A stretch of 64,000 nt of DNA from Actinomycetota bacterium (GTDB lineage: Bacteria > Actinomycetota > Acidimicrobiia > IMCC26256 > JACPCJ01), in the NCBI GenBank assembly GCA_016179865.1, contig JACPCJ010000095.1, forward strand, positions 1 through 64,000. The letters are read 5' to 3'. Shown here one piece after another: positions 1 through 64,000 of the stretch (position 1 is the first letter of the stretch; each line of letters begins with the position of its first letter). Under the pieces are notes generated by a model. It ran no database searches and was not told the DNA's origin. It was given only the letters and a program-made list of their open reading frames with translations. A program made the position numbers and the translations under genes.

Positions 1-1548
1 CAGAACGACGGTGTCCGCGGGATCGACCAGCATCTGGCTCGTCACCACGATGTCCTGGTGCACCCGGAGCGGGACCCGCTCCAGGGCACGGTGCACGGCA
101 GGGGGGTCGGGCAGCACGTCGAGGAAGTTCCCGCCGCTCGACCAGAGCACGTCGAGGTCGCCGCGCCCGGCGGCCTCGACCATCTCGGAGGCCGTCAGGC
201 CGGGTCGGTCGCCGATCGGAAACCCGTACCGCTCGCCGAGCTCCGAGGCCGAGGCCGGGTCCACCGGAATCCCTCCCGGGAGCACGGTGGCGTAGGCCCC
301 CATCTCGGCCCCGCCCTGGACACCCGAGTGCCCCCGGATGGGCATGAGCCCCGCCCCCTCCCGCCCGACGTTGCCGCGGGCCAGGGCGAGGTTGACGATG
401 GCCTGCACGTTGTCGGAGCCGAAGGCGTGCTGGGTGATCCCCATCGACCACACGAAGATCGCCGCCCTCGACTCGCGATACAGGGCGGCGAAGCGCCGCA
501 TGTCGTCGACCGACGCACCCGAATCGCGCTCGAGGTCCGCGAACGACGCGGCGTCCAGCACTGCCCGCAGGTCGTCGAACCCGGCCGTGTGGCCGCGGAT
601 GAACTCGTCGTCGGCTCCGCCGTCCTCGATGAGGAGCTTGAGCACGCCGTTCACGAACGCCACGTCGCCGCCGGTGTGGATCGAGAAGAACTCGTCGGTC
701 ATGCGGGTGCCGAACAGGGCACTCTCGACGTTGCTCGGCACCCAGTAGCGCTCCAGGCCCGGCTCGCGGTACGGGTTGACGACCGCCACCTTCGTCCCGG
801 CCTTGCGCGCCAGATACAGGTACTTCATGAAGACGGGCTGGGCGTTGGCGACGTCGGAGCCGAACAGCACGATGAGGTCGGACCGGAACAGGTCGGAGTA
901 CGAGATCGTGGTGGCGGCGGCGCCCACGGACCGCTTCAGGATTGCGGTCGAGGGCGCGTGGCAGACGCGGGCGGCGTTGTCGACGTTGTTGGACCCCATC
1001 GCCCGCACTGCCTTCTGGGCGGCGTAGTACACCTCGTTCGTCAGGCCCCGGCTCGTGAGATAGAGGCCGAAACGCTCGGGCCCGGCGGCGCGGATCCGCC
1101 CCGCCACGAGATCCAGGGCCTCGTCCCACGACACCCGGCGGAAGCCCGCTTCCCCCCGGCGCCGGACCATGGGCCAGGCCAGGCGCCCGAGGTCACGCAG
1201 CTCGGCGCCCGTCATCTGCCGGAGCGGGGCGACCTCCCGGAGGGAGCGCTTCTTGATCGGCCCCATGGTGTTGACCCGCAGGAGGCTGAGCCGGGTCGTG
1301 CACAGGTGGACGCCGCTGATCGTCCAGTCGCGCGTCCCCGCCACGCCGAGGGCGCAGCCGTCGCAAACGCCCCGGCGGAGAATTCGCCAGGCGTAGAGCG
1401 GGTGGCGGCGGTTCTCCCAAACCGTCCGCAGCATCTCGGCGTAGGCGTTGGGCTTCGTCTCGCCAAGCCCGTACGGCTTCCAGCCGACCCACAGGTCGTG
1501 CCGCATCCGCTTCGGCGCCTTGATCGTGCCCCGGTGCTTCTGCCCCAT
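1..1548 (-). CDS. FdhF/YdeP-type molybdopterin oxidoreductase (3' end outside window)
   Basis: Molybdopterin-dependent oxidoreductase of the formate-dehydrogenase-like FdhF/YdeP group; 516 residues are visible and the C-terminus lies beyond base 1 (the family usually has about 750). The N-terminal part holds a short Cys motif (GVCDGCALG, about residues 60-68) where this group has its CPGC-like motif rather than the four-Cys cluster of classical formate dehydrogenases. The middle part shows family features such as NNVDNAARVCH and GLYLTSRGLTNE. The ATG at 1548 overlaps the fdhD stop (TGATG), which suggests translational coupling. Together with fdhD and mobA it forms a unit for making and loading the Mo-bis-MGD cofactor. 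The true substrate (formate or another) cannot be read from the sequence. Confidence 0.85.
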   Translation of the reverse strand, partial: MGQKHRGTIKAPKRMRHDLWVGWKPYGLGETKPNAYAEMLRTVWENRRHPLYAWRILRRGVCDGCALGVAGTRDWTISGVHLCTTRLSLLRVNTMGPIKKRSLREVAPLRQMTGAELRDLGRLAWPMVRRRGEAGFRRVSWDEALDLVAGRIRAAGPERFGLYLTSRGLTNEVYYAAQKAVRAMGSNNVDNAARVCHAPSTAILKRSVGAAATTISYSDLFRSDLIVLFGSDVANAQPVFMKYLYLARKAGTKVAVVNPYREPGLERYWVPSNVESALFGTRMTDEFFSIHTGGDVAFVNGVLKLLIEDGGADDEFIRGHTAGFDDLRAVLDAASFADLERDSGASVDDMRRFAALYRESRAAIFVWSMGITQHAFGSDNVQAIVNLALARGNVGREGAGLMPIRGHSGVQGGAEMGAYATVLPGGIPVDPASASELGERYGFPIGDRPGLTASEMVEAAGRGDLDVLWSSGGNFLDVLPDPPAVHRALERVPLRVHQDIVVTSQMLVDPADTVVL

Positions 1549-2399
1549 CAGCCCAGATCGACCTGCTCGGGGTGGCTGTACACGTTGAACGAGCCGTCGC
1601 GCACGAATCCCACCACGGTGACGCCCAGGCGAGCTCCGGCCTCCACGGCCAGGCTCGACGGCGCCGATACCGCGCACACCACCGGGATCCCGGCGACGGC
1701 GGCCTTCTGCACGATCTCGAAGCTCGCCCTCCCCGAGACCATGAGGGCGTAGCCCGACAGCGGGAACCGTCCGGCCAGGAACTGCTCGCCGGCCACTTTG
1801 TCGACGGCGTTGTGGCGGCCCACGTCTTCCCGCACCGCCACCAACTCTCCGGAGGCGTCGAACAGCCCAGCGGCGTGGAGCCCGCCCGTCTCCTCGAAGA
1901 CGGCCTGGGCGCCCCGCAGGAGGCCGGGGAAGGCCGAAATCTGCGACGCCGGGCGGGCGGCGCCGCGCTCCACCGGGGCGCAGCGGACCTCGACGTCAGC
2001 GATCGACGCCTTGCCGCATACGCCGCAGCTCGACGTGGCCAGGAAGTGACGCCGCAGCTCAGGATCCCACTCCCGGCGCAGGCGCACCGTGACCACGTTG
2101 TACTCCTGGGCGCCGTCGGGGCCCACGCAGTAGGCGATCGACTCGATCTCGCCCGGGGCGGCCACGAGGCCCTCGGTCGCGAGGAAGCCGGCGGCGAGGT
2201 CGAAGTCGTCGCCCGGAGTGCGCATCGTGACGACCAGGGCCTCAGGTTCTCCGCCCAGGCCGCCCACGCGGATCTCCATGGGTTCCTCGGTGGCGAGCCG
2301 GTCAACGCGCTCGGCGGCGCCACCCGGCCGTTGCGAGACGATCCGCACCCGCGCCGTACGTGTGCGGGCTTCGTGGTGCTCGACTCGATCAGTCCCCAC
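1548..2399 (-). CDS. fdhD: FdhD, formate dehydrogenase accessory sulfurtransferase
   Basis: FdhD carries sulfur from a cysteine desulfurase to the molybdenum cofactor before insertion into formate dehydrogenase. The protein of about 283 residues shows the conserved sulfur-handling pair in SSCGVCGKASI and the C-terminal stretch DVGRHNAVDKV typical of the family. The open frame extends further upstream, but that part overlaps mobA and has shadow composition; the GTG at 2399 gives the normal family length and overlaps the mobA end by 11 bases. Its stop overlaps the start of the oxidoreductase, its probable client. Start choice is the only real uncertainty. Confidence 0.9.
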   Translation of the reverse strand: MGTDRVEHHEARTRTARVRIVSQRPGGAAERVDRLATEEPMEIRVGGLGGEPEALVVTMRTPGDDFDLAAGFLATEGLVAAPGEIESIAYCVGPDGAQEYNVVTVRLRREWDPELRRHFLATSSCGVCGKASIADVEVRCAPVERGAARPASQISAFPGLLRGAQAVFEETGGLHAAGLFDASGELVAVREDVGRHNAVDKVAGEQFLAGRFPLSGYALMVSGRASFEIVQKAAVAGIPVVCAVSAPSSLAVEAGARLGVTVVGFVRDGSFNVYSHPEQVDLG

Positions 2400-2964
2400 G
2401 CAGCGCCTCCAGGTCGCCCGGGGTGTCGATGTCGGAGAAGGCGTCGGCGGGAGCCACCCGCGACCAGTCGGCCTCGGAACACCGCCGGCAGGGGACCCGG
2501 TCCAGCAGCGCGTGCATCGACGCCTCACCCGCCGCCACCAGCTCCCCCGCCACGGCCATGGCCTCGGGTGAGTAACGCGCGCAGAGAGGCTGGAGCCTTC
2601 CACCCCCCTCGGGGACGACGCTGTCGGTGGTGTCGGCGTTGACGATGAGTTCCAGCAGTCCAGCCGTCACCCGGGGCATGTCGCAGGCGAGGAGGAGCAC
2701 GGGCCCATCGTGCCCGTGCTCGACGCGGAGTGCATGCCCACCGGCGACGAGGGCCGCGAGGGGGCCGGAACCGGGCGGGACCTCCTGGATCGCGGGAAGG
2801 GGGCTGCGCCCCGGCCCGACCTCCAGGCAGGGGAAGCACACGTTGGCGAGGACGGCGGCGGCGTGCTCGGCCAGGGAGAGCCCGTCGAGGACGACGGCGG
2901 CCTTGTCGCGACCCAGGCGGCGGCTGGCCCCGCCGGTCAGGAGCAGGCCGGCGACGCGCGTCAC
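2389..2964 (-). CDS. mobA: MobA, molybdenum cofactor guanylyltransferase
   Basis: Joins GMP to molybdopterin to form the guanine dinucleotide form of the cofactor, in the cytoplasm. The 191-residue length fits the family. The N-terminal nucleotide-binding signature LLLTGGASRRLGRDKA is clear at about residues 7-22, and a metal/nucleotide motif LLACDMPRV follows in the middle. It is the first gene of the mobA-fdhD-oxidoreductase unit on the minus strand, and its 3' end overlaps fdhD. This context supports a bis-MGD enzyme as the target. Confidence 0.9.
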   Translation of the reverse strand: MTRVAGLLLTGGASRRLGRDKAAVVLDGLSLAEHAAAVLANVCFPCLEVGPGRSPLPAIQEVPPGSGPLAALVAGGHALRVEHGHDGPVLLLACDMPRVTAGLLELIVNADTTDSVVPEGGGRLQPLCARYSPEAMAVAGELVAAGEASMHALLDRVPCRRCSEADWSRVAPADAFSDIDTPGDLEALRGD

Positions 2965-2986
2965 CAGTTAGCGGCGAGCAACTGGC

Positions 2987-3778
2987 TCACCAGTCGATGC
3001 CGAGGGACTGGCGCATGATCGCTTCGAACTCGGCGTCGCCCAAGCCAGCCCGGGTGGCCGTGGCCAGCTCGGCGTCGGCGCCAACCGGGATCCGCAGCGG
3101 CGTCTCTTCCGCCTCGATGGCGTCGGCGATGGCGACCGCTACCACTTCCGGCCCCGGGCGCTCGCCGCCGAGAAGCTGCTCGTCGGCCTTGCTCATCTGC
3201 TCGAAGAGCGGGGCGTACAAGCCCTCGACGTTGTACTGCGGTGCGGACTCGCTGATGTTCGTGGCGAAGTAGCCGGGCTCGATGATGACCACCCGGATGC
3301 CGAACCGGCCCATCTCGTAGTGGAGCGTCTCAGACAGGGCTTCGAGGGCGAACTTCGACGCCGAGTAGGAGCCAGAGAGCGGGAGGCCGATCCGGCCCGC
3401 CACCGAGGACACGTTCACAACCGTGCCGCCGCCCCGCTCGCGCATGCCGGGAACGACGGCGTGGAGGAGGCGGATGACCCCGAACACGTTCGTCTCGAAG
3501 AGCGCCCGGATCGCCTCCATGGGCACGCCCTCGACGGGACCGCGCATGCTGACCCCCGCGTTGTTCACCAGCACGTCGACGTCGCCGGCGACCTCGACGG
3601 CTGCCGCGACGGACGCATCATCGGTGACGTCGAGCGCCACGCGCTCCTTCACGTCGATGTCGTCGAGCGTCCCGGGCCGCCGCGCCGTCGCGATGACCTC
3701 GTGCCCGCGCTGGGTCAGCTCGATGGCCGCCGCCCGGCCGAACCCCGTCGAACACCCCGTGATCAGTACTCGTGCCAT
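2987..3778 (-). CDS. Short-chain dehydrogenase/reductase (SDR)
   Basis: NAD(P)-dependent oxidoreductase of the classical SDR family, 263 residues. Visible motifs are the Rossmann start TGCSTGFGRAAA, the NNAG motif, the catalytic Ser region VNVSSVAG and the Tyr-Lys pair in YSASKFALEAL. The ATG at 3778 is chosen because a GAGGGGG ribosome site lies about 7 bases upstream; a GTG at 3784 is the alternative. Only 22 bases separate it from mobA, so it may share a transcript, but nothing ties it to molybdenum work. The substrate is unknown. Confidence 0.85.
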   Translation of the reverse strand: MARVLITGCSTGFGRAAAIELTQRGHEVIATARRPGTLDDIDVKERVALDVTDDASVAAAVEVAGDVDVLVNNAGVSMRGPVEGVPMEAIRALFETNVFGVIRLLHAVVPGMRERGGGTVVNVSSVAGRIGLPLSGSYSASKFALEALSETLHYEMGRFGIRVVIIEPGYFATNISESAPQYNVEGLYAPLFEQMSKADEQLLGGERPGPEVVAVAIADAIEAEETPLRIPVGADAELATATRAGLGDAEFEAIMRQSLGIDW

Positions 3779-3907
3779 CGTCACTCCCCCTCGTCAGGTC
3801 GTGCGCCGAAGTCTGCCCGCTTGAACGAATCCGCGCCGGATGCACCCTCGACCCCGACCCGGTTCCCGACTTACGGTGACGACGGGCACGACCTGGGGGG
3901 CGAGACC

Positions 3908-4630
3908 ATGCACGTACGACGCCGAGTTTTCCTGGCGACGATGGTCGCGGCGGTGATCGCGGTGGGCGGCGAGCCGGCGGCGGCGAGTCATTCCTGGAAT
4001 GGCTACCACTGGCCTTCCGGGCCGGGGCCCGTCACCGTGAGCCTCGGGGACAACGTCGGCGGGACGTGGGACGGGCTCCTCGTCGTGGTCGACGGGCAGT
4101 GGGACACGACGTACGTCGACGTGGCGGCCGGCGCGGGGGCGTCGGACGCCGCCTGCTCGCCGGTCGCGGGGCGGGTCGAGGTGTGCAATGGCGAGTATGG
4201 CGAGAACGGCTGGCTCGGTCTGGCGACGGTCTGGTTCGACAGCGGCGGCCACATCGCTCAGGGCACCGTTCAGGTCAACGACAGCTACTTCCTGACGCCG
4301 ACGTACGACAACGACACGGCTCGACTCCACGTCATGTGCCAGGAGGTCGGGCACACCCTCGGCCTCGGCCACCAGAAGAAGCCCCAGGCGAGGTCGTGCA
4401 TGAACGACTCGTGGGGGCTGTTCAACACCGACTACGACCAGCCCAACCAGCACGACTACGACCAACTCAACTCCCTCTACGCCCACGACGACACGGCACC
4501 CGGCGGCGGCACACCGTGCCGGAACCCGAAGAAGTGTCAGCAGGGTGCGGGCCAGGACGAGAACGTGAAGGTCGAACGTCTGCCCAACGGCCACACCAAG
4601 GTCACCTGGATCACCCCCGCCAGCGCGTGA
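3908..4630 (+). CDS. Secreted zincin-like protein with altered HExxH motif
   Basis: 240-residue exported protein. The N-terminus is a signal peptide (RRR, hydrophobic core, then AAASHS near residue 28). The middle part looks like a matrixin/archaemetzincin-type zincin: CQEVGHTLGLGHQ aligns with HExxHxxGxxH, but the first His is Gln (Q145), while E146, H149 and H155 are kept. After the motif come a conserved-looking Cys-Met (SCMND), which may be the Met-turn, and a Pro/Cys-rich C-terminus. A strong ribosome site (GGGGGGCGAG) precedes the ATG. Whether it is an active peptidase with a changed zinc ligand or an inactive relative is open. The longer upstream frame is ignored because it crosses the divergent promoter region. 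Confidence 0.75.
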   Translation: MHVRRRVFLATMVAAVIAVGGEPAAASHSWNGYHWPSGPGPVTVSLGDNVGGTWDGLLVVVDGQWDTTYVDVAAGAGASDAACSPVAGRVEVCNGEYGENGWLGLATVWFDSGGHIAQGTVQVNDSYFLTPTYDNDTARLHVMCQEVGHTLGLGHQKKPQARSCMNDSWGLFNTDYDQPNQHDYDQLNSLYAHDDTAPGGGTPCRNPKKCQQGAGQDENVKVERLPNGHTKVTWITPASA

Positions 4631-4685
4631 CTTTTCCTTCCCTTCGGCGTGAAGCCTGCAACGTCGAAGCGGAAGGAACACGGAC

Positions 4686-5219
4686 ATGCGCACCATCCGA
4701 CTGATCGTCCTCGTCCCCCTCGTCAGCCTCGTCTTCGCCGCCCCCGCGGGCGCCAATCACGACGCGGACGTAGGGAACCGGACCCGCCACGTGCAGGCCC
4801 ACCCCTGCTGGAGCGACATGAAGATCCTCGAGTCGCCCGGCGAGCAGACGCTGACCGGACCGGGCGGGCCGAACCTGCGCAACATCACGAAGATCACGGG
4901 GTCGACCGACGGTGGGTGCCGGATCCCATCGCCCGGCCTCGGCGCCGACTTCGTGAACTGGAGCGCCAGCTTCTCAGGACCGAGCGGCAGCTGCGCCGAC
5001 GCCGATGTGGAGTGGGACTACCCCGTCACCGACTGGGGGAACCTGAACTGCCCGATCAACAACCCCGCCACGGGCACCTACACCTTGAACCTGCACGTGG
5101 TCATCCACCCCTACCTCGACCCCGCCGAGGACGGCTGCGTGAAGCAGTTCGCCTACGACGGCGTTTACAAGGTCTGCGACTGGGCGCTCAGGACGCTCGT
5201 CGTCGACCTGCCGGCGTAG
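4686..5219 (+). CDS. Secreted protein of unknown function
   Basis: 177-residue exported protein. Residues 1-24 are a signal peptide (MRTIRL, hydrophobic run, then APAGANHD). The mature part contains several Cys residues (CWSD, GGCRIP, SCADAD, NCPIN, DGCVKQ, KVCDW), which suggests disulfides outside the cell. No known domain is recognised. It follows the zincin-like gene by 55 bases on the same strand and could be co-transcribed. AGGAACACGGAC before the ATG is an acceptable ribosome site. Confidence 0.7.
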   Translation: MRTIRLIVLVPLVSLVFAAPAGANHDADVGNRTRHVQAHPCWSDMKILESPGEQTLTGPGGPNLRNITKITGSTDGGCRIPSPGLGADFVNWSASFSGPSGSCADADVEWDYPVTDWGNLNCPINNPATGTYTLNLHVVIHPYLDPAEDGCVKQFAYDGVYKVCDWALRTLVVDLPA

Positions 5220-5236
5220 GGCGGGTGGCGTGACCC

Positions 5237-6589
5237 TCACCTGAGATCCACGCCCCGGAGCCGAAGGAGCGAGTCGACGGCGCCCGAGAGCCCGAACCGG
5301 TCGAGGACGCTGCCGTCCCAGCGGCTGACGATGGTCTCGGGGTGGATGTCGAGGCCCAGCTCCAGGTTCCGCTCGGAGATGGAGCGCCCCTCGGCCCTCG
5401 CCGGCTCGCAGACAGGAGGGACGGGGGTGCCGTCGGGGCGGAAGAAGACGAACTCGTCGTCTCTGCGTTCGGCCACGAACCCCCTGGCGTGGACCGAGGT
5501 GTGATGGAAGCGGCACAGCTCCAGAAGGTTCCACAACTCGGTCGGCCCACCCCGAGAGCGCCAGATCACGTGGTGGGCGTCGACCCACTTCGTGTTCGTG
5601 CAGCCGGGGAACCGGCACCCCTGGTCCCGGGCTCGAAGGGCCCGGCGCATCGCCCTCGGAATGGCGGGCGCCTTCTCGCCCGAGTGGACCGGCACCCCGT
5701 CGATCTGGATCACGGGCACGCACGAGCCGTCGCAGAGGAGTCGGTCCAGCGTCTCGGAGGACAGGGCGGTGCCGTTCCCGAGGCAGCCGGCCTCATCCTC
5801 GTCCTCCAGGAGGGCCCGCAGGTCAAGGTGCACGTTCACCAAGAAGCGCTCCGAGAACGAGCGCTCTTCCGCGGAAGAGTCGAGGGCCATCTCGGCCAGG
5901 CGACAGAAGGCGTCGACCATGCGGGCCGACCAGGGGTCGGACGGCGTGTCGGTGGCGTCTTCCGCGGAAGAGTCGATCTCGGAAACGAAGTCGGCGATGG
6001 CCATGGTCTCGGCCACCGATTCGAGGGCAGCCCGGGCCAGGGCCAGGCGCTCGGGAGGCAGGTGGACGACGATGGTGCCCGAGCCGTCGTCGTGCTCGAT
6101 CACGCTGAGCGCCCGTTCGTGGTGGTGCCTGCGGGCCTCCTCTCGCAGGGTGCGCTCCACAGCGGCCACGCCCTTCGTGATGCGCTCGAGCTGGGCCGCG
6201 GTAGAGGCCCGGGCCACGTCAACCAGATCGGATTCGGATTCGGCGGTGGCCACCCGGGTGATGGCCCGCACCTTGGAGTAGGAGAGCTCGCCTGAGAAGA
6301 ACGCCGCCCGGGTGACCGGAAGGTCCGAGAGCGCCCTCGCCACACGCACCCGCTCGTGGGCGGCGGGCATGGAGAGCCCGCAGCGCCAGTTCAGCCAGAC
6401 GGCAGTGGATCGACATCCCCACACCGCGTAGCCCTCTCGGCGGTCGAACTCTCCGATGAGGGCCAGCCAGCGGGCCTCGGCGGCGGCCAAGTGAGCGGCC
6501 AGCTCGGTGATCTCGGCCTCGATGCGCTCCAGCGGGACCGCCTCCAGTACCCCGGGCGACACCCCGGGCTCTACGACAAGCGTGTCCAT
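5237..6589 (-). CDS. DUF222 / HNH endonuclease (13E12-repeat-like)
   Basis: 450-residue member of the actinobacterial DUF222-HNH family. The N-terminal helical DUF222 domain (about residues 20-300) contains the typical AEARWLALIGEFDRREGY and GELSYSKVRAITRV stretches. The C-terminal HNH nuclease module (about 330-400) has CRFPGC, then DAHHVIWRSRGG, NLLELCRFHH: zinc-binding Cys and the His-Asn-His core are present. Such genes occur in many copies in actinomycetes and often behave as mobile or accessory genes, but their role is unproven. Two copies of the 14-bp palindrome described at 6681 lie inside the coding sequence (5865-5878 and 5958-5971), each encoding Ser-Ser-Ala-Glu. Confidence 0.9.
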   Translation of the reverse strand: MDTLVVEPGVSPGVLEAVPLERIEAEITELAAHLAAAEARWLALIGEFDRREGYAVWGCRSTAVWLNWRCGLSMPAAHERVRVARALSDLPVTRAAFFSGELSYSKVRAITRVATAESESDLVDVARASTAAQLERITKGVAAVERTLREEARRHHHERALSVIEHDDGSGTIVVHLPPERLALARAALESVAETMAIADFVSEIDSSAEDATDTPSDPWSARMVDAFCRLAEMALDSSAEERSFSERFLVNVHLDLRALLEDEDEAGCLGNGTALSSETLDRLLCDGSCVPVIQIDGVPVHSGEKAPAIPRAMRRALRARDQGCRFPGCTNTKWVDAHHVIWRSRGGPTELWNLLELCRFHHTSVHARGFVAERRDDEFVFFRPDGTPVPPVCEPARAEGRSISERNLELGLDIHPETIVSRWDGSVLDRFGLSGAVDSLLRLRGVDLR

Positions 6590-6680
6590 GGCCTTCTCCT
6601 GTCTTGAATAGAACGAACTGATATACGCTTATTGTAGCTGGCGGGAGTGACACTTGTGCGTCTGGGACCGGGTGAAGGCG

Positions 6681-6694
6681 TCTTCCGCGGAAGA
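6681..6694. repeat. 14-bp perfect palindrome TCTTCCGCGGAAGA
   Basis: Perfect palindrome between the divergent DUF222-HNH and antitoxin genes, 15 bases upstream of the antitoxin start. The same 14 bases occur at 5865-5878 and 5958-5971 inside the DUF222-HNH gene. It may be an operator, or a chance result of repeated Ser-Ser-Ala-Glu codons in the two coding copies; the intergenic copy is not explained by that. Confidence 0.6.
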
Positions 6695-6708
6695 CACGAG
6701 GGGGCTGT

Positions 6709-6915
6709 ATGCTGATCTGCATGCAGAGCACGAGTGTCAGGATCGACGCTGCCACCCACCAGGAGCTCAAGCGCCTCGCAGCCGAGATGAACACGACGGT
6801 GGGCAACACGGTCTCGCTCGCCGTCCGCGCGCTCCGCCAGGACCGCATCGGCGAGGAGTTGAGCGCCCCGTCGGGTGAAGACGAGGGCACCTGGCTCGAT
6901 GCCGACGTCAGGTGA
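6709..6915 (+). CDS. Ribbon-helix-helix type antitoxin
   Basis: 68-residue protein with a short RHH-like N-terminus (STSVRIDAATHQELKRLA) followed by a helix and an acidic C-terminal tail (SGEDEGTWLDADVR) that would bind the toxin. It overlaps the downstream MazF-like gene by 17 bases, the usual order in MazEF modules. GAGGGGG lies 5 bases before the ATG at 6709; a second ATG at 6721 would give a tighter RHH start. A CTGCATGCAG palindrome at the start may be an autoregulatory operator. Confidence 0.75.
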   Translation: MLICMQSTSVRIDAATHQELKRLAAEMNTTVGNTVSLAVRALRQDRIGEELSAPSGEDEGTWLDADVR

Positions 6916-7240
6916 TGTCGTTGACCTCGAGCTGGGCGTGCCGCAGGGTCGAGAGGCTGGCATTCGCCGCCCCGCGGTCCTGGTGACGGCCCAGCGCATC
7001 CTCGACGCAGGCGCGTCGGTCATTCACGTCGTCCCGCTCACGACGACCATTCGTCGGTTTCACTCGGAGATCGTCATCGAGCCGGATGAGGCCAACGGCC
7101 TCGACGACGTTTCCGCCGCCCAGTGCCAACACCTCAGAGCCGTCTCCCGCGGCCGGATCCTCGAGGTCCGCGGCAATGTTGGCGCCGGCGTGCTGGCGCA
7201 ACTCCGCGAGACGATCGCGGTGATCCTTGATCTGCCGTGA
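6899..7240 (+). CDS. MazF/PemK-family toxin
   Basis: 113-residue endoribonuclease toxin candidate. The usual MazF shape is visible: a first strand leading to the RRPAVLVTAQ segment, HVVPLTTT in the middle, and SAAQCQHLRAVSRGRI, which matches the conserved strand with a basic residue used in catalysis. The N-terminal G-D/E-x-W-W element is weak (SGDVVDLELGVP), so the start or activity is a little uncertain. ATG 6899 is chosen over GTG 6875 because it gives the usual length. It is paired with the upstream antitoxin. Confidence 0.75.
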   Translation: MPTSGDVVDLELGVPQGREAGIRRPAVLVTAQRILDAGASVIHVVPLTTTIRRFHSEIVIEPDEANGLDDVSAAQCQHLRAVSRGRILEVRGNVGAGVLAQLRETIAVILDLP

Positions 7241-7286
7241 TGATGGTGAACGAGCCGACGACGTGGGACTGCGCGACCCTGTTCGG

Positions 7287-7649
7287 ATGCTGCTGATCGA
7301 CGCCGCCAATGTGATCGGGTCTCGCCCAACCGGCTGGTGGCGCGATCGGCCAGGTGCGGCACAAGGCTTCACAGAGCGAGTGCGGGCGACGGTGACCGCG
7401 GGACGGCTGGGCCCACCCGTGACCATCGTGCTCGAGGGCCGAGCCCGGGCCGGAGCCGATGAGGCGGACGTGGACGGCGTCGAGGTCGTGCATGCGCCCG
7501 GTGAGGGCGACGACACCATCGCCGCCATCGCCGCCGCCAATCGTGACGTGGTCGTGGTCACGGCCGACCGTGAACTGGCCCAACGGGTCCGAGCCGCCGG
7601 CGCGGAGGTCGTCGGGCCGAACTGGCTGCTCGACCAGCTCGTCGACTGA
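7287..7649 (+). CDS. NYN/PIN-like nuclease domain protein
   Basis: 120-residue small protein starting MLLIDAANVIGS, with RPTGWWRDRPGAA next, then acidic GEGDDTIAAIA and VVVTADRELAQRVRAAGAEVVGP. The Asp residues at the strand ends are typical of the NYN/YacP branch of PIN-like metal-dependent nucleases; actinobacterial relatives are sometimes labelled NTP pyrophosphohydrolase. It lies between two MazF modules on the same strand, so it may take part in RNA or nucleotide processing, but no direct partner is visible. ATG 7287 is preferred because the fold begins immediately after it. Confidence 0.7.
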   Translation: MLLIDAANVIGSRPTGWWRDRPGAAQGFTERVRATVTAGRLGPPVTIVLEGRARAGADEADVDGVEVVHAPGEGDDTIAAIAAANRDVVVVTADRELAQRVRAAGAEVVGPNWLLDQLVD

Positions 7650-7718
7650 CCTGCGGACCGAAGCCGGGGCCGGGGATGAGGCCGGCCGGCACCCGAGGTC
7701 CTGAGGCGGGATGCAAAC

Positions 7719-7750
7719 GCATACCGTTTTGCTGATCACTATTGGTATGC
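7719..7750. promoter_or_regulatory. Inverted repeat (operator candidate) over antitoxin promoter
   Basis: GCATACC at 7719-7725 is mirrored by GGTATGC at 7744-7750, with flanking A-rich half-site similarity outside both arms. The right arm contains TATGCT, a fair -10 box 8 bases before the antitoxin ATG at 7759. This is the place where a dimeric antitoxin would repress its own operon, and the transcript may be almost leaderless. Confidence 0.55.
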
Positions 7751-7758
7751 TGTTCGGG

Positions 7759-8013
7759 ATGGCTACCGAACAAATCGCAGTCCGGCTGCCCGATGAGCTG
7801 CTGGTCGTGCTCGATGATCTCGTGGCGCGGGGCGTCTACAAGAGCCGAGCTGCCGCCGTCCGCGCCGGGATCGAGGCCGTGTTCGAACTCGATCGCCGTC
7901 GGCGAACGGACAGTGCAGTGGTCGAGGGGTACCGGCGCCTTCCGCCGACGCCAGCCGACCAACAGGCAGCGATCGCGTCGCTGCGAGACGCGATCGTCGA
8001 GGAGCCTTGGTGA
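7759..8013 (+). CDS. Ribbon-helix-helix antitoxin
   Basis: 84-residue RHH protein: IAVRLPDELLVVLDDLVARG followed by YKSRAAAVRAGIEAVF matches the strand-helix-turn-helix pattern of CopG/MetJ-like antitoxins. The C-terminal half is acidic and ends EEPW. ATG 7759 is chosen because the RHH strand begins right after it and a promoter-like palindrome precedes it; an earlier ATG at 7711 would translate through that palindrome. Its stop overlaps the MazF start. Confidence 0.8.
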   Translation: MATEQIAVRLPDELLVVLDDLVARGVYKSRAAAVRAGIEAVFELDRRRRTDSAVVEGYRRLPPTPADQQAAIASLRDAIVEEPW

Positions 8014-8327
8014 CCGATCCCCGTCGTGGAGAGGTGTGGTGGGGTGAGATCGAGGGTGTTGGGCGCCGGCCCTTCCTGGTGATGAGCCGCTCGGCCGCCA
8101 TCCCGGTCCTCAACAGCGTGCTTGCCGCTCCCGTCACGCGAACCATCCGCAACATCCCGACCGAGCTGCGGCTGGGGGCGGACGACGGGATGCCTACCGA
8201 GTGTGCGGCCGGCTTCGACAACCTTCGGGTCGTCCCGAAGGGATACCTCGTCGAACGGCAGTGCGCCCTCGAACCATCCCGGCTCGCCGAGGCATGCCGG
8301 GCGCTCCGGGCTGCGATGGACTGCTGA
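8010..8327 (+). CDS. MazF/PemK-family endoribonuclease toxin
   Basis: 105-residue toxin. The N-terminus DPRRGEVWWGEIEGVGRRPFLVMS is a textbook MazF start (basic residue, GEVWW, then the RP-F/V-LV strand). NSVLAAPVTRTIRNIPTE carries the conserved Thr/Arg region and CAAGFDNLRVVPK the later strand. The GTG at 8010 overlaps the antitoxin TGA (GTGA), so the two are translationally linked. Predicted to cut mRNA at short sequences when the antitoxin is degraded. Confidence 0.9.
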   Translation: MTDPRRGEVWWGEIEGVGRRPFLVMSRSAAIPVLNSVLAAPVTRTIRNIPTELRLGADDGMPTECAAGFDNLRVVPKGYLVERQCALEPSRLAEACRALRAAMDC

Positions 8328-8391
8328 CCCGCCGCTCCGTGACAGATCACTGGCGTGTCGCAGCTGAGGACCGTCGACCTCGGGCCCTCGC

Positions 8392-8907
8392 GTGAGCCGC
8401 GGCTTCGTGTTGTGGCCGGATGCCGACGGGTCGGCGGCGATCCGAGGATTCTGGGATGCGTTGGCCACGGCAGCGCTGCCGTCGTGCAGCACGCACACCC
8501 ATCGCCTGCACCAGCCTCACATCTCTCTGTCGGTCGCAAACGAGCTGCCAGTGCAAGCGGCCCTTGACGCCGTCGGGGCAGTCCCGAGCAAGCCGATCCG
8601 GTTGCGGATCGAGTCCATCGGCCTATTCCCGGGCGGGGTGCTCTTTCTCGCGTGCGTTCCCAACCGGGAGCTTCTTGTCGAACAGCGGCGCGTCCACCAA
8701 CTCGTCGGGCCGCTCGGGACCGGGACCTGGCCGTTCCTCGCTGAGGGTGAGTGGATGCCTCATGTGACTTGCGGCTGGGGTCTCAGGGAGGACCAGTTCG
8801 CGCAAGCCGCCGCCTTGGCGACGAAGTGGCTCCCCATCCACGGGTGGCTCGACCACGGCGGAGTCGAGGACGGCACCACCGGAGAAAGCTGGCCCGCGCC
8901 CCAGTGA
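8392..8907 (+). CDS. 2H phosphoesterase / 2'-5' RNA ligase-like protein
   Basis: 171-residue protein with the two H-x-T/S motifs that define the 2H superfamily: PHISLSV (about residues 44-50) and MPHVTCGWG (about 121-129). These His pairs act on 2'-5' or cyclic phosphodiester bonds in RNA. It starts at a GTG and follows the second MazF module by 64 bases. Because MazF-type cleavage leaves 2',3'-cyclic phosphate ends, a functional link is conceivable, but this is inference from position only. Confidence 0.75.
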   Translation: MSRGFVLWPDADGSAAIRGFWDALATAALPSCSTHTHRLHQPHISLSVANELPVQAALDAVGAVPSKPIRLRIESIGLFPGGVLFLACVPNRELLVEQRRVHQLVGPLGTGTWPFLAEGEWMPHVTCGWGLREDQFAQAAALATKWLPIHGWLDHGGVEDGTTGESWPAPQ

Positions 8908-8997
8908 GGTGGTTCCCCGCCGGTGCTCTCTCGGGATCGCCGGACGGGGCCACTGATCCGTCGATAGGGGCCAGGCGACCCGTCGCACTACTGGTAT

Positions 8998-9021
8998 CCT
9001 TACCTCGATACGAGAGTAAGG
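8998..9021. promoter_or_regulatory. Hairpin/operator overlapping ribosome site of AbrB antitoxin
   Basis: CCTTAC and GTAAGG (8998-9003 and 9016-9021) with inner CTCG-ATA-CGAG form an almost perfect palindrome. It lies immediately before the antitoxin GTG at 9030 and includes part of the TAAGGAGG ribosome site, so it could be an AbrB operator and could also mask the ribosome site in RNA. Confidence 0.55.
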
Positions 9022-9029
9022 AGGTGGTC

Positions 9030-9278
9030 GTGGACGCTGCCGCGAAGGTCACGTCGAAGGGGCAGGTGACGGTCCCGAAGGCAGTTCGTGATGCGCTCGG
9101 CATCAAGGAGGGAGACGAGGTCGTCTTCCGCGTCGAGGGCGATCGGGCTGTTCTGGCTCGTACGCCGGACTTCCTCGATCTGGCGGGCACGATCCGGGTG
9201 CCCGCGGCGAAACGCAACGTGGCCTGGGATGAGGTCATCCGGCGTACGAGGTCCGACCGAGCCTCGGCGCGGCGTTGA
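9030..9278 (+). CDS. AbrB/MazE-family (SpoVT-AbrB) antitoxin
   Basis: 82-residue swapped-hairpin DNA-binding protein: KVTSKGQVTVPKAVRDALGI followed by GDEVVFRVEGDRAVL is the standard AbrB fold. The C-terminal part (residues 45-82) would bind the PIN toxin. The GTG at 9030 sits 5 bases after GGAGG, so it is preferred to GTG 9024 and to longer upstream frames. The next gene, a PIN toxin, overlaps it by 4 bases. Confidence 0.9.
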   Translation: MDAAAKVTSKGQVTVPKAVRDALGIKEGDEVVFRVEGDRAVLARTPDFLDLAGTIRVPAAKRNVAWDEVIRRTRSDRASARR

Positions 9279-9676
9279 GCGCGTTCATCGACACGAACGT
9301 CCTGGTCCGTCATCTGACAGGCGACCCGCCCGAGATGGGGGCACGGGCGACCGCCTACCTCCGACAGGAGCGGGAGCTGTTGCTCACTGATCTGGTGGCG
9401 GCCGAGACGGTGTACGTCCTGGAGTCGTTCTACGAGGCACCCCGAGCCGATGTCGCCGAAGCGCTGCGCTCGCTGCTCGCCTTCGACTCGATCGTCTGCG
9501 TCGATCCCGCGCTGCTGCTGCGAGCGGCCGAGGTGTACGAAACCGATGGGATCGACTTCGCCGAGGCCTACCTCGTCGCCTGTGCCGAGAGCACCGGGGT
9601 CGGCAACATCGCCTCCTTCGACCGGTCCCTCGATCGCGTCGACACGATCGAGCGGGTCGAGCCGCCGCCGGTCTGA
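9275..9676 (+). CDS. PIN-domain ribonuclease toxin (VapC-like)
   Basis: 133-residue PIN protein. Acidic metal-binding residues are all in place: FIDTNVLVR (Asp near residue 6), AAETVYVLE, TDGIDFAEAYLVA and ASFDRSLDRV. It is predicted to be a Mg/Mn-dependent RNase neutralised by the AbrB partner. The TTG start at 9275 overlaps the antitoxin TGA (TTGA), the same coupling style seen elsewhere in the window. Confidence 0.88.
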   Translation: MSAFIDTNVLVRHLTGDPPEMGARATAYLRQERELLLTDLVAAETVYVLESFYEAPRADVAEALRSLLAFDSIVCVDPALLLRAAEVYETDGIDFAEAYLVACAESTGVGNIASFDRSLDRVDTIERVEPPPV

Positions 9677-10032
9677 TCCGCGGGCACCGGCCGCCGGCCG
9701 CGAACGCGACGACGACGTAGGTCGGCGTGGCGGGCGAGTTTCTGTCGGCGCCGGTCATCCATCGCGGTGGTGCGCGAACCGGCGTGACGCGCGGAACCCG
9801 GTGGCTCACCGTCGACGACTACGCAGCCCTCTGCTCGGAAGAACCCGCAAGCGCGCTGGCCCGACATCACCGTTGTCGACGCCACCCGCGAGTAGCGGAC
9901 TGGTGGCTGGGCGCATCCGTCGAGCAGACACTCAGGTCACCTGATCTCGATCGGATTCCCCAATCCGATTATCCGAGCAGTGCGGCACGTCTTGCGCTGT
10001 CGTCCTTGGCTTGGCGACGGCATCATGAGGCC
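9677..10032. other. 356-bp stretch without a convincing gene
   Basis: Frames are open but have no start with a ribosome site and no recognisable domain. Near its end, ATCGGATT and AATCCGAT (9950-9957 and 9962-9969) form a perfect 8-bp hairpin around CCCC, which may be a regulatory site or terminator ahead of the hydrolase gene. The stretch may be debris between the toxin module and the hydrolase. Confidence 0.5.
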
Positions 10033-10839
10033 GTGGCGGAGTTTGTCGTGACCTCAGATGGTGAACGACTCGCAGTCGATATGGCTGGCGAGGCTGCTGG
10101 CGCATCGGTGCTGCTTTGTCACGCGCTGGCCGGGGGCCGGGAGACATGGAATGGCGTCTCGGCCGAGCTTCTTGCGTTTGGCTGTCAGGTGGTGACGTTC
10201 GATCAGCGAGGCCACGGTGAGTCGTCAGGTCCGGGGACGGTCACCGTCGAGCGTCTCGCCAACGATGTCGTTGAGGTGGTCACCCAGCTTGGGCTCGAAG
10301 AGGTATCTCTGGCCGGGCACTCAACGGGTGGCTACGCCCTCTTGGCGATCGATCCTGAGTTTCTCGACGAGCGAGCCCGATCAATCACAACGCTTGGGAC
10401 GACAGCGAGGCTCGAGAGTGCGCGCACGCGGGCGATGCTGCGCTGGGCTGGCTCACCAACGGCCGCGCGCCTCCAGGCGACTCGCTGGCCGGGAAAGATG
10501 CTCGTCCGAAGAGGAGCGTTCGGGCCCGATCCGACAGATGAAGCGATCGATATGACCTGGGCGACCGCTGCCCAGTGCTTGCCCGAAACGCGACGCCGCT
10601 ACATCACCGCCCTACTTGAAGGGTCAGATCTCACCAACCGAGTTGGCGCGATTCCAGTGCCGGTTACCTCGATCGCTGGCAGTCGAGACCGCGTCACGCC
10701 ACCCGAGCACGCTCGGATGATCGCCGAGATCGCGGCCGACGGGCGCTTTGTCGAACTCACTCACGTTGGTCACATGATCCCCGTCGAAGCGCCGACGGAG
10801 ACTGCCACGGCGATCATGGCTTCAATCGAGCGCCCATGA
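10033..10839 (+). CDS. Alpha/beta hydrolase
   Basis: 268-residue alpha/beta hydrolase. The nucleophile elbow is GHSTGGYA, the oxyanion region is HALAGGRETW, DQRGHGESSG is a typical strand-loop, SRDRVTPPEHA carries the acid Asp, and THVGHMIPVEAP the catalytic His. The frame is open further upstream, but homology-like sequence begins only at the GTG at 10033. Codon use shows more A/T at third positions than the neighbours (many GGT, GCT, TCA, CTT), which suggests recent transfer. Substrate unknown; esterase or C-C hydrolase are both possible. Confidence 0.8.
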   Translation: MAEFVVTSDGERLAVDMAGEAAGASVLLCHALAGGRETWNGVSAELLAFGCQVVTFDQRGHGESSGPGTVTVERLANDVVEVVTQLGLEEVSLAGHSTGGYALLAIDPEFLDERARSITTLGTTARLESARTRAMLRWAGSPTAARLQATRWPGKMLVRRGAFGPDPTDEAIDMTWATAAQCLPETRRRYITALLEGSDLTNRVGAIPVPVTSIAGSRDRVTPPEHARMIAEIAADGRFVELTHVGHMIPVEAPTETATAIMASIERP

Positions 10840-10877
10840 CCGCGCATCCTTCGCCAACCCGGCGCTCGCAGTTTCCT

Positions 10878-10934
10878 GCCGCGCAGTTGTCGTGATCGAG
10901 CCCCCAGCCACCCGAATCACGACGATTGCGCGGC
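10878..10934. terminator. 19-bp inverted repeat downstream of hydrolase
   Basis: Arms at 10878-10896 and 10916-10934 pair at 17 of 19 positions, and both mismatches are G-T wobbles in RNA; the loop is 19 nt. No T-run follows. It most probably ends the hydrolase transcript before the biotin operon. Confidence 0.55.
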
Positions 10935-11047
10935 GTGAAACGCGCCGGCGGCCACTTCGGTCAACAGACCGGCGGGTCCCGACCTTGGGTGCGGGGCGGA
11001 CCGGTCGATAGCCTTCGCCCGATCCGCCCCCGTCCCAAGGAGACCGG

Positions 11048-12115
11048 ATGCCGCTCGCGGCCGCCGAACGCGCGCTGCTCGAAGAGCGCCGCCCGCTAAC
11101 CAAAGAAGAGGTGCTCGCCGTCGCGCGTCTCCCCCTCGACGACCTGCCCGACCTCATCGCCCTCGCCCACAAGGTGCGGCTCGAATACCGCGGCCCTGAG
11201 GTCGAGCTCGAGAGCCTGATCAACGCCAAGTCGGGAGCGTGCGCCGAGGACTGTGCCTTCTGCTCGCAGTCCGCGCACTTCGACACCGGGGTCGACGTGT
11301 ACCCCTTCCTCGACGTCGAGGAGGTCGTCGCCGCGGCACGCGACTCCCGTGACGCCGGGGCCACCCAGTTCTGCATCGTGGTCGCCGTGCGGGGCCCGTC
11401 GGAGCGCCTATTGGATCGCGTCATCGACGCCGTTGACGCCGTCCACGCCGAGACGGGGCTGGAGGTCGCGTGCTCCCTCGGGCTCCTGACCCCCGAGCAA
11501 GCGCAGCGCCTCGCCACGCACGGCGTCCGTCGCTACAACCACAACCTCGAGGCCCCTCGCTCGATGTTCCCCCGGATCTGCACGACGCACACCTACGACG
11601 ACCGGGTCGAGACGGCGCTGCTCGCCAAGTCGACGGGGATGGAGCTGTGCTGCGGCGGGATCATGGGCATGGGCGAGACGCTCGAGGAGCGCATCGACTT
11701 CGCCTTCGAGCTGGCGGCGCTCGACCCGTGCGAGGTGCCGGTCAACTTCCTCAACCCGCGGCCGGGCACGCCGCTGGCTGCGACCCCGGTGCTCTCATCA
11801 CGCGAAGCCCTGCAAGCCATCGCCCTCTTTCGGCTCGTGATGCCCGCGGCGTGGATCCGCCTCGCCGGGGGCCGCGAGCTGGTGCTCGGCGAACTCCAGG
11901 CCATGGGGCTCTACGCCGGAGCCAACGCCCTCATCATCGGCAACTACCTCACCACCCTGGGCCGGACGCCGGAAGAGGACATCGCCCTCCTCGACGCCCT
12001 CGGCATGCCGGTCGCCGACGGCCCGGGAGAGGGTCGCTACGTAGTCGCCGCCGACGGCACCCACGCCCTGCCCGCCCGCCCTCCCCGCACCCGGATCCCG
12101 TTGAACGTCGAGTGA
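11048..12115 (+). CDS. bioB: Biotin synthase
   Basis: Radical SAM enzyme that inserts sulfur into dethiobiotin, the last step of biotin synthesis. The 355-residue length fits. The SAM cluster motif C65-AED-C69-AF-C72 is clear. Other BioB markers are YNHNLE, CCGGIMGMGET and VNFLNPRPGTPL. GGAGACCGG precedes the ATG. It leads a bioB-bioA-bioF-bioD operon; its stop overlaps the bioA GTG. No bioC or bioH is seen here, so pimeloyl supply must be encoded elsewhere. Confidence 0.97.
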   Translation: MPLAAAERALLEERRPLTKEEVLAVARLPLDDLPDLIALAHKVRLEYRGPEVELESLINAKSGACAEDCAFCSQSAHFDTGVDVYPFLDVEEVVAAARDSRDAGATQFCIVVAVRGPSERLLDRVIDAVDAVHAETGLEVACSLGLLTPEQAQRLATHGVRRYNHNLEAPRSMFPRICTTHTYDDRVETALLAKSTGMELCCGGIMGMGETLEERIDFAFELAALDPCEVPVNFLNPRPGTPLAATPVLSSREALQAIALFRLVMPAAWIRLAGGRELVLGELQAMGLYAGANALIIGNYLTTLGRTPEEDIALLDALGMPVADGPGEGRYVVAADGTHALPARPPRTRIPLNVE

Positions 12116-13476
12116 ACGCCACCGGGGACTACCGGAAGCTCGACCAGGCCCACGTCTGGCACCCGTTCACCCCGATGTCCGTCTGGCTCAACGACGACCC
12201 GCTCGTCATCGAGCGGGGTGAGGGCTGCGAGCTGATCGACACCGACGGCAACCGCTACCTCGACGGGGTCTCGTCGCTGTGGGTCAACATCCACGGCCAC
12301 GGCCACCCAGCCATCGACGCCGCCATCCGCGAACAACTCGACGCCGTTGCCCACTCAACCTTCCTCGGCCTCACCCACCCCCCGGCCATCGAACTTGCCG
12401 CCCGCCTCGTCGCCATCGCCCCTGGGGATCTGACCCGGGTCTTCTTCTCCGAGAACGGCGCCGCCGCCGTCGAGGTGGCCCTGAAGATGGCGTACTCCTA
12501 CTGGCGCAACCAGGGCCAGGAGCGCGACCGCTTCGTGCGCCTCCAGCACGCCTACCACGGCGACACAATCGGCGCCGTGTCCATCGGGGGCATCGAGCGC
12601 TTTCACGACAGCTACCGCCCGCTGCTCTTCGCCACCGCCGAGCTGCCGGCGCCCTACTGCTACCGGTGCCCGCTCGGCAAGGAGTACCCCTCGTGCGACA
12701 TCGCCTGCGCCGACGAGCTGGAGCCGCTCCTCGCCCGCGAGGGAGACCGGGTGGCGGCCGTGGTGGTGGAGCCACTCGTGCAGGGCGCCGCCGGGATGAT
12801 CACCGCCCCCGACGGGCACCTGGCCCGCGTCGCCGAGATCGTCCGCCGCCATGGAGTCCTGTTGGTCGTGGACGAGGTGGCCACCGGCTTCGGGCGCACG
12901 GGACGGATGTTCGCGTCGGAGATCGACGGCGTGGAGCCCGACATCATGTGCCTCGCCAAGGGCATCACCGGGGGCTACCTGCCGCTGTCCGCCACCCTCG
13001 CCACAGAGGCCGTCTTCGACGCCTTCCTTGGGGCCCCCGAGGAGCACAAGACCCTGTACCACGGCCACTCGTACTCCGCGAACCCGCTGTGCTGCGCGGC
13101 GGCGCTCGCCAACCTGGCCGTCTTCGAGGAGGAACGCACCCTCGAGGGGCTTGAACCCAAGATCGAGCTGTTGCGCGAGCTGTTGGAGCCGCTCCGCCGC
13201 CACCCCAACGTGGGCGACATCCGCCAGCGGGGCTTCATGGTCGGGATCGAGCTGGTGGCGGACAAGCAAACCAAGGCGGAGTTCGACGAGGCCCTCCAGA
13301 CGGGGGCCGAGGTGGCACGCCGGGCCCGCCCCAAGGGAGTGATCGTGCGGCCCCTGGGCGACGTGGTGGTGCTGATGCCGCCCCTCGCCATGTCGGAGCA
13401 GCAGCTCAACACGCTGGTCCGGGCCGTGGCCGAAGCGATCGACGAAGCGTGCGCCGCAGTGGGGAGTTCGCCATGA
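12112..13476 (+). CDS. bioA: Adenosylmethionine-8-amino-7-oxononanoate transaminase
   Basis: PLP-dependent class III aminotransferase that converts KAPA to DAPA with SAM as amino donor. 454 residues. WHPFTPM near the N-terminus is a BioA hallmark, SSLWVNIHGH and FFSENGAAAVEVALKMA follow, VVDEVATGFGRTG holds the PLP-ring aspartate, and K283 in LAKGITGGYLPL is the PLP lysine. The GTG start overlaps the bioB stop (GTGA). The frame is open far upstream inside bioB, but that part is shadow. Confidence 0.96.
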   Translation: MNATGDYRKLDQAHVWHPFTPMSVWLNDDPLVIERGEGCELIDTDGNRYLDGVSSLWVNIHGHGHPAIDAAIREQLDAVAHSTFLGLTHPPAIELAARLVAIAPGDLTRVFFSENGAAAVEVALKMAYSYWRNQGQERDRFVRLQHAYHGDTIGAVSIGGIERFHDSYRPLLFATAELPAPYCYRCPLGKEYPSCDIACADELEPLLAREGDRVAAVVVEPLVQGAAGMITAPDGHLARVAEIVRRHGVLLVVDEVATGFGRTGRMFASEIDGVEPDIMCLAKGITGGYLPLSATLATEAVFDAFLGAPEEHKTLYHGHSYSANPLCCAAALANLAVFEEERTLEGLEPKIELLRELLEPLRRHPNVGDIRQRGFMVGIELVADKQTKAEFDEALQTGAEVARRARPKGVIVRPLGDVVVLMPPLAMSEQQLNTLVRAVAEAIDEACAAVGSSP

Positions 13477-14645
13477 CCGATCCCCTCGACTTCCTCGACG
13501 AGGAGCTGGCCGGGCTCGACGCCGCGTCGCTCCGGCGCCGGGTGCGCTCGCTCTCGTCGGCCCAGGATCCCGAGGTCGTGCTCGACGGTCGCCGGCTCGT
13601 GCTGCTGGCGTCCAACAACTATCTCGGTCTCGCCAACCACCCGCGGGTCGTGGCCGCCGCCAAACAGGCGGCCGACGAGTGGGGGGTCGGTGCAGGGTCT
13701 GCCCGCCTCATCAGCGGGGGCGTCACGCTCCACGACGAGCTGGAGCGGCGCCTGGCCGAGTTGAAGGGTCAGGCCGACGCCGTGCTGTTCTCCTCCGGCT
13801 ACCTCGCCAACCTCGGCACGATCTCGGCGCTCGTCGGGCCCGCCGACGCCGTGTTCTCCGACGAGCTGAATCACGCCTCCATCATCGACGGGTGCCGGCT
13901 GTCGAGGGCCGGCGTCCACGTCTACCCCCACCGCGACGTCGACCAGCTCGAGAAGCTCCTCTCTGACTGGCGCCGCGACCACGCCGGCGACCGTGCGCTC
14001 GTGGTGACCGACTCGGTCTTCTCCATGGACGGCGACCTGGCGCCCCTCCCCGACCTCGCCGATGTGTGCGAGGCGTACCGGGCCATCCTCATGGTCGACG
14101 AGGCCCACGCCACCGGCGTCGTAGGGCCCGAGGGGCGGGGCGCGGTGGCCCACTTCCGCATGGAGGATCGGGTACCGGTCGTCATGGGCACCCTGTCGAA
14201 GGCCCTCGGGTCCGCCGGGGGGTTCGTCGCCGGGTCGGCATCGCTCTGCGACTACCTGCGCAACCGGGCGCGGGCATTCATTTTCGACACGGCCATGCCG
14301 GCGCCCGTGGCGGCCGCAGCTCTGGCCGCGCTCGACCTGTTGACGTTGGAACCAGGGCGGCCGGAACGGGTTCGCGACCGGGCCCTACGCCTGCACGACG
14401 AGCTGCGCCTCCTCGGATACGAGGCGCTGGCACCCGACGCCGCCGTGGTTCCGGTGATGGTGGGCGAGGCCCAGGTCGCGGTCGACCTCGCCGCTCGGCT
14501 CCTCGATCTGGGCGTTCTCGTTCCGGCCATCCGGCCCCCCACCGTCGCTCCCGGCACCTCCCGCCTCCGATGCACCGTCATGGCGAGCCACACCGACGAC
14601 CATCTCCGCCGCGCCGTCGACGCCTTCGCTGCCTGCGCACCTTGA
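13473..14645 (+). CDS. bioF: 8-amino-7-oxononanoate synthase
   Basis: PLP enzyme that condenses pimeloyl thioester with alanine, the first ring-forming step in biotin synthesis. 390 residues. Typical stretches: SNNYLGLANHP, GSARLISGG, FSSGYLANLG, DEAHATGVVGPEGRG, and the PLP lysine K243 in TLSKALGSAGG. The ATG at 13473 has a GGGGAG ribosome site and overlaps bioA by 4 bases. Its stop overlaps bioD. Confidence 0.95.
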   Translation: MTDPLDFLDEELAGLDAASLRRRVRSLSSAQDPEVVLDGRRLVLLASNNYLGLANHPRVVAAAKQAADEWGVGAGSARLISGGVTLHDELERRLAELKGQADAVLFSSGYLANLGTISALVGPADAVFSDELNHASIIDGCRLSRAGVHVYPHRDVDQLEKLLSDWRRDHAGDRALVVTDSVFSMDGDLAPLPDLADVCEAYRAILMVDEAHATGVVGPEGRGAVAHFRMEDRVPVVMGTLSKALGSAGGFVAGSASLCDYLRNRARAFIFDTAMPAPVAAAALAALDLLTLEPGRPERVRDRALRLHDELRLLGYEALAPDAAVVPVMVGEAQVAVDLAARLLDLGVLVPAIRPPTVAPGTSRLRCTVMASHTDDHLRRAVDAFAACAP

Positions 14646-15289
14646 CCATTCGCTTCGTCACCGGCACCGACACCGGCGTGGGCAAGACGGTAGCGGCCGC
14701 CGCCCTCGTACGGGCCTCGGTCGCGGACGGCCGATCGGTCATCTACTTCAAGCCGGTCCAGACCGGCGTCGGCCCCGCTGAGCCAGGTGACGCCGACTTC
14801 GTGCGGGCCGCAGCCGAGGTCACGGCGGTCGAGGGCCTGCGATTCCCCGACCCGCTTGCCCCGGCTGTGGCGGCGGAGGTGGCGGGCGAGAAGGTGGACG
14901 CCGACGCGCTCGCCACCCGGGCCCTCGATCTGGCGGCGGAGGTCGACGATCTCGTCGTGGAGGGGGCCGGGGGCCTGCTCGTGCCCCTCTCCGACTCCGT
15001 CGACATGGCGGGCTTTGCGCGGATGCTCGGCGCCGAGCTGGTGGTGGTGGCTCGCCCGACGCTCGGCACCCTCAACCACACCGCCCTCACCCTGGAGGCT
15101 GCTCGCGCCCGCGGCTTCGAGCCCGTCCTGGTCATCGCCGGATGGCCAGCGGAGCCCGACCTGACCGAAACCACCAACCGCGCCCGGCTGGAAGCGATGG
15201 CCCCGCTCCTGGGCGTCGTGCCCGCCATCCCCGGCCTCAACGTCGAGGCGGGAGCGTGCCCGGAGCCACCGGTGCTCCGGCCCCGCTGA
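14642..15289 (+). CDS. bioD: Dethiobiotin synthetase
   Basis: ATP-dependent carboxylase that closes the ureido ring of dethiobiotin. 215 residues. The P-loop GTDTGVGKT is at residues 8-16, FKPVQTGV follows, and VEGAGGLLVPL is the second family motif. The TTG start at 14642 overlaps the bioF stop (TTGA). Last gene of the biotin operon; the next gene follows after 6 bases and may be co-transcribed. Confidence 0.93.
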   Translation: MTIRFVTGTDTGVGKTVAAAALVRASVADGRSVIYFKPVQTGVGPAEPGDADFVRAAAEVTAVEGLRFPDPLAPAVAAEVAGEKVDADALATRALDLAAEVDDLVVEGAGGLLVPLSDSVDMAGFARMLGAELVVVARPTLGTLNHTALTLEAARARGFEPVLVIAGWPAEPDLTETTNRARLEAMAPLLGVVPAIPGLNVEAGACPEPPVLRPR

Positions 15290-15295
15290 TCCACG

Positions 15296-15682
15296 ATGGG
15301 ATGGGCCCGCTGGGTGGTTGGCGCCGTGGCGTTCGTCGGCGCCGCGTGGCTCGGCGTCTTCCTCCTCGCCCGCCGGCTGCCACCCGGGGTTGCACGAGAG
15401 GCCGTGCTCTTCATCCCGCACGCGGTGGTCACGGTCAAGCGTCTGATGCGAGATCCGAGCGTGCCCCGGCGGGTCAAACTCGTGCTGGCCTTCGCCGGCC
15501 TCTGGGCCTTCTCTCCCATCGACCTCATCCCCGAGTTCATCCCCGTGGTCGGGGTCCTCGACGACCTCGTCGTCGTAGCGTTTGCACTGCGGTACGCAGC
15601 CCGGCACACACCGCCTGAATCGCTCCGCGCCGCCTGGCCGGGAGATCCCCGCTTGCTGAATCGACTTCTGGGGCACCCATGA
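15296..15682 (+). CDS. DUF1232 (YkvA-like) membrane protein
   Basis: 128-residue protein with one N-terminal membrane helix (residues 5-25) and the DUF1232 core SPIDLIPEFIPVVGVLDDLVVV, which probably forms a membrane hairpin. The family is widespread and of unknown function. It starts 6 bases after bioD, so it may ride on the biotin transcript without a biotin role. Confidence 0.8.
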   Translation: MGWARWVVGAVAFVGAAWLGVFLLARRLPPGVAREAVLFIPHAVVTVKRLMRDPSVPRRVKLVLAFAGLWAFSPIDLIPEFIPVVGVLDDLVVVAFALRYAARHTPPESLRAAWPGDPRLLNRLLGHP

Positions 15683-15722
15683 TGGGCGTCAAGACCTGCC
15701 TGCCCAGCGCCGACAAGGAACC

Positions 15723-16364
15723 ATGCCGCCGGTGAGCATCGAGATCCCCAAGCTCCGCGCGCTTGTTCGACACGCCTTGCCCAACGTGGTCGAGGCCACG
15801 CTCGCCCCGCTGGCGGTCTTCTACGGCGCCATGTGGGCGATCGGCGTCTGGGGTGCGCTCGGCGCCGCCCTCGTGTGGTCGTACGGCGCCATCGGCTTCC
15901 GGCTCGTAACGGGCCGGCGCGTCCCGGGGATCCTGCTCCTCGGCGCCTTCGGCCTGACGGCACGCACCGTCGTCGCCCTCGCCAGCGGCAGCACCTTCGT
16001 CTACTTCCTCCAGCCGTCGCTGGGAACTGTCGCCGTGGCCGGCACCTTCTTGATGTCCGTTCCCGCCGGGCGCCCGCTGGCCCAACACCTCGCCGTCGAC
16101 TTCTGCCCGCTCCCCGAAGCGTTCATGGCCCACCCGCATGTGCAGGTGTTCTTTGCCCGCATCTCGGTGCTCTGGGGCTTCGTGTTCCTGGCCAACGCCG
16201 CCACCACGGTGTGGTTGCTCATGAGTCAGTCGATCGGGGTCTACCTCTTGGCCAAGACGGTAACCGGGTGGGCCCTGAGCGGCAGCGCCATCGGCATCTC
16301 CGCGTGGTGGTTCCTGCGGTCGATGCGCGGCGAAGGCATCGCCGTCACCCGCGCCCCCGCCTGA
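15723..16364 (+). CDS. Multi-spanning membrane protein (VC0807-like)
   Basis: 213-residue integral membrane protein with about five hydrophobic helices (FYGAMWAIGVWGALGAAL, ILLLGAFGLTARTVVAL, FLQPSLGTVAVAGTFL, VLWGFVFLANAATTVWLL and a last one). The arrangement and PSLGT/AGRPLAQ stretch fit the VC0807 group, related to intracellular septation protein A; the family role is unknown. Soluble ends are short. A strong hairpin follows its stop. Confidence 0.65.
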   Translation: MPPVSIEIPKLRALVRHALPNVVEATLAPLAVFYGAMWAIGVWGALGAALVWSYGAIGFRLVTGRRVPGILLLGAFGLTARTVVALASGSTFVYFLQPSLGTVAVAGTFLMSVPAGRPLAQHLAVDFCPLPEAFMAHPHVQVFFARISVLWGFVFLANAATTVWLLMSQSIGVYLLAKTVTGWALSGSAIGISAWWFLRSMRGEGIAVTRAPA

Positions 16365-16370
16365 TTCACA

Positions 16371-16417
16371 AACTTTGGATCTTCGCGTGGGCTATGCCCG
16401 CGCAAAGACCCAAAGTT
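16371..16417. terminator. Hairpin in convergent gap
   Basis: AACTTTGG at 16371 and CCAAAGTT ending at 16417 frame a long imperfect stem around TAT, with GGGC/GCCC at the tip. It fills the gap between the plus-strand membrane gene and the minus-strand nitroreductase and can serve as terminator in both directions. Confidence 0.7.
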
Positions 16418-16424
16418 CGGGGAG

Positions 16425-17000
16425 TCAGGGCTGGTAGCGCTCCACGAGGCCGTCGAGGGCGGGGTCGTTCGGCGCCTTGCGGGCCGCGTCGGTCGGGGTC
16501 CCCAGGTAGAGGAACCCGACGACGTCGTCTTCACTGCCCAGGCCGAGCGCACTTCGCACGCGCGGGTCGTAGGCGGGGTCACCCGTGCGCCACATCGAGC
16601 CGTAACCCAAGGCGGTGGCGGCGAGAAGCACGTTCTGGGCCGCGGCCACGGCGGCGTCGCGCTGTTCGACCCACGGGATCTTCTCCGACGGCCTCCGAAC
16701 CGCGCACACGACCACGACCATGGGTGCCCGGCGGAGCTTGGTCAGCTCCTTCTCGTGTTTCGCCGGCTCCGGGTCCTTGCCTGCCTCCTCGCAGCGGGCG
16801 AGATAGGCGTCGGCAAGGACCTTGCCGAAGGCGTCCATCCCGTCGTCCTCGAGCACGACGAACTTGAACGGGCGCAGCGAATCGTGGTCGGGCGCGCAGG
16901 CCGCCGCCTCGAGGATGACCTTGAGGTCGTCGTGCGAAGGCGCTGGTTCTCCGAGGCGACCGATGGACCGGCGGGCTCTGATCGCTTCGACTGCGTCCAT
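16425..17000 (-). CDS. Nitroreductase family protein
   Basis: 191-residue FMN-dependent nitroreductase-like protein. MDAVEAIRARRSIGRL is the usual N-terminus with the FMN-phosphate Arg-Arg-Ser; APDHDSLRPFKFVVL and NVLLAATALGYGSMWRTG are FMN/dimer motifs. It resembles the short YdjA-like branch, which lacks the long insert of larger nitroreductases. It is transcribed away from the acyl-CoA synthetase, with a CTGAC/GTCAG site between them, so it may belong to the same regulon. Physiological substrate unknown. Confidence 0.85.
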   Translation of the reverse strand: MDAVEAIRARRSIGRLGEPAPSHDDLKVILEAAACAPDHDSLRPFKFVVLEDDGMDAFGKVLADAYLARCEEAGKDPEPAKHEKELTKLRRAPMVVVVCAVRRPSEKIPWVEQRDAAVAAAQNVLLAATALGYGSMWRTGDPAYDPRVRSALGLGSEDDVVGFLYLGTPTDAARKAPNDPALDGLVERYQP

Positions 17001-17016
17001 CCGACCTCCATGGAAA

Positions 17017-17034
17017 CCTGACGTGGGCGTCAGG
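17017..17034. promoter_or_regulatory. CTGAC-N6-GTCAG operator candidate (site 1)
   Basis: CCTGAC and GTCAGG with spacer GTGGGC. It lies between the nitroreductase (start 17000) and the acyl-CoA synthetase (start 17051). TACGAT at 17036-17041, 9 bases before the synthetase ATG, is a fair -10 box, so binding here would block the promoter. Confidence 0.65.
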
Positions 17035-17050
17035 ATACGATCCCGCTCTC

Positions 17051-19207
17051 ATGGGGAACCAGCCACGGCTCGACGTCAGCGGACGCCCGGTCGCCCTGCG
17101 CGACATCGATCTCGAGCGATTCTTCCGGCCGAAATCGGTGGCCGTCATCGGCGCGTCCGACACCAGCGCCCGCCCCAACACCGCCATGTGGCGCAAGATC
17201 CGCGACTGGGGCGAGGCATGGGGCGCCACCGTGCACCCGGTCAACCCCAACCGCGACACGATCGACGGCGTCCCCTCCTTCGACAGCGTCGCCGACGTCC
17301 CTGGCGACCTTGATCTCGCCGTGATCCTCGTCGGTCAGGCGGTCGAGGCCTTCGAGGCCGTCCTCGAGAAGAAGCCGGCCTTCGCCGTGATCTTCGCCGC
17401 CGGCTTCGCCGAGGTCGGGCCCGAAGGGGAGGAACTCCAGGCCCGCCTGGAAGGCCTGGTCGCCGAGGGCGACACCCACCTCCTCGGGCCCAACACCAAC
17501 CTCAACGCCTTTGAGGTCTACCCCGAGGGCAACCCGGGACGGGCGCTGGCGCTCATCACCCAGAGCGGGCACCAGGGTCGGCCCATCTTCCAGGCCCAGG
17601 ATCTGGGCCTCAACATGTCGCACTGGGCACCCACGGGGAACGAGGTCGACCTCGAGTTCGCCGACTTCGCCCGCTACTTCGCCGACCTCCCCGACGTCGG
17701 CGTCATCGCCGCCTACGTCGAGGGCTTCAAGAACGGCCGCAGCTTCATGCTCGCCGCCGACCACGCCGCCCGGCAGGGCAAGCCCCTCGTCATCGTCAAG
17801 GTCGGCCGCACCGACGAAGGCCGGTCGATGGCCAAGTCCCACACGGGCCACCTCACCGGTTCCGACGCCGTCGTCTCGGCAGCCTTCCGGCAGTTCGGGG
17901 TCATCCGAGTCGACGGGCTCGACGAATTGCAGGACACGTCGATGATGCTCGCCCGGGCCGCACCACCCCGGGGCCCCGGCCCGAGCGGGCGCTCAGAGCG
18001 GAAACCTGGCGTCTGCATCTATGCCATCTCCGGCGGCACGGGCGCCCACATGGCCGACATGGCCGCCGCCGCCGGGCTGCGCCTCCCCGACCTGACCCCC
18101 GCCACCCAGAAGAAGCTGCACCAGTGGATCCCCACGTACCTGCGCGTCTCCAACCCCGTCGACAACGGTGGGGCACCGTCGGCCGACGAGCGGGGACCCA
18201 AGATCCTCGACGCCATCATCAACGACCCCAACGTCGACCTCGTCATCTGCCCCATCACCGGGGCGCTGGCGAGCATGAGCCTGCCGTTGGCCCGCGACCT
18301 GGTGGCCGCCCAGCAGAAGACCCACAAACCCATCTGCGTGATCTGGGGCTCCCCCACGTCCGACGGTGAGGCGTACACCGAGGTGCTCTTGAAGTCGAAC
18401 CTCCCGGTGTTCCGCACCTTCTCGAACTGCGTGGGCGCGGTGAAGGCCTACTTCGACTACCACGAGTTCCTCGGCCGGTACCGCTCCCCATTCGAGAAGC
18501 CGGTGCTTCGAAGGTCGGCCGTCGCGGGTGGGGTCGACGCGTTGCTCGCCACGCCCGGGGCGATGTCGGAGTGGCGCTCGAAGGAGGTGCTCACCGCCTA
18601 CGGCATCCCGGTCACCCGGGACACGCTCGTGACTTCTTCCGCCGAGGCCGCCCGGGCGGCGGCGAAGACGGGATTCCCGGTCGTCCTCAAGGCGTCGTCG
18701 CCCGACCTCCTCCACAAGAGCGACCTCGGGCTCGTGAGGGTCGGCCTGAGCTCGGCCGGCGAGGTGAAGCGCGCCTACGGCGAGCTGATGGACACGGTCG
18801 CCGAGAAGGCGCCCCGGGCCCAGGTCGAGGGGGTGATCGTCTCGGAGATGGTCGAGGGTGGCGTCGAGTGTGTCGTCGGCGTCAGCCAGGATGACCTCTT
18901 TGGGCCCACCATCATGTTCGGCCTGGGCGGGATCTTCGTCGAGGTCCTGCACGACGTGACCTTCCGCGTCCCCCCCTTTGACCGGGCCGAGGCCGGGCGC
19001 ATGATCCGGGAGGTACAGGGCTTCCCGCTCCTGGCGGGCGCCCGCGGCCGGGCGAAGGCAGACCTCGGGGCGCTGGTCGACGTCATCCTGAAGGTTCAGC
19101 GGCTGGCCCTCGACCACGCCGGATCCTTGGCCGAACTCGACATCAACCCGCTCGTGGTGCGGACCAAGGGCGCCGTCGCCCTCGACGCCCTCGTGGTCGC
19201 CCGATAG
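17051..19207 (+). CDS. Acyl-CoA synthetase, NDP-forming type
   Basis: 718-residue fused acyl-CoA synthetase (ADP-forming superfamily). Order of domains: CoA-binding Rossmann domain (about 15-140, SVAVIGASDTSARPNTAM), succinyl-CoA-ligase-like domain (about 150-470, with SHTGHLTGSDAVVSAAF carrying the likely phospho-His), and ATP-grasp domain (about 490-718, VVLKASSPDLLHKSDLGLV and LAELDINPLVV). It makes acyl-CoA from a free acid and so may activate the substrate of this catabolic region. A CTGAC/GTCAG site overlaps its promoter. The thiolase-like gene follows after 10 bases. Confidence 0.88.
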   Translation: MGNQPRLDVSGRPVALRDIDLERFFRPKSVAVIGASDTSARPNTAMWRKIRDWGEAWGATVHPVNPNRDTIDGVPSFDSVADVPGDLDLAVILVGQAVEAFEAVLEKKPAFAVIFAAGFAEVGPEGEELQARLEGLVAEGDTHLLGPNTNLNAFEVYPEGNPGRALALITQSGHQGRPIFQAQDLGLNMSHWAPTGNEVDLEFADFARYFADLPDVGVIAAYVEGFKNGRSFMLAADHAARQGKPLVIVKVGRTDEGRSMAKSHTGHLTGSDAVVSAAFRQFGVIRVDGLDELQDTSMMLARAAPPRGPGPSGRSERKPGVCIYAISGGTGAHMADMAAAAGLRLPDLTPATQKKLHQWIPTYLRVSNPVDNGGAPSADERGPKILDAIINDPNVDLVICPITGALASMSLPLARDLVAAQQKTHKPICVIWGSPTSDGEAYTEVLLKSNLPVFRTFSNCVGAVKAYFDYHEFLGRYRSPFEKPVLRRSAVAGGVDALLATPGAMSEWRSKEVLTAYGIPVTRDTLVTSSAEAARAAAKTGFPVVLKASSPDLLHKSDLGLVRVGLSSAGEVKRAYGELMDTVAEKAPRAQVEGVIVSEMVEGGVECVVGVSQDDLFGPTIMFGLGGIFVEVLHDVTFRVPPFDRAEAGRMIREVQGFPLLAGARGRAKADLGALVDVILKVQRLALDHAGSLAELDINPLVVRTKGAVALDALVVAR

Positions 19208-19217
19208 ACCCTCACCG

Positions 19218-20390
19218 ATGGTCGACTCTCCGGCGTTTGTGAAGGACGCGACCTGCATCGTCGGCATCGGCCAGACCGAGTTCGCCAAGGCACTCGAGCC
19301 CTCAGAGAAACAACTCGCCCTCACCGCCATCAAGGCCGCCCTCGACGACGCCGGGATCAACCCGTCGGAGGTGAACGGCCTCTCCTCCTACACGATGGAG
19401 AACGTCGAGGAGTTCGACATCGCCCGCAACCTGGGCCTCGGCGACGTCACGTGGTTCTCCCAGGTCGGCTACGGCGGAGGCGCCGGGTGCGGCGTGGTGG
19501 GGAACGCCGCCATGGCCGTGGCCACAGGACAATGCGACGTTGCCGTGGCGTGGCGGTCGAGAAAGCGCGGAGCCCGCACGTCCCGCCCGTGGGCGGGCGT
19601 CGGCCAGCGCGTCAGCGGGCATCCCCAGTGGAGTCGCCCGTTCGGCCTGCTCCGCCCGGTCGACGAGGTGGCGATGCTCGCCCGCCGGGCCATGCACGAA
19701 TACGGCTGGACCCGAGACCACCTCGCCAACGTGGCCCTCGCCTTCCGGGCCCACGCCAATCGCAACCCGAGTGCCCAGATGTACGGCAAGGAGATGACCC
19801 GCCAGGACTACACGGATGCCCGCTGGATCAGCGAGCCCCTGTGCTTGTTCGACAACTGCTTGGAGACCGACGGCGCCAGCGCCGTCGTGATCGTTCGCTC
19901 CGACCGGGCCCGCCACTGCCCCCAGCCGCCCGTCTCCATCCACGCCTTTGCCCAGTCGATCAACCGCCAGCACCAGGTGATGACGAACTACTTCGGCGAC
20001 GACCCGCTCGAAGGGCCGGCCTGGGCCTGCGCGCGCCGGCTGTGGTCGCTGGCCGATGTGGGTCCCGGCGACGTCGACGTCGCCCAGATCTACGACGCCT
20101 TCTCGCCCCTCGTGCCCTTGTCGTTGCAGGGCTACGGCTTCTGCGCCAAGGGCGAGGGCGGACCGTTCACCGACGACGGCGCCCTGGAGTGGCCCAACGG
20201 GCGCCTGCCGACCAACACGTCGGGCGGGGGAATGTCGGAGGCCTACGTCCACGGGTTCAACCTGATCACGGAGGGTGCGCGCCAGATCCGGGGCCAGGCC
20301 ATCAACCAGGTCGAGGGGGCCGAGGTGTGCCTCGTGACGAGCGGCGAGGGCGTCCCCACCGGCGCCCTCCTCCTGACGGCGGCCCGATGA
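19218..20390 (+). CDS. SCP-x/Ltp2-type thiolase-fold protein
   Basis: 390-residue thiolase-fold protein of the lipid-transfer (Ltp2/SCP-x) branch. The start CIVGIGQTEFAKALE and QIYDAFSPLVPLSLQGYGFCAKGEGGPF are characteristic. The normal nucleophilic Cys is missing: that region reads GYGGGAGCGVVGNAA. Ltp2-type members act as retro-aldolases on steroid side-chain CoA esters and need a DUF35 partner; here a DUF35 gene follows on the same strand. An aldolase role with that partner is therefore likely, but the substrate is not proven. Confidence 0.82.
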   Translation: MVDSPAFVKDATCIVGIGQTEFAKALEPSEKQLALTAIKAALDDAGINPSEVNGLSSYTMENVEEFDIARNLGLGDVTWFSQVGYGGGAGCGVVGNAAMAVATGQCDVAVAWRSRKRGARTSRPWAGVGQRVSGHPQWSRPFGLLRPVDEVAMLARRAMHEYGWTRDHLANVALAFRAHANRNPSAQMYGKEMTRQDYTDARWISEPLCLFDNCLETDGASAVVIVRSDRARHCPQPPVSIHAFAQSINRQHQVMTNYFGDDPLEGPAWACARRLWSLADVGPGDVDVAQIYDAFSPLVPLSLQGYGFCAKGEGGPFTDDGALEWPNGRLPTNTSGGGMSEAYVHGFNLITEGARQIRGQAINQVEGAEVCLVTSGEGVPTGALLLTAAR

Positions 20391-20397
20391 CTCCTCG

Positions 20398-20498
20398 CTT
20401 TTGCCCTAGTGCACCGGCGATTCGCGGCGTCATCGGACATAAGTCACCCGGTGCCGCTCGCTTGTGCCCGGTTCGTCCGCACCGGCCGGGCGCAAAAG
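20398..20498. repeat. Inter-gene region with inverted repeats inside the Ltp2-DUF35 unit
   Basis: CTTTTGCCC at 20398 faces GGGCGCAAAAG ending at 20498, and CACCGG (near 20412) faces CCGGTG (near 20450). A structured spacer between two genes that should act together may set their expression ratio by partial termination or mRNA stability. Confidence 0.45.
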
Positions 20499-20508
20499 GG
20501 CAGAAGCG

Positions 20509-20952
20509 ATGATCGAGGGGATCCTCCTGCCCGAGCTCGACGACGACTCGCGGCCGTTCTGGGACGGGTGCGCGGCGGGCGAACTCCGGGTGCAGGCATG
20601 CGGCGAGTGCGGGCGGCTCCGGTTCCCACCTCGACCCATGTGCCCCTGGTGCCAGTCGTTCGCACACAACTGGAACGCCGTCTCGGGCCGGGGTCGGGTG
20701 TGGTCGTTCGTCGTGCCCCACGCGCCGCTTCTCCCCGCCTACCAGGAGTTCGCCCCCTACAACGTCATCGTGGTCGAGCTGGACGAGGACCCGACGATCC
20801 GCATGGTCGGCAACCTGGTGGCTTCGGAATATCAACCCATCAACTCGGTCGACCCCTACTCGATTGAGATTGGGCAGCCTGTGCGCGTGGTGTTCCAGCG
20901 CCTGGGCGAAGGCGAGGAGGCCGTGGCGCTCCCCCGGTGGGTGCGGGCTTGA
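20509..20952 (+). CDS. DUF35 OB-fold/zinc-ribbon protein (Ltp2 partner)
   Basis: 147-residue acyl-CoA-binding protein of the DUF35 family. The N-terminal rubredoxin-like zinc ribbon is C-x2-C (CGECG) and C-x2-C (CPWC) at about residues 31-50, followed by an OB-fold (GRVWSFVVPHAPLLPAY, IVVELDEDP, VRVVFQRL). In the steroid systems that are known, such proteins form a complex with Ltp2-type aldolases; the preceding gene is the natural partner. ATG 20509 is chosen because the family N-terminus begins there. Confidence 0.85.
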   Translation: MIEGILLPELDDDSRPFWDGCAAGELRVQACGECGRLRFPPRPMCPWCQSFAHNWNAVSGRGRVWSFVVPHAPLLPAYQEFAPYNVIVVELDEDPTIRMVGNLVASEYQPINSVDPYSIEIGQPVRVVFQRLGEGEEAVALPRWVRA

Positions 20953-20954
20953 CC

Positions 20955-21006
20955 GGCCTAAAGGTCAAATACCCCCGTCCCAGCCCCGGTTCATGACCTT
21001 TAGGCC
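20955..21006. terminator. Perfect 13-bp inverted repeat in convergent gap
   Basis: GGCCTAAAGGTCA (20955-20967) is exactly mirrored by TGACCTTTAGGCC (20994-21006). It starts 3 bases after the DUF35 stop and precedes the end of a minus-strand gene, so it probably works as a terminator or as an RNA-end stabiliser. Confidence 0.65.
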
Positions 21007-21059
21007 AGCGCACCGTACCGGTGCCCGGTGACGGTTACGCCTTCATCACGCCCGGCGGC

Positions 21060-21554
21060 TCAGGGGGCGGGGCTGTACACCTCGGGCTCGACGATCGTGG
21101 TGGTCCAGCTCCCCGACAGATCGCGATCCTCCAGCGCCCTGACGGCGTCGACCGCGAACCGGGCCACGGTGGCCGCCTCGGTCGCCGCCGGCGTGAGCAC
21201 CGAGTTCTCGAAGTTCTCGTGCTGGCGGAAGCCCTCCGGAAGGGCCATGCCCGCCGCAGCGAGGAGATCCACCGTCGGGGTGTCGAAGCCGGAGGGCAGG
21301 GCGATGAGATAGAGCGGAGCGCCTCCCGCGTCGGCGTCGATCGTGATCTGAGCGGTGGCGGTGTTCTCGGGCGCGCCCTTGAGCCGACTCAGGAAGCCCT
21401 TGCGCTCGGGGGCCGGCGGGGGTGGCCCGGCCAGGTGCAGATAGTTTCCGATGGGCTTGCGCTGCTCCTCTTCGAGGAGCTGGCGAAGCTGCGCCGCCGG
21501 CGTGTCGACGTTCGGGGGCGTAAACGGATAGTCCTCATTCCAGGTGAAGCCCAT
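21060..21554 (-). CDS. Hypothetical protein, unknown family
   Basis: 164-residue soluble protein that I do not recognise. It has no signal peptide or membrane helix. The start is MGFTWNEDYPFTPP; the middle has Pro-rich GPPPPAPERKGFLSRLKG and the C-terminal half looks like a compact alpha/beta domain (ATAQITIDADAGGAPLYLIA). It lies just downstream of the VOC gene on the same strand (9 bases), so it probably belongs to the amidohydrolase transcript. Confidence 0.65.
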   Translation of the reverse strand: MGFTWNEDYPFTPPNVDTPAAQLRQLLEEEQRKPIGNYLHLAGPPPPAPERKGFLSRLKGAPENTATAQITIDADAGGAPLYLIALPSGFDTPTVDLLAAAGMALPEGFRQHENFENSVLTPAATEAATVARFAVDAVRALEDRDLSGSWTTTIVEPEVYSPAP

Positions 21555-21563
21555 GTCGACAAC

Positions 21564-21956
21564 CTACGCATCGCGGACAGGCCGCGTGAGGTAGAAGCGG
21601 TTCCCGTCCGGATCGGCGAACAGAAACGAGCTGAACCCGGGCGAGTCGACGATGTCGGAGCAGTCGACCCCCGCCGCCCGCAGTTCGCCGAGCAGCTCGG
21701 CGGGGTCACGGTCGGTCACTAGGTTGACGGTGGCCGCGCCGCTGCCCGTGAGGCCCCTCCCCTGCCAGAGCGCCTGGCTCGGCTCGAGGACGAAGAGGAA
21801 CCCGCCGACCTGGTACGTAGCGAAGCGGTGCTCGTCCTTGCCCTCGAAGATCGGCTCAAGCTCGAGCTTCTCTCGGTACCAGGCCAGGGCGGCGTCGAGG
21901 TCGGCCACGTAAAGCGACGCCGCCGCCATGGAGAGGGCACCGAGGGAAGGACTCAC
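21564..21956 (-). CDS. VOC (glyoxalase/dioxygenase fold) protein
   Basis: Single vicinal-oxygen-chelate domain protein of about 130 residues: ASLYVADLDAALAWYREKLEL at the start, then FLFVLEP, and FADPDGNRFYLTRP at the end are typical VOC strands. Possible roles include glyoxalase, epimerase or ring-cleavage dioxygenase, which the short length does not separate. The GTG at 21956 overlaps the amidohydrolase stop; an ATG at 21929 would shorten it by 9 residues. Confidence 0.78.
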   Translation of the reverse strand: MSPSLGALSMAAASLYVADLDAALAWYREKLELEPIFEGKDEHRFATYQVGGFLFVLEPSQALWQGRGLTGSGAATVNLVTDRDPAELLGELRAAGVDCSDIVDSPGFSSFLFADPDGNRFYLTRPVRDA

Positions 21957-23278
21957 TCCCCCTGCTCGCCCGCCGGCTTCCCCATCGAGGCCATGGCCTC
22001 CATGAGGGTGAGGATGGTGACCTCCTTCTCGGGCGGGTGGATCTCCTTGCCCGACGGCGTGGGCCGGGTGTCGACGTCGGTCGCCTGCGCCCGCAGCGCC
22101 CCCACGGTGCACTGCTCCTTGGGGATGTGCCGGTAAGGGTCGTACGAGAAGAGCCGCATGGCGTTCTCGTGCGTGATCTTGTTGATCTCGTCGTCGGGAA
22201 GATCGGCGAGGTACTTCATCGCCGTCTCGGGCGCGAAGGGCCACGTGGAGTCGGAGTGCGGGTAGTCGCACTCCCAGGTGATGTGGTCGAGGTTGAGGTG
22301 ATGGCGGTTCTCGACCCCGAAGGCGTCGTCGATGAAACACGTGATGATGCGCTCGTGGAACATGTCGCTCGGGCGCTTGCCGTCGGGGAACGTCGAACCC
22401 GTCCACGCCTTGTGGTGCTCGTAGACGTAGTCGATTCGCTCGAGGAAGTACGGGATCCATCCGATGCCGCCCTCGGAGAGGGCGAAGCGCACCGGGAACT
22501 CCTTGAGCACGCGCGACCACACCAGGTCGGACGCCGCCTGAACGATGTTCATTGGCTGGAGCGTGATCATCACGTTGAGCGGAGCCTCCGGCGAGGTGAT
22601 GACGACCTCGCTCGAGGAGCCGATGTGGAGGCAGATGACGGTCTCGGTGTCGGCGCACGCCTTCCAGAAGGGGTCCCAGTGGGGGTCGTGGATCGACGGC
22701 CAGCCGAGCTTGGCCGGGTTCTCCGAAAACGTGACCGCGCGGCAGCCCTTCTCGGCATTGCGGCGCACTTCGGCGGCCATCTCGTCGGGGCTCCAGATCG
22801 GCGGGAGCTGGAGGGGGATGAACCGGCCCGGGTACGTGCCGCACCACTCGTCAATGTGCCAGTCGTTGTAGGCCCGCAACATCGTGAGGGCCAGGCTCGG
22901 GTCGACGATCTCAGCCTGCACCGGCTTGGCGAAGAACTGACCACAGAACTGGGCGTGGCTCGGGAAGCACATCGAGCCCAGGACCCCGTTGGCGTTCATG
23001 TCTTTGATGCGCTCGTGGATGTCGTAACAGCCGGGCCGGATCTCGGCGAACGACGCCGGCTCGGTGCCATACTCCTCCGGGGGCCGGCCGGCGACCGCGT
23101 TGAGGCCGATGTTGGTGGCGGCCTGCCCCTGCCACTGCCACTCCTCGGTGCCGTCGTCCTTGGTGACGAGCTTCGGTGCTTCGTCTTTGAACTGTTCGGG
23201 GACGTGGCCCTCGTACATGTCGGGTGGCTCGACCACGTGGTCGTCGACGGAGACGAGGATCATGTCTTCCACGTTCAT
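21953..23278 (-). CDS. Amidohydrolase family protein (TIM barrel, type 2)
   Basis: 441-residue metal-dependent amidohydrolase-2 member, the group that includes aminocarboxymuconate-semialdehyde decarboxylase-like enzymes. VDDHVVEPPDMY carries the first metal-ligand region (D-x-H), CLHIGSSS the barrel His, and WECDYPHSDSTWP the conserved Asp near the C-terminus. It lies 9 bases after a paralogous gene (23288-24460), so both form one operon. Hydrolysis or non-oxidative decarboxylation of a cyclic or CoA-linked intermediate is possible; the exact reaction is unknown. Confidence 0.82.
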   Translation of the reverse strand: MNVEDMILVSVDDHVVEPPDMYEGHVPEQFKDEAPKLVTKDDGTEEWQWQGQAATNIGLNAVAGRPPEEYGTEPASFAEIRPGCYDIHERIKDMNANGVLGSMCFPSHAQFCGQFFAKPVQAEIVDPSLALTMLRAYNDWHIDEWCGTYPGRFIPLQLPPIWSPDEMAAEVRRNAEKGCRAVTFSENPAKLGWPSIHDPHWDPFWKACADTETVICLHIGSSSEVVITSPEAPLNVMITLQPMNIVQAASDLVWSRVLKEFPVRFALSEGGIGWIPYFLERIDYVYEHHKAWTGSTFPDGKRPSDMFHERIITCFIDDAFGVENRHHLNLDHITWECDYPHSDSTWPFAPETAMKYLADLPDDEINKITHENAMRLFSYDPYRHIPKEQCTVGALRAQATDVDTRPTPSGKEIHPPEKEVTILTLMEAMASMGKPAGEQGE

Positions 23279-23287
23279 GGCGTCCCC

Positions 23288-24460
23288 CTAGTCGTCCAGT
23301 TGGAAGATCCGGATGGCGTTGCCGGCCAGGATCTTCTCGCGTTCTTCAGCGGTGCACTCCGCCAGCGTCTCGGTAATCACCTTGCGGCTGTGGGGCCAGT
23401 CGTTCCCGTGGTGCGGGTAGTCGGTGGACCACATCATGTTGTCGACGCCGACCTGCTGGCGCTGGCGCACGCCCGCCGGGTCCCAGATGTAGGTGGCCGA
23501 CATGTTGCGGTACCAGTACGTGCTCGGCGGTTCCGTGATCGGGATGTCGCTCCACGAGCGGTTGCGCCAGTACTTGTCGTCCATCTGTTCGAGAAAGTGC
23601 GGGATCCAACCCGTCGACACCTCCACCATGCAGACGTGCAGCTCCGGGAACCGCTCGAAGGTGCCCGTGAAGATGAGCTGACCGATCGTGCTCGGGACCA
23701 TCGAGAACACCCCAGCGAGGCTGGCGGCAGCGCGAGCGCCCGCCATCTCGCGCTTCCCATCCTTCTGGCCCTGGCCGTAGAGGCGCGCCTGACCCTGGCG
23801 GGCGGCCTGCCGCTGGCTCCTCGAAATGAGGTTGATGTGGATGGTGACAGGCACCCCCTCGTCGACCGCCGCGGCCCAGAAGGGGTCGTCATCCTCGGAG
23901 ATCATGTCGCCCCCCGAGGGCCAGCAGGAGACCACCACGCCCTTGAACCCGCGTGCCTTGGCCTTCCGAAGGGTGTCGACGGCGGTGTCGATACCGAGGG
24001 ACGGGATCTGGGCCATGCCGAGGAGCCGGGTGTGGTCCGGAGCGCAGAACTCGTCCCAAAGGAAGTTGTTGTACGCCTCGACGCCGGCGAGGACGGCGGC
24101 GTCGTCATCGTGACCGAGCCAGTACCCGATGGTCCGCTGGGGCGGGAAGATCACCTCGGCGTCGACGCCGTCGGTGTCCATGTCCTTCAAGCGCTCGGCG
24201 CCGTTGTAACAGCCGGATCGGGCCTCGTCGTAGGTCACGCCGGTCCAGCGGAACTGGTCCCACGGCATCCCGGGCGTCGCCGTCAGGCCGATGGGGTCCG
24301 GCGTCTCGGAGCCGGGGGTGAGCCAGGCATCCCCGCCGTCCTGGTCCTTCACGAGCTTGGGCGCCTGGTCCTGGAACTGCTCGGGCAGCCAGTTCTTCCA
24401 GATGTCGGTCGGCTCGAGGACGTGGGCATCGGCCGAGATGATGCGGTACTCCCCCCTCAT
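23288..24460 (-). CDS. Amidohydrolase family protein (paralog of neighbour)
   Basis: 390-residue amidohydrolase-2 member, clearly related to the next gene: ISADAHVLEPTDIWKNWLP at the start, RSGCYNGAERLKDMDTDGV, CMVEVSTGWIPHFLEQMDD and STDYPHHGNDWPHS near the end. Such adjacent pairs may form a heteromer or act in series. It starts next to a CTGAC/GTCAG palindrome shared with the divergent CoA-transferase, so both sides are probably co-regulated. Confidence 0.82.
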   Translation of the reverse strand: MRGEYRIISADAHVLEPTDIWKNWLPEQFQDQAPKLVKDQDGGDAWLTPGSETPDPIGLTATPGMPWDQFRWTGVTYDEARSGCYNGAERLKDMDTDGVDAEVIFPPQRTIGYWLGHDDDAAVLAGVEAYNNFLWDEFCAPDHTRLLGMAQIPSLGIDTAVDTLRKAKARGFKGVVVSCWPSGGDMISEDDDPFWAAAVDEGVPVTIHINLISRSQRQAARQGQARLYGQGQKDGKREMAGARAAASLAGVFSMVPSTIGQLIFTGTFERFPELHVCMVEVSTGWIPHFLEQMDDKYWRNRSWSDIPITEPPSTYWYRNMSATYIWDPAGVRQRQQVGVDNMMWSTDYPHHGNDWPHSRKVITETLAECTAEEREKILAGNAIRIFQLDD

Positions 24461-24547
24461 CGGGTCGCCGCCTCCGGCGGCTGCCCCGATGAGCGGGGCC
24501 GCCCATTATTGATTCGCTCGCTCCGCTCGCTCATGCTCCTTACCGTA

Positions 24548-24565
24548 CCTGACACGTGTGTCAGG
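24548..24565. promoter_or_regulatory. CTGAC-N6-GTCAG operator candidate (site 2)
   Basis: CCTGAC-ACGTGT-GTCAGG, a perfect palindrome over all 18 bases. It lies between the divergent amidohydrolase (start 24460) and CaiB-type CoA-transferase (start 24603) genes. Confidence 0.7.
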
Positions 24566-24602
24566 TTCTACCCCCGTGAACGCGCCGTAGTCTCTCGGGT
24601 CA

Positions 24603-26723
24603 GTGGAGGCGCTGCTCGCCGGAATTCGGGTCGTCGACGCCGGCGGCGAGCCGGTCTCATTGGCCGGCCGGATTCTCGCCGACCTCGGCGCCGAGGTCGG
24701 GCCAGCCACGCCGAGGGCGCTCGCCCGGGCCGACGTGGTGATCGAGACCCCGGGGTGGCCGGGATGCCCCGTACTCGACCCCGCCGATGCCCCCGACGCC
24801 GTCTGGGTGCGGGTGACGCCGTTCGGGCTCGACGGGCCCCGGAGCGGGTGGCGGGCGTCTGACCTCGGGATCATGGCGGCGTCGGGCAACATGCACGCCA
24901 CGGGCGACCCGGACCGGCCGCCCGTCCGGCCGAGCGAGCCTGCCGCCTACGCCCACGTCGGACCCGAGGTCGCCTTCGCCGCGCTCAGTGGCCTGGCGCG
25001 GGGTGGGCCGGCGATGATCGACGTGTCGATGCAGGAGGTGGTGCTGGCCGCCAACATGTGCGCCCCCGCCCGGCTCGCCCGCACCGGAGAACACGTCCGC
25101 CGGCGGGGCGCCAACATCGGGCGCACACGGGAGATCTGGGCCTGTAGGGACGGGTGGGTGAGCTTCGGCCTGCGAGGGGGGAAGGCCAGGGCGGCCAGCC
25201 TGGAGACCGTCACCCGCCTGTGCATTGAGGCCGGGATCGCCCCTCCCGAAATGGCCGCCATCGACTGGACGGCCTGGTCTCACACGGAGGCGCCAGACGA
25301 CGAGCTCAAGGCGATCGAGGACGCCGTGGCGCGCCTCTTCGCCCTCCGGACCATGGCCGAGTGGTACGAGGTCGCGTGCGAGACCAACCTCATGCTCGCC
25401 CCCATCAACTCGCCGAAGGAGATCTACGGCTCGGCCCAACTCGCCGCCCGCCACTTCTTCGACCCGTCCACTGGCCGCCCCCGCACCTTCGTCCACGCCC
25501 GAGCCCCTGTTCTTGACGGTGGATTCCGTCGTATGGACGGAATCCACCGTCAAGAACGAGGGGGGAACGACGGCGCGGGGCCGTGGGCGGGGACGAAGAT
25601 CCTCGAATTCGGGTCAGGGGCCGCCGGCCCCATCGCCACCCGGTACTTCGTCGAGCACGGCGCCACCGTCATCCGGGTCGAGTCGAAGACCCGGCCCGAC
25701 TTTCTCCGCACCTACGCCCTCGGGCCCGGAAATCCCTTCGGGCTCGAGGGCTCGGTCATGTTGGACGGGTTGAACGTCGGGAAGCTCTCGGTCACCCTCA
25801 ACCTCAAGCACCCCAGGGGGGTGGCCCTGGCCGGCCGGCTCGTCCACTGGGCCGACGCCGTGGTCGAGAACTTCGCGCCCAAAGCGATGAGGGGCTTCGG
25901 CCTCGGCTACGACACCCTGGCCGCGGGCAGGCCCGACCTCGTCATGGTGTCGTCGTGCCTCAACGGCCAGACCGGGCCCCACAAGGACTACCCGGGTTTC
26001 GGAGGTCAGGGCGCCGCCCTCTCGGGCTGGAACTTCGTGACCGGGTGGCCCGAGCGGGAGCCCGTCGGGCCGTTCGGCACCATCACCGACTCCCTCGCTC
26101 CCCGCTTCGTCGCGACCGCCTTGGCCGCCGGGCTCCTCTACCGGCGGGCGACGGGCGAGGGTGTGTACCTCGACGTGTCGCAGGTGGAGTGTGGGGTCTA
26201 CGCGCTCACCGACTGGCTCCTCCACTATCGGAAGACGGGCGAAGCCCGGGGCCGGAACGGAAATGGCCACCCGCGGGCGCTCGTTCACGGCGTGTTCCCA
26301 TGCCGGGGGGACGACCGCTGGGTCGCCGTGGCCTGCTGGACCGACGAGGACCGGGACGCGCTGGCGAGGGTGGTGGGCGGGGCCGACCCCGACGCCCTCG
26401 GGGCCTGGACCTCGACCCAGGACCGGGAGGAGGTGGCCGAGACCCTCCAAGCCCTCGGCATCGAGGCCATCCCGGTGCAGGGCTTCGAAGACCTGCTGGC
26501 GGACCCCCAGCTCGCACACCGAGGCCACTTCGTGACCCTCGACCACCCCGTGATGGGCCCGGGGCCGTATGAGCGCAACGGCTTCCGGGTGGCGGACGCC
26601 CCCGGCGGCTACGCGTCTCCCGGCCCCACCCTCGGGCAGCACACTCGCGAGGTGCTCGCCGGCATCCTGGGGCTCACCGACCAGGAAGTCGACGCCCTTG
26701 AAGCCGACGGTGCCCTCGACTGA
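24603..26723 (+). CDS. Fused double CaiB/BaiF CoA-transferase
   Basis: 706-residue protein made of two CaiB/BaiF (type III CoA-transferase) units. N half, about residues 1-300: AGIRVVDAGGEPVSLAGRILADLGAEV and AMIDVSMQEVVLAANM. C half, about 325-700: TKILEFGSGAAGPIATRYFVEHGATVIRVES, VENFAPKAMRGFGL and GVYLDVSQVEC. The catalytic Asp position is kept in the C half (GTITDSLAPRF) but appears to be His in the N half (AAYAHVGPE), so only the C half is likely catalytic. The linker is encoded by a perfect hairpin (25509-25557). GTG start. It would move CoA between acids in the pathway. Confidence 0.85.
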   Translation: MEALLAGIRVVDAGGEPVSLAGRILADLGAEVGPATPRALARADVVIETPGWPGCPVLDPADAPDAVWVRVTPFGLDGPRSGWRASDLGIMAASGNMHATGDPDRPPVRPSEPAAYAHVGPEVAFAALSGLARGGPAMIDVSMQEVVLAANMCAPARLARTGEHVRRRGANIGRTREIWACRDGWVSFGLRGGKARAASLETVTRLCIEAGIAPPEMAAIDWTAWSHTEAPDDELKAIEDAVARLFALRTMAEWYEVACETNLMLAPINSPKEIYGSAQLAARHFFDPSTGRPRTFVHARAPVLDGGFRRMDGIHRQERGGNDGAGPWAGTKILEFGSGAAGPIATRYFVEHGATVIRVESKTRPDFLRTYALGPGNPFGLEGSVMLDGLNVGKLSVTLNLKHPRGVALAGRLVHWADAVVENFAPKAMRGFGLGYDTLAAGRPDLVMVSSCLNGQTGPHKDYPGFGGQGAALSGWNFVTGWPEREPVGPFGTITDSLAPRFVATALAAGLLYRRATGEGVYLDVSQVECGVYALTDWLLHYRKTGEARGRNGNGHPRALVHGVFPCRGDDRWVAVACWTDEDRDALARVVGGADPDALGAWTSTQDREEVAETLQALGIEAIPVQGFEDLLADPQLAHRGHFVTLDHPVMGPGPYERNGFRVADAPGGYASPGPTLGQHTREVLAGILGLTDQEVDALEADGALD
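25509..25557. repeat. Perfect 22-bp inverted repeat inside CoA-transferase gene
   Basis: Arms 25509-25530 and 25536-25557 are exact reverse complements around the loop GTATG. The repeat is in frame and encodes the linker VLDGGFRRMDGIHRQE between two enzyme units. Such perfection is not needed for coding; it looks like an intergenic palindrome captured when two genes fused. Confidence 0.85.
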
Positions 26724-26737
26724 GAGGTGGCGCGTAC

Positions 26738-27241
26738 CTATGGGCAGGAGAAGCCGGCGAGGGCGGTCAAGTCGCAGTTCGTCTTCCGGCTGATCTTCCA
26801 GACGCCGTCCTCCGACACCGCGCCTCCGGCAAAGGCGAACAACAGCGGGTTGCCGTCGTAGAGGATGTCGAAGGCCACGTCGGCGGTCACGTCGCTCGTG
26901 AAGGTCACCGACGTCACGGCGACGGTCCGATGCCCACCCGGAGCGACGCCTTGCGCCTTCTTGAGCGTGGGAAGGATCTCGTCGATGTCTTCGGCCAGGG
27001 GCAGCGAGTCCGCCTCGGGCGTCGCGGAGTCGAAGTACTTCTCGAACGTGGCCCGGATCTCTGCCTCGGCCGCACCCGGATCGGCCGGGGCCTTCGGCTT
27101 CGGAGCCGCCGTCGTTTCCGGCGCGTCCGTCGACTCGGGAACCGTTCGGGACCGCTCGGCTCCCTCGTCCGAATCGCTCCCGCACCCGCCAAGAACGACC
27201 GCCCCCACCGCCAGCAACATCAACACGCGCCCGACCCGCAT
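26738..27241 (-). CDS. Lipoprotein resembling Mtb12-type antigens
   Basis: 167-residue exported lipoprotein. The lipobox VVLGGC is at about residues 16-21, followed by a Thr/Pro/Ala-rich linker (ESTDAPETTAAPKPKAPADP), then a compact domain of about 105 residues (RATFEKYFD, DIDEILPTLKKAQG, VTFTSDVTADVAFDILYDG, WKISRKTNCDLTALAG). The domain is like low-molecular-weight antigen Mtb12-type proteins, which is a judgement from pattern only. It is divergent from the propeller gene, with a CTGAC/GTCAG site between them. Confidence 0.72.
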   Translation of the reverse strand: MRVGRVLMLLAVGAVVLGGCGSDSDEGAERSRTVPESTDAPETTAAPKPKAPADPGAAEAEIRATFEKYFDSATPEADSLPLAEDIDEILPTLKKAQGVAPGGHRTVAVTSVTFTSDVTADVAFDILYDGNPLLFAFAGGAVSEDGVWKISRKTNCDLTALAGFSCP

Positions 27242-27354
27242 GGCCCGACCTCCCCTTTGGCCGACCTGGGTTCAAGGTATTGACGCGATGTCGACACGGG
27301 CAGGGGGGCATTCCCTCCGATCCGGTGGAGGAACGGGGCAAACCTCGATAGAAA

Positions 27355-27370
27355 CTGACGCCGACGTCAG
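27355..27370. promoter_or_regulatory. CTGAC-N6-GTCAG operator candidate (site 3)
   Basis: CTGAC-GCCGAC-GTCAG preceded by GAAA. It ends 14 bases before the ATG of the propeller protein (27385) and lies in the divergent region shared with the lipoprotein gene. Confidence 0.6.
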
Positions 27371-27384
27371 CTGAGGGGGGATCC

Positions 27385-30105
27385 ATGCGCGCCCGTGTCG
27401 TGATGGTTGTGGTGCCGCTGCTCGCGGCACTCGTTCCGATGGCTACGGTCAGCCCGCCGGTACAGGCCGGGCAGGTCTCAGGCGGGAACCGCTCCCTCGT
27501 CTTCAACGGGCAGGGAAACGACCTCGGCGTCTACGACTCGGCCTCGGGCGCGAAGCAGACGCTGATCCACAACGTCGGCGCCGATCCCGAAACCGGACGC
27601 GACATCAACGCCCAGATCTGCTTCACCGAGATCGGTGGCGTGCGCTACTTCATCGCCGGAGAGGACTCCGGCCAGGACACGCCCGAAGGCTCGCCCGGCT
27701 GGGGCTGGTTCGCCCTCACCGGCGACGAGGTCGGTGAGCTCGGCTGGACCCAACTGGGCAAGCTCCGTCCGACGTGGTCGGGAGGTGACCAGGCCGAGAA
27801 CTACGGCTGCGGGTTCCTCCCCGACGGACGCCTGATCACGACGGACGTCGGCGACCAACTCCCGCACCAGCCCGCCAGCGGTCAGCTCATCGAGTGGTTC
27901 CCCAACAGCGACGCCACCTTCGCCGACGCCACCACCCCCGGCGGTGACTGGCACAACGTCGACAACCGCCTGGACACCAACTACTGCAAGATCGACACCT
28001 CGATCGGCACGGCCGGCGGCACCTGGGTGGACGGGGGCTGGGTCTACGCCGCCGCCAACCGGCCCGGCCCCAGCGGTCCGGGGGGCATCTACCGCTACGA
28101 GATTGCCGACTTCCCGACCGACAGCACCTGCGCGGGACTCGGCAACCAGGCCGACCTCGTCGACGAGGGCGTGGTCACTCGCGAGCTGTGGCTCGCGAGT
28201 GACCCGTTCGTCTTGACCCCGAGCGCGGCCATCCCGAGCGGCCGGGAGTGGAACACCTTCCCGACCTGGTACGTCTCGAGCGTCTTCACGGGCGTCATCG
28301 CCGAGTACGCCGACACGGGAACCGCGCGGGTGCACGTCCGCAACGTGATGGAACCCCCGGCCGGTGCACCCCTGGGCCAGCTGGACGACTTCGCCGAGGA
28401 AAGCGGGCTTCCCGTCAACGACGGCGGCACCCCATACGGCCTCGGGCTCACCGCTTCGGGCGACCTTTGGTACGCAGACCTCGGGATCCAGGGCGACGGC
28501 CCCGCCGACGGTCACGGATCGGTGCAGCGCATCACCCTCGACTCCCAGGGGAACGCGCAGCGCCTCATCGTCGACGACGGCCTCGACTACCCCGACGGCA
28601 TCGGGGTGCTCGACTTCCCCGTCACTCGCGAGCTGGCCCGGGGCTCCTTCCCCGACGCGACCGACCGGCACGCCACGTCGGACTCCCGCTGCGACGCCTG
28701 GCGGATGTACGGGCGCGACGCCAGCCGGGCCTTCTCGACACCCGACGGCTGCTCGGCCATCGACACGACCAACGCCGCCACACTCGTGCCGCGATGGACA
28801 TTCAAGACCGAGAAGACGGTGACGGCCTCCCCCGCGGTGTCGAACGGGCGCGTGTTCGTGGGTGACTGGAGCGCCCACATGTACGCCCTCGACGCCGATG
28901 ACGGGTCGCTCGTCTGGAAGGAGGGTCCGTTCACGTCCCCGGGCGCTGCCTTCGGGCCCATCGTGTCCTCGGCCGCCGTGGCCGAGGTGCGCATCGACCG
29001 GCACCGGGAGGAGCTGGTGATCTTCGGCGCCGGCCCCCGCCTGATCGCGCTGCGAGCCGACGACGGGTCGGTCGTGTGGAGCCGCGAGGTCGACTACGCC
29101 GGTACCGACGCCGACCTCCCGGCCGGAACGCCGGTCGAGGTGGAGTCCTCGCCTGTGGTCTGGAAGGGCGTCGTCTACGTCGGCATGGACAACCACAACA
29201 CCGGTGGGACCGGAGTGCGCGGGGGCCTGCTCGCCGTGGACGCCGCCACCGGCGACCTCCTCTGGAAGTTCGAGCCCGAGGACCCGGCGCGTGCGGGTGA
29301 CCCGGCCACCGACGCCGGCTGCGGCGGCGTCTGGTCGTCACCGACCGTCAGCACCCACGACCGGCTCGTCTACCTCGCCACCGCCAACTGTCCCGACGGC
29401 GACTTCGAGTGGACGCCGAACACCGAGGCGATCACCGCCCTCGACGCCGGCACCGGCGAGGTCAAGTGGTCGTTCCAGCCCCACACCGCCAACCACAAGG
29501 ACTGGGACTTCGGCGCCACCCCGAACTTGTTCGAGGCGGGAGGGCGGCGAGTCCTCGGCGCCGGAAGCAAGGACGGGTGGTACTACGCCCTCGACGCCCG
29601 CACCGGGGCATTGCAGTGGAAGACCAAGGCCGCCGACGGCGGTGACGTCAACGAGAACTTCGCCATCGGCGGGTTCATCGGGTCCACCGCCGCCCACAAG
29701 GGCAACGTATACGGCGGAACCGCCATCGGCGGCCCGCCCTACTACCACTCCTTCGACGGAGCGACGGGTGAGGTCCGCTGGCGCGGCGCCCAAGCACCCT
29801 CGTATGCAGCTTCGGCCGCCGTGCGCGGGGTGGTGTTCTCGGGCGCCCTCGACAACCTGCTGAAGGCGTACGACACCGCCACGGGAGCGGTCGTGTGGTC
29901 GTCGCCGCTCTTCGGGCCCATCTCCTCCGGACCGGCCATCGTCGGGAACTCGGTCTATGTGGGATCGGGCACGTCGTCGTCCGATGCCTGCGCCAAGGAG
30001 TTCGGCGAGGAGATCAACGACTTCTGCCAGCAGGCCTTCGACGAGGTGGTGGGCTCGACCGGCGGCATCCATGCCTTCGGTCTGGCGACGTCCGCCCTTC
30101 CCTGA
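27385..30105 (+). CDS. Secreted PQQ-type beta-propeller protein
   Basis: 906-residue exported protein. Residues 1-28 are a signal peptide. The N-terminal half (about 30-430) has NHL/phytase-like strands but no named domain. The C-terminal half (about 435-906) has repeats of the PQQ-enzyme propeller: WTFKTEKTVTASPAVSNGRVFVGDW, LVWKEG, GDLLWKFEPEDP and YYALDARTGALQWKTKA. This resembles polyvinyl-alcohol or alcohol dehydrogenases. A quinoprotein dehydrogenase acting outside the membrane is possible, but no cytochrome c motif (CxxCH) is present. It sits behind a CTGAC/GTCAG site. Confidence 0.75.
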   Translation: MRARVVMVVVPLLAALVPMATVSPPVQAGQVSGGNRSLVFNGQGNDLGVYDSASGAKQTLIHNVGADPETGRDINAQICFTEIGGVRYFIAGEDSGQDTPEGSPGWGWFALTGDEVGELGWTQLGKLRPTWSGGDQAENYGCGFLPDGRLITTDVGDQLPHQPASGQLIEWFPNSDATFADATTPGGDWHNVDNRLDTNYCKIDTSIGTAGGTWVDGGWVYAAANRPGPSGPGGIYRYEIADFPTDSTCAGLGNQADLVDEGVVTRELWLASDPFVLTPSAAIPSGREWNTFPTWYVSSVFTGVIAEYADTGTARVHVRNVMEPPAGAPLGQLDDFAEESGLPVNDGGTPYGLGLTASGDLWYADLGIQGDGPADGHGSVQRITLDSQGNAQRLIVDDGLDYPDGIGVLDFPVTRELARGSFPDATDRHATSDSRCDAWRMYGRDASRAFSTPDGCSAIDTTNAATLVPRWTFKTEKTVTASPAVSNGRVFVGDWSAHMYALDADDGSLVWKEGPFTSPGAAFGPIVSSAAVAEVRIDRHREELVIFGAGPRLIALRADDGSVVWSREVDYAGTDADLPAGTPVEVESSPVVWKGVVYVGMDNHNTGGTGVRGGLLAVDAATGDLLWKFEPEDPARAGDPATDAGCGGVWSSPTVSTHDRLVYLATANCPDGDFEWTPNTEAITALDAGTGEVKWSFQPHTANHKDWDFGATPNLFEAGGRRVLGAGSKDGWYYALDARTGALQWKTKAADGGDVNENFAIGGFIGSTAAHKGNVYGGTAIGGPPYYHSFDGATGEVRWRGAQAPSYAASAAVRGVVFSGALDNLLKAYDTATGAVVWSSPLFGPISSGPAIVGNSVYVGSGTSSSDACAKEFGEEINDFCQQAFDEVVGSTGGIHAFGLATSALP

Positions 30106-30116
30106 CGGGTCCTAAG

Positions 30117-30146
30117 CTCCTGACGCGCTCCAAGAGGGATCAGGAG
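30117..30146. terminator. Short hairpin between convergent genes
   Basis: CTCCTGA (30117-30123) pairs with TCAGGAG (30140-30146) in the 34-base gap between the propeller gene and the minus-strand secreted gene. Confidence 0.4.
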
Positions 30147-30592
30147 AACAGGGCTTCGACCGTGCCGAGCGTGGCGCCGCCCTTCTTCCCGGTGCACAGG
30201 TGGGCGGTGAGGGCCGTGAAGGTGACCACGGCGACCCCCTCCGTACCCTCGGGGACGTCCACCGTCGTGTCGTTGCAGAACATCACGCTCTGGGCGTGAC
30301 TCGGGCCCCACCAGTACACGACGGCGCCACCGACGTAACTGGTGACGGCGTCCGCGATCTCCACGTGGACGGAGGTCTCGCCCGGGGCGGGCTCGAAACA
30401 CGCCACGCTCACGTTGACGTCCGCCTCGCAGGCGGCGATGAGCTGCGGGATGACCCCGACGATCGTGTCACCCGTCCCGCCGAGGTACCGCTCAACCTCG
30501 CGCCGGCCCCCTTGGGCGTCGGCGGTGTTCCCGGTGGCGCCGACCGCGATCAGTGCGACGATAAGTGCTGCGGTGATGGTGCGAATGCGCAT
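30140..30592 (-). CDS. Secreted protein of unknown function
   Basis: 150-residue exported protein. The ATG at 30592 has a perfect AGGAGG ribosome site, and residues 1-26 are a signal peptide (MRIRTITAALIVALIAVGATGNTADAQ). The mature part has four Cys (AACEADVNVSVACFEP, MFCNDTT, HLCTGKK), probably two disulfides, and an Ig-like strand pattern. No family is recognised. The neighbouring propeller protein is also exported, but on the other strand. Confidence 0.68.
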   Translation of the reverse strand: MRIRTITAALIVALIAVGATGNTADAQGGRREVERYLGGTGDTIVGVIPQLIAACEADVNVSVACFEPAPGETSVHVEIADAVTSYVGGAVVYWWGPSHAQSVMFCNDTTVDVPEGTEGVAVVTFTALTAHLCTGKKGGATLGTVEALFS

Positions 30593-30701
30593 GGTGCGCC
30601 TCCTGTGAACGCGCTGCTTCACAGGCGGGTACGCCGGGAGCGCGGCCACCACGCGAAAATCCCGGGAATCGGGCTCGGGCGGAGCGCGACGCGGCAGTGC
30701 G

Positions 30702-31487
30702 CTAGGCGGGCATGCAGCCGCCGCCGTCGACCACCAGGGTCTGACCGGAGACGAAGGCGGCGTCGTCCGAGGCGAAGAAGACGGCCGTCCCGGTGAGGTC
30801 TTCGGGCTCGAGAGCCCGCTTCATGGCCGTCATCATCGTCACCATGGGGAGGAACTCCTCGGGGACGATCTTCTTTGTCGCCTCGGTCATGGTGACGCCG
30901 GGCGCGATGCAGTTGACGGTGATGTTGTACGCCCCGAGCTGGGCGGCGAGGAACTTTGTGAGCCCCACCACGCCCCACTTGGTCTGCGAGTAGGTGAAGG
31001 CCGAGACCTCGGTGAACTTCTCCATTGGCGGGAGCATGTAGATGTAGGCGGCCGCCGACGACTGGTTGATGATCCGGCCGCCGCCCTTCTCCACCATGAC
31101 CGGCGCCACCGCCCGGGCCATGAGCCAGGCCCCGTGCAGGTTCACCGAGAACACCTTCTGGAGGTACTCGTAGCTGTTGTCGGTGTTGTCGATGTCGTAG
31201 TACAGGGCGGCGTTGTTCAAGAGCACGTCGACGGTGCCGAAGGCGTCGAGGGTCTGCTTCACGCACTCCTTGGCCGACGCCTCGTCCGAGATGTCGACTT
31301 GCACGAAGATCACGTCCTCAGAACCGTGCGTGCCCGTCAGCTCGTCGAGGGCGCCTTCGCCGCGCTCCTCGCTGATGTCGGCCACCACGACCTTGGCCCC
31401 CTCGGTGAGGAAGCGGTCGGCGTAGGCGAGACCGATCCCCTGCCCAGCTCCGGTGATGATGGCGACCTTGCCGTCCAGACGTCCCAT
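30702..31487 (-). CDS. SDR family oxidoreductase
   Basis: 261-residue classical SDR: TGAGQGIGLAYADRF at the cofactor site, ADISEERGEG after the second strand (acidic residue, so NAD is favoured), NNAALYY, INQSSAAAY with the catalytic Ser and YSQTKWGVVGLTKFL with Tyr and Lys. The C-terminus SGQTLVVDGGGCMPA is typical of FabG-like members. It is followed on the same transcript direction by nothing close, and preceded by the MaoC-type gene 27 bases upstream, so the two likely form one unit for 3-hydroxyacyl or hydroxy-cyclic intermediates. Confidence 0.85.
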   Translation of the reverse strand: MGRLDGKVAIITGAGQGIGLAYADRFLTEGAKVVVADISEERGEGALDELTGTHGSEDVIFVQVDISDEASAKECVKQTLDAFGTVDVLLNNAALYYDIDNTDNSYEYLQKVFSVNLHGAWLMARAVAPVMVEKGGGRIINQSSAAAYIYMLPPMEKFTEVSAFTYSQTKWGVVGLTKFLAAQLGAYNITVNCIAPGVTMTEATKKIVPEEFLPMVTMMTAMKRALEPEDLTGTAVFFASDDAAFVSGQTLVVDGGGCMPA

Positions 31488-31514
31488 GTCCCGTCCCCCT
31501 GCTCCTGCGCGGGC

Positions 31515-32012
31515 CTACGACCGATGGATGAGGTTCATGCGGGCGGTGAGCACGAGCTCGCCCGACTCGTCGCGGTACTCGTTCTCGGTGACCACGAACG
31601 TCATGGTCCGCTCGCCCGACTGCTTCTGGTAGACGTCGGTGACCTTGCCCTCGTGGGAGAGCTTCGTGCCCACGACGAGCGGTGTGTGGTACTCGAACTC
31701 CTGCTCCCCGTGGAGGATGATCCCGCCCTCTTTCATGAGGGCGCCGATGATCCCCATGATCGGGCTGACGGGCTGGTCGGCGGGCTGGTCCTCGGGGTAG
31801 GCGCCCCACGAACCCATGGCGAAGCCCCACGTCGGCGGGGCGGGGATGTTGTCGAAGCCCGCCGCCTGCGCGGCGTCGAGGCGCTGGTAAATCGGGTTGT
31901 CGTCCTTCACCGCCTTGGCGAAGTTCGAGACCGGCTGGCGTTCGACCGTGAGAACCGACGACCCGGTCGGCTTCCCGATGTGTTCCTTGTACTGCTCGAC
32001 GTCCACTGGCAT
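31515..32012 (-). CDS. MaoC-N / hotdog-fold dehydratase
   Basis: 165-residue single hotdog protein with the FAS1/MaoC-N look: DDNPIYQRLDAAQAAGFDNIPAPPTWGFAMG is the signature of HadA-type hydratases, GEQEFEYHTPLVVGTKLSHEGKVTDVYQK the central strand. These enzymes often need a second hotdog subunit for an active (R)-hydratase; none adjoins here, so it may be homomeric or use a partner elsewhere. It would hydrate enoyl-CoA. A CTGAC/GTCAG site lies in its divergent promoter region. Confidence 0.82.
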   Translation of the reverse strand: MPVDVEQYKEHIGKPTGSSVLTVERQPVSNFAKAVKDDNPIYQRLDAAQAAGFDNIPAPPTWGFAMGSWGAYPEDQPADQPVSPIMGIIGALMKEGGIILHGEQEFEYHTPLVVGTKLSHEGKVTDVYQKQSGERTMTFVVTENEYRDESGELVLTARMNLIHRS

Positions 32013-32042
32013 GTGCCCGGCTCCCGGTAGGTCACGTACTCT

Positions 32043-32060
32043 CCTGACACGAGCGTCAGG
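32043..32060. promoter_or_regulatory. CTGAC-N6-GTCAG operator candidate (site 4)
   Basis: CCTGAC-ACGAGC-GTCAGG followed by TTTC. It lies between the divergent MaoC-type (start 32012) and SDR (start 32103) genes. Confidence 0.68.
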
Positions 32061-32102
32061 TTTCTGACCCGGGATTCAACCAGAACACGAGGGGCTACGC
32101 AC

Positions 32103-33050
32103 ATGGGACTGCTGGAAGGCAAGGTGGCGATCGTCACGGGGGCGGGCCGGGGAATCGGCCGGGGAGAAGCCCTCGAGCTGGCGAGGCAGGGGGCCAAGGT
32201 CGTCGTCAACGACGTCGGGGCCAGCGTTACTGGAGAGGACGCCACCGGGGAGGGCGAGGACACCAAGATCGCCGACGTCGTCGTCGAGGTCATCCAAGAG
32301 CGCGGCGGCGAGGCCGTGGCGAACTACGACAACGTCGCCACCTGGAGCGGCGCCGCCAACGCCGTGGCCCAGGCTGTCGACGCCTTCGGGCACCTCGACG
32401 TGGTCGTGAACAACGCCGGCATCCTGCGCGACGCCGTCATCGTCAACATGACCGAGGAGCAGTTCGACTCGGTGGTGGCCGTGCACCTCAAGGGCACGAT
32501 GGGCATGACCCACCACGCCGCCAACCACTGGCGCGAGCGCTCGAAGGCGGGCGAGGACGTCAAGGCCGCCATCGTCAACACCGTGTCGTCGGCGGGGCTC
32601 CAGGGCAACGTGGGCCAGGCCAACTACGGCGCCGCCAAGGCCGGCATCGCCGCCCTCACGGTGATCTCCTCGCTGGAGCTGGGCCGCTACGGCGCCCGCG
32701 CCAACGCCATCGCACCCGGCGGGATGACCCGCATGGTGGGCGTGGCCGTGGCCAAGGACATCGAGATCAAGGAGGCTGACGAGTATCCCGAGGACGGGCC
32801 CTTCGAGCGGCTCAACCCGGGCAACTCGGCACCCATGGTGGCGTGGCTGGCCTCTGATGCGTCGGCGCCCGTGACGGGCCAGGTGTTCCGCGCCGTCGGC
32901 AACACCCTCGCCCACTACCGGGGCTGGAGCCTGGGCGAGATGATCGAAACGCCCAAGGAGCCCCGCCGCTGGAACCCCGAGGAGCTGACCGACGTCGTCT
33001 TCGGCCGCATCTTCGGCGCCAAGGCCACCGGCCTCCAGATGGGCGGCTGA
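32103..33050 (+). CDS. SDR family dehydrogenase (17-beta-HSD4-like)
   Basis: 315-residue SDR of the longer type seen in multifunctional 3-hydroxyacyl-CoA / 17-beta-hydroxysteroid dehydrogenases: KVAIVTGAGRGIGRGEALELA, then VVNDVGASVTGED (insert), VVVNNAGILRDAVIVNMTEEQF, IVNTVSSAGLQGN and NYGAAKAGIAALT with the Tyr-Lys pair. Probable role: oxidation of a 3-hydroxyacyl-CoA or hydroxy-ring group with NAD. Its divergent partner is a MaoC-type hydratase, which fits consecutive beta-oxidation steps. Confidence 0.87.
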   Translation: MGLLEGKVAIVTGAGRGIGRGEALELARQGAKVVVNDVGASVTGEDATGEGEDTKIADVVVEVIQERGGEAVANYDNVATWSGAANAVAQAVDAFGHLDVVVNNAGILRDAVIVNMTEEQFDSVVAVHLKGTMGMTHHAANHWRERSKAGEDVKAAIVNTVSSAGLQGNVGQANYGAAKAGIAALTVISSLELGRYGARANAIAPGGMTRMVGVAVAKDIEIKEADEYPEDGPFERLNPGNSAPMVAWLASDASAPVTGQVFRAVGNTLAHYRGWSLGEMIETPKEPRRWNPEELTDVVFGRIFGAKATGLQMGG

Positions 33051-33055
33051 TCGGG

Positions 33056-33961
33056 TCAGCCGACCGCTTCCAACTCGGCTACGTCGTCGACCTCGCCTAC
33101 CTCGCGCAGCCGGTCGAGCGCGGCGTCGTCGTCCACGAGGTAGGAGTCGAAGAAGGCGACCATCGAGTCGACCACCACGTCGAAGTACGGCTGCTCCCCC
33201 ACGTACGGCGGGGAGTGGCTGGCGGCGATGAGGGTCGCGAAGTACTTGGGTGGCGGCGCCTGCTCGAAGGCCGACTGACCGAGGGCGTACAGCACGAGCA
33301 GGTCGCGGTCGCCGTGGACCATGAGGAGGGGTGGGGCGTCGTCGTCGGCGAACCACGCGCCGCTCGGCGCCAGGATGGCTGCGCCGGCAAGCGAGACTAC
33401 GGCGTCGAGGCGGTCATCCAGGCAGCACGAGTGGTACCCGGCCATGAGGCTGGTGATGGCGCCCAAAGAGTGCCCAGCGGCGGCAATCTCGTCCTCGTCG
33501 ATGAGGCCGGCGAACTGGCTACCGGCGACGCTCGACGCCGCCAGAACCTCGTCGATCACAAAGCTCACGTCGGCCGGTTGGTTCGTGACGTCGAGGAGCT
33601 GGGCTCCGCCCGCGCCGCTGGTCTTGGGGAACGTCGGCGCCACGACCACATACCCGGCCTCGGCCAAGGGCTCGGCAAGCGGATCGAGGAACCGCGCCGC
33701 CGCGCTAAGACCGTGGGAGAGCACGACCATGGGGAACGGCCCCGCACCTCTGGGCCGATGCACGCGCACCGGCAGCGTGCGATCGCGACCCTCGTCCTCG
33801 AAGGTCTCCTCGAACACCTCGACCGGGAACGGACGTCGCTCGACGATCGACGCCGGGGTCCGCGTCGATGGGGTGGCCGTGGAGGTGGGCACCGAGCCGG
33901 TGCCGCACGCGGCACCCAAGAGGGCGCCCACCACGGTGATCGCGGCTGCGAGCCGGTGCAT
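33056..33961 (-). CDS. Lipoprotein alpha/beta hydrolase (chlorophyllase/PET-hydrolase-like)
   Basis: 301-residue extracytoplasmic hydrolase. Lipobox LLGAAC near residues 14-19, Thr/Ser/Pro linker, then the fold: MVVLSHGLSAAARFLDPLAEPLAEAGYVV (oxyanion region), the nucleophile in AAAGHSLGAIT, MVHGDRDLLV (acid Asp region) and ASHSPPYVG (His). Closest pattern: secreted dienelactone-type or polyester/lipid esterases. It could cleave an ester outside the cell. It overlaps the hydratase region only by 1 base of an alternative start. Confidence 0.8.
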   Translation of the reverse strand: MHRLAAAITVVGALLGAACGTGSVPTSTATPSTRTPASIVERRPFPVEVFEETFEDEGRDRTLPVRVHRPRGAGPFPMVVLSHGLSAAARFLDPLAEPLAEAGYVVVAPTFPKTSGAGGAQLLDVTNQPADVSFVIDEVLAASSVAGSQFAGLIDEDEIAAAGHSLGAITSLMAGYHSCCLDDRLDAVVSLAGAAILAPSGAWFADDDAPPLLMVHGDRDLLVLYALGQSAFEQAPPPKYFATLIAASHSPPYVGEQPYFDVVVDSMVAFFDSYLVDDDAALDRLREVGEVDDVAELEAVG

Positions 33962-33984
33962 TGTCGGAGCCTAGGATCCGGCCC

Positions 33985-34818
33985 GTGCAGGGGGACTTCG
34001 AGACGCTCCACTACGAAGAGGGCGAGGGCGTCGCCTGGGTAACGCTCAACCGGCCCGACGTCCACAACGCCTTCAACTCGACCATGCAGCGGGAGTTGAA
34101 GGAGCTGTGGCGGGGGCTGCGCCGCCACGATGACGTGCGCTGCGTCGTGCTGACGGGAGCCGGCGAAAAGGCGTTCTGCACCGGCATCGACCGCGCCGAG
34201 ACCATGGGCGCCCGTCGTGAAGAAGGGCACGAACGCGAAGCCCACGTCGGGTCGGGCACCACTCCGTTCATGTTCGACGACCCCGGCGAAGACGTCGGCC
34301 CGAAGACCAACGACCTCTGGAAGCCCGTGATCGCAGCCGTCAACGGCATGGCCTGCGGCGGCGCCTTCTACATGCTGGGCGAGGTCGACTTCATCATCGC
34401 CGTCGAGGGGGCCACCTTCTTCGACCCCCACGTCACCTACGGCATGACCGCCGCCTTCGAGCCCATCCACATGCTCCAGAAGATGCCCTTCCACGAGATC
34501 ATGCGCCTGTCGCTCCTCGGGAACCACGAGCGGATGTCGGCAACCCGGGCCCACCAGATCGGGCTGGTGTCTGAGCTGGCCTCCGACCTCGACGACCTGC
34601 GCGAGAAGGCCCAGTGGGCCGCGGCCGCCATCGCCTCGGCGCCGCCGCTGGCCATCCAGGGCACGCTCCGAGCGATCTGGATGGGGCTCGAACAGACGCG
34701 GTCGCAAGCCCTGGCCGAGGCCTACGCCTACATCGGCCTCGGCACCAACCAGGAGTCGATCGCCGAGGGCCAGGCCGCCTTCGCCAGCGGGAAGCGGATC
34801 GACTGGCGGCTGCGCTGA
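33985..34818 (+). CDS. Enoyl-CoA hydratase/isomerase family protein
   Basis: About 277-residue crotonase-fold protein. VAWVTLNRPDVHNAFNS is the N-terminal signature, CVVLTGAGEKAFCTGIDRAE the first oxyanion loop and AAVNGMACGGAFYMLGEVDFI the second. The usual pair of Glu residues is not clear at the second loop, so hydratase, isomerase or C-C cleaving roles are all possible. GTG 33985 is preferred to TTG 33961. The next thiolase-like gene starts 3 bases after the stop, so both are co-transcribed. Confidence 0.85.
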   Translation: MQGDFETLHYEEGEGVAWVTLNRPDVHNAFNSTMQRELKELWRGLRRHDDVRCVVLTGAGEKAFCTGIDRAETMGARREEGHEREAHVGSGTTPFMFDDPGEDVGPKTNDLWKPVIAAVNGMACGGAFYMLGEVDFIIAVEGATFFDPHVTYGMTAAFEPIHMLQKMPFHEIMRLSLLGNHERMSATRAHQIGLVSELASDLDDLREKAQWAAAAIASAPPLAIQGTLRAIWMGLEQTRSQALAEAYAYIGLGTNQESIAEGQAAFASGKRIDWRLR

Positions 34819-34820
34819 CG

Positions 34821-35966
34821 ATGGCCGTCCGGGTCGCCATCGTGGGTGCCGCCCTGTCCGACTGCGGGCGCGTCGACGACAAGTCGCCGTTCCACCTCCA
34901 CCAGCAGGCGGCGTCTCGGGCTCTCGCCGACGCCGGGCTCACCAAGGACGACGTCGACGGGTTCATGTCGACCGGCATGGGCGTCCTCGCCCCCGTAGAG
35001 GTGGCCGAGTACATGGGTTTGAAGCCCCTGTGGGCGGACTCGACGGGGGTGGGCGGGTCGACGTGGGAGTTCATGGTCGAGCACGCCGTGGCCGCCATCA
35101 GCGAGGGCCTCGTCAACACGGTCGTCCTCGCCTACGGGTCGACCACCCGGGCCGACCTGAAGCGGGGCCGGCGCGGCGCCAACCTGAGCTTCGGCACTCG
35201 AGGCCCGGTGCAGTTCGACGCCCCGTTTGGGCACACGCTGATCGCCAAGTACGCCATGGTCGCCCGGCGTCACATGCTCGAGTTCGGAACCACCATCGAG
35301 CAGCTCGCCGAGATCGCCGTGTCGGCGCGTCACAACGCCAGCCTGAACCCCGAGGCCTACTACCAGGACCCGATCACGATCGACGACGTGCAGAACGCGC
35401 CGATGGTGGCCGACCCCTTCACCACCCTCCACTGCTGCATCCGCTCCGACGGCGGGGGCGCCGTGGTGCTCACGGGCGAGGATCGAGCCCGCGACACCGC
35501 CAAGGCCCCCGTCTGGGTACTCGGCACAGGCGAGGCCATCTCCCACACCACCATGAGCGAGTGGGACGACTTCACCGAGTCTCCGGCGGCCCGCTCCGGC
35601 CGCCTCGCCTTCCAGCGGGCCGGCGTGTCGCCCGACGACATCGACGTCTGCCAGCTCTACGACGCCTTCACCTCCATGGTGCTCCTGACCCTCGAGGGGC
35701 TCGGATTCTGCGAGAAGGGCGAGGGAGGGCCGTTCGTGGAAGACGGAAAGCTGCGGGTGGGCGGCACCCTCCCCACAAACACCGACGGGGGCGGGCTGTC
35801 GTCGTGCCACCCCGGGATGCGAGGGATGTTCCTGCTCGTCGAGGCCGTCCGACAGCTCCGGGGCGAGTGCGGCCCGCGCCAGGTTGACGGAGCCCAGCTC
35901 GCCTGCGTCAACGGGACGGGTGGGTGGTTCTGTTCCGCCGGAACCGCCATCCTCGGCGTGGAGTGA
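34821..35966 (+). CDS. SCP-x/Ltp2-type thiolase-fold protein
   Basis: 381-residue thiolase-fold protein of the lipid-transfer type without the normal catalytic Cys: the site reads DSTGVGGSTWEFMV. QLYDAFTSMVLLTLEGLGFCEKGEGGPF and LPTNTDGGGLSSCHPGM are family markers close to those of the gene at 19218. It is coupled to an enoyl-CoA hydratase family gene (3-base gap). No DUF35 gene is adjacent, so it might share the DUF35 protein at 20509 or use the fused one at 47146. Retro-aldol or thiolytic chemistry on a CoA ester is expected. Confidence 0.82.
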   Translation: MAVRVAIVGAALSDCGRVDDKSPFHLHQQAASRALADAGLTKDDVDGFMSTGMGVLAPVEVAEYMGLKPLWADSTGVGGSTWEFMVEHAVAAISEGLVNTVVLAYGSTTRADLKRGRRGANLSFGTRGPVQFDAPFGHTLIAKYAMVARRHMLEFGTTIEQLAEIAVSARHNASLNPEAYYQDPITIDDVQNAPMVADPFTTLHCCIRSDGGGAVVLTGEDRARDTAKAPVWVLGTGEAISHTTMSEWDDFTESPAARSGRLAFQRAGVSPDDIDVCQLYDAFTSMVLLTLEGLGFCEKGEGGPFVEDGKLRVGGTLPTNTDGGGLSSCHPGMRGMFLLVEAVRQLRGECGPRQVDGAQLACVNGTGGWFCSAGTAILGVE

Positions 35967-35978
35967 CCGGACGACCCA

Positions 35979-36031
35979 CCGAACTTGGTTTCTTTTCCTC
36001 GCGATGGTGTGAGAAACGAAACCAAATTCGG
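35979..36031. repeat. Dispersed palindromic element, copy A (terminator candidate)
   Basis: Long imperfect hairpin in the gap between convergent thiolase-like and TetR genes; arms CCGAACTTGGTTTC and GAAACCAAATTCGG. In the opposite orientation it shares about 40 bases with the element at 56152-56206, including the 20 bases TTGGTTTCGTTTCTCACACC. Confidence 0.75.
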
Positions 36032-36043
36032 GGCGGGGCGGGA

Positions 36044-36643
36044 TCAGCCCGTGCCGCCGAAGAAGCCTCGGTGGATCATGGTGGCCATGTTGTCGAGGAG
36101 GGCTTCCTCGTCGACGGCGATCCCTCGTGACAGCACGTAATAGAAGGTGCGTTCGATCATGGCCAGCATGGCCGGGGCGGCCAGCTCCGGGTCGACGTGG
36201 GGCGGTGCAGCTTCAGCGATCCGCGCTCGCAGGGACGCCGTGATGTCGGCAAACGCCTTGGCCCCAACCTGCGCCAGCGCCGGATCGGGAACGTGATCCT
36301 CCATCCAGGAGCGGACGACGGGGCCATAGTGGCGGTAGCTGACGCTCCATCGCTCGAGCCATTCTCGAAGCTGCGCGCGGCCGTCGGGACCCTGCGACAC
36401 TGGGCCCAGCCCGGCGACCGTCGCCTTCACGTCCTCGGCACACTCCTCGGCGAGCGCCCGCACGAGGTCTTCCTTGTCGGCGAAGTAGAGGTAGAAGGTG
36501 CCGTGCGAAATGCGGGCGGCCTTCACGATGTCGTCGACGCGGGTGGCGTGGTAGCCGCGGTCGGCCAGCACCCTCATCCCGGCGTCCATGAGCTTGGACA
36601 TGGTCCGCTTGCCGCGTGTGCGGGTGACCTTTTCGCTCGGCAC
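36044..36643 (-). CDS. TetR-family transcriptional regulator
   Basis: 199-residue repressor. The N-terminal HTH is clear: SKLMDAGMRVLADRGYHATRVDDIVKAARISHGTFYLYFADKEDLV (about residues 15-60, in parts). The C-terminal ligand domain is all helical with no strong family label. GTG 36643 is chosen because GGTGGAGA lies just upstream; a longer frame is open but has no such site. The divergent acyl-CoA dehydrogenase and a CTGAC/GTCAG palindrome in between make it the best candidate for the regulator of the eleven sites in this window. Ligand would be a pathway CoA ester. Confidence 0.88.
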   Translation of the reverse strand: MPSEKVTRTRGKRTMSKLMDAGMRVLADRGYHATRVDDIVKAARISHGTFYLYFADKEDLVRALAEECAEDVKATVAGLGPVSQGPDGRAQLREWLERWSVSYRHYGPVVRSWMEDHVPDPALAQVGAKAFADITASLRARIAEAAPPHVDPELAAPAMLAMIERTFYYVLSRGIAVDEEALLDNMATMIHRGFFGGTG

Positions 36644-36814
36644 GTAATCGTCTCCACCGGGGGGCACTGAGGTGCTGGGTACCGTCGCCGCCGAGGCGGC
36701 CCGGCGTTTCGGCGATCGTACCGCCTGCGTGGTGCCTAACGGCCGTCGACGCCCTGCCCCTGACGGCGATGGACAAGGTGGATCGGACGGCATTCTCGGC
36801 CCTGGTGCAAACTG

Positions 36815-36829
36815 CTGACTCCCCGTCAG
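36815..36829. promoter_or_regulatory. CTGAC-N5-GTCAG operator candidate (site 5)
   Basis: CTGAC-TCCCC-GTCAG with a 5-base spacer, in the divergent region between TetR (start 36643) and acyl-CoA dehydrogenase (start 36862). This is the copy that links the repeat to a regulator gene. Confidence 0.6.
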
Positions 36830-36861
36830 ATCCCTAGCTGCCCCGTTTCTGAGACCAGGCC

Positions 36862-38031
36862 ATGCACCTCGACTTCACCCAGGAACAGGACGACCTCCGC
36901 GACTCCATCCGCGCCGTCCTCGAACGCGAGTGCCCGCCCTCGGTCATCCGGGGACTGGTGGAGAAGACCGGGGACGCAGCGGCTCTGTGGCAGACCATGG
37001 TCTCGCTCGACTGGCCGGCGCTCACCGTCCCGGAGGAATGCGGGGGCGTGGGCTACGGGTATGTGGAGCAGGCCGTCTTAGCCGAGGAGCTGGGACGCGC
37101 CATCGCCCCCGGCCCGCTGTTCCCGACCGTCACCCAGTTCGTTCCCGCCGTGCGCGAGGCGGGCTCACCCGAACAGGCGAAGCGCTTCCTCGGGGCCGTC
37201 GCCGCCGGCGAGCTGACCGGCACCCTGGCCGTCGCCGAGGTGACCGGCCGCTGGGACACGACGTCGCTGGCCACCAGCGCCCGCCCCGATGACGGCGGCT
37301 GGGTGATCAGCGGCGAGAAACGGTTCGTGATGGAAGCCGGATCCGCCGACGAGATCGTGGTGGTGGCCGGGTTGGGTGATTCCGACGTGACCAGCGACCT
37401 CGGGCTCTTCGTGGTGCCAGCCGGCGACCTGGAGATCGAGCCCCTCGACGGGCTCGATCCGAGCCGCCAAGTGGCGACGGTGCGACTCGACGGCGTCCGG
37501 GTCGAACCCGACCGGCTGCTCGGTGGGGCCGACCACCTCTCCACCGTGACTCGCGTTCTGGAGGAGTCGACCGTCGCTCTGGCCCTGGAAACGCTCGGCA
37601 CCTGCCAGGCCATTCTCGACCTCAACGTCGAGTACGCCAAGGAGCGGGTGCAGTTCGACCGGCCGATCGGGTCGTTCCAGGCCGTGAAGCACCGCCTCGC
37701 CGATGGCCTCGTGGCACTCGAGCGGGCCCGGGCCTGCTGCTACTTCGCCGCCGCCTGCATCGCGGAAGACGATCCCCGGCGCACCCTGGCCGCCTCGGTG
37801 GCGAAGGCGGCGACGGGCGACTGCCAGCGGTTCGTGACTCGAGAGGGCATCCAGCTCCTCGGCGGCATCGGCTACACGTGGGAACACGACATGCACCTCT
37901 ACGTGAAGCGGGCCAAGGCCAACGACGCCCTCTTCGGAACGGCGGGCCAGCACCGGGAACGCATCGCCAAGCTGGTGGCCGACCGCCGCCTCGCCCACCA
38001 CGGCCCCCGCTGGACCCTCGACGGCCGCTGA
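36862..38031 (+). CDS. Acyl-CoA dehydrogenase
   Basis: 389-residue FAD-dependent acyl-CoA dehydrogenase. N-terminal helical domain (MHLDFTQEQDDLRDSIRAV), middle beta domain (GTLAVAEVTGRW, ISGEKRFVMEAGSADEIVVVA) and C-terminal helical domain (YAKERVQFDRPIGSFQAVKHRLAD and IQLLGGIGYTWEHDMHLYVKRA) are all complete. The usual catalytic Glu position in the C-terminal domain is not certain by eye; GGIGYTWEHD carries the likely FAD/substrate contact. It would oxidise the acyl-CoA to enoyl-CoA. Members with this pattern occur as heteromers in steroid pathways, but only one subunit is here. Confidence 0.88.
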   Translation: MHLDFTQEQDDLRDSIRAVLERECPPSVIRGLVEKTGDAAALWQTMVSLDWPALTVPEECGGVGYGYVEQAVLAEELGRAIAPGPLFPTVTQFVPAVREAGSPEQAKRFLGAVAAGELTGTLAVAEVTGRWDTTSLATSARPDDGGWVISGEKRFVMEAGSADEIVVVAGLGDSDVTSDLGLFVVPAGDLEIEPLDGLDPSRQVATVRLDGVRVEPDRLLGGADHLSTVTRVLEESTVALALETLGTCQAILDLNVEYAKERVQFDRPIGSFQAVKHRLADGLVALERARACCYFAAACIAEDDPRRTLAASVAKAATGDCQRFVTREGIQLLGGIGYTWEHDMHLYVKRAKANDALFGTAGQHRERIAKLVADRRLAHHGPRWTLDGR

Positions 38032-38090
38032 CCCCCGTTCTTGGGTTCTTTGTTGCGCTCTGAGCGCAACAAAGAACCCAAGAACGGGGG
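38032..38090. repeat. Perfect 2x29-bp palindrome filling a convergent gap
   Basis: Left arm 38032-38060 and right arm 38062-38090 are exact reverse complements around a single T. It occupies nearly all the gap between the acyl-CoA dehydrogenase stop (38031) and the SDR stop (38095). It would be an efficient two-way terminator; cruciform formation is also possible. Confidence 0.9.
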
Positions 38091-38094
38091 CGGG

Positions 38095-38892
38095 TCAGAG
38101 GGGTTCGCCGGGGGCCTCGAACTGGGGATGCTCGAGGCCGCCGTCGACCTGGAACACCTTGCCCGTCACCCAGCCCGAGGCCGGCGTGGCCAGGTAGACG
38201 GCCATGGCGGCGACGTCTTCGACTTCACCGAGCCGCTGCATGGGCGTCTTGGACTCCATGTCGGTACGGATGTCGTCGTTGGCGGCCACGAAGTCGAGGG
38301 CCGAGGTGAGGACCGACCCCACCTCGATGGCGTTCACCCGGACCTTGGGCGCGAACTCGGCCGCCAGTTCCCGGGTCAGCCACGAGAGGGCGGCCTTGGC
38401 GGTGCCGTAGGCGGCGAATCCCCGCAGCACCATGGATCCGGCTCGGGACGAGATGTTGATGACGGAGCCGGCCCCCGCGGTCTTCACCATCTTGGGGACG
38501 GCGAGCCGGGTCAGCAGGAAGGCGGAGGTGACGTTGAAACGGAACGCCTCCTCGAACGACTTCTCGCTCGTCCGCAGGGCCTCGCGCGGCGGCCACCCCC
38601 CGGCGTTGTTGACCAGGACGTCGATGCGACCGAACTCGGCGAGGGCCGCCTCGACCAGCCCTTCCAGGTCGGCGCGCTCCATCACATCGCAGCGCACCGG
38701 GAGCGCCTTGCGGCCAACCGACTCGACGAGGCCAGCCGTCTCGTCGATCTGCTCCTGGGTGCGGGCGGCACAGACCACATTCGCCCCCACCTCGGCCAGG
38801 GCCAGCGCACACCCCCGGCCGATCCCTCGACCCGCCCCGGTCACGACGGCGACCTGGCCGTCTTCGAGGTGGAACCGATCCAGGATCACCAC
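38095..38892 (-). CDS. SDR family oxidoreductase
   Basis: About 265-residue classical SDR: AVVTGAGRGIGRGCALALAEVG at the cofactor site, CAARTQEQ after strand two, VLVNNAGGWPP, INISSRAGSM with the catalytic Ser and YGTAKAALSWLTRELA with Tyr-Lys. ASGWVTGKVFQVDGGLEHPQF is the C-terminal signature. The GTG at 38892 (or 38889) is chosen since upstream frames have shadow composition. Expected to act on a hydroxyacyl or ring hydroxyl. Divergent from a small membrane protein. Confidence 0.83.
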   Translation of the reverse strand: MVILDRFHLEDGQVAVVTGAGRGIGRGCALALAEVGANVVCAARTQEQIDETAGLVESVGRKALPVRCDVMERADLEGLVEAALAEFGRIDVLVNNAGGWPPREALRTSEKSFEEAFRFNVTSAFLLTRLAVPKMVKTAGAGSVINISSRAGSMVLRGFAAYGTAKAALSWLTRELAAEFAPKVRVNAIEVGSVLTSALDFVAANDDIRTDMESKTPMQRLGEVEDVAAMAVYLATPASGWVTGKVFQVDGGLEHPQFEAPGEPL

Positions 38893-38931
38893 GGGTGGGG
38901 ACCCTACCCGTGCCCGCGCCATGATTCGCCG

Positions 38932-39174
38932 GTGGACAAAGTCGGACCCGAACGCGAGTTGGCCGCCGGACTCGGGCTCGCCGCCGCCATGGCCGGAGGG
39001 GTGGCGCTCGCCTGGGTCGTCATCGTTCCCGCCGTGGTCGGCTTCGCGGTCTTGGCGATCGCCCTCGGCACCTGGGCCTCGGCTCGAGGCGAGCATCCCG
39101 TCGTCGGGAGCATCGCCGTGGGGATCGGCGTCGCCGACTTGCTCGCCCTTTTCGCTTTGTGGGTGACCGCCTGA
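38932..39174 (+). CDS. Small two-helix membrane protein
   Basis: 80-residue protein with two membrane helices (LGLAAAMAGGVALAWVVIVPAVVGFAVLAIALG and VGSIAVGIGVADLLALFALWV). Charged N-terminus VDKVGPERE. No family is recognised. GTG start, no strong ribosome site, 39 bases from the divergent SDR start. Confidence 0.5.
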   Translation: MDKVGPERELAAGLGLAAAMAGGVALAWVVIVPAVVGFAVLAIALGTWASARGEHPVVGSIAVGIGVADLLALFALWVTA

Positions 39175-39267
39175 CTCCGGAGGGGTACCCGGGTTACGCC
39201 AGGAACGCACCCCCCTTGGGTAGCGTTGGGCGACCGGAGCCGAGGGGGCCGTGAGGAGATCCGGGTC

Positions 39268-42177
39268 GTGAAATACCGACGTGCGCTGATCGCCGCGGCC
39301 GTCCTTGTCGCCGTCGGGGTCCCGCTGCTCACTTCGGATCCGGTCGCCGCTGACACCGACACCTTCTCCTACACCGGGTCCGCGCAGACCTGGACGGTTC
39401 CCGCCTGCGTCACCTCGGCCACCTTCGACGTCCAGGGCGCCCAAGGCGGTTCTGGCGGACAGATTGGGAACTCCGGCGGAGTGGGCGGCCTGGGCGCACG
39501 GGTCGTCGCCACGATCGGGGTCACCCCCGGCGAGGCGATCCAGATCAATGTCGGCGGGGCGGGTACCACTGCCGTCGGGAGGAGCACCACTGGTTCCGGG
39601 GGTTTCAACGGGGGCGGGCAAGGAGGGAACCAGGGCACCGGTGGAGGAAACGGCGGCGGAGGCGGGGGCGGATCGGACATCCGCCAGGGAGGTACGGCGC
39701 TCGCCAACCGGGTGATCGTGGCCGGTGGTGGAGGTGGCGGTGGTGGTGGCGGATCGAACGGTTCGGGTGGAGTCGGCGGGAGCGCGGGGTCAGACGGTGA
39801 CACCGGCGGGAACGGGACCGGTACGGGGCCCGGCGGTGGCGCCGCAACGCCGGGCGGGGGGGGAACCCAGTCAGCCGGCGGCACCGCGGGTGCCAACTTC
39901 ACGGCCGGCTGGGTGACGCCAGGCGCGGGGAGTTCGGGCCAAGGGGGCCTCGGGGGATCGTACGGCGACCAGGGTGGTGGCGGCGGGGGCGGGTACTTCG
40001 GCGGAGGAGGCGGTGGGGCCGCCGACGCTCGCGGGGGCGGGGGCGGGGGCGGGGGGTCGAGCCTGAGCGCGGGAGGTTCGGTCACCGCGGGCTTCCGGAG
40101 CGGCAGCGGCGTGGTTGCCGTGACGTACACCCCCTGTTCAGCCACCACCACCACAACGACAACCACGACGACCTCCACCACCACCACGACGACCACCACC
40201 ACCACGACGACCACGACGACCACCACCACCACGACGACCACGACGACCACCACCACCACCACGACCATCCCGGTCGCGTCGCCCGCGGTACCGATCACAC
40301 TCCCGACGACGACCACCACGACGATCCCGGTCTCGTCGCCGGCCATCCCCGTGCCGCTCACCACCACGACGACGCGACCGCGGCCGACAACCACAACGTC
40401 GAGCAGCAGTACCACCACCACGACGACGACCACAACGGTCCCCGCGCCCAAGATCGCACTGGAACTGGGGATCGGGCTCGACGAGCCCGTAGTCGGCGCT
40501 CGGGTCACGGTCTCAGGCCAGGGGCTCCTTCCGGGGTCGACGGCGCACGTGATCGTCCGCTCCACGCCCGTGGAGATCGGAACCGCCACCGTCGGCCAAG
40601 ACGGGAGCTTTACCGGGCGGTTCGCGCTCCCAGCCGACCTGGCGCCCGGCGACCACCACGTCATCGTGGAGGGAACCGGTGCCGACGGCGCGGCCGTCTC
40701 TGATTCCACCGGCTTCACCGTCGGCGAACACGGCGAACTCGTGTCGGTCGAAGACCCGGCCGCCCTCCCGAGTTCACCTTCGGGTGGTTCGCCGTCGCCT
40801 GGCGCCGTGGAGGGTCCAGCCGCCTTTGCCCGCTACGACCCGAGCGAGCACGCCCCGGAGGTCATCGAGGTCACGGTGGCGGGGATGACGTTGCTGGCGT
40901 TGACCGGGGCCGCGGGCATCGGCGGGGGGGCCGGCTCGGATAGCGCGCGCGGGTCCCGGGAGAATGCGCCACGGCGCAAGGGAAAGGTCAGCAGCATCTC
41001 GGTGACCTCCTACGACCACAGTTTCGACGGGCAACGCTGGGGAGACCGCTCGCCAACCTGGCGGTGGGGTGCGACCCCCCGCGTCGACACCTGGAGCGCG
41101 ACCGGGCCACCAGCGCTCGCCCCACGATCCGCTCTGCTGAGCACCGTGGCCGCGGACGCCACCTACCTCCGGGCGATGCTCGGCGCGGCGTGGGCTGCCT
41201 TCCCAGCCATCGGTGCCCTGCTCGGTCTCCTGGCCGCCATTGACACTCACGGATACGCGCTGCCGCCGTCGTGGGGACTCCTCCTGGCCGTCGTCGTCCT
41301 CGGGATCATCGACTCGGCTTCAGGGTTCGTGGCCGCGGCCGTGTTCGCGATCGGCGTCGTCGTATCCGGCGGCTTGGACTCCAGCGCGGCCCTTCGTGGG
41401 CTGCTCGGCGTCTGCGTGCTCGGATTCGCCATCATCGTGATGGCCAGCTACGAGCGACCGCTCCGCCGATCACCGTCGTCTGATCCCGAGGGCTGGTACG
41501 ACCGATGGACCGACGTCGTCATCGCCGCCCTGGTCGCGGCCTTCGCTGCGCGAGGGATGCTCTCGGCCCTCCCCGGTCTCTTCGGGCTCGACCTCCCCAT
41601 CGCCGAGCGCGCCGACCAGCTCGCACTCGCCGTCCTCGTCACGACCGCTGCACGCGTCGGGTTGGAGACGGTCGCCGCCAACTTGTATCCCGAACGGCTG
41701 GAGAAGGTGTCTCCTGGAGTCCTCCCCAGGCCTCCTCGTCCACTCTCCCTTGGCTACGTCGGGATCAGCGCCGTCCTGTTCGGCTTCGTTGCCGTGGCGT
41801 TCGTGGGGAACCGCTGGGAGCTGTACGCGGGGGCAACGCTCTTCGCCGTGGCCAAGGGTCTCAAGGTGTACGCGAAGTCGCTTCCCAACTTCGAGCCCAT
41901 CTTCCGTTGGTTCCCGCGCGGCTTCCCGAATTTGGTGCTCGTTCTCGTGGCGTCCCGCTGGTGGGGAGATCTGATGACTGACGTCATCGACGATCCGCGA
42001 CGCCTGATCACACTCGGGTTCGTCGTCCTCGCCGTCCCCGGGTTCATCGACTCGGTCGTCAGGCTGTTCGGCCGTGAGGGCCGAGGCTTCGAGCTGACGT
42101 GGCCAACCCGCCTCGCCGGCGCAGGCCTGGCGGCGTTCTCAGTCGCGTACGTCCAGGGATGGTGGGTCTTCGCGTAG
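39268..42177 (+). CDS. Secreted Gly-rich / poly-Thr stalk protein with multi-pass membrane domain
   Basis: 969-residue unusual protein. Order: signal peptide (1-30); Gly-rich region (about 40-290; TSATFDVQGAQGGSGGQ start is like the glycine-rich PF12810-type domain); long Thr stalk (about 290-410) with 27-bp tandem repeats; an Ig-like domain (about 395-480, IGLDEPVVGARVTVSGQGLLPGSTAHV); an Ala/Ser/Pro linker; and about eight to nine membrane helices (about 640-960). Function unknown. Such stalks usually place a domain away from the cell, so the glycine-rich part could be a surface adhesin held by the membrane domain. Start GTG 39268 is chosen as it begins the signal peptide. Confidence 0.72.
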   Translation: MKYRRALIAAAVLVAVGVPLLTSDPVAADTDTFSYTGSAQTWTVPACVTSATFDVQGAQGGSGGQIGNSGGVGGLGARVVATIGVTPGEAIQINVGGAGTTAVGRSTTGSGGFNGGGQGGNQGTGGGNGGGGGGGSDIRQGGTALANRVIVAGGGGGGGGGGSNGSGGVGGSAGSDGDTGGNGTGTGPGGGAATPGGGGTQSAGGTAGANFTAGWVTPGAGSSGQGGLGGSYGDQGGGGGGGYFGGGGGGAADARGGGGGGGGSSLSAGGSVTAGFRSGSGVVAVTYTPCSATTTTTTTTTTSTTTTTTTTTTTTTTTTTTTTTTTTTTTTTTIPVASPAVPITLPTTTTTTIPVSSPAIPVPLTTTTTRPRPTTTTSSSSTTTTTTTTTVPAPKIALELGIGLDEPVVGARVTVSGQGLLPGSTAHVIVRSTPVEIGTATVGQDGSFTGRFALPADLAPGDHHVIVEGTGADGAAVSDSTGFTVGEHGELVSVEDPAALPSSPSGGSPSPGAVEGPAAFARYDPSEHAPEVIEVTVAGMTLLALTGAAGIGGGAGSDSARGSRENAPRRKGKVSSISVTSYDHSFDGQRWGDRSPTWRWGATPRVDTWSATGPPALAPRSALLSTVAADATYLRAMLGAAWAAFPAIGALLGLLAAIDTHGYALPPSWGLLLAVVVLGIIDSASGFVAAAVFAIGVVVSGGLDSSAALRGLLGVCVLGFAIIVMASYERPLRRSPSSDPEGWYDRWTDVVIAALVAAFAARGMLSALPGLFGLDLPIAERADQLALAVLVTTAARVGLETVAANLYPERLEKVSPGVLPRPPRPLSLGYVGISAVLFGFVAVAFVGNRWELYAGATLFAVAKGLKVYAKSLPNFEPIFRWFPRGFPNLVLVLVASRWWGDLMTDVIDDPRRLITLGFVVLAVPGFIDSVVRLFGREGRGFELTWPTRLAGAGLAAFSVAYVQGWWVFA
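40141..40265 (+). repeat. Thr-codon tandem repeat (27-bp unit)
   Basis: Runs of ACC/ACG/ACA codons; within them a 27-bp unit (four ACC, two ACG, ACC, two ACG) repeats at least twice exactly. It encodes the Thr stalk of the surrounding gene and is prone to slippage. Confidence 0.8.
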
Positions 42178-42184
42178 GACGCGA

Positions 42185-42712
42185 CTACAGGTCCGGCGAC
42201 TCGGGAGTCGCCGCCTCGGCGGCGATCGGGAGCGGCTCCCGGAAGGGCACGACCATGGACGAGAAGTCGGCGAAGGCGATGATCCGCCCGTCCTCGTCGA
42301 GCACCCGGCACTCCACGACGACGAGCTGGCGGCCGGCCCGCATCACCTGGGCCTCGGCCCGCACCCTGGTTCCCTTCGCCCGCCCCAGGTAGCGGACGTG
42401 CATGTCGGCGGTGACGATCGTGTTCTCGCCGGGTACGAACGCGCTGTTGTGGGCGGCGGCGGTGCCGGCGGCGACGTCGACCAGGGTGGCGATGGCCCCA
42501 CCGTGGAGGTTGCCCCCGCTGTTGAGCGCACCCGCCGTCACCGGCATCTCGACCACCACCAGCTCGTCGTCGATCTGGAGGAACTCGAAGTCGAGGAGCT
42601 TGTGGAGCGGCGTCTCCTTGAAGGCGTTGCGCAGGGCCTCGGCGAACTCGGGCGTCCCCCGAGCCACGACGTGAGACAGGTGGGACGGGCGCTCCGGCGG
42701 CGGGTCACTCAC
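42185..42712 (-). CDS. Hotdog-fold thioesterase (PaaI-like)
   Basis: 175-residue hotdog protein of the PaaI/acyl-CoA thioesterase type: GALNSGGNLHGGAIATLVDVAAGTAA carries the conserved His-Gly-Gly and the Asp, then ADMHVRYLGRAKGTRVRAEAQVMRAGRQLVVVECRVLD the typical strands. It would hydrolyse acyl- or aryl-CoA and free CoA. GTG 42712 is the best start; upstream frames overlap the P450 gene. Expressed from the same strand as the P450, 23 bases downstream. Confidence 0.85.
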   Translation of the reverse strand: MSDPPPERPSHLSHVVARGTPEFAEALRNAFKETPLHKLLDFEFLQIDDELVVVEMPVTAGALNSGGNLHGGAIATLVDVAAGTAAAHNSAFVPGENTIVTADMHVRYLGRAKGTRVRAEAQVMRAGRQLVVVECRVLDEDGRIIAFADFSSMVVPFREPLPIAAEAATPESPDL

Positions 42713-42735
42713 CCGGCCGAAGCTAGCCCCGCCGC

Positions 42736-43983
42736 CTACCCCCAGACGACCGGAAGGGTCGGAGGCGAGCGGAAGGTCATCCCGGTGATGTGGGGGGGCG
42801 GCGCGTCGGGGTCGACGCGCACTTCGGGGAGGCGATCGAACACCCGGTTCATCACCACCGTCGTCTCCATCCGCGCCAGGTGCATCCCGAGGCACATGTG
42901 CGGCCCGAAGGCGAAGGCCAGGTGCTGCTGGGGCTCGCGGAAGATGTCGAATTCGTCCGGCCGGTCCCAACGGGTCTCGTCGTGATTGGCCGACCCGACG
43001 GCGACAGCCACCACCGCACCCTCCGGAATGGCCACGCCACAGAGCTCGGTGTCGCGCGTGGCCAAACGCTGGATGAGCAGGAGGGGCGCCTCCCACCGCA
43101 GCGCCTCCTCGATGGCCTGCGGAAGGAGCGACCGGTCGGCGCGCACGGCGTCGAGCTGGTCGGGATGGGTCAGCAGACCGGTTAACAGGTTGCTGGACGA
43201 CCGGTAGGTCGTCTCCGCCCCTGCGGGCAGCAGCAGCCGGAGGAAGGCGATGATCTCGTCGTCGTTCAGCCGGTGGCGCTCGCCGCCCTCGTGAAGCTCG
43301 GCCAGGGCAAGGACGGAGATCAGGTCTTCGGCGGGGGCTACCCGGCGCTCGTCGATGATGCCCTTGAAGTAGTCGTACAGGAGCTTCGAGGCCCGCACCG
43401 CCTTTTCGTAGTCGATGCTGACCGAGATCAGTTCCACCGCCCACCGGTGGAACTGCGCGAGGTCGTCGTACGGCAGGCCCAACATGTGCCCGATCACGGT
43501 GACCGGGAACGGGAAGGTGAGCTGGCGCACGAGGTCGGCCCGCCCTTCGTCGACGAACTCGTCGATGTGGGCGTCGACGACGGGGCCGACCACGTCGGAT
43601 TCCCAGCGCTCCATGGCCTTCCGGCTGAACGCCTGCTGGATGAGCGACCGGTAGTGGTGGTGCTCGGGCTCGTCCATCTCCAGGATCGAGTGGCCGAACA
43701 CCTCACCCATCACCGGGGCGTAGCCCGACGACGAGAACGTCTCACCGTCACGGAGGCACTGCTGGACGGCCTCGAACGAGTAGGCCGTGAAGACGGGCGG
43801 CATGTCACCGAAGTCGCCGAGGTCGGCGTCGGCCGCCAAACCCATGAGGGCGCGGATATCGGCCGGGGACACCGGCGCCTCCCTCCGGCGCTCGGCCAAG
43901 TTGGGATACGGATCCTGGATCCGGCCCGCGCCCATGGCGCGGTTGAACTCCTCGAAGGGATCGGGCTCGGTGGTGGGCTGCAT
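42736..43983 (-). CDS. Cytochrome P450
   Basis: 415-residue bacterial class I-type P450. I-helix oxygen motif AGAETT, K-helix ExxR in EEALRWEAP, and the heme-binding loop FAFGPHMCLGMHLAR with Cys364 as the iron ligand are all present. HYRSLIQQAFSRKAME is the C-helix region. It needs a ferredoxin and reductase, not encoded here. A CTGAC/GTCAG site in the divergent region links it to the other pathway genes. It could hydroxylate a hydrophobic ring or side chain; substrate unknown. Confidence 0.93.
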   Translation of the reverse strand: MQPTTEPDPFEEFNRAMGAGRIQDPYPNLAERRREAPVSPADIRALMGLAADADLGDFGDMPPVFTAYSFEAVQQCLRDGETFSSSGYAPVMGEVFGHSILEMDEPEHHHYRSLIQQAFSRKAMERWESDVVGPVVDAHIDEFVDEGRADLVRQLTFPFPVTVIGHMLGLPYDDLAQFHRWAVELISVSIDYEKAVRASKLLYDYFKGIIDERRVAPAEDLISVLALAELHEGGERHRLNDDEIIAFLRLLLPAGAETTYRSSSNLLTGLLTHPDQLDAVRADRSLLPQAIEEALRWEAPLLLIQRLATRDTELCGVAIPEGAVVAVAVGSANHDETRWDRPDEFDIFREPQQHLAFAFGPHMCLGMHLARMETTVVMNRVFDRLPEVRVDPDAPPPHITGMTFRSPPTLPVVWG

Positions 43984-44004
43984 TGTTCGGGCTCCCGTGC
44001 GAAG

Positions 44005-44020
44005 CTGACGCCGGTGTCAG
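44005..44020. promoter_or_regulatory. CTGAC-N6-GTCAG operator candidate (site 6)
   Basis: CTGAC-GCCGGT-GTCAG, preceded by GAAG and followed by GTCTT. It lies between the divergent P450 (start 43983) and MFS (start 44065) genes. Confidence 0.65.
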
Positions 44021-44064
44021 GTCTTGAAGGTACCCCCGCCGCGCCGGCCCGTCGAGGGCGCGCC

Positions 44065-45384
44065 GTGCGGTACGGCGCCTTCCCCCTGGTTGCGCTGGGC
44101 GCCACCGTCGCCTTGGAGAACGGTGAGCGGCTCTCGCTGGCTCAGGCCGTCGACGGCATCCAGGGCGCCTTCGGTGTCTCCGACCGCGCCGTGGGGTTCC
44201 TCCCCGCGGCCATGATCCTGATCGGCGTCGTCGGAGCCTTCCCCTTCGGGTTCCTCGCCGATCGCATGCGCCGCACCTTCCTGCTGGCGGGGGGCATGGC
44301 CGTCTGGACCGTCTGCATGGGCCTCAACGGGCTCGCCCCCACCTACGCCCTCCTCTTCGCCGCCCGCCTGGGCGTGGGGGCCGTGGAGGCCAACGGCCCC
44401 GCCGCCGTGTCGCTGATCGCCGACTACTACCCGGTGCAGGAGCGAGCCAAGCGCATGGGCCTGTACCAGTCGGGGGGTCTCGTCGGCGGCATCCTTGGCC
44501 TGCTCGTCGGGGGCCTCGCCGTGCAGCATTTCGGCTGGCGCTCCGCGTTCTGGCTCTGGGTGCCGCTCGGGGTGCTCGTTGTCATCGCCGTCGCCCGCCT
44601 GCCCGAGCCTCGGCGGGGGGATCACGACGCCGACTTCCACGACACGCCCGTCATGGACGGCGTGGCCGCCACCGAGGTGGTCACCCTGCCCGAGCCCACT
44701 CGCGTCGGACAGCTCGACTACGCCTCAGCCACGCCCCGCCAGGTGTACCGCGAGCTGCTCTCCATCCGCTCCATGTGGTTCGCCGTCCTCGCCATCACCA
44801 TCTCAGGGCTGCTGCTCCAGGGCCTCCAGTTCTGGGCCGTCGAGTACTTCAAGCGGGTGCACGGCCTCACCGCCGGCGAGGCGGGCGTGTTCGTGACCAT
44901 CTTCGGGCTCGGCGCCGCCGTCGGCGTGGTGGCCGGCGGCTTCCTCGCCGACCGCTTCCTCGTACGGGGCTATGTGAATGCGCGGGTGTACGTGGTCGCC
45001 TTCTCGTCGATCGCCGCCACCGCGCTCCTTCTCCCCGCCTTCCTCAGCACCAACCTGGTCGTGAGCGGGGTTCTGATGTCGTTCGGAGGGATGTTCCTGA
45101 CCCTGCCCATCGCCCCCGGCGAGGCCCTGATGAACGACGTCGTCGTCGCCCAGCTCCGGGGGCGGGCGGCCACCATCCGCTCGGTGGTGCGCAGTGCGGC
45201 CGCCGCCGGGCCCGTCATCATCGGATTCCTGTCCGACGCCTACACCCTGCGGGTGGCGTTGGCGCTCGTGGTCCCCATCTACGCCGCCGGTGGCCTGCTC
45301 ATGCTCCTCGCCGCCCGCAGCTACCCCTCCGACCTCGCCTACGTCGGGGCCGAGACGCGCCGGGTCCGCGCCCAAGCCCCCTGA
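44065..45384 (+). CDS. MFS transporter
   Basis: 439-residue major facilitator with about twelve hydrophobic helices in two sets of six. The loop FGFLADRMRRTF after helix 2 is the conserved motif A (G-x-L-x-D), and GGFLADRFLVRG after helix 8 is its echo in the second half. ANGPAAVSLIADYYPVQERAKRMG is typical of the sugar/organic-acid porters. GTG 44065 with GAGGG upstream is chosen; GTG 44014 would lie in the operator. It probably imports the substrate or exports a product of this pathway. Confidence 0.85.
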   Translation: MRYGAFPLVALGATVALENGERLSLAQAVDGIQGAFGVSDRAVGFLPAAMILIGVVGAFPFGFLADRMRRTFLLAGGMAVWTVCMGLNGLAPTYALLFAARLGVGAVEANGPAAVSLIADYYPVQERAKRMGLYQSGGLVGGILGLLVGGLAVQHFGWRSAFWLWVPLGVLVVIAVARLPEPRRGDHDADFHDTPVMDGVAATEVVTLPEPTRVGQLDYASATPRQVYRELLSIRSMWFAVLAITISGLLLQGLQFWAVEYFKRVHGLTAGEAGVFVTIFGLGAAVGVVAGGFLADRFLVRGYVNARVYVVAFSSIAATALLLPAFLSTNLVVSGVLMSFGGMFLTLPIAPGEALMNDVVVAQLRGRAATIRSVVRSAAAAGPVIIGFLSDAYTLRVALALVVPIYAAGGLLMLLAARSYPSDLAYVGAETRRVRAQAP

Positions 45385-45388
45385 GAAT

Positions 45389-45405
45389 GTGACGGCAGCG
45401 TCAGG
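45389..45405. promoter_or_regulatory. CTGAC/GTCAG-type operator candidate (site 7)
   Basis: GTGAC-GGCAGC-GTCAGG followed by TTTC: one base off the consensus in the left arm. It is about 100 bases upstream of the dehydrogenase-aldolase-thiolase operon. Confidence 0.5.
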
Positions 45406-45503
45406 TTTCGGCCACCATCTGTGCATTGGCGCCGGGCGGGGACCTCTCAGGGGTGCCCGGCGACAGGCGAGCGAGGCCGGGACGGACGAGGGAGCAAAGG
45501 AAG

Positions 45504-46484
45504 ATGCCTGACCGACCGCGAGCTTTCGTCACCGCGCCGTTGCGGGGAGCAGGCTTCGAGAAGCTCCAGACCCTGGCCGACGTGATCTACGAACCCTGGA
45601 TCGAGCAGACGCCGCTGCGAATGATGAAGGCCGACGAACTGGCGCAGCGCCTGGAAAGTGAAGGAGCCACCGTCGTCATCGTCGAAGCCGACGAGGTGAA
45701 GGGGCCGGTCCTCGACCTGCCGCTCCTCGCCATCGGCTCCACCCGGGGCGACCCCAACAACGTCGACCTCGACACCGCCACCGCCAGGGGCATCCCCGTC
45801 TTGCGGGCACCGGGCCGCAACGCCGACGCCGTAGCCGAGATGACCGTGGCCCTCCTCTTCGCCGTCAACCGGCACCTCATCGCCGCCGACCGCGATGTTC
45901 GGGCCGGTGACGTCTACCAGGACGGCACCATTCCCTACCAGCGCTTCCGGGCCTGGGAGCTGAACGGTCGCACCGCCGGCCTCGTCGGTCTCGGGGCCGT
46001 CGGGCGGGCAACGAAGTGGCGGCTCGAAGGCCTCGGAATGCGGGTCCTGTCGTACGACCCCTACAACGCCGACGCCACGCACGTGGACCTCGACGCCATG
46101 CTGGGTGAGGTCGACGTCCTGTCTATCCACGCCGTGGTGTCCGACGAAACCAAGGCCATGATCGGCCCCGAGCAGTTCGACCGGATGCGGGACGGAGCCA
46201 TCTTCCTGAACACCGCCCGGGCCCAGATGCACGACGGCGAGGCCCTGTTGAAGGCCCTCACGTCGGGCAAGCTCGCCGGCGCGGGGCTCGACCACTTCGA
46301 GGGCGAGTGGCTCGACCCAGCGTCCCCGCTGGCGTCCATGCCCACCGTCGTGCTCACCCCCCACATCGGCGGCGCCACCTACGACACCGAGGCCAATCAC
46401 TCGCAGTTGATCGCCGACGGCCTGGAGGCCATCCTGCGCGGCGAGCGACCCGCCAACCTCGCCAACCCGGAGGTGTGGAAATGA
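45504..46484 (+). CDS. D-isomer-specific 2-hydroxyacid dehydrogenase family
   Basis: 326-residue NAD-dependent enzyme of the D-2-hydroxyacid dehydrogenase/phosphoglycerate dehydrogenase fold. GLVGLGAVGRATKWRLEGLG is the Rossmann core, SIHAVVSDETKAMIG and NTARAQMHDGEAL carry catalytic Arg, and LTPHIGGATYDTEANH the catalytic His. GGAGCAAAGGAAG precedes the ATG. It leads an operon with an aldolase, a thiolase-fold fusion, a thiolase and a hydratase, and overlaps the aldolase by 4 bases. Pairing with a fuculose-type aldolase suggests handling of a small C2-C4 fragment, which is speculative. Confidence 0.85.
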   Translation: MPDRPRAFVTAPLRGAGFEKLQTLADVIYEPWIEQTPLRMMKADELAQRLESEGATVVIVEADEVKGPVLDLPLLAIGSTRGDPNNVDLDTATARGIPVLRAPGRNADAVAEMTVALLFAVNRHLIAADRDVRAGDVYQDGTIPYQRFRAWELNGRTAGLVGLGAVGRATKWRLEGLGMRVLSYDPYNADATHVDLDAMLGEVDVLSIHAVVSDETKAMIGPEQFDRMRDGAIFLNTARAQMHDGEALLKALTSGKLAGAGLDHFEGEWLDPASPLASMPTVVLTPHIGGATYDTEANHSQLIADGLEAILRGERPANLANPEVWK

Positions 46485-47143
46485 CGGAGGCCCGCACGCC
46501 CGACGAGGTCAAGGCCGAGGTGCTCGAGGTGGCCCAGGAGCTGTACCGCAAGGGGCTGGTCGAGGGGACGTCGGGCAACGTCTCCGGCCGCATGCCCGGC
46601 GGCGAAACGGTGTGCATCACGCCGTCGTCGGTGGCGTACCTCCCGATGACCATCGACGACCTCGTAGTGATCGACCTGGACGGGGAGGTGGTCGACGGCG
46701 AGCGCAGCCCGTCGTCGGAGAAGGGCCTCCACCTCGCCTGCTACCAGGCCTTCCCCGAGGTCGGGGGCGTCATCCACTCGCACCCGGTGTACGCCACCAT
46801 GTTCGCCCTCGCCCGCGAGCCCGTCCCGGCCGTCATCGAGGAATTCGTGGTCTTCGTCGGTGGCGACGTGCCCTGTGCCGAGTACGCCACCACCGGCACC
46901 GACGCCGTAGGTGAGGAACTCGTCAAGCACCTGGCCGACCGGAGCGCCGCCCTCATCGCCAACCATGGGATGTGCTCCATCGGCGCCACCGCCGAGCGCG
47001 CCCTCCACACCGCCCTCGTGGTGGAACGCAGCGCCCAGATCGTCTGGGGTGCCCGCCTCCTCGGCAAGGTCCACGACATCCCCGACGAGGTCAACACCAA
47101 CTTCGCCGGCGTGTACCGGTGGATGCGCGAGAACGGGATGTAG
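46481..47143 (+). CDS. Class II aldolase/adducin family protein
   Basis: 220-residue class II aldolase (L-fuculose-phosphate aldolase/RhaD/AraD type). LVEGTSGNVSGRMPGG is the phosphate-binding start with its catalytic Glu region, HSHPVYATMF gives two zinc His, and LIANHGMCSIGA the third. It overlaps the preceding dehydrogenase (ATGA). Members may be aldolases, decarboxylases or epimerases, so the reaction stays open. Confidence 0.85.
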   Translation: MTEARTPDEVKAEVLEVAQELYRKGLVEGTSGNVSGRMPGGETVCITPSSVAYLPMTIDDLVVIDLDGEVVDGERSPSSEKGLHLACYQAFPEVGGVIHSHPVYATMFALAREPVPAVIEEFVVFVGGDVPCAEYATTGTDAVGEELVKHLADRSAALIANHGMCSIGATAERALHTALVVERSAQIVWGARLLGKVHDIPDEVNTNFAGVYRWMRENGM

Positions 47144-47145
47144 CG

Positions 47146-48564
47146 ATGGGGGCAGCGATCCTCGCCTGCGGCGGTGCGGCCCCCGACTGGCGGGTCGACG
47201 CCGGTGGCGTCCGCGCCGCGTGGGGTGGCCCGGCCCGAGCGGCCGAGAGCGGGAAGCAGGCGAAGGGTCGGATTGCGGTCTGCGCCCCCGACGAGGACAC
47301 GCTCACCCTGGCTTGGGAAGCCGGCAGCCGGGCCGTGGCCGCCGCCGGGCTCGACCCCGACGCCATCGACGGGCTGTGGTGGGGCACCACCCGGCCGCCC
47401 TTCGCCGAGGGCCCGAGCCACGCCTACCTCGCCTCGGCCCTGGGCCTGCGTCCCTCCGCTCGCGGCGCCCTCCTCTCCGGGTCGACCCATTCCGGAGTCG
47501 ATGCCCTCCTCGCCGCCGCCGACGCCGTGACGGCCGGGTCGGTCTCGACGGCGCTCGTGGTGGCGTCGGACGCCCTGGTGCCAGGCCTCGGCACCGCCTT
47601 CGAAGCCCGCTGCGGCGCCGGAGCGGCGGCCTTCCTGCTCTCGGCCAGCGGGCCGGCAACGCTCGGCCCCGTCGCCACTCACTCCCGGCCGGTGGTCGAC
47701 CGCTACCGGGGCGACGGCGAGGAGGCGACGCGCGACCTCTACGACGCCCGCCTGTTCCGCGAAGAGGTCTTCGTCCCCGAGATCGTCGAGATCGCCGGAT
47801 CGCTCGAAATGCCCGACGACACTCGCTGGTCGCTCCCCGACCCTGACGGGCGCATGGCCGCCGCCGCCTGCCGCAGGCTGGGGGGCGAACTGGCGTCGGC
47901 GTCCGTGTTCGAAGCCCTCGGCGACAGCGGTGCGGCCGCGCCCTTCCTCGGCTTGGTCGCGACGCTGACCTCGCCGGGCCCGGCCGGCGTCGTCGCCTAC
48001 GGCGGAGGGCGAACCACCGCGGTGGCCGTTGACGTGGGAGGGCCGCTCAGCGACGTCGCCGACCTCGCCTTCCTGGTGGGGGGCCGCGAGGTGTCCTACG
48101 CCGAGGCACTCCGGTCGCGGCGCCAACTCGTGCCGAGCGGCGAGACGGTGGAGATGGGCTTGCCCCCGGGGGGCGCGGCCTTTGTCCGCGGCAACCCGGA
48201 AATGCTCGGGCTGTTGGGCGGGCGTTGCGTGGACTGCGGCACGATCTCGACCCCGCCCTCCATCCACCCTCACTGCGTGAGCTGCGGGGGGCCGAAGCTC
48301 GAGCCGGTGGCGCTCGCCCGCACCGGCACGGTGCATACGTACGTCGTGAACCACACCATGCCCGCTCCGTTCGAGGCCCCGCTTGCCCTCGCCGTCCTCG
48401 ACCTCGACGACGGCGCCCGACTCATGGTGCAGGCCACGTCGCCCGAGGGGGTCGAGATCGGGGCCGACGTCGAGCTGGTGCTGCGCCGGTACGCGCTCGA
48501 GCGCGGCGTCCCCGTCTATGGGTTCAAGGCCCGACCGAAGCCCACGACCCGGATCGCCGGCTAG
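47146..48564 (+). CDS. Thiolase-fold (HMG-CoA-synthase-like) / DUF35 fusion protein
   Basis: 472-residue fusion. Residues about 1-345 are a 3-oxoacyl/HMG-CoA-synthase-like thiolase fold (AAILACGGAAPDWRVDAGG start; DALVPGLGTAFEARCGAGAAAFLLS and SGSTHSGVDALLAAADA with a Ser where Cys is often found). Residues about 360-472 are a DUF35 module: zinc ribbon CVDCGTISTPPSIHPHCVSC and an OB-fold (VHTYVVNHTMPAPFEAPLALAVLDL). DUF35 is usually a separate partner, so this fusion shows the pairing physically. It stands 3 bases after the aldolase. Reaction unknown. Confidence 0.82.
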   Translation: MGAAILACGGAAPDWRVDAGGVRAAWGGPARAAESGKQAKGRIAVCAPDEDTLTLAWEAGSRAVAAAGLDPDAIDGLWWGTTRPPFAEGPSHAYLASALGLRPSARGALLSGSTHSGVDALLAAADAVTAGSVSTALVVASDALVPGLGTAFEARCGAGAAAFLLSASGPATLGPVATHSRPVVDRYRGDGEEATRDLYDARLFREEVFVPEIVEIAGSLEMPDDTRWSLPDPDGRMAAAACRRLGGELASASVFEALGDSGAAAPFLGLVATLTSPGPAGVVAYGGGRTTAVAVDVGGPLSDVADLAFLVGGREVSYAEALRSRRQLVPSGETVEMGLPPGGAAFVRGNPEMLGLLGGRCVDCGTISTPPSIHPHCVSCGGPKLEPVALARTGTVHTYVVNHTMPAPFEAPLALAVLDLDDGARLMVQATSPEGVEIGADVELVLRRYALERGVPVYGFKARPKPTTRIAG

Positions 48565-48575
48565 GGGAGGCCAAC

Positions 48576-49751
48576 ATGTGGAACAAGGTCGCCGTCGTCG
48601 GCGCCGGGCTCATCAAGTTCGGCGAGCTGTTCGACCAGAGCTACGAGCAGATGGCCGCGGGGGCGTTCAAGGCGGCGTCGGAGGCCGTCGACTTCGGCTT
48701 CGACCCGTCGCTCGTCGACGCCGCCTTCGTCGCCACCCAGCGGGGGACGTTGTGGGGGCAAGAGGGCGTCGGCGGCAACACCGTCCCGTCCGCCATCGGC
48801 CTGTCGGGGATCCCGTGCACCCGGATCGAGAATGCCTGCCCGTCGGGCTCCGACGCCTTCCGGGTCGGAGCCATGGCGGTGGCCAGCGGCGTGCACGACG
48901 TGGTGCTGGTCATCGGCGTCGAGAAGATGCGCGACAAGTCGACCGAGGAGGGCCTGCTCGCCCGGGCCGCCGCCGGCCACCCCATCTACACGCGGGGCGA
49001 GACCGCCCCGGTGCTCTTCGCCCCCTTCGCCACCCGCCACATGCACGAGTTCGGGACAACCCGGGAGATGCTCGCCCACGTGGCGGTAAAGAACCATCAC
49101 AACGGCGCCCTCGACCCCTACGCCCACTTCCAGGACGAGATCACGGTCGAGCAGGTGCTCGAATCGCCGCCCGTCTGCCACCCGCTCCACCTCCTCGACT
49201 GCTGCCCGCAGACCGACGGGGCGGCGGCGGCCATCCTCGTGCCCGCCGAGCGAGCGGCGGAGTTCACCGACAAGCCTGTGTACGTGGGTGGCTTCGGCGT
49301 GGCCACCGACCACCCGTACCTGCACGAGAAGTCCACCTTCGTCGGGCTGCCCGCCACGGTGGCGGCGTCGCAGCGGGCCTACGAGATGGCCGGGCTCGGG
49401 CCGTCCGACGTCGACATGGCCGAGGTCCACGACTGCTTCACCATCACCGAGATCCTCGACATCGAAGACCTCGGGTTCGTGGAGAAGGGCAAGGGTGGCC
49501 AGGCGGTGCTCGACGGTGAGACCCAGCTCGGCGGTCGCATCCCGATCAACACGTCGGGGGGCCTCCTCGCCAAGGGTCACCCCATCGGGGCAACGGTCGT
49601 GGCTCAGCTCACGGAGTGCTGGTGGCAGCTCAGGGAGGAGGCCGGCGAGCGCCAGGTCGCCATCCGCAACGGCATCGCCCTCCAGCACAACGTCGGCGGC
49701 CGCGGCTCGGGCGTGTCCGTGGTCAACATCCTCACGCGCCCCGTCACGTAA
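48576..49751 (+). CDS. Thiolase (acetyl-CoA acetyltransferase type)
   Basis: 391-residue thiolase with a full catalytic set: nucleophile C88 in RIENACPSGSDAF, the His in the EVHDCFTITEI region, and NTSGGLLAKGHPIGAT carrying the second-half His/Gly-Pro motif. Unlike the two Ltp2-type genes in this window it should carry out true thiolysis. GGGGAGGCCAAC just before the ATG is a strong ribosome site. Co-transcribed with the fusion gene (11-base gap) and the hydratase after it. Confidence 0.9.
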   Translation: MWNKVAVVGAGLIKFGELFDQSYEQMAAGAFKAASEAVDFGFDPSLVDAAFVATQRGTLWGQEGVGGNTVPSAIGLSGIPCTRIENACPSGSDAFRVGAMAVASGVHDVVLVIGVEKMRDKSTEEGLLARAAAGHPIYTRGETAPVLFAPFATRHMHEFGTTREMLAHVAVKNHHNGALDPYAHFQDEITVEQVLESPPVCHPLHLLDCCPQTDGAAAAILVPAERAAEFTDKPVYVGGFGVATDHPYLHEKSTFVGLPATVAASQRAYEMAGLGPSDVDMAEVHDCFTITEILDIEDLGFVEKGKGGQAVLDGETQLGGRIPINTSGGLLAKGHPIGATVVAQLTECWWQLREEAGERQVAIRNGIALQHNVGGRGSGVSVVNILTRPVT

Positions 49752-49759
49752 CGAGTCAC

Positions 49760-50551
49760 ATGATCCACACGGAGCAACACGAGGGCGTGCTCACGATCAC
49801 CCTTGATCGTCCCGAGGCGAAGAACGCCCTGAGCATCGAGATGCGCGACGACCTCGTCGCGGCCCTCATGCACGCGAGGGCCGACGGCGACGTGCGGGCC
49901 GTGCTCGTCACCGGCGTCGGCGACGCCTTCTGCGCGGGCATGGACCTGCGGGCCTCGACGGTGGCCCAGGCGGGCGGCGGCGACTTCGAGGCCCGCTCGA
50001 CCTCCGAGGCCCTCCGGGTCGGGGTGCAGGCCATGATCCGCGAGCTTTGGGAGCTCGACAAACCCACGGTGGCCGCCGTCAACGGCGTGGCGGTGGGCCC
50101 GGGCGCACACCTGGCCTTGTCCTGTGACTTCGTCCTTGTCCACCCGGGGACCCGGTTCGTGTGGTCGTTCCACAAGTGGGGCCTGGTGGTCGACGCCGGG
50201 GGCGCGTATCTCCTCCCCCGCCTCGTCGGCCTTCCCCGAGCCAAGGCCATCGTCATGCTGGGCGAAGGGGCGACCGGCGAGGAGGCCGTCGAGCTCGGTC
50301 TGGCCTACCGGTGCGTTGACGAGAGCGCCCTCCTCGACGAAGCGCGCTCGCTCGCCGCCCGCCTCGCCGCCGGCCCCACTCGCGCCCTCGGGCTCTCGAA
50401 GCGCCTCCTCAACCGGTCGTTCGAGACCGACCTCGCCGAGTCGCTGGAGGCCGAGGGTCACTTCCAGGCGCTCGCCACCACGACCTCGGATCTCCAGGAA
50501 GGGATGGCGGCGTTCAAAGACAAGCGTGACCCCGAATTCCGGGGCCGCTGA
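49760..50551 (+). CDS. Enoyl-CoA hydratase/isomerase family protein
   Basis: 263-residue crotonase-fold protein: VLTITLDRPEAKNALSIEMRDDL, AVLVTGVGDAFCAGMDLRAST (first oxyanion loop) and PTVAAVNGVAVGPGAHLALSCDFVLV (second loop). It is the last gene of the operon that starts at 45504. Probable step: hydration or isomerisation of an enoyl-CoA before thiolysis by the gene upstream. The start ATG is 8 bases after the thiolase stop. Confidence 0.88.
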   Translation: MIHTEQHEGVLTITLDRPEAKNALSIEMRDDLVAALMHARADGDVRAVLVTGVGDAFCAGMDLRASTVAQAGGGDFEARSTSEALRVGVQAMIRELWELDKPTVAAVNGVAVGPGAHLALSCDFVLVHPGTRFVWSFHKWGLVVDAGGAYLLPRLVGLPRAKAIVMLGEGATGEEAVELGLAYRCVDESALLDEARSLAARLAAGPTRALGLSKRLLNRSFETDLAESLEAEGHFQALATTTSDLQEGMAAFKDKRDPEFRGR

Positions 50552-50606
50552 CGAGGTCGGTTTCTCAGCGCGGCGCATCAGGACCGGGCGAATCGGGCAT
50601 ATCATC

Positions 50607-50622
50607 TGACACCAGCGTCAGT
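50607..50622. promoter_or_regulatory. CTGAC-N6-GTCAG operator candidate (site 8)
   Basis: CTGAC-ACCAGC-GTCAG followed by TTTCGGGG. It lies upstream of the secreted protein and the Liv transporter genes, in a 110-187-base gap, so it may control the whole uptake unit. Confidence 0.65.
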
Positions 50623-50738
50623 TTCGGGGACGGCGGGGGCCGGGGCGGAGGAACGGGGGCAGCGTGCGTCGAAGCATGGGAGCGGAATCACCGAAGCGTC
50701 GCTCCGCACGCAACGCGCAACGGAACCACGGGGGGGCC

Positions 50739-52151
50739 ATGCGCATCCGAGTTTGGGCCAGTCGGGCGTGCCTCATCAGCGCCGCCAGCCTGACCGCCCT
50801 CGCGCTCGTCGCCCCTCCCATCCGGGCCGACGTCGCCGCCCGGCCACCCACGTTCGAGGCCACCGGGTTCGCGTCGGCCATCCAGGCCAGCATCAACACC
50901 GACCCCCAGACGTTCGTGGCCGACCTCGTGCGCATGGACCTGCCGCACGGCCAGAGCGCCTTCGGCGCCGACGGCTTGGCCCGCTCCCGGGCGGCCTCCA
51001 TCTTCCCGGGCGTGGGGGCGGCCGAAGGCCCGAGCCTGGGCTGGGGCCAGGCGTGTGGCCAGGGATTCCCGTGCGAGGAGTTCTTCCCCGACGGCGGCTT
51101 CCCGCCCCCCTACCCGCTCAGCGCCGAGGCCGAGAACCCCACGGTCACAGAGGCGCGCCCGACCGTTAAGGGGCAGCAAGTCGGCGAGCCGGGCGACCCG
51201 GTCTCGTTCACGCTGGCCGACGTCGTGGCCACCGCCACCGACGACGAGGCCACCACCACGGCCGTCGGCGTGAGCGACGCCGCCAACCCCTCCACCGTCC
51301 ACGTCGGCCGCCTCTCCGCCATCACGAAGCTCCGCATAGAGGGCGGCGTCGTCGTGGCCGAAGCCGAGTCACGCCTGTCCGAGGTCTCGCTCTTCGGCGG
51401 CGTGGTGCAGATCGACCAGATCGTGGCCCGGTCCGTCTCCAAGGCCGACGGCGACAGGATCCTGACGAATGCGCCCCAGGTCACCATCGGCGGGGCCACC
51501 GTCGGCGGCCAGCCCGTGAGCATCACCGATCGGGGCATCGTCAACAAGGACGGCCCCCAAGACCAGGGTCTCCTGCCCACGCTGGGCGAGGGCGTGGAGC
51601 GGATCTTCGGCGCCGGGCCGGTCAGCGTCCGCCTCATCGACACCGAATCCGACACCCGCGAGGGCACCGCCCGCGGCGACGCCGTCGGGGTGCTGGTGCA
51701 CTTCGAGGTCAACGCCTCGGGCTTCCCGAGCGGCACGACCGTGATCGGCGACCTCATCCTCGGCACGGCCTCCACCCTCGGCTTCGCCGACCAGGACTCC
51801 TTCTCGGACGAGGACCTGAGCTTCGACGACGAGTTCTTCTTCGAGGACGACTTCAACGTGATCGACGACCTCGGAGAGTTCGAGGACGCCGAGGAGGAAT
51901 TCGGCGACGACTTCGCCGCCGTGTTGGGTGAGCAGGCCAGCTTCGACGGACAGGAACTGGCCGTCCCGGCCGCGCTGTCGGGCACGGCCAACGAGGGGCG
52001 CACCCTCACCCGGTTCGAACCACTCGAAACACTCTTGCGTGGGGTTGCGGCCGACCGCATCAAGTTCCTATACCTTGCGTGGACGCTGGCCCTCGTGGGG
52101 CTGGCACTCGGGTCTCGCCTCCGCCCCTTCCGGGTCAGCTCGCACCGGTAG
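50739..52151 (+). CDS. Secreted, C-terminally anchored acidic protein
   Basis: 470-residue envelope protein heading the Liv unit. Signal peptide MRIRVWASRACLISAAS... at 1-35, a soluble beta-rich region, an extremely acidic segment (about 355-400: FSDEDLSFDDEFFFEDDF and DAEEEFGDDF), and a C-terminal membrane helix (FLYLAWTLALVGLALG). ATG 50739 has GGGGGGCC before it; GTG 50664 is an alternative. Function unknown. Standing directly before transporter genes under a pathway operator, it may help surface binding of the substrate. Confidence 0.7.
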   Translation: MRIRVWASRACLISAASLTALALVAPPIRADVAARPPTFEATGFASAIQASINTDPQTFVADLVRMDLPHGQSAFGADGLARSRAASIFPGVGAAEGPSLGWGQACGQGFPCEEFFPDGGFPPPYPLSAEAENPTVTEARPTVKGQQVGEPGDPVSFTLADVVATATDDEATTTAVGVSDAANPSTVHVGRLSAITKLRIEGGVVVAEAESRLSEVSLFGGVVQIDQIVARSVSKADGDRILTNAPQVTIGGATVGGQPVSITDRGIVNKDGPQDQGLLPTLGEGVERIFGAGPVSVRLIDTESDTREGTARGDAVGVLVHFEVNASGFPSGTTVIGDLILGTASTLGFADQDSFSDEDLSFDDEFFFEDDFNVIDDLGEFEDAEEEFGDDFAAVLGEQASFDGQELAVPAALSGTANEGRTLTRFEPLETLLRGVAADRIKFLYLAWTLALVGLALGSRLRPFRVSSHR

Positions 52152-52192
52152 GCTCGGGAAGACCCGGGCGTCCGGGGAGTGCAGGGGGACAC

Positions 52193-52774
52193 GTGGCGGA
52201 TCGGGCATCCAACGAGGCGGCCAAGCAGGCGAAAGACGCGGACGCGGCGGCCAAGCGCGCCGGTCGGGCGGCCACCGAGGAACTTCCCGACGTCGGGCTG
52301 TTCTGGCGGTGGGCAGGGCAGGCGACGCGGCCGGTCGCCGGCTGGATCCTGATCGCCCTCGGGGCGATCGCCATCGTGGTCGGCTACCTCGGCGTCTCCC
52401 GCGAGGCGCTGGTGGCCAAGCAGATCCCGTACCTCGTATCGGGCGGCATCGGCGGCATGGTGCTCGTGGCCGTGGGAGCCTTCTTCCTCGGCACCGAAGA
52501 CCTCCGCCGCCAGCTCCTGCGCCTCGACCGCATCGAGGAGCAGGTCGACGAGTTGCACGCCGTCCTCCTCTCTCGTCGTGACGCCCCCACGCGAGGCGGC
52601 AACGGCGCCAGCGGGTCGACCGTCGCCCTGGCGGGCGGCAGCACCTATCACCGGTCGAGCTGCCAGATGGTGACGGGCAAGCACGGCGTAGAAGAGGTGA
52701 ACGCCCGCGCCATCTCCCGGCGCAACCTCGAGCCCTGCGGGATCTGCGAGCCCCAACCCGTCAAGGCCGGCTAA
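52193..52774 (+). CDS. Membrane protein with C-terminal Cys/His motif
   Basis: 193-residue protein. Residues 1-35 are charged and coiled, then two membrane helices (VAGWILIALGAIAIVVGYLG and YLVSGGIGGMVLVAVGAFFLG), a coiled-coil-like stretch (LLRLDRIEEQVDELHAVL), and a C-terminal motif YHRSSCQMV...LEPCGIC that resembles metal-binding Ada-type or nuclease zinc motifs. GTG start with GCAGGGGGAC upstream. It sits between the acidic secreted protein and the permease. It may serve the transporter, but this is unknown. Confidence 0.65.
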   Translation: MADRASNEAAKQAKDADAAAKRAGRAATEELPDVGLFWRWAGQATRPVAGWILIALGAIAIVVGYLGVSREALVAKQIPYLVSGGIGGMVLVAVGAFFLGTEDLRRQLLRLDRIEEQVDELHAVLLSRRDAPTRGGNGASGSTVALAGGSTYHRSSCQMVTGKHGVEEVNARAISRRNLEPCGICEPQPVKAG

Positions 52775-52789
52775 GCCCGCGGGCCGGCG

Positions 52790-53266
52790 GTGTACTACGC
52801 CCAGCTCGTCCTGACCGGCCTCACCCGCGGGGCCCTGCTGTCCCTTGCCGGCATGGGGCTCGTGCTCACCTACCGCGCCACCGGCATCTTCAACTTCGCC
52901 CACGGTGCGATCGGCGTGTTCATCGCCTACGTGCTCTACGCCTTCAACGCCCAGTGGCATGTGCCGGTCGGCATCGCCGCGCCCCTGGTGCTCCTCGGGG
53001 TCGGGCCCCTCCTCGGCGTCCTCCTCGAGCGGGCCGTGTTCCGCCCCTTGGCCCGAAAGGGCGCCACCACGACCGAGAAACTGGTCGCCACCCTCGGCGT
53101 TTTCGTGCTGCTCCTCGGCGTCGTCATCGTCGTCTGGTCGGGCACGTCGCGGGTGGGAGTGAAGCTCGTCCCGGCCAAGCCGCCGCCTCCCGGGGGGCCC
53201 TGGAACCCATCATCCTCAACCTCACCATGCTCGAGGTGTTCTCAATCGCCGTCGTGGCTCGGCTGA
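52790..53266 (+). pseudogene. LivH-type permease, 5' fragment (frameshifted)
   Basis: Residues 1-130 are a clear LivH N-terminus (LTRGALLSLAGMGLVLTYRATGIFNFAHGAIGVF), ending in the frame-changed tail after PAKPPPPGG. The downstream frame takes over at a run of six G (about 53192); adding one G would join them to GGALEPIILNLT. The middle of LivH (about 130 residues, including the RAVADRPELA-like loop) is missing even then. This is therefore a broken or mis-assembled gene. GTG start at 52790. Together with the next entry it once formed a fused LivH-LivM permease. Confidence 0.75.
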
Positions 53267-54602
53267 CCAGCATGCCCATCGCCGCCGGGGCCGGGCTCCT
53301 GCTCCTCGGTGCCGGCAACGAGCTGTTCAAGGAGATCACGCTCGCCGGAGGCCGGGGCATCCTGGGCGACTCATTCGACGCCCTGAAACCCAACCTCTCG
53401 GTCGTCCTCCTCTTCGGGGCCTTGCTCGTCTACAAGCGGCTCGACATCGTCGGAGAAGCCGCCGAGCGGGTGCAGCGCTTGGCGACGCCGATCCGGGAGT
53501 CGACGGTCGTCCGCACCGCGCTCACGGTCGCCGTGCTCGGCGTCACCCTGATCGCCCTCCCCCTCTTCCTCGACGACAACGGGCTGGACCGGGCCCAGAG
53601 CTTCCTCGCCTTCGCCGTCATCTTCGTCTCGATCGTGGCCGTGACCGGGTTCTCGGGCCAGATCACCCTCGGGCAGGCCGGCTATGCGGGCCTGGGGGCC
53701 TGGATGGCGGCCCGCATGGGCAACGCCTGGGACATCCCGGTGATCGTGGCCATGGTGCTCGGCGCCATGGTGGCCATGGGCGCCGGGGTGCTGACCGGCT
53801 ACCCGGCCCTGCGCCGCCGGGGTCTCTTCCTCGCCCTCACCACCCTGGCGATGGCCCTTCTCATCTTCCGATTCGTTCTCCAGAACAAGGACTTCGCGGG
53901 AGGGTCGGACGCCCTCCAGGTCTTCCGTCCGTCTTGGTTCGAGGGCCCGGTCGGCTTCTACTACTTCGAGCTCGGCTGGCTCGCCCTCATGTTCCTCCTC
54001 GCCCGCAACCTGCGGAGCGGCCGGCTGGGGCGGGCCCTCGGGGCCATGCGCGACTCCGAGGACGGTGCCCGCTCGGTGGGCATCGACCTGCGGGCCTACA
54101 AGCTCTTCATCTTCGGGGCCAGCGCCTTCATCGCCGGGATCGGCGGGGCCCTCCTCACCCAGCGGGCTGGGGTGATCGAGGCCGAGCAGTTCTTCCCCCT
54201 CAACAACCTGTTCTGGTTCGCCGCCGTCGTGGTAGCCGGCGTCACCTCGATCTCGGGAGCACTGCTGGCGGCGTTCATCTGGGTCATGCTCGACATCGTC
54301 CTCGGCACCGACGGCGTCTCCCAGCTCGTGATCGGGGCCGGGGCGCTCCTGCTGGGGCGGCTGCCGGGGGGGAGCCTGACGGGCATGCTGCGGACGGGGC
54401 TCGACCGGGCCGAGGCCAGTGCCCGACGAACGTTCAGCGCCGCCCGCACGCGCCAGCTCGCCGCCCGCGAGCTGGTGGGCGCACCCGAGCTGCGCCCCAC
54501 CGACCTGTACGCACCCAGCGAGTTCGCCCGCAAGGTCATCGCCGAGAATGGGAGGCGCGCGGTCCGCCCGCCGCGGCGTCCGGTCCGCACCGGGGGGCGG
54601 TC

Positions 54603-54606
<4 letters not shown>
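53227..54606 (+). CDS. Branched-chain-type ABC permease (LivM, with LivH C-terminal remnant)
   Basis: 459-residue membrane protein. Residues 1-75 match the C-terminal end of LivH (LEVFSIAVVARLTSMPIAAGAGLLLLG), then LivM follows with about nine helices: LFLDDNGLDRAQSFLAFAVIF, VTGFSGQITLGQAGYAGLGAW, LTGYPALRRRGLFLALTTLA and the ABC-interacting loop GRALGAMRDSEDGARSVGIDLRAYKLFIF. The C-terminal ending is unusually long and Arg-rich. With frames merged this would be a fused LivHM. The start is set at the first ATG after the shift; the true start may lie in the preceding fragment. Confidence 0.75.
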
Positions 54607-55410
<804 letters not shown>

Positions 55411-55430
<20 letters not shown>

Positions 55431-56127
55431 CGGGGTGCGCTCGGGCTACGGGCGCGTCGAGATCCTCCATGAGATCAGCCTGTCGGTCCCCGAGGGCGCG
55501 GTCGTCGCCGTGCTCGGGCCCAACGGGGTGGGCAAGACCACCCTGCTCCGGGTGATCTCCGGGACGCTTCCAGTCTGGGAGGGCGCCGTGCGCTTCGACG
55601 GCCGCGCCATCAACCGGCTCTCGGCCTACCAGCGGGCGCGGCGGGGGATCACCCTCATCCCCGAGGGCCGGGGTGTGTTCCCCGGGCTGTCCGTCGACGA
55701 GAACCTGGCCATCGCCGCCCGAGCCAGCGACGCCGATGCTGCGTGGCGAGACGAGCGCCTCGACGACGTCAAGAAGACCTTCCCCCGTCTCGCCGAGCGG
55801 GCGCTCCAGCGGGCGGGCACGCTCTCGGGCGGTGAGCAGCAGATGCTGGCGCTCTCCCGCGCCTTCCTCGCCAACCCCCGGCTGCTGCTGCTGGACGAGA
55901 TCTCGATGGGCCTGGCTCCGATCATCGTGGAGGAGCTGTTCGCCAACGTGTCGCGGCTGAAGCGTGAGGGGCACACGATCGTCCTCGTGGAGCAGTACCT
56001 CACCTATGCCTTGGAGCTGGCCGACATCTGCTACGTGATGAGCAAGGGCCAGGTGGCCTTCTGCGGCGAGCCCGCCGAGCTGCGCTCGGGCGACGCCCTC
56101 GCCGGCTCCTACTTCGGCGGCTCGTAA
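55411..56127 (+). CDS. Liv-type ABC transporter ATP-binding protein (LivF)
   Basis: 238-residue second ATPase: Walker A GPNGVGKTT, Q-loop LIPEGRGVFPGLSVDENL, signature LSGGEQQMLALSRAFL, Walker B RLLLLDEISMGLAP and H-loop VLVEQYLTYAL. GTG 55411, after GAGGGGGGAGGGGCC, overlaps LivG by 20 bases. Together with LivG and the permease it completes an importer of amino-acid, urea or aromatic-acid type; the gene context favours a catabolic substrate. Confidence 0.92.
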
Positions 56128-56151
56128 GCGTAAGCCCCGCCACCCCCCACC

Positions 56152-56206
56152 CGTTCTTGGTTTCGTTTCTCACACCAGGTCGCAGAAAAGAAACCAAATT
56201 CGAACG
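56152..56206. repeat. Dispersed palindromic element, copy B (terminator candidate)
   Basis: Hairpin GTTCTTGGTTTCGTTTCT / AGAAAAGAAACCAAATTCGAAC between the convergent LivF and LivK genes. Reverse-complement of the copy at 35979-36031 over about 40 bases, including a run of 20 identical bases. Confidence 0.75.
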
Positions 56207-56215
56207 CGAGCTGGC

Positions 56216-57829
56216 CTACGTGGAGCCGTCGTCGACGGGCTCGTAGCTGTAGTACGACGAGCCGAGGCACACGAAGCCGTTGCCCGAGCCCGACTTGTCG
56301 ATGAAGCCGCCCTTGGCGTCGTCCCACTGCACAACCGAGAAGCAGTCGGGCTCGACGGCGTTGAAGTTGGCCCCGTCGGGCCGCCAGTCCCAGTTCCCCG
56401 GCTCCACGATGTCGCCGGGGCCGTTGTAAGAGCCGTCGAGCTTGCCGAGGTACTTGAGCAGCCCCTCCCGGGTGACGTTGGGGCCCATCGACTTCACCCC
56501 CTCGACGAAAAGCGCCGCCGCGGTCCAGCCGTCGACCGCCCACTGGCGCATGGCGAAGTTGGGCTGGTACTTCGCCATGGCGTCGCGGAACTTCTTGACC
56601 TCGGCGTGGTCGGTACGCGTGTACGGCACGGAGGACCCCGTCGCCCAGATCGAACTCCGGCACGGGCTCGAGAAGGAATCGCCGACCGTCTGGCTCCACC
56701 CGGCGATGGTGGTCACCGCCGCCTTCACCGTGAAGCCGAGGCGGTCCATGGCCTCACAGAGCTTCTGGAACCCGGCGATGTCGATGGCCTGGAAGAACGC
56801 CTCGGCCCCGGCCTGGCGCATGCGGATGACCTCGCCGTCCCACGCCGGGTCGGCCAGGTTGCGCCCCTGGCCGTTGTTGGGCGTGTAGACGACGTCGATG
56901 CCCTCCCGCTCCATGCCGTCGGCGATGAAGTTGCCCGCCGTCCGAGAGATGGGCTCGTCGTAGAAGATCACCGCCGCCTTGGTGATGCCGAGCTGCTCCT
57001 TGAACCACCGGTACTGCCCGCTCTGGATGTGGAGAAGTCCGTCGGTGCCGAGCTGGGTGCCGTCGCGGGGGTTGCCGTCGCCGCCGTACAGCGAGAAGAG
57101 ATACGGCCACTTGTCGTAGGCGTTGGAGATCGGGATCCCGCCGACGTCGGGCACCTTCTTCTCGTTGACGAGGGGCGCCCCGGCGTAGGACCGGGTGGCG
57201 TTGCCGACGAAGGCAAAGATCTTGGAGTCGTCGATGAGCTTTCGGACGCACTCCTTGTTCTTGTCGGAGTTCTCCTTGTCGTCGCAGGTGACGAACTTGA
57301 TCTTGCGCCCGCACACCCCGCCAGCGGCGTTCAGGGCCAGGAAGAAGGCTCGCGCTCCCTCGTAGGGGCCGGCGAAGGCCTCGGGGCCGAGGGCCCCACC
57401 GCGAGCGGCGATGTTGCCCACCAGGATCGAGTTGGCGGTGACGCCGGTGTCGGAGGCCGTGTTGGGGCCGCCGCAATCGCTGCCGGCGCCCGACCCGCCC
57501 GACCCACCCGACCCGCCCGACCCACCCGACCCGCCGGAGCGACCCGTCCCGCCGCTGCCGCCCGAGCCTCCTGAACCACCAGAGGATCCAGAACCGCCGG
57601 ACCCACCGGAGCCGTCGTCATCAGAGCCGTCGTCGTCAGAGCCGTCGGTCCCGCCGGTGTCGCCGTCGACGAACAGGTCGTCGGCCGAGGCGTTCTCGTC
57701 GCCGCCGACCGACTCGACGCCCTCGCCCCGGGCGGCGGCGATGAAGTCGTCGTTGTCGAGGCGCGTACCGCACGCGGCGGATAGGAGGGCAAGCGTTGCC
57801 GCAATGGCGACCAGTCCATGACGACGCAC
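56216..57829 (-). CDS. Liv-type substrate-binding lipoprotein (LivK)
   Basis: 537-residue periplasmic-binding-type lipoprotein. Lipobox LLSAAC near residues 15-20, then an unusual 95-residue disordered linker (acidic DDDGSDDDGS, then GGSGGS repeats), then the Peripla_BP_6-type fold from about residue 125: ILVGNIAARGGALGPEAF, FVTCDDKENSDKNKECVRKLIDDSKIFAFVGN, AAVIFYDEPISRTAGNF and DAMAKYQPNFAMRQWAVDGWTAAALFVEG. It would deliver the ligand to the Liv permease. It is convergent with livF and divergent from the GMC pair, with a CTGAC/GTCAG site in its promoter region. Confidence 0.88.
   Translation of the reverse strand: MRRHGLVAIAATLALLSAACGTRLDNDDFIAAARGEGVESVGGDENASADDLFVDGDTGGTDGSDDDGSDDDGSGGSGGSGSSGGSGGSGGSGGTGRSGGSGGSGGSGGSGGSGAGSDCGGPNTASDTGVTANSILVGNIAARGGALGPEAFAGPYEGARAFFLALNAAGGVCGRKIKFVTCDDKENSDKNKECVRKLIDDSKIFAFVGNATRSYAGAPLVNEKKVPDVGGIPISNAYDKWPYLFSLYGGDGNPRDGTQLGTDGLLHIQSGQYRWFKEQLGITKAAVIFYDEPISRTAGNFIADGMEREGIDVVYTPNNGQGRNLADPAWDGEVIRMRQAGAEAFFQAIDIAGFQKLCEAMDRLGFTVKAAVTTIAGWSQTVGDSFSSPCRSSIWATGSSVPYTRTDHAEVKKFRDAMAKYQPNFAMRQWAVDGWTAAALFVEGVKSMGPNVTREGLLKYLGKLDGSYNGPGDIVEPGNWDWRPDGANFNAVEPDCFSVVQWDDAKGGFIDKSGSGNGFVCLGSSYYSYEPVDDGST
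57486..57614 (-). repeat. Gly-Gly-Ser coding repeats in LivK linker
   Basis: About ten GGS/GSG units, encoded by CC/CG-rich triplet repeats (plus-strand GACCCGCCCGACCCACC pattern) that show short tandem copies. They form the flexible linker between lipid anchor and binding domain. Confidence 0.7.
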
Positions 57830-57924
57830 GTGGCGTTCCCCCTTCGCGCCGGTACTCCGAAAGATAGGACGTGCACACGCGGGGTGGTATTCGGCCCCGG
57901 TTCGCCCGGCGAGTGTACGCGGAA

Positions 57925-57942
57925 CCTGACACCGATGTCAGG
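57925..57942. promoter_or_regulatory. CTGAC-N6-GTCAG operator candidate (site 9)
   Basis: CCTGAC-ACCGAT-GTCAGG, preceded by GGAA. It lies between the divergent LivK (start 57829) and GMC small-subunit (start 57949) genes, only 6 bases before the latter ATG. Confidence 0.68.
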
Positions 57943-57948
57943 TGTGGA

Positions 57949-58560
57949 ATGATCCGCCTCGTGGGCCCGGTCTGGCTGTCGCCCGAGGATCACGCGGTTG
58001 TAGCCGCGGCGGGTGATCGGCTCGTGCCCGGATCGGCTGAAACCGGCGTGGCCGACTATGTCGACACCCTGCTCGGCGCCTTCGAGTTCGACCCGCCCCG
58101 GATCTGGGCCGGCGGCCCGTTTTCGGGGCGCCACGGTGGCGAGGCCGGGTTCGACTCATTTCTGGCCCTTGGGGCCGTCGAGGAGCTGGCCTGGCGGACG
58201 CGGATCGAGGGTTCGCGCGGGCTACCGGAGCGGGAGTTCAACGGGCCGGTCCGGGGGCTCCAGGAGGAGTACCGGGACGGGCTGGCGTCCCTGGGCACCG
58301 ACTTCGCCACCCTCAGCCCCGAGGAGCAGGACGCCCGACTCGGCGCCGTGCCTGAGTTCAAGGCCCTCCTCTACCGCCACGCCTGCGAGGGCATGTACGG
58401 AGACCCGGTCTACGGCGGGAACCGCGGCGGCGCCGGGTGGGCGGCCATCGGGTTCGCGGGCGACGTCCAGCCCCGCGGTTGGACGGCCGTCGAGATGCGG
58501 CCCCCGGCCGCATCCGAGGACGGGCGGCCCCCGGCCGCATCCGAGGACGGGCACGCGTGA
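57949..58560 (+). CDS. Gluconate 2-dehydrogenase subunit 3-like protein
   Basis: 203-residue small subunit of a GMC-type dehydrogenase. PVWLSPEDHAVVAAAGDRLVPGS is the family start and LLYRHACEGMYGDPVYGGNRGGAGWAAIGFAG its hallmark. It lacks a clear Tat signal, unlike many relatives, so the complex may be cytoplasmic. Its last part contains a 27-bp tandem duplication (RPPAASEDG twice). Its stop overlaps the GMC gene (GTGA). ATG 57949 follows a pathway operator with no clear ribosome site. Confidence 0.82.
   Translation: MIRLVGPVWLSPEDHAVVAAAGDRLVPGSAETGVADYVDTLLGAFEFDPPRIWAGGPFSGRHGGEAGFDSFLALGAVEELAWRTRIEGSRGLPEREFNGPVRGLQEEYRDGLASLGTDFATLSPEEQDARLGAVPEFKALLYRHACEGMYGDPVYGGNRGGAGWAAIGFAGDVQPRGWTAVEMRPPAASEDGRPPAASEDGHA
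58498..58551 (+). repeat. 27-bp tandem duplication
   Basis: Two exact 27-bp copies (58498-58524 and 58525-58551), coding RPPAASEDG twice at the C-terminus of the small subunit. In frame, so it adds nine residues without harm. Confidence 0.85.
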
Positions 58561-60242
58561 ACGACGCCCGAGCCGTCATCGTCGGAAGCGGGCCGGGGGG
58601 CGCCACCGCGGCCGACGTGCTGACGGCCGCCGGCTGGGACGTCGTCATCCTCGAGAAGGGGCGCAACCACCTCATCGACCTCGAGGCGCCTTATGAACCC
58701 AAGGGTGAGTTCTCCAACGACGAGCTGAAGTTCGGCTTCCGGCACTTCCTCGGCCCCGACCCGCTGGCCGAGCCCCGCACCTTCCGGCGGGGTGAGGCCG
58801 ACGGCGATCGGATCCACGTGGGTGACGTCAACAACTTGCCGAGCACGGTGGGCGGAGGCGGGCCCCACGCCGACGGGAAGCTCCCCCGGTTCCGGGAGGA
58901 CGACTTCCACGTGCGCTCGGCGTTCGGTCCGATCGAGGGGGCGGCGGTGGAGGACTGGCCGCTCACCTACGACGAGCTGGAGCCGTACTACGCCGAGGTC
59001 GAACGGCTCATCGGGGTGGCCGGAGCCGCCGAGGCCAACCCCTTCGCCGCTTGGCGATCAGGGCCGTACCCCATGCCGCCGGGGCCCGACATGTACGGCG
59101 CCACCCTCACGGCACCGGCGGCCGAGAAGCTGGGGCTCCACCCCTACCGGGCCCCGACCGGGGCCAATAGCGAGCCCTACGACGGGCGGCCGGCGTGCAA
59201 CAACTGCGGGTTCTGCGGGTTTTACGGCTGCCCCATCCACGCCAAGGGCGACCCCATCGCCTCGCTGCGCCGGGCCCTCCTGACCGGGCGATGCGAGATC
59301 CGGCCCGAGGCGTACGTCACCGAGGTGGTGCTCGACGGGTCGGGGCGGCGGGCGACCGGGGTCCGGTATCTGGACGCCGGTCGGCGGGTGCAGGAGGTGC
59401 GGGCCGAGCACGTCGTGCTCGCGTGCGGGGCGTTCGAAACCCCCCGCCTTCTGCTGCGGAACGGCCTCGCCAACTCGTCGGGGCTGGTGGGACGGTTCCT
59501 GACGGTCCACTTCCAGACCTTCGTGGTCGGGGGCTTTCCCTTCGACCTCCTCGGCGACCGGGGCCGCGCCGTCACCCACTTGCACGACGACTTCATCGTT
59601 CCCGGGCCTGACGACGTCGCCGCCGCCCGCGAGGCCGGGCTCCCGTGGATGAAGGGCGGCGTGGTGGAGCACGGGAGCGCGGCGGGGCCGATCCAGGAAG
59701 CCGTCGAGTATCCGCCCGGGGAGCTGCACACGGCTGCCATGCGCGAGTCGGCGCTCCGGCGGAAGCTGTGGGTCTTCACGATGCAGGGTGAGGACCTCCC
59801 CCAGGCCACCAACCGGATCGACCTCGACCCCGCGGTGGTCGATGCCTGGGGGTTCCCCGCCGGACGGCTGACGTACTCGCCCCACCGCCACGAGCTGGTG
59901 GCCTCGGCGCACTTCGCCCCCAAGCTGGAGGCGGTGCTGAGGGAAGCCGGGGCCGAATGGACCATCGCCACCACGTCGCCGCCCGCCCCTGACGCCGCCT
60001 TCGACACCCCGCTCGGGGTGGCCCCGGCGTCGCGCCACATCATGGGGACGTGCCGGATGGGGGCCGATCCGGCGACCTCGGTCGTCGACCCCGAAGGCCG
60101 GTTCTGGGACGTGGAGAACATGGTGTGCGCCGACTCATCCGTCTTCGTCACCGCCGCCGGCTACAACCCCACCCTCACGCTCACCGCCCTCGCCCACCGC
60201 ACGGCCTCGAAGCTCGCCGGGATCGGGCCTCCCGGCGGATGA
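58557..60242 (+). CDS. GMC-family oxidoreductase
   Basis: 561-residue FAD-dependent oxidoreductase. AVIVGSGPGGATAADVLTAAGWDVVILEKG is the FAD-binding start (residues 6-35). The middle has a Cys cluster NNCGFCGFYGCPIHAKG, typical of gluconate/steroid-type GMC enzymes. C-terminal HIMGTCRMGADPATSVVDPEGR and GYNPTLTLTALAHRTA carry the active-site His and Asn region. With the subunit 3-like protein it forms a dehydrogenase, perhaps for a sterol, alcohol or sugar acid. GTG start overlaps the small-subunit stop. Confidence 0.88.
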   Translation: MNDARAVIVGSGPGGATAADVLTAAGWDVVILEKGRNHLIDLEAPYEPKGEFSNDELKFGFRHFLGPDPLAEPRTFRRGEADGDRIHVGDVNNLPSTVGGGGPHADGKLPRFREDDFHVRSAFGPIEGAAVEDWPLTYDELEPYYAEVERLIGVAGAAEANPFAAWRSGPYPMPPGPDMYGATLTAPAAEKLGLHPYRAPTGANSEPYDGRPACNNCGFCGFYGCPIHAKGDPIASLRRALLTGRCEIRPEAYVTEVVLDGSGRRATGVRYLDAGRRVQEVRAEHVVLACGAFETPRLLLRNGLANSSGLVGRFLTVHFQTFVVGGFPFDLLGDRGRAVTHLHDDFIVPGPDDVAAAREAGLPWMKGGVVEHGSAAGPIQEAVEYPPGELHTAAMRESALRRKLWVFTMQGEDLPQATNRIDLDPAVVDAWGFPAGRLTYSPHRHELVASAHFAPKLEAVLREAGAEWTIATTSPPAPDAAFDTPLGVAPASRHIMGTCRMGADPATSVVDPEGRFWDVENMVCADSSVFVTAAGYNPTLTLTALAHRTASKLAGIGPPGG

Positions 60243-60250
60243 CCCGAATC

Positions 60251-60264
60251 CCCCCGTTCGGGGG
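60251..60264. terminator. Small GC hairpin after GMC gene
   Basis: CCCCCG-TT-CGGGGG starts 9 bases after the GMC stop; a weak terminator candidate. Confidence 0.35.
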
Positions 60265-60306
60265 CAGACGTGACGGATTTCACTCCTACACACTGGTTGT
60301 GGGAAA

Positions 60307-60321
60307 CTGACGATCCGTCAG
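60307..60321. promoter_or_regulatory. CTGAC-N5-GTCAG operator candidate (site 10)
   Basis: CTGAC-GATCC-GTCAG with flanking GAAA and AAAT, in the promoter region of the secreted protein at 60487. It lies 51 bases from site 11. Confidence 0.55.
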
Positions 60322-60327
60322 AAATTG

Positions 60328-60341
60328 TTCGTATCTACGAA
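60328..60341. promoter_or_regulatory. Palindrome TTCGTA-TC-TACGAA
   Basis: Exact 6-bp arms around TC between two CTGAC/GTCAG sites. A separate regulator may bind here; the sequence is unlike the other sites. Confidence 0.5.
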
Positions 60342-60357
60342 CGCGCGCAGCGTGAAA

Positions 60358-60374
60358 ATGACCGCGACGTCAGG
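60358..60374. promoter_or_regulatory. CTGAC/GTCAG-type operator candidate (site 11)
   Basis: ATGAC-CGCGAC-GTCAGG; the left arm has one mismatch to CTGAC. Close to the secreted-protein gene (start 60487). Confidence 0.45.
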
Positions 60375-60486
60375 TCCCGTGGTGCGTAAGAAGGAAGAGA
60401 ACACCAGCTAGGACGGTCGCCGGGCGGACATGGCTCCGGCGCCGCGGAGCCAACCAACCAGAAACCACACAGAAGGAGTAGCAACC

Positions 60487-61152
60487 ATGCTGCGGAAGCT
60501 TCTTGCCCTCGGCGCCGGCGTCGCCGTCGCCCTTGCGGGGGTCGCAATCAGCCCGGCGTCGGCAACGCACTCGCTCGACAACGTCGTCGCGAGCGTCAAC
60601 GGCGGCGTGTCCATCAACCTCGGTGCCTGCACCGACCAGCACGGTCACCCCGGTAACGCCGCGCAGTTCACCGACGTCGTCATCGACGGCACGTTCATCG
60701 CGGGGGACAACGGCCTCGCCGGGTTCCGCGGCGCGGTCGACGTCGCCACCGTGAACGTGTGTGTGGTCGACGACGTCGCAGTCGGCCCCCTGCCCATCAT
60801 TGCCCACGGAAACCTCGGCGCAGCGGGCTTCCAGTCGCCAAACCCCGGTGACAACCCGCTGAACCCGCTCGGGAGCGACGTCTGCCTCTACGGCACGCTG
60901 CTCGCCGGTGGCGAGTTCAACAACAACGGTGCGGTGACCTCTCGAGCCATCATCAACGCCACCTACACCGTCAACCAGCCCGTGAGTGGTGGCTGCCCGA
61001 CCGACCCGCTTCTGCGGGGTGGTCAGATCGCGGCCTCAGCGTCGTCGGTCGCCCTTGAGGCTGACGTCGCCGTGATCCCCGCCGGCCAGGTCACGGGCGG
61101 CGAGTTGGACGACCAGGTGTCCGCACAGGTTCACACCGTCCACACCTCGTAG
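60487..61152 (+). CDS. Secreted protein of unknown function
   Basis: 221-residue exported protein: signal peptide MLRKLLALGAGVAVALAGVA... to SASATHS (about residue 27), then a beta-rich mature part with four Cys (LGACTDQ, VNVCVVDD, SDVCLYG, SGGCPTD). AGAAGGAGTAGC is a strong ribosome site. The promoter region carries two CTGAC/GTCAG sites and one other palindrome, so regulation appears strong. No family is recognised. Confidence 0.72.
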   Translation: MLRKLLALGAGVAVALAGVAISPASATHSLDNVVASVNGGVSINLGACTDQHGHPGNAAQFTDVVIDGTFIAGDNGLAGFRGAVDVATVNVCVVDDVAVGPLPIIAHGNLGAAGFQSPNPGDNPLNPLGSDVCLYGTLLAGGEFNNNGAVTSRAIINATYTVNQPVSGGCPTDPLLRGGQIAASASSVALEADVAVIPAGQVTGGELDDQVSAQVHTVHTS

Positions 61153-61207
61153 CCACTTGCAGCGGTGGCCGCCTGTAATCACCGGCCGCCGTGATGAAAA
61201 ACGAGAC

Positions 61208-61247
61208 GGGCAGCGGCCAGGCGGAGTCATCCGCCTGGCCGCTGCCC
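61208..61247. terminator. Strong perfect hairpin terminator
   Basis: Arms 61208-61225 and 61230-61247 are exact 18-bp reverse complements with loop GTCA. It ends the secreted-protein transcript before the next gene; no T-run follows, as is usual in actinomycetes. Confidence 0.85.
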
Positions 61248-61324
61248 GATCCCAAACACACCGCTTCAGGCGACAGCAACCCCAGATCTCCAAACGGCAC
61301 ACGCACCTCTGTCGGGGAAACGCC

Positions 61325-64000
61325 GTGAACCCAACCCACCGCAGTGCAACGCAGGCCCCGTCCCGGAATGGGATCGGTGACAGCCGTTCTCGTCGACACT
61401 TGTCCCGATTCGCGCGGGCGGTACTCGCCGTGGCGGCGAGCGCCACCGTGCTGCCAGGCGTGACCCTGACACACGCCGCTCGGGCCACGACCAGCCAGAA
61501 CGAGGTCGCCGTCGTTGCCAAGATCACAGATGCCGCACTCGACAGCCAAGGGGCCCCCGCCCCCCTCATCGTCGACTCCCGCCGGAACCTGGGGTTCGCC
61601 ATCGGACGCGTCGGTGGCGATAACCCTGTTCTGACCGCGTACAACCTCCGGACTCTGACCCGTGACCCCAACAACACGGCCGCCACGACGCTCGACTCCA
61701 GCGACATCTTCCGCTTCGCCGTCGACGAGGAACGCGGGCGCCTGATCGGCCCCGAAAAGTCGCTCGCCCTCGATACGAACCCCTGCAGCAACGACAACCC
61801 CGCCAGCCAGAGCAAGGTCCGCGTCCACGACTACGACGACGCGGGCAAACTTGCTCTGGAGGCGACCCTGACCATCCCTTGCTCGGGCGCGTTCAAGTTC
61901 GTGCCCTTCTCTGCCTCCATCTTCCGCACGCCGAGCGGCCGCCAGAAACTCCTTGCCGCCGGGACCTACGCGCACGAAGGCAGCCACAACAGCCAGCCCC
62001 AGACGAAGAACAACCTCGGTCAACCCTTGATCGTCCGCCAGATGGATCTGGGACTCCTCGACAGTCCTGATTGGAGAGACGCCCTGGATTGGGAGATCGA
62101 CCTTCGCTACGGCGGGTGCGGACGTTGGGACGAGTCGTACCGGGTCCTCGTCGAGAAGCTGGGCTCCGACGTTCTCTCCTATTGCTGGGACACGGAACCG
62201 CTGCTTCGGAGCCTGGGCGCCCAAGGCTATGTCGTCCGGGTCCCGCTCCACGCGCGCTCGGCTGCTGACGACACACCCATCCCCCTGACCCTGAAGGGCA
62301 CCCCAGTTCTGCCAGATCCAACAAACCCCACCCCGTTCCTCAAGCCACCTCAAGTCCCACCGAACCCCAATCCGTTGGACTGGATCGGGGGTGGCGATCC
62401 GGTGGGGTTCCCCCTCAAGGTCATCCACTTCCTCTGTCCGCTCCCAGTGCCGATCCCGAATACGCCGCCCAACGCCGTCGCCAACCTCTGCAACAACTCG
62501 CCCAAAGGCGAGCCCACCCCCGATCTGTCTGACCTCGGCTTCGATAGCGACCAAGCGATCGACGAGACGACGAACTTCGCCGAAGACCTCGCTGACGAGG
62601 TTGACCCGAACGAGGTGGTTCCGCCGTTGTCGGATCCCAGCAACCCGACCGGTTCCAAGTTCGTCGCCAATGCTGTGGTCAAGCGCATCCCGACGTTTCC
62701 GGGAGACGCCTCGCCGTTCGTCGACCGGGGATCGTCGCGACTTCTGCTCCTCACCGCCGACGCGACAAACGGCAATGCCGTCTGGGTGTTTGACCCCCGG
62801 GAGGGAGCCGAGCGCTTCGTCGGGCTCTTTACCGGCGGCGACCCGGAGGCCAATCCGCTGAAGACCGCAGCGGGCTTCGACCCGGTAAGCGGTCGGGGGT
62901 ACGTGGTGACCTCGAAGGGGCTGCTCGTTGGATCTGTGCGCAAGACCCCGATCGGCGGCCGCGTCTTCCCTGTAGTCGGAGACTTCGAGGAGAATGGCAA
63001 GCTCTTCGAGCAGACGGTCCCGGCGCAAAGCGTTGGCGTGGCTCCGTCCCTGCATCGCCTCTTCGTGCCCGTGCTCGAGCAAGAGGTTCTGCCGCCGCTC
63101 CCCACGCCACAGCCGGCAGAAATGCCGCGCGTGGAACGCCTGGTGGCAATGTTCGGCAAGCTGTTGGGCGCACTCCGCGAGACGCCGCCCAACACCAACC
63201 AAGCGCTCGCTGCCATCCAGGAGTTCCTCGACAAGGACCCGCTGGGCAAGAACGTCAAGGAATGCACGAAGGATGGTGCAGTCGTGGCGGCGCTTCGCCT
63301 TACCACCTGCCTCAACAAGATCGTCGAAAGCCTGAGCAACGAGAGCGCCGTCCAGACCATCGACACGTGTCTCACCGCCATGAGAGGCCTGTTGCGCACG
63401 GACGGCACCTTGCCGACGAGCGACCAAATCAGCGCGGCGGTCGGGACGTGCACGGCCGCTCTGGGCGAGTACGTCGGCCAGCCGCCCCCACCGCCGGCCC
63501 GTCCCCAGGCTGAGCGCGCCTACTACCTGGTATTGGAGGATCGCTCGCCGGAGCCACCCATCCAGGCAAGCGACGATCCTGACAGCCGGACCCTGCAGAT
63601 CGCCGAGGAGGATGGCAAGACCGACGTCGACAAGACGGGAGCCTCGCTCGCCGCTGGCGCTCACGTCGTCGTCACAGGAGGACTTCCACGCGCCGTCAAC
63701 CAGCTCGACCCCCTCTGCGAAGCCCCCAACGAAACGTGGGAGACGCGAGTCCCGGTGAAGGAGCGGGACCTGCTCAACAGGCAGTGTCTCGCTGACCAAA
63801 TCGTGAGCCGAGGCAACCGCGAGTACTTCGTCGCGTACGCCGACGTCGACACTGGAACATCGACCGGAGCCAATGCCGAGGCGTCCGGCGTGTTCGTGCC
63901 GCTCACAGAGCGCCCGACCGACGAGGACGTGAGGAACCTCGGCTCTTGCGGCGCTGGCGCGGCGAGCCGCCTTGCCAATCCCGCAACCTCTCAAGATCCC
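61325..64000 (+). CDS. Large secreted protein, propeller-like, C-terminus outside window
   Basis: At least 892 residues; the frame is open to the window end. Residues 1-55 hold an Arg-rich start and hydrophobic core (RAVLAVAASATVLPGV) ending near ATTSQNE, a signal peptide. Segments such as IFRFAVDEERGRLIGPEKSLALDT, LLLLTADATNGNAVWVFDPREGAERF and GYVVTSKGLLVGSV look like YVTN/NHL propeller blades. Cys residues occur in pairs. Function unknown; an extracellular binding or surface protein is likely. GTG start follows GTCGGGGAAAC. Confidence 0.75.
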   Translation, partial: MNPTHRSATQAPSRNGIGDSRSRRHLSRFARAVLAVAASATVLPGVTLTHAARATTSQNEVAVVAKITDAALDSQGAPAPLIVDSRRNLGFAIGRVGGDNPVLTAYNLRTLTRDPNNTAATTLDSSDIFRFAVDEERGRLIGPEKSLALDTNPCSNDNPASQSKVRVHDYDDAGKLALEATLTIPCSGAFKFVPFSASIFRTPSGRQKLLAAGTYAHEGSHNSQPQTKNNLGQPLIVRQMDLGLLDSPDWRDALDWEIDLRYGGCGRWDESYRVLVEKLGSDVLSYCWDTEPLLRSLGAQGYVVRVPLHARSAADDTPIPLTLKGTPVLPDPTNPTPFLKPPQVPPNPNPLDWIGGGDPVGFPLKVIHFLCPLPVPIPNTPPNAVANLCNNSPKGEPTPDLSDLGFDSDQAIDETTNFAEDLADEVDPNEVVPPLSDPSNPTGSKFVANAVVKRIPTFPGDASPFVDRGSSRLLLLTADATNGNAVWVFDPREGAERFVGLFTGGDPEANPLKTAAGFDPVSGRGYVVTSKGLLVGSVRKTPIGGRVFPVVGDFEENGKLFEQTVPAQSVGVAPSLHRLFVPVLEQEVLPPLPTPQPAEMPRVERLVAMFGKLLGALRETPPNTNQALAAIQEFLDKDPLGKNVKECTKDGAVVAALRLTTCLNKIVESLSNESAVQTIDTCLTAMRGLLRTDGTLPTSDQISAAVGTCTAALGEYVGQPPPPPARPQAERAYYLVLEDRSPEPPIQASDDPDSRTLQIAEEDGKTDVDKTGASLAAGAHVVVTGGLPRAVNQLDPLCEAPNETWETRVPVKERDLLNRQCLADQIVSRGNREYFVAYADVDTGTSTGANAEASGVFVPLTERPTDEDVRNLGSCGAGAASRLANPATSQDP

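Follow-up and report, generated by a model that had tools for sequence, protein, structure and literature searches.

A hairpin in the linker of a fused CoA-transferase gene is very probably a copy of a dispersed REP-like palindrome

A perfect hairpin that is read in frame between the two halves of a CoA-transferase gene is very probably one of many copies that a dispersed REP-like palindrome has produced in this genome, situated in the non-conserved linker of an enzyme whose two domains were already fused. The gene is contained in a 64,000-nt stretch (hereafter the window) of an incomplete draft genome of 144 contigs, whose assembly at the hairpin was taken as deposited. An inverted-repeat search of the window recovered arms at 25509-25530 and 25536-25557 that are exact complements, and folding of the RNA from 25480-25590 predicted a free energy of -76.8 kcal/mol (z = -8.1), equalled by none of 200 shuffled sequences. 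The palindrome is translated as VLDGGFRRMDGIHRQER, corresponding to residues 303-319 of the protein; the frame used (GTT CTT GAC ...) is stop-free through the element, so that the open reading frame runs uninterrupted across the hairpin with a CoA_transf_3 domain on either side. An earlier note on this DNA had described both the 22-bp inverted repeat and its in-frame position between two CoA-transferase halves, and each description holds (Table 1).

Table 1. Coordinates of palindromic elements and of the coding features that surround or contain them.
Feature	Position	Strand	Evidence or context
Palindromic element core, 49 nt, 22-bp arms, 5-nt loop GTATG, subfamily A	25509..25557	.	Repeat search, own-genome search, covariance-model match of 78 bits
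Full element with imperfect CCCCT/GAGGG outer stem; CC at -4,-3 conserved in the family	25504..25562	.	Pairing reaches 27 bp at 93%; boundary from the information profile of 48 half-elements
Fused two-domain CoA-transferase family III (CaiB/BaiF) enzyme, 706 aa, element in frame	24603..26723	+	Open frame, Pfam, orthologs
First CoA_transf_3 domain, aa 63-287, profile positions 111-330	24789..25463	+	Pfam, first half scanned alone
Second CoA_transf_3 domain, aa 329-681	25587..26645	+	Pfam, whole protein
Further window copy, of subfamily B, with arms perfect over 29 bp	38032..38090	.	Between 3' ends of convergent 36862-38031(+) and 38095-39096(-)
Probable degenerate third copy	56147..56211	.	Weak covariance-model match, E=0.059; between 3' ends of convergent 55411-56127(+) and 56216-57829(-)
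Subfamily B palindrome in frame in ImuB-like Y-family polymerase	L031 2501-2549 (G000:C28)		Variable linker, longer than in aligned orthologs
GTTTTGGCGTC-type palindrome in frame between AtuA and AtuA-ferredoxin domains	L148 2514-2562 (G007:C22)		
GTTCTTGGG-type palindrome in frame between CbiG N- and C-terminal domains	L105 2507-2556 (G001:C178)		
Subfamily A palindrome as in-frame C-terminal extension of FadD-like acyl-CoA ligase	L020 2508-2556 (G000:C32)		

A 70-nt query spanning the hairpin had 44 strand-specific matches in the source genome, all limited to the element itself, and the pattern GTTCTTGN{20,50}CAAGAAC occurred at 19 places (reversed control: 0). A covariance model was then built from 31 copies and matched about 42 places in this genome (G000; 2.5 Mb, 70% complete, and the sole genome of its family-level taxon in our comparison set). 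The copies fall into two main subfamilies, A (GTTCTTGACGGYGRATYYCG...) and B (GTTCTTGGGTTCTTTGTTGCG...), which have common ends and a 49-50-nt core within a full element of about 57-61 nt. The base of the stem is near-invariant across copies (TTCTTG...CAAGAA), with TTCTTG present in 48 of 48 subfamily A half-elements and the CC at -4,-3 nearly invariant in their information profile; beyond -7 the information falls to about zero, placing the end of similarity at the element border. The earlier note's remark that palindromes of this type are seen elsewhere in the window is borne out by the subfamily B copy, which belongs to the same family, and by the likely degenerate copy. Many subfamily A arms (loci L009-L029 and the window hairpin) also carry a short internal inverted repeat, GACGG...CCGTC, that could let a single arm form its own small hairpin and was not seen in the other subfamilies looked at.

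Several other structures and candidate identities were encountered in these searches. At the hairpin, Rfam returned no match above the gathering score, and weak matches to eukaryotic miRNAs were put down to chance, as expected of a generic hairpin. A DNA uptake sequence was likewise set aside: GTTCTTG occurs nine times in the window, four of them within the two palindromes, leaving single occurrences near expectation. Likeness to integron attC sites was rejected because the attC ends presumably run in the opposite orientation. A perfect 19-bp inverted repeat with a 4-nt loop at 61207-61248, in the gap after the gene at 60487-61152 (+), is terminator-like, and its sequence is unrelated to the family, of which it is not a member. 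Elsewhere in the source genome, an unrelated perfect 23-bp palindrome (ATGTGTGAGTGCCTGGTTGCGGAATCCGCAACC...) lies just past a gene 3' end (L014 4850-4896, G000:C80), and a SAM riboswitch (RF00162) scored above the gathering threshold on the minus strand of L027 485-579 (G000:C133).

The position of the copies relative to genes, as called by a gene finder that took its codon usage from the window, is strongly skewed. Among 39 intergenic copies in the source genome, 20 lie between convergent, 18 between tandem and 1 between divergent genes, as against 23, 119 and 34 of the 176 gene pairs without a copy; convergent pairs are in excess (20/39 vs 23/176; Fisher 8e-7) and divergent pairs are depleted (1/39 vs 34/176). 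Nearly all adjacent gene 3' ends (55 of 58) lie between -10 and +20 nt relative to the core; in 18 cases among the 58 the TGA in GTTCTTGA is the neighbour's stop codon. The distances of gene starts to the element are scattered.

An alternative reading is that each element is an ordinary transcription terminator, fixed in place, and that the elements resemble one another by convergence, with no mobile family behind them. In favour of this reading are the strictness of the 3'-end placement, the symmetry towards convergent genes and the paired changes in the arms, which affect both partners in 8 pairs (41 double-changed cells vs 20.7 in shuffles, a value reached in 0/500, under controls that leave shared ancestry in place). 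However, subfamily A copies next to unrelated genes are about 80-90% alike, apical stem positions included, a degree of likeness that convergence does not give. Copies also occur within open reading frames, inner stems are homogeneous within each genome and different between genomes, and no T-run follows the stem in the flanking bases and information profile of the copies, which leaves a classical intrinsic terminator unsupported. We therefore consider convergent fixed terminators quite unlikely. Placement and paired changes do fit a hairpin that is used at transcript 3' ends by one or both neighbours, and it is equally possible that 3' ends are trimmed to the hairpin or protected by it.

The CoA-transferase protein is matched at E <= 1e-60 in 43 of 58 genomes of the order, and in about 30 of these 43 the match is nearly full-length and in one open frame. 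None of the 29 fused orthologs that were aligned has the palindrome in its linker, where perfect inverted repeats reach at most 12 bp, compared with 22 bp in the window. Their linkers are hypervariable (39-71 aa; n = 29). The window linker has 45 aa, which would be 28 aa with the repeat removed, shorter than in every ortholog; for this reason, arrival of the repeat must have involved linker loss or replacement.

The earlier note had proposed that the repeat is a scar, an intergenic palindrome captured when two tandem CaiB genes fused and since kept as the linker. An element that is normally intergenic does sit here precisely where two homologous domains join, and two of the three frames are stop-free at the stem base, making a read-through fusion possible in principle. 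Yet fused orthologs with unrelated, palindrome-free linkers are found in many families of the order, so that the fusion is ancestral and older than the repeat; capture at fusion would require fission and re-fusion in the source lineage only. Fused relatives lacking the repeat, which had been named beforehand as the evidence against such a scar, are what the alignment contains (29/29 linkers). Of the earlier reading, the identity in kind with intergenic copies stands, while capture at the time of fusion is rejected as very improbable. It is also unlikely, if somewhat less so, that the copy works as an internal signal whose RNA slows ribosomes between the domains or ends some transcripts after the first. 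The predicted hairpin is very stable, normal copies are located where transcripts should end, and both arms are perfect here though many other copies have mismatched arms, but perfect arms can equally result from a recent arrival. No U-tract follows the hairpin, and no comparable junction hairpin was present in the 29 orthologs; because these do without one, a hairpin at this point is not a general requirement of the CoA-transferase family.

Other in-frame copies are consistent with tolerance at such sites. Among the approximately 42 copies in the source genome, two are interdomain and one forms a C-terminal extension, with single in-frame copies in G007 and G001. Three cases thus resemble the CoA-transferase in lying between domains or in a linker, namely those in the ImuB-like polymerase, AtuA and CbiG. 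The palindrome is absent from 11 orthologs of the ImuB-like protein and from the four fused AtuA/AtuA-ferredoxin orthologs that were aligned.

Relatives from the order and the class also have palindromes of this length, in which the stem base is identical or related and the inner stems differ. The stem base takes the form GTTCTTGCGTC in G035, G012 and G029, GTTCTTTGYGKC in G057, and GTTTTGGCGTC in G049, G040, G041 and others; the pattern TTTTGGCGTCN{25,35}GACGCCAAAA occurs in 17 of 395 genomes of the class, at no more than 17 places in each (control matches: 0). Inner stems are alike within one genome and unlike between genomes. Most of the relatives' copies that we examined lie a few bases away from stop codons, and in G057 three of seven copies are in divergent gaps, indicating that the 3'-end rule is not absolute. 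Judging from shared stem base, length and placement, we treat the palindromes across the class as one family, in which the most divergent forms would also be homologous. In G035 (C415:3712-3760), the fused CaiB gene has a family palindrome immediately after its stop codon instead of within the gene. The subfamily A arm pattern had 8 scattered matches, none palindromic, in a set of 84,980 genomes that may not include the source genome or its near kin, and a literature search on the class-wide stem base returned nothing relevant.

Returning to the preferred reading of a multiplied REP-like element, a copying process is called for because similarity between copies is genome-specific. Copying would be carried out by some activity that recognises the constant stem base (TTCTTG with the outer CC). 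Surviving copies are almost always located at gene 3' ends, where they may act as a common 3'-end hairpin, for transcription end or mRNA protection, serving one gene or two converging genes. The copy in the CoA-transferase would be tolerated on account of its one stop-free frame and a linker that accepts almost any sequence, and is probably a neutral passenger. What counts against this explanation is that the linker is no longer than those of orthologs, so that simple insertion needs an accompanying loss of linker sequence, or replacement. Mobilisation by a Y1/RAYT transposase was rejected, with PF01797 absent from the source genome (70% complete) and from 54 of the 58 genomes of the order, by a search whose control works; no mobilising enzyme was identified. 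A wider proposal can be offered tentatively: class-wide 48-50-nt palindromes might be read at their stem base (GTTTTGGCGTC, GTTCTTG and variants) by a non-Y1 host activity, which would account for copying to gene 3' ends and for a shared bidirectional 3'-end signal, with the apical stem drifting by paired changes in each lineage.

Together, our results indicate that, in a little-studied bacterial class, palindromes dispersed at gene ends can come to reside in frame within coding sequence where domains meet, and that they can persist and give old enzymes added peptide linkers. They also define a family with a constant stem base and length, a genome-specific inner stem and no known transposase, which provides a test case for how untagged REP-like repeats spread and come to be located at gene ends.

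Intrinsic (Rho-independent) terminators consist of a stable hairpin followed by a T-run. The present elements share with them a stable hairpin right after stop codons that is common to convergent genes, and differ in the missing T-run, in sequence homology between dispersed loci and in the copies inside open reading frames. REPs of the GTAG and CGTC superfamilies are a closer match, being dispersed palindromic stem-loops with a common consensus, as our elements are at about 42 places. REPs occur no more than 20 bp from the 3' ends of ORFs in convergent or tandem arrangement and seldom between divergent ones, their termini supply stop codons, and it has been suggested that flexible linkers tolerate the occasional in-frame copy (Di Nocera 2013, PMC3733652); extragenic location near 3' ends in these two arrangements, supplied stop codons and in-frame linker copies all recur here. 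Unlike REPs, our elements do not carry a terminal unpaired GTAG or CGTC tag: what is conserved is the stem base, GTTCTTG, which is paired, and the flanks of copies show CCC/GGG only. The 49-50-nt core and total length of about 57-61 nt exceed the 20-40 bp of REPs and are borderline under a definition of 20-50 nt (PMC8266576), and the stems are near-perfect, symmetric and single rather than head-to-head dimers. Neither the source genome nor most element-bearing genomes have a Y1/RAYT enzyme, and CGTC REPs are likewise without a dedicated transposase (PMC3733652). We call the elements REP-like, and not REPs, because the tag, length and transposase features fail. The other comparison is with Rickettsia palindromic elements (RPEs), which, as summarised in the account of PMC10969869 citing Ogata 2000 and 2002, measure about 150 bp and lie in frame at permissive sites of protein genes. 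RPEs are thus the precedent for in-frame palindromes, a placement that a few of our copies show but that is not the predominant one in our family; the two differ in that almost all of our copies are intergenic, the lineage is unrelated and RPEs are longer. REPs and RPEs are accordingly the closest known kinds.
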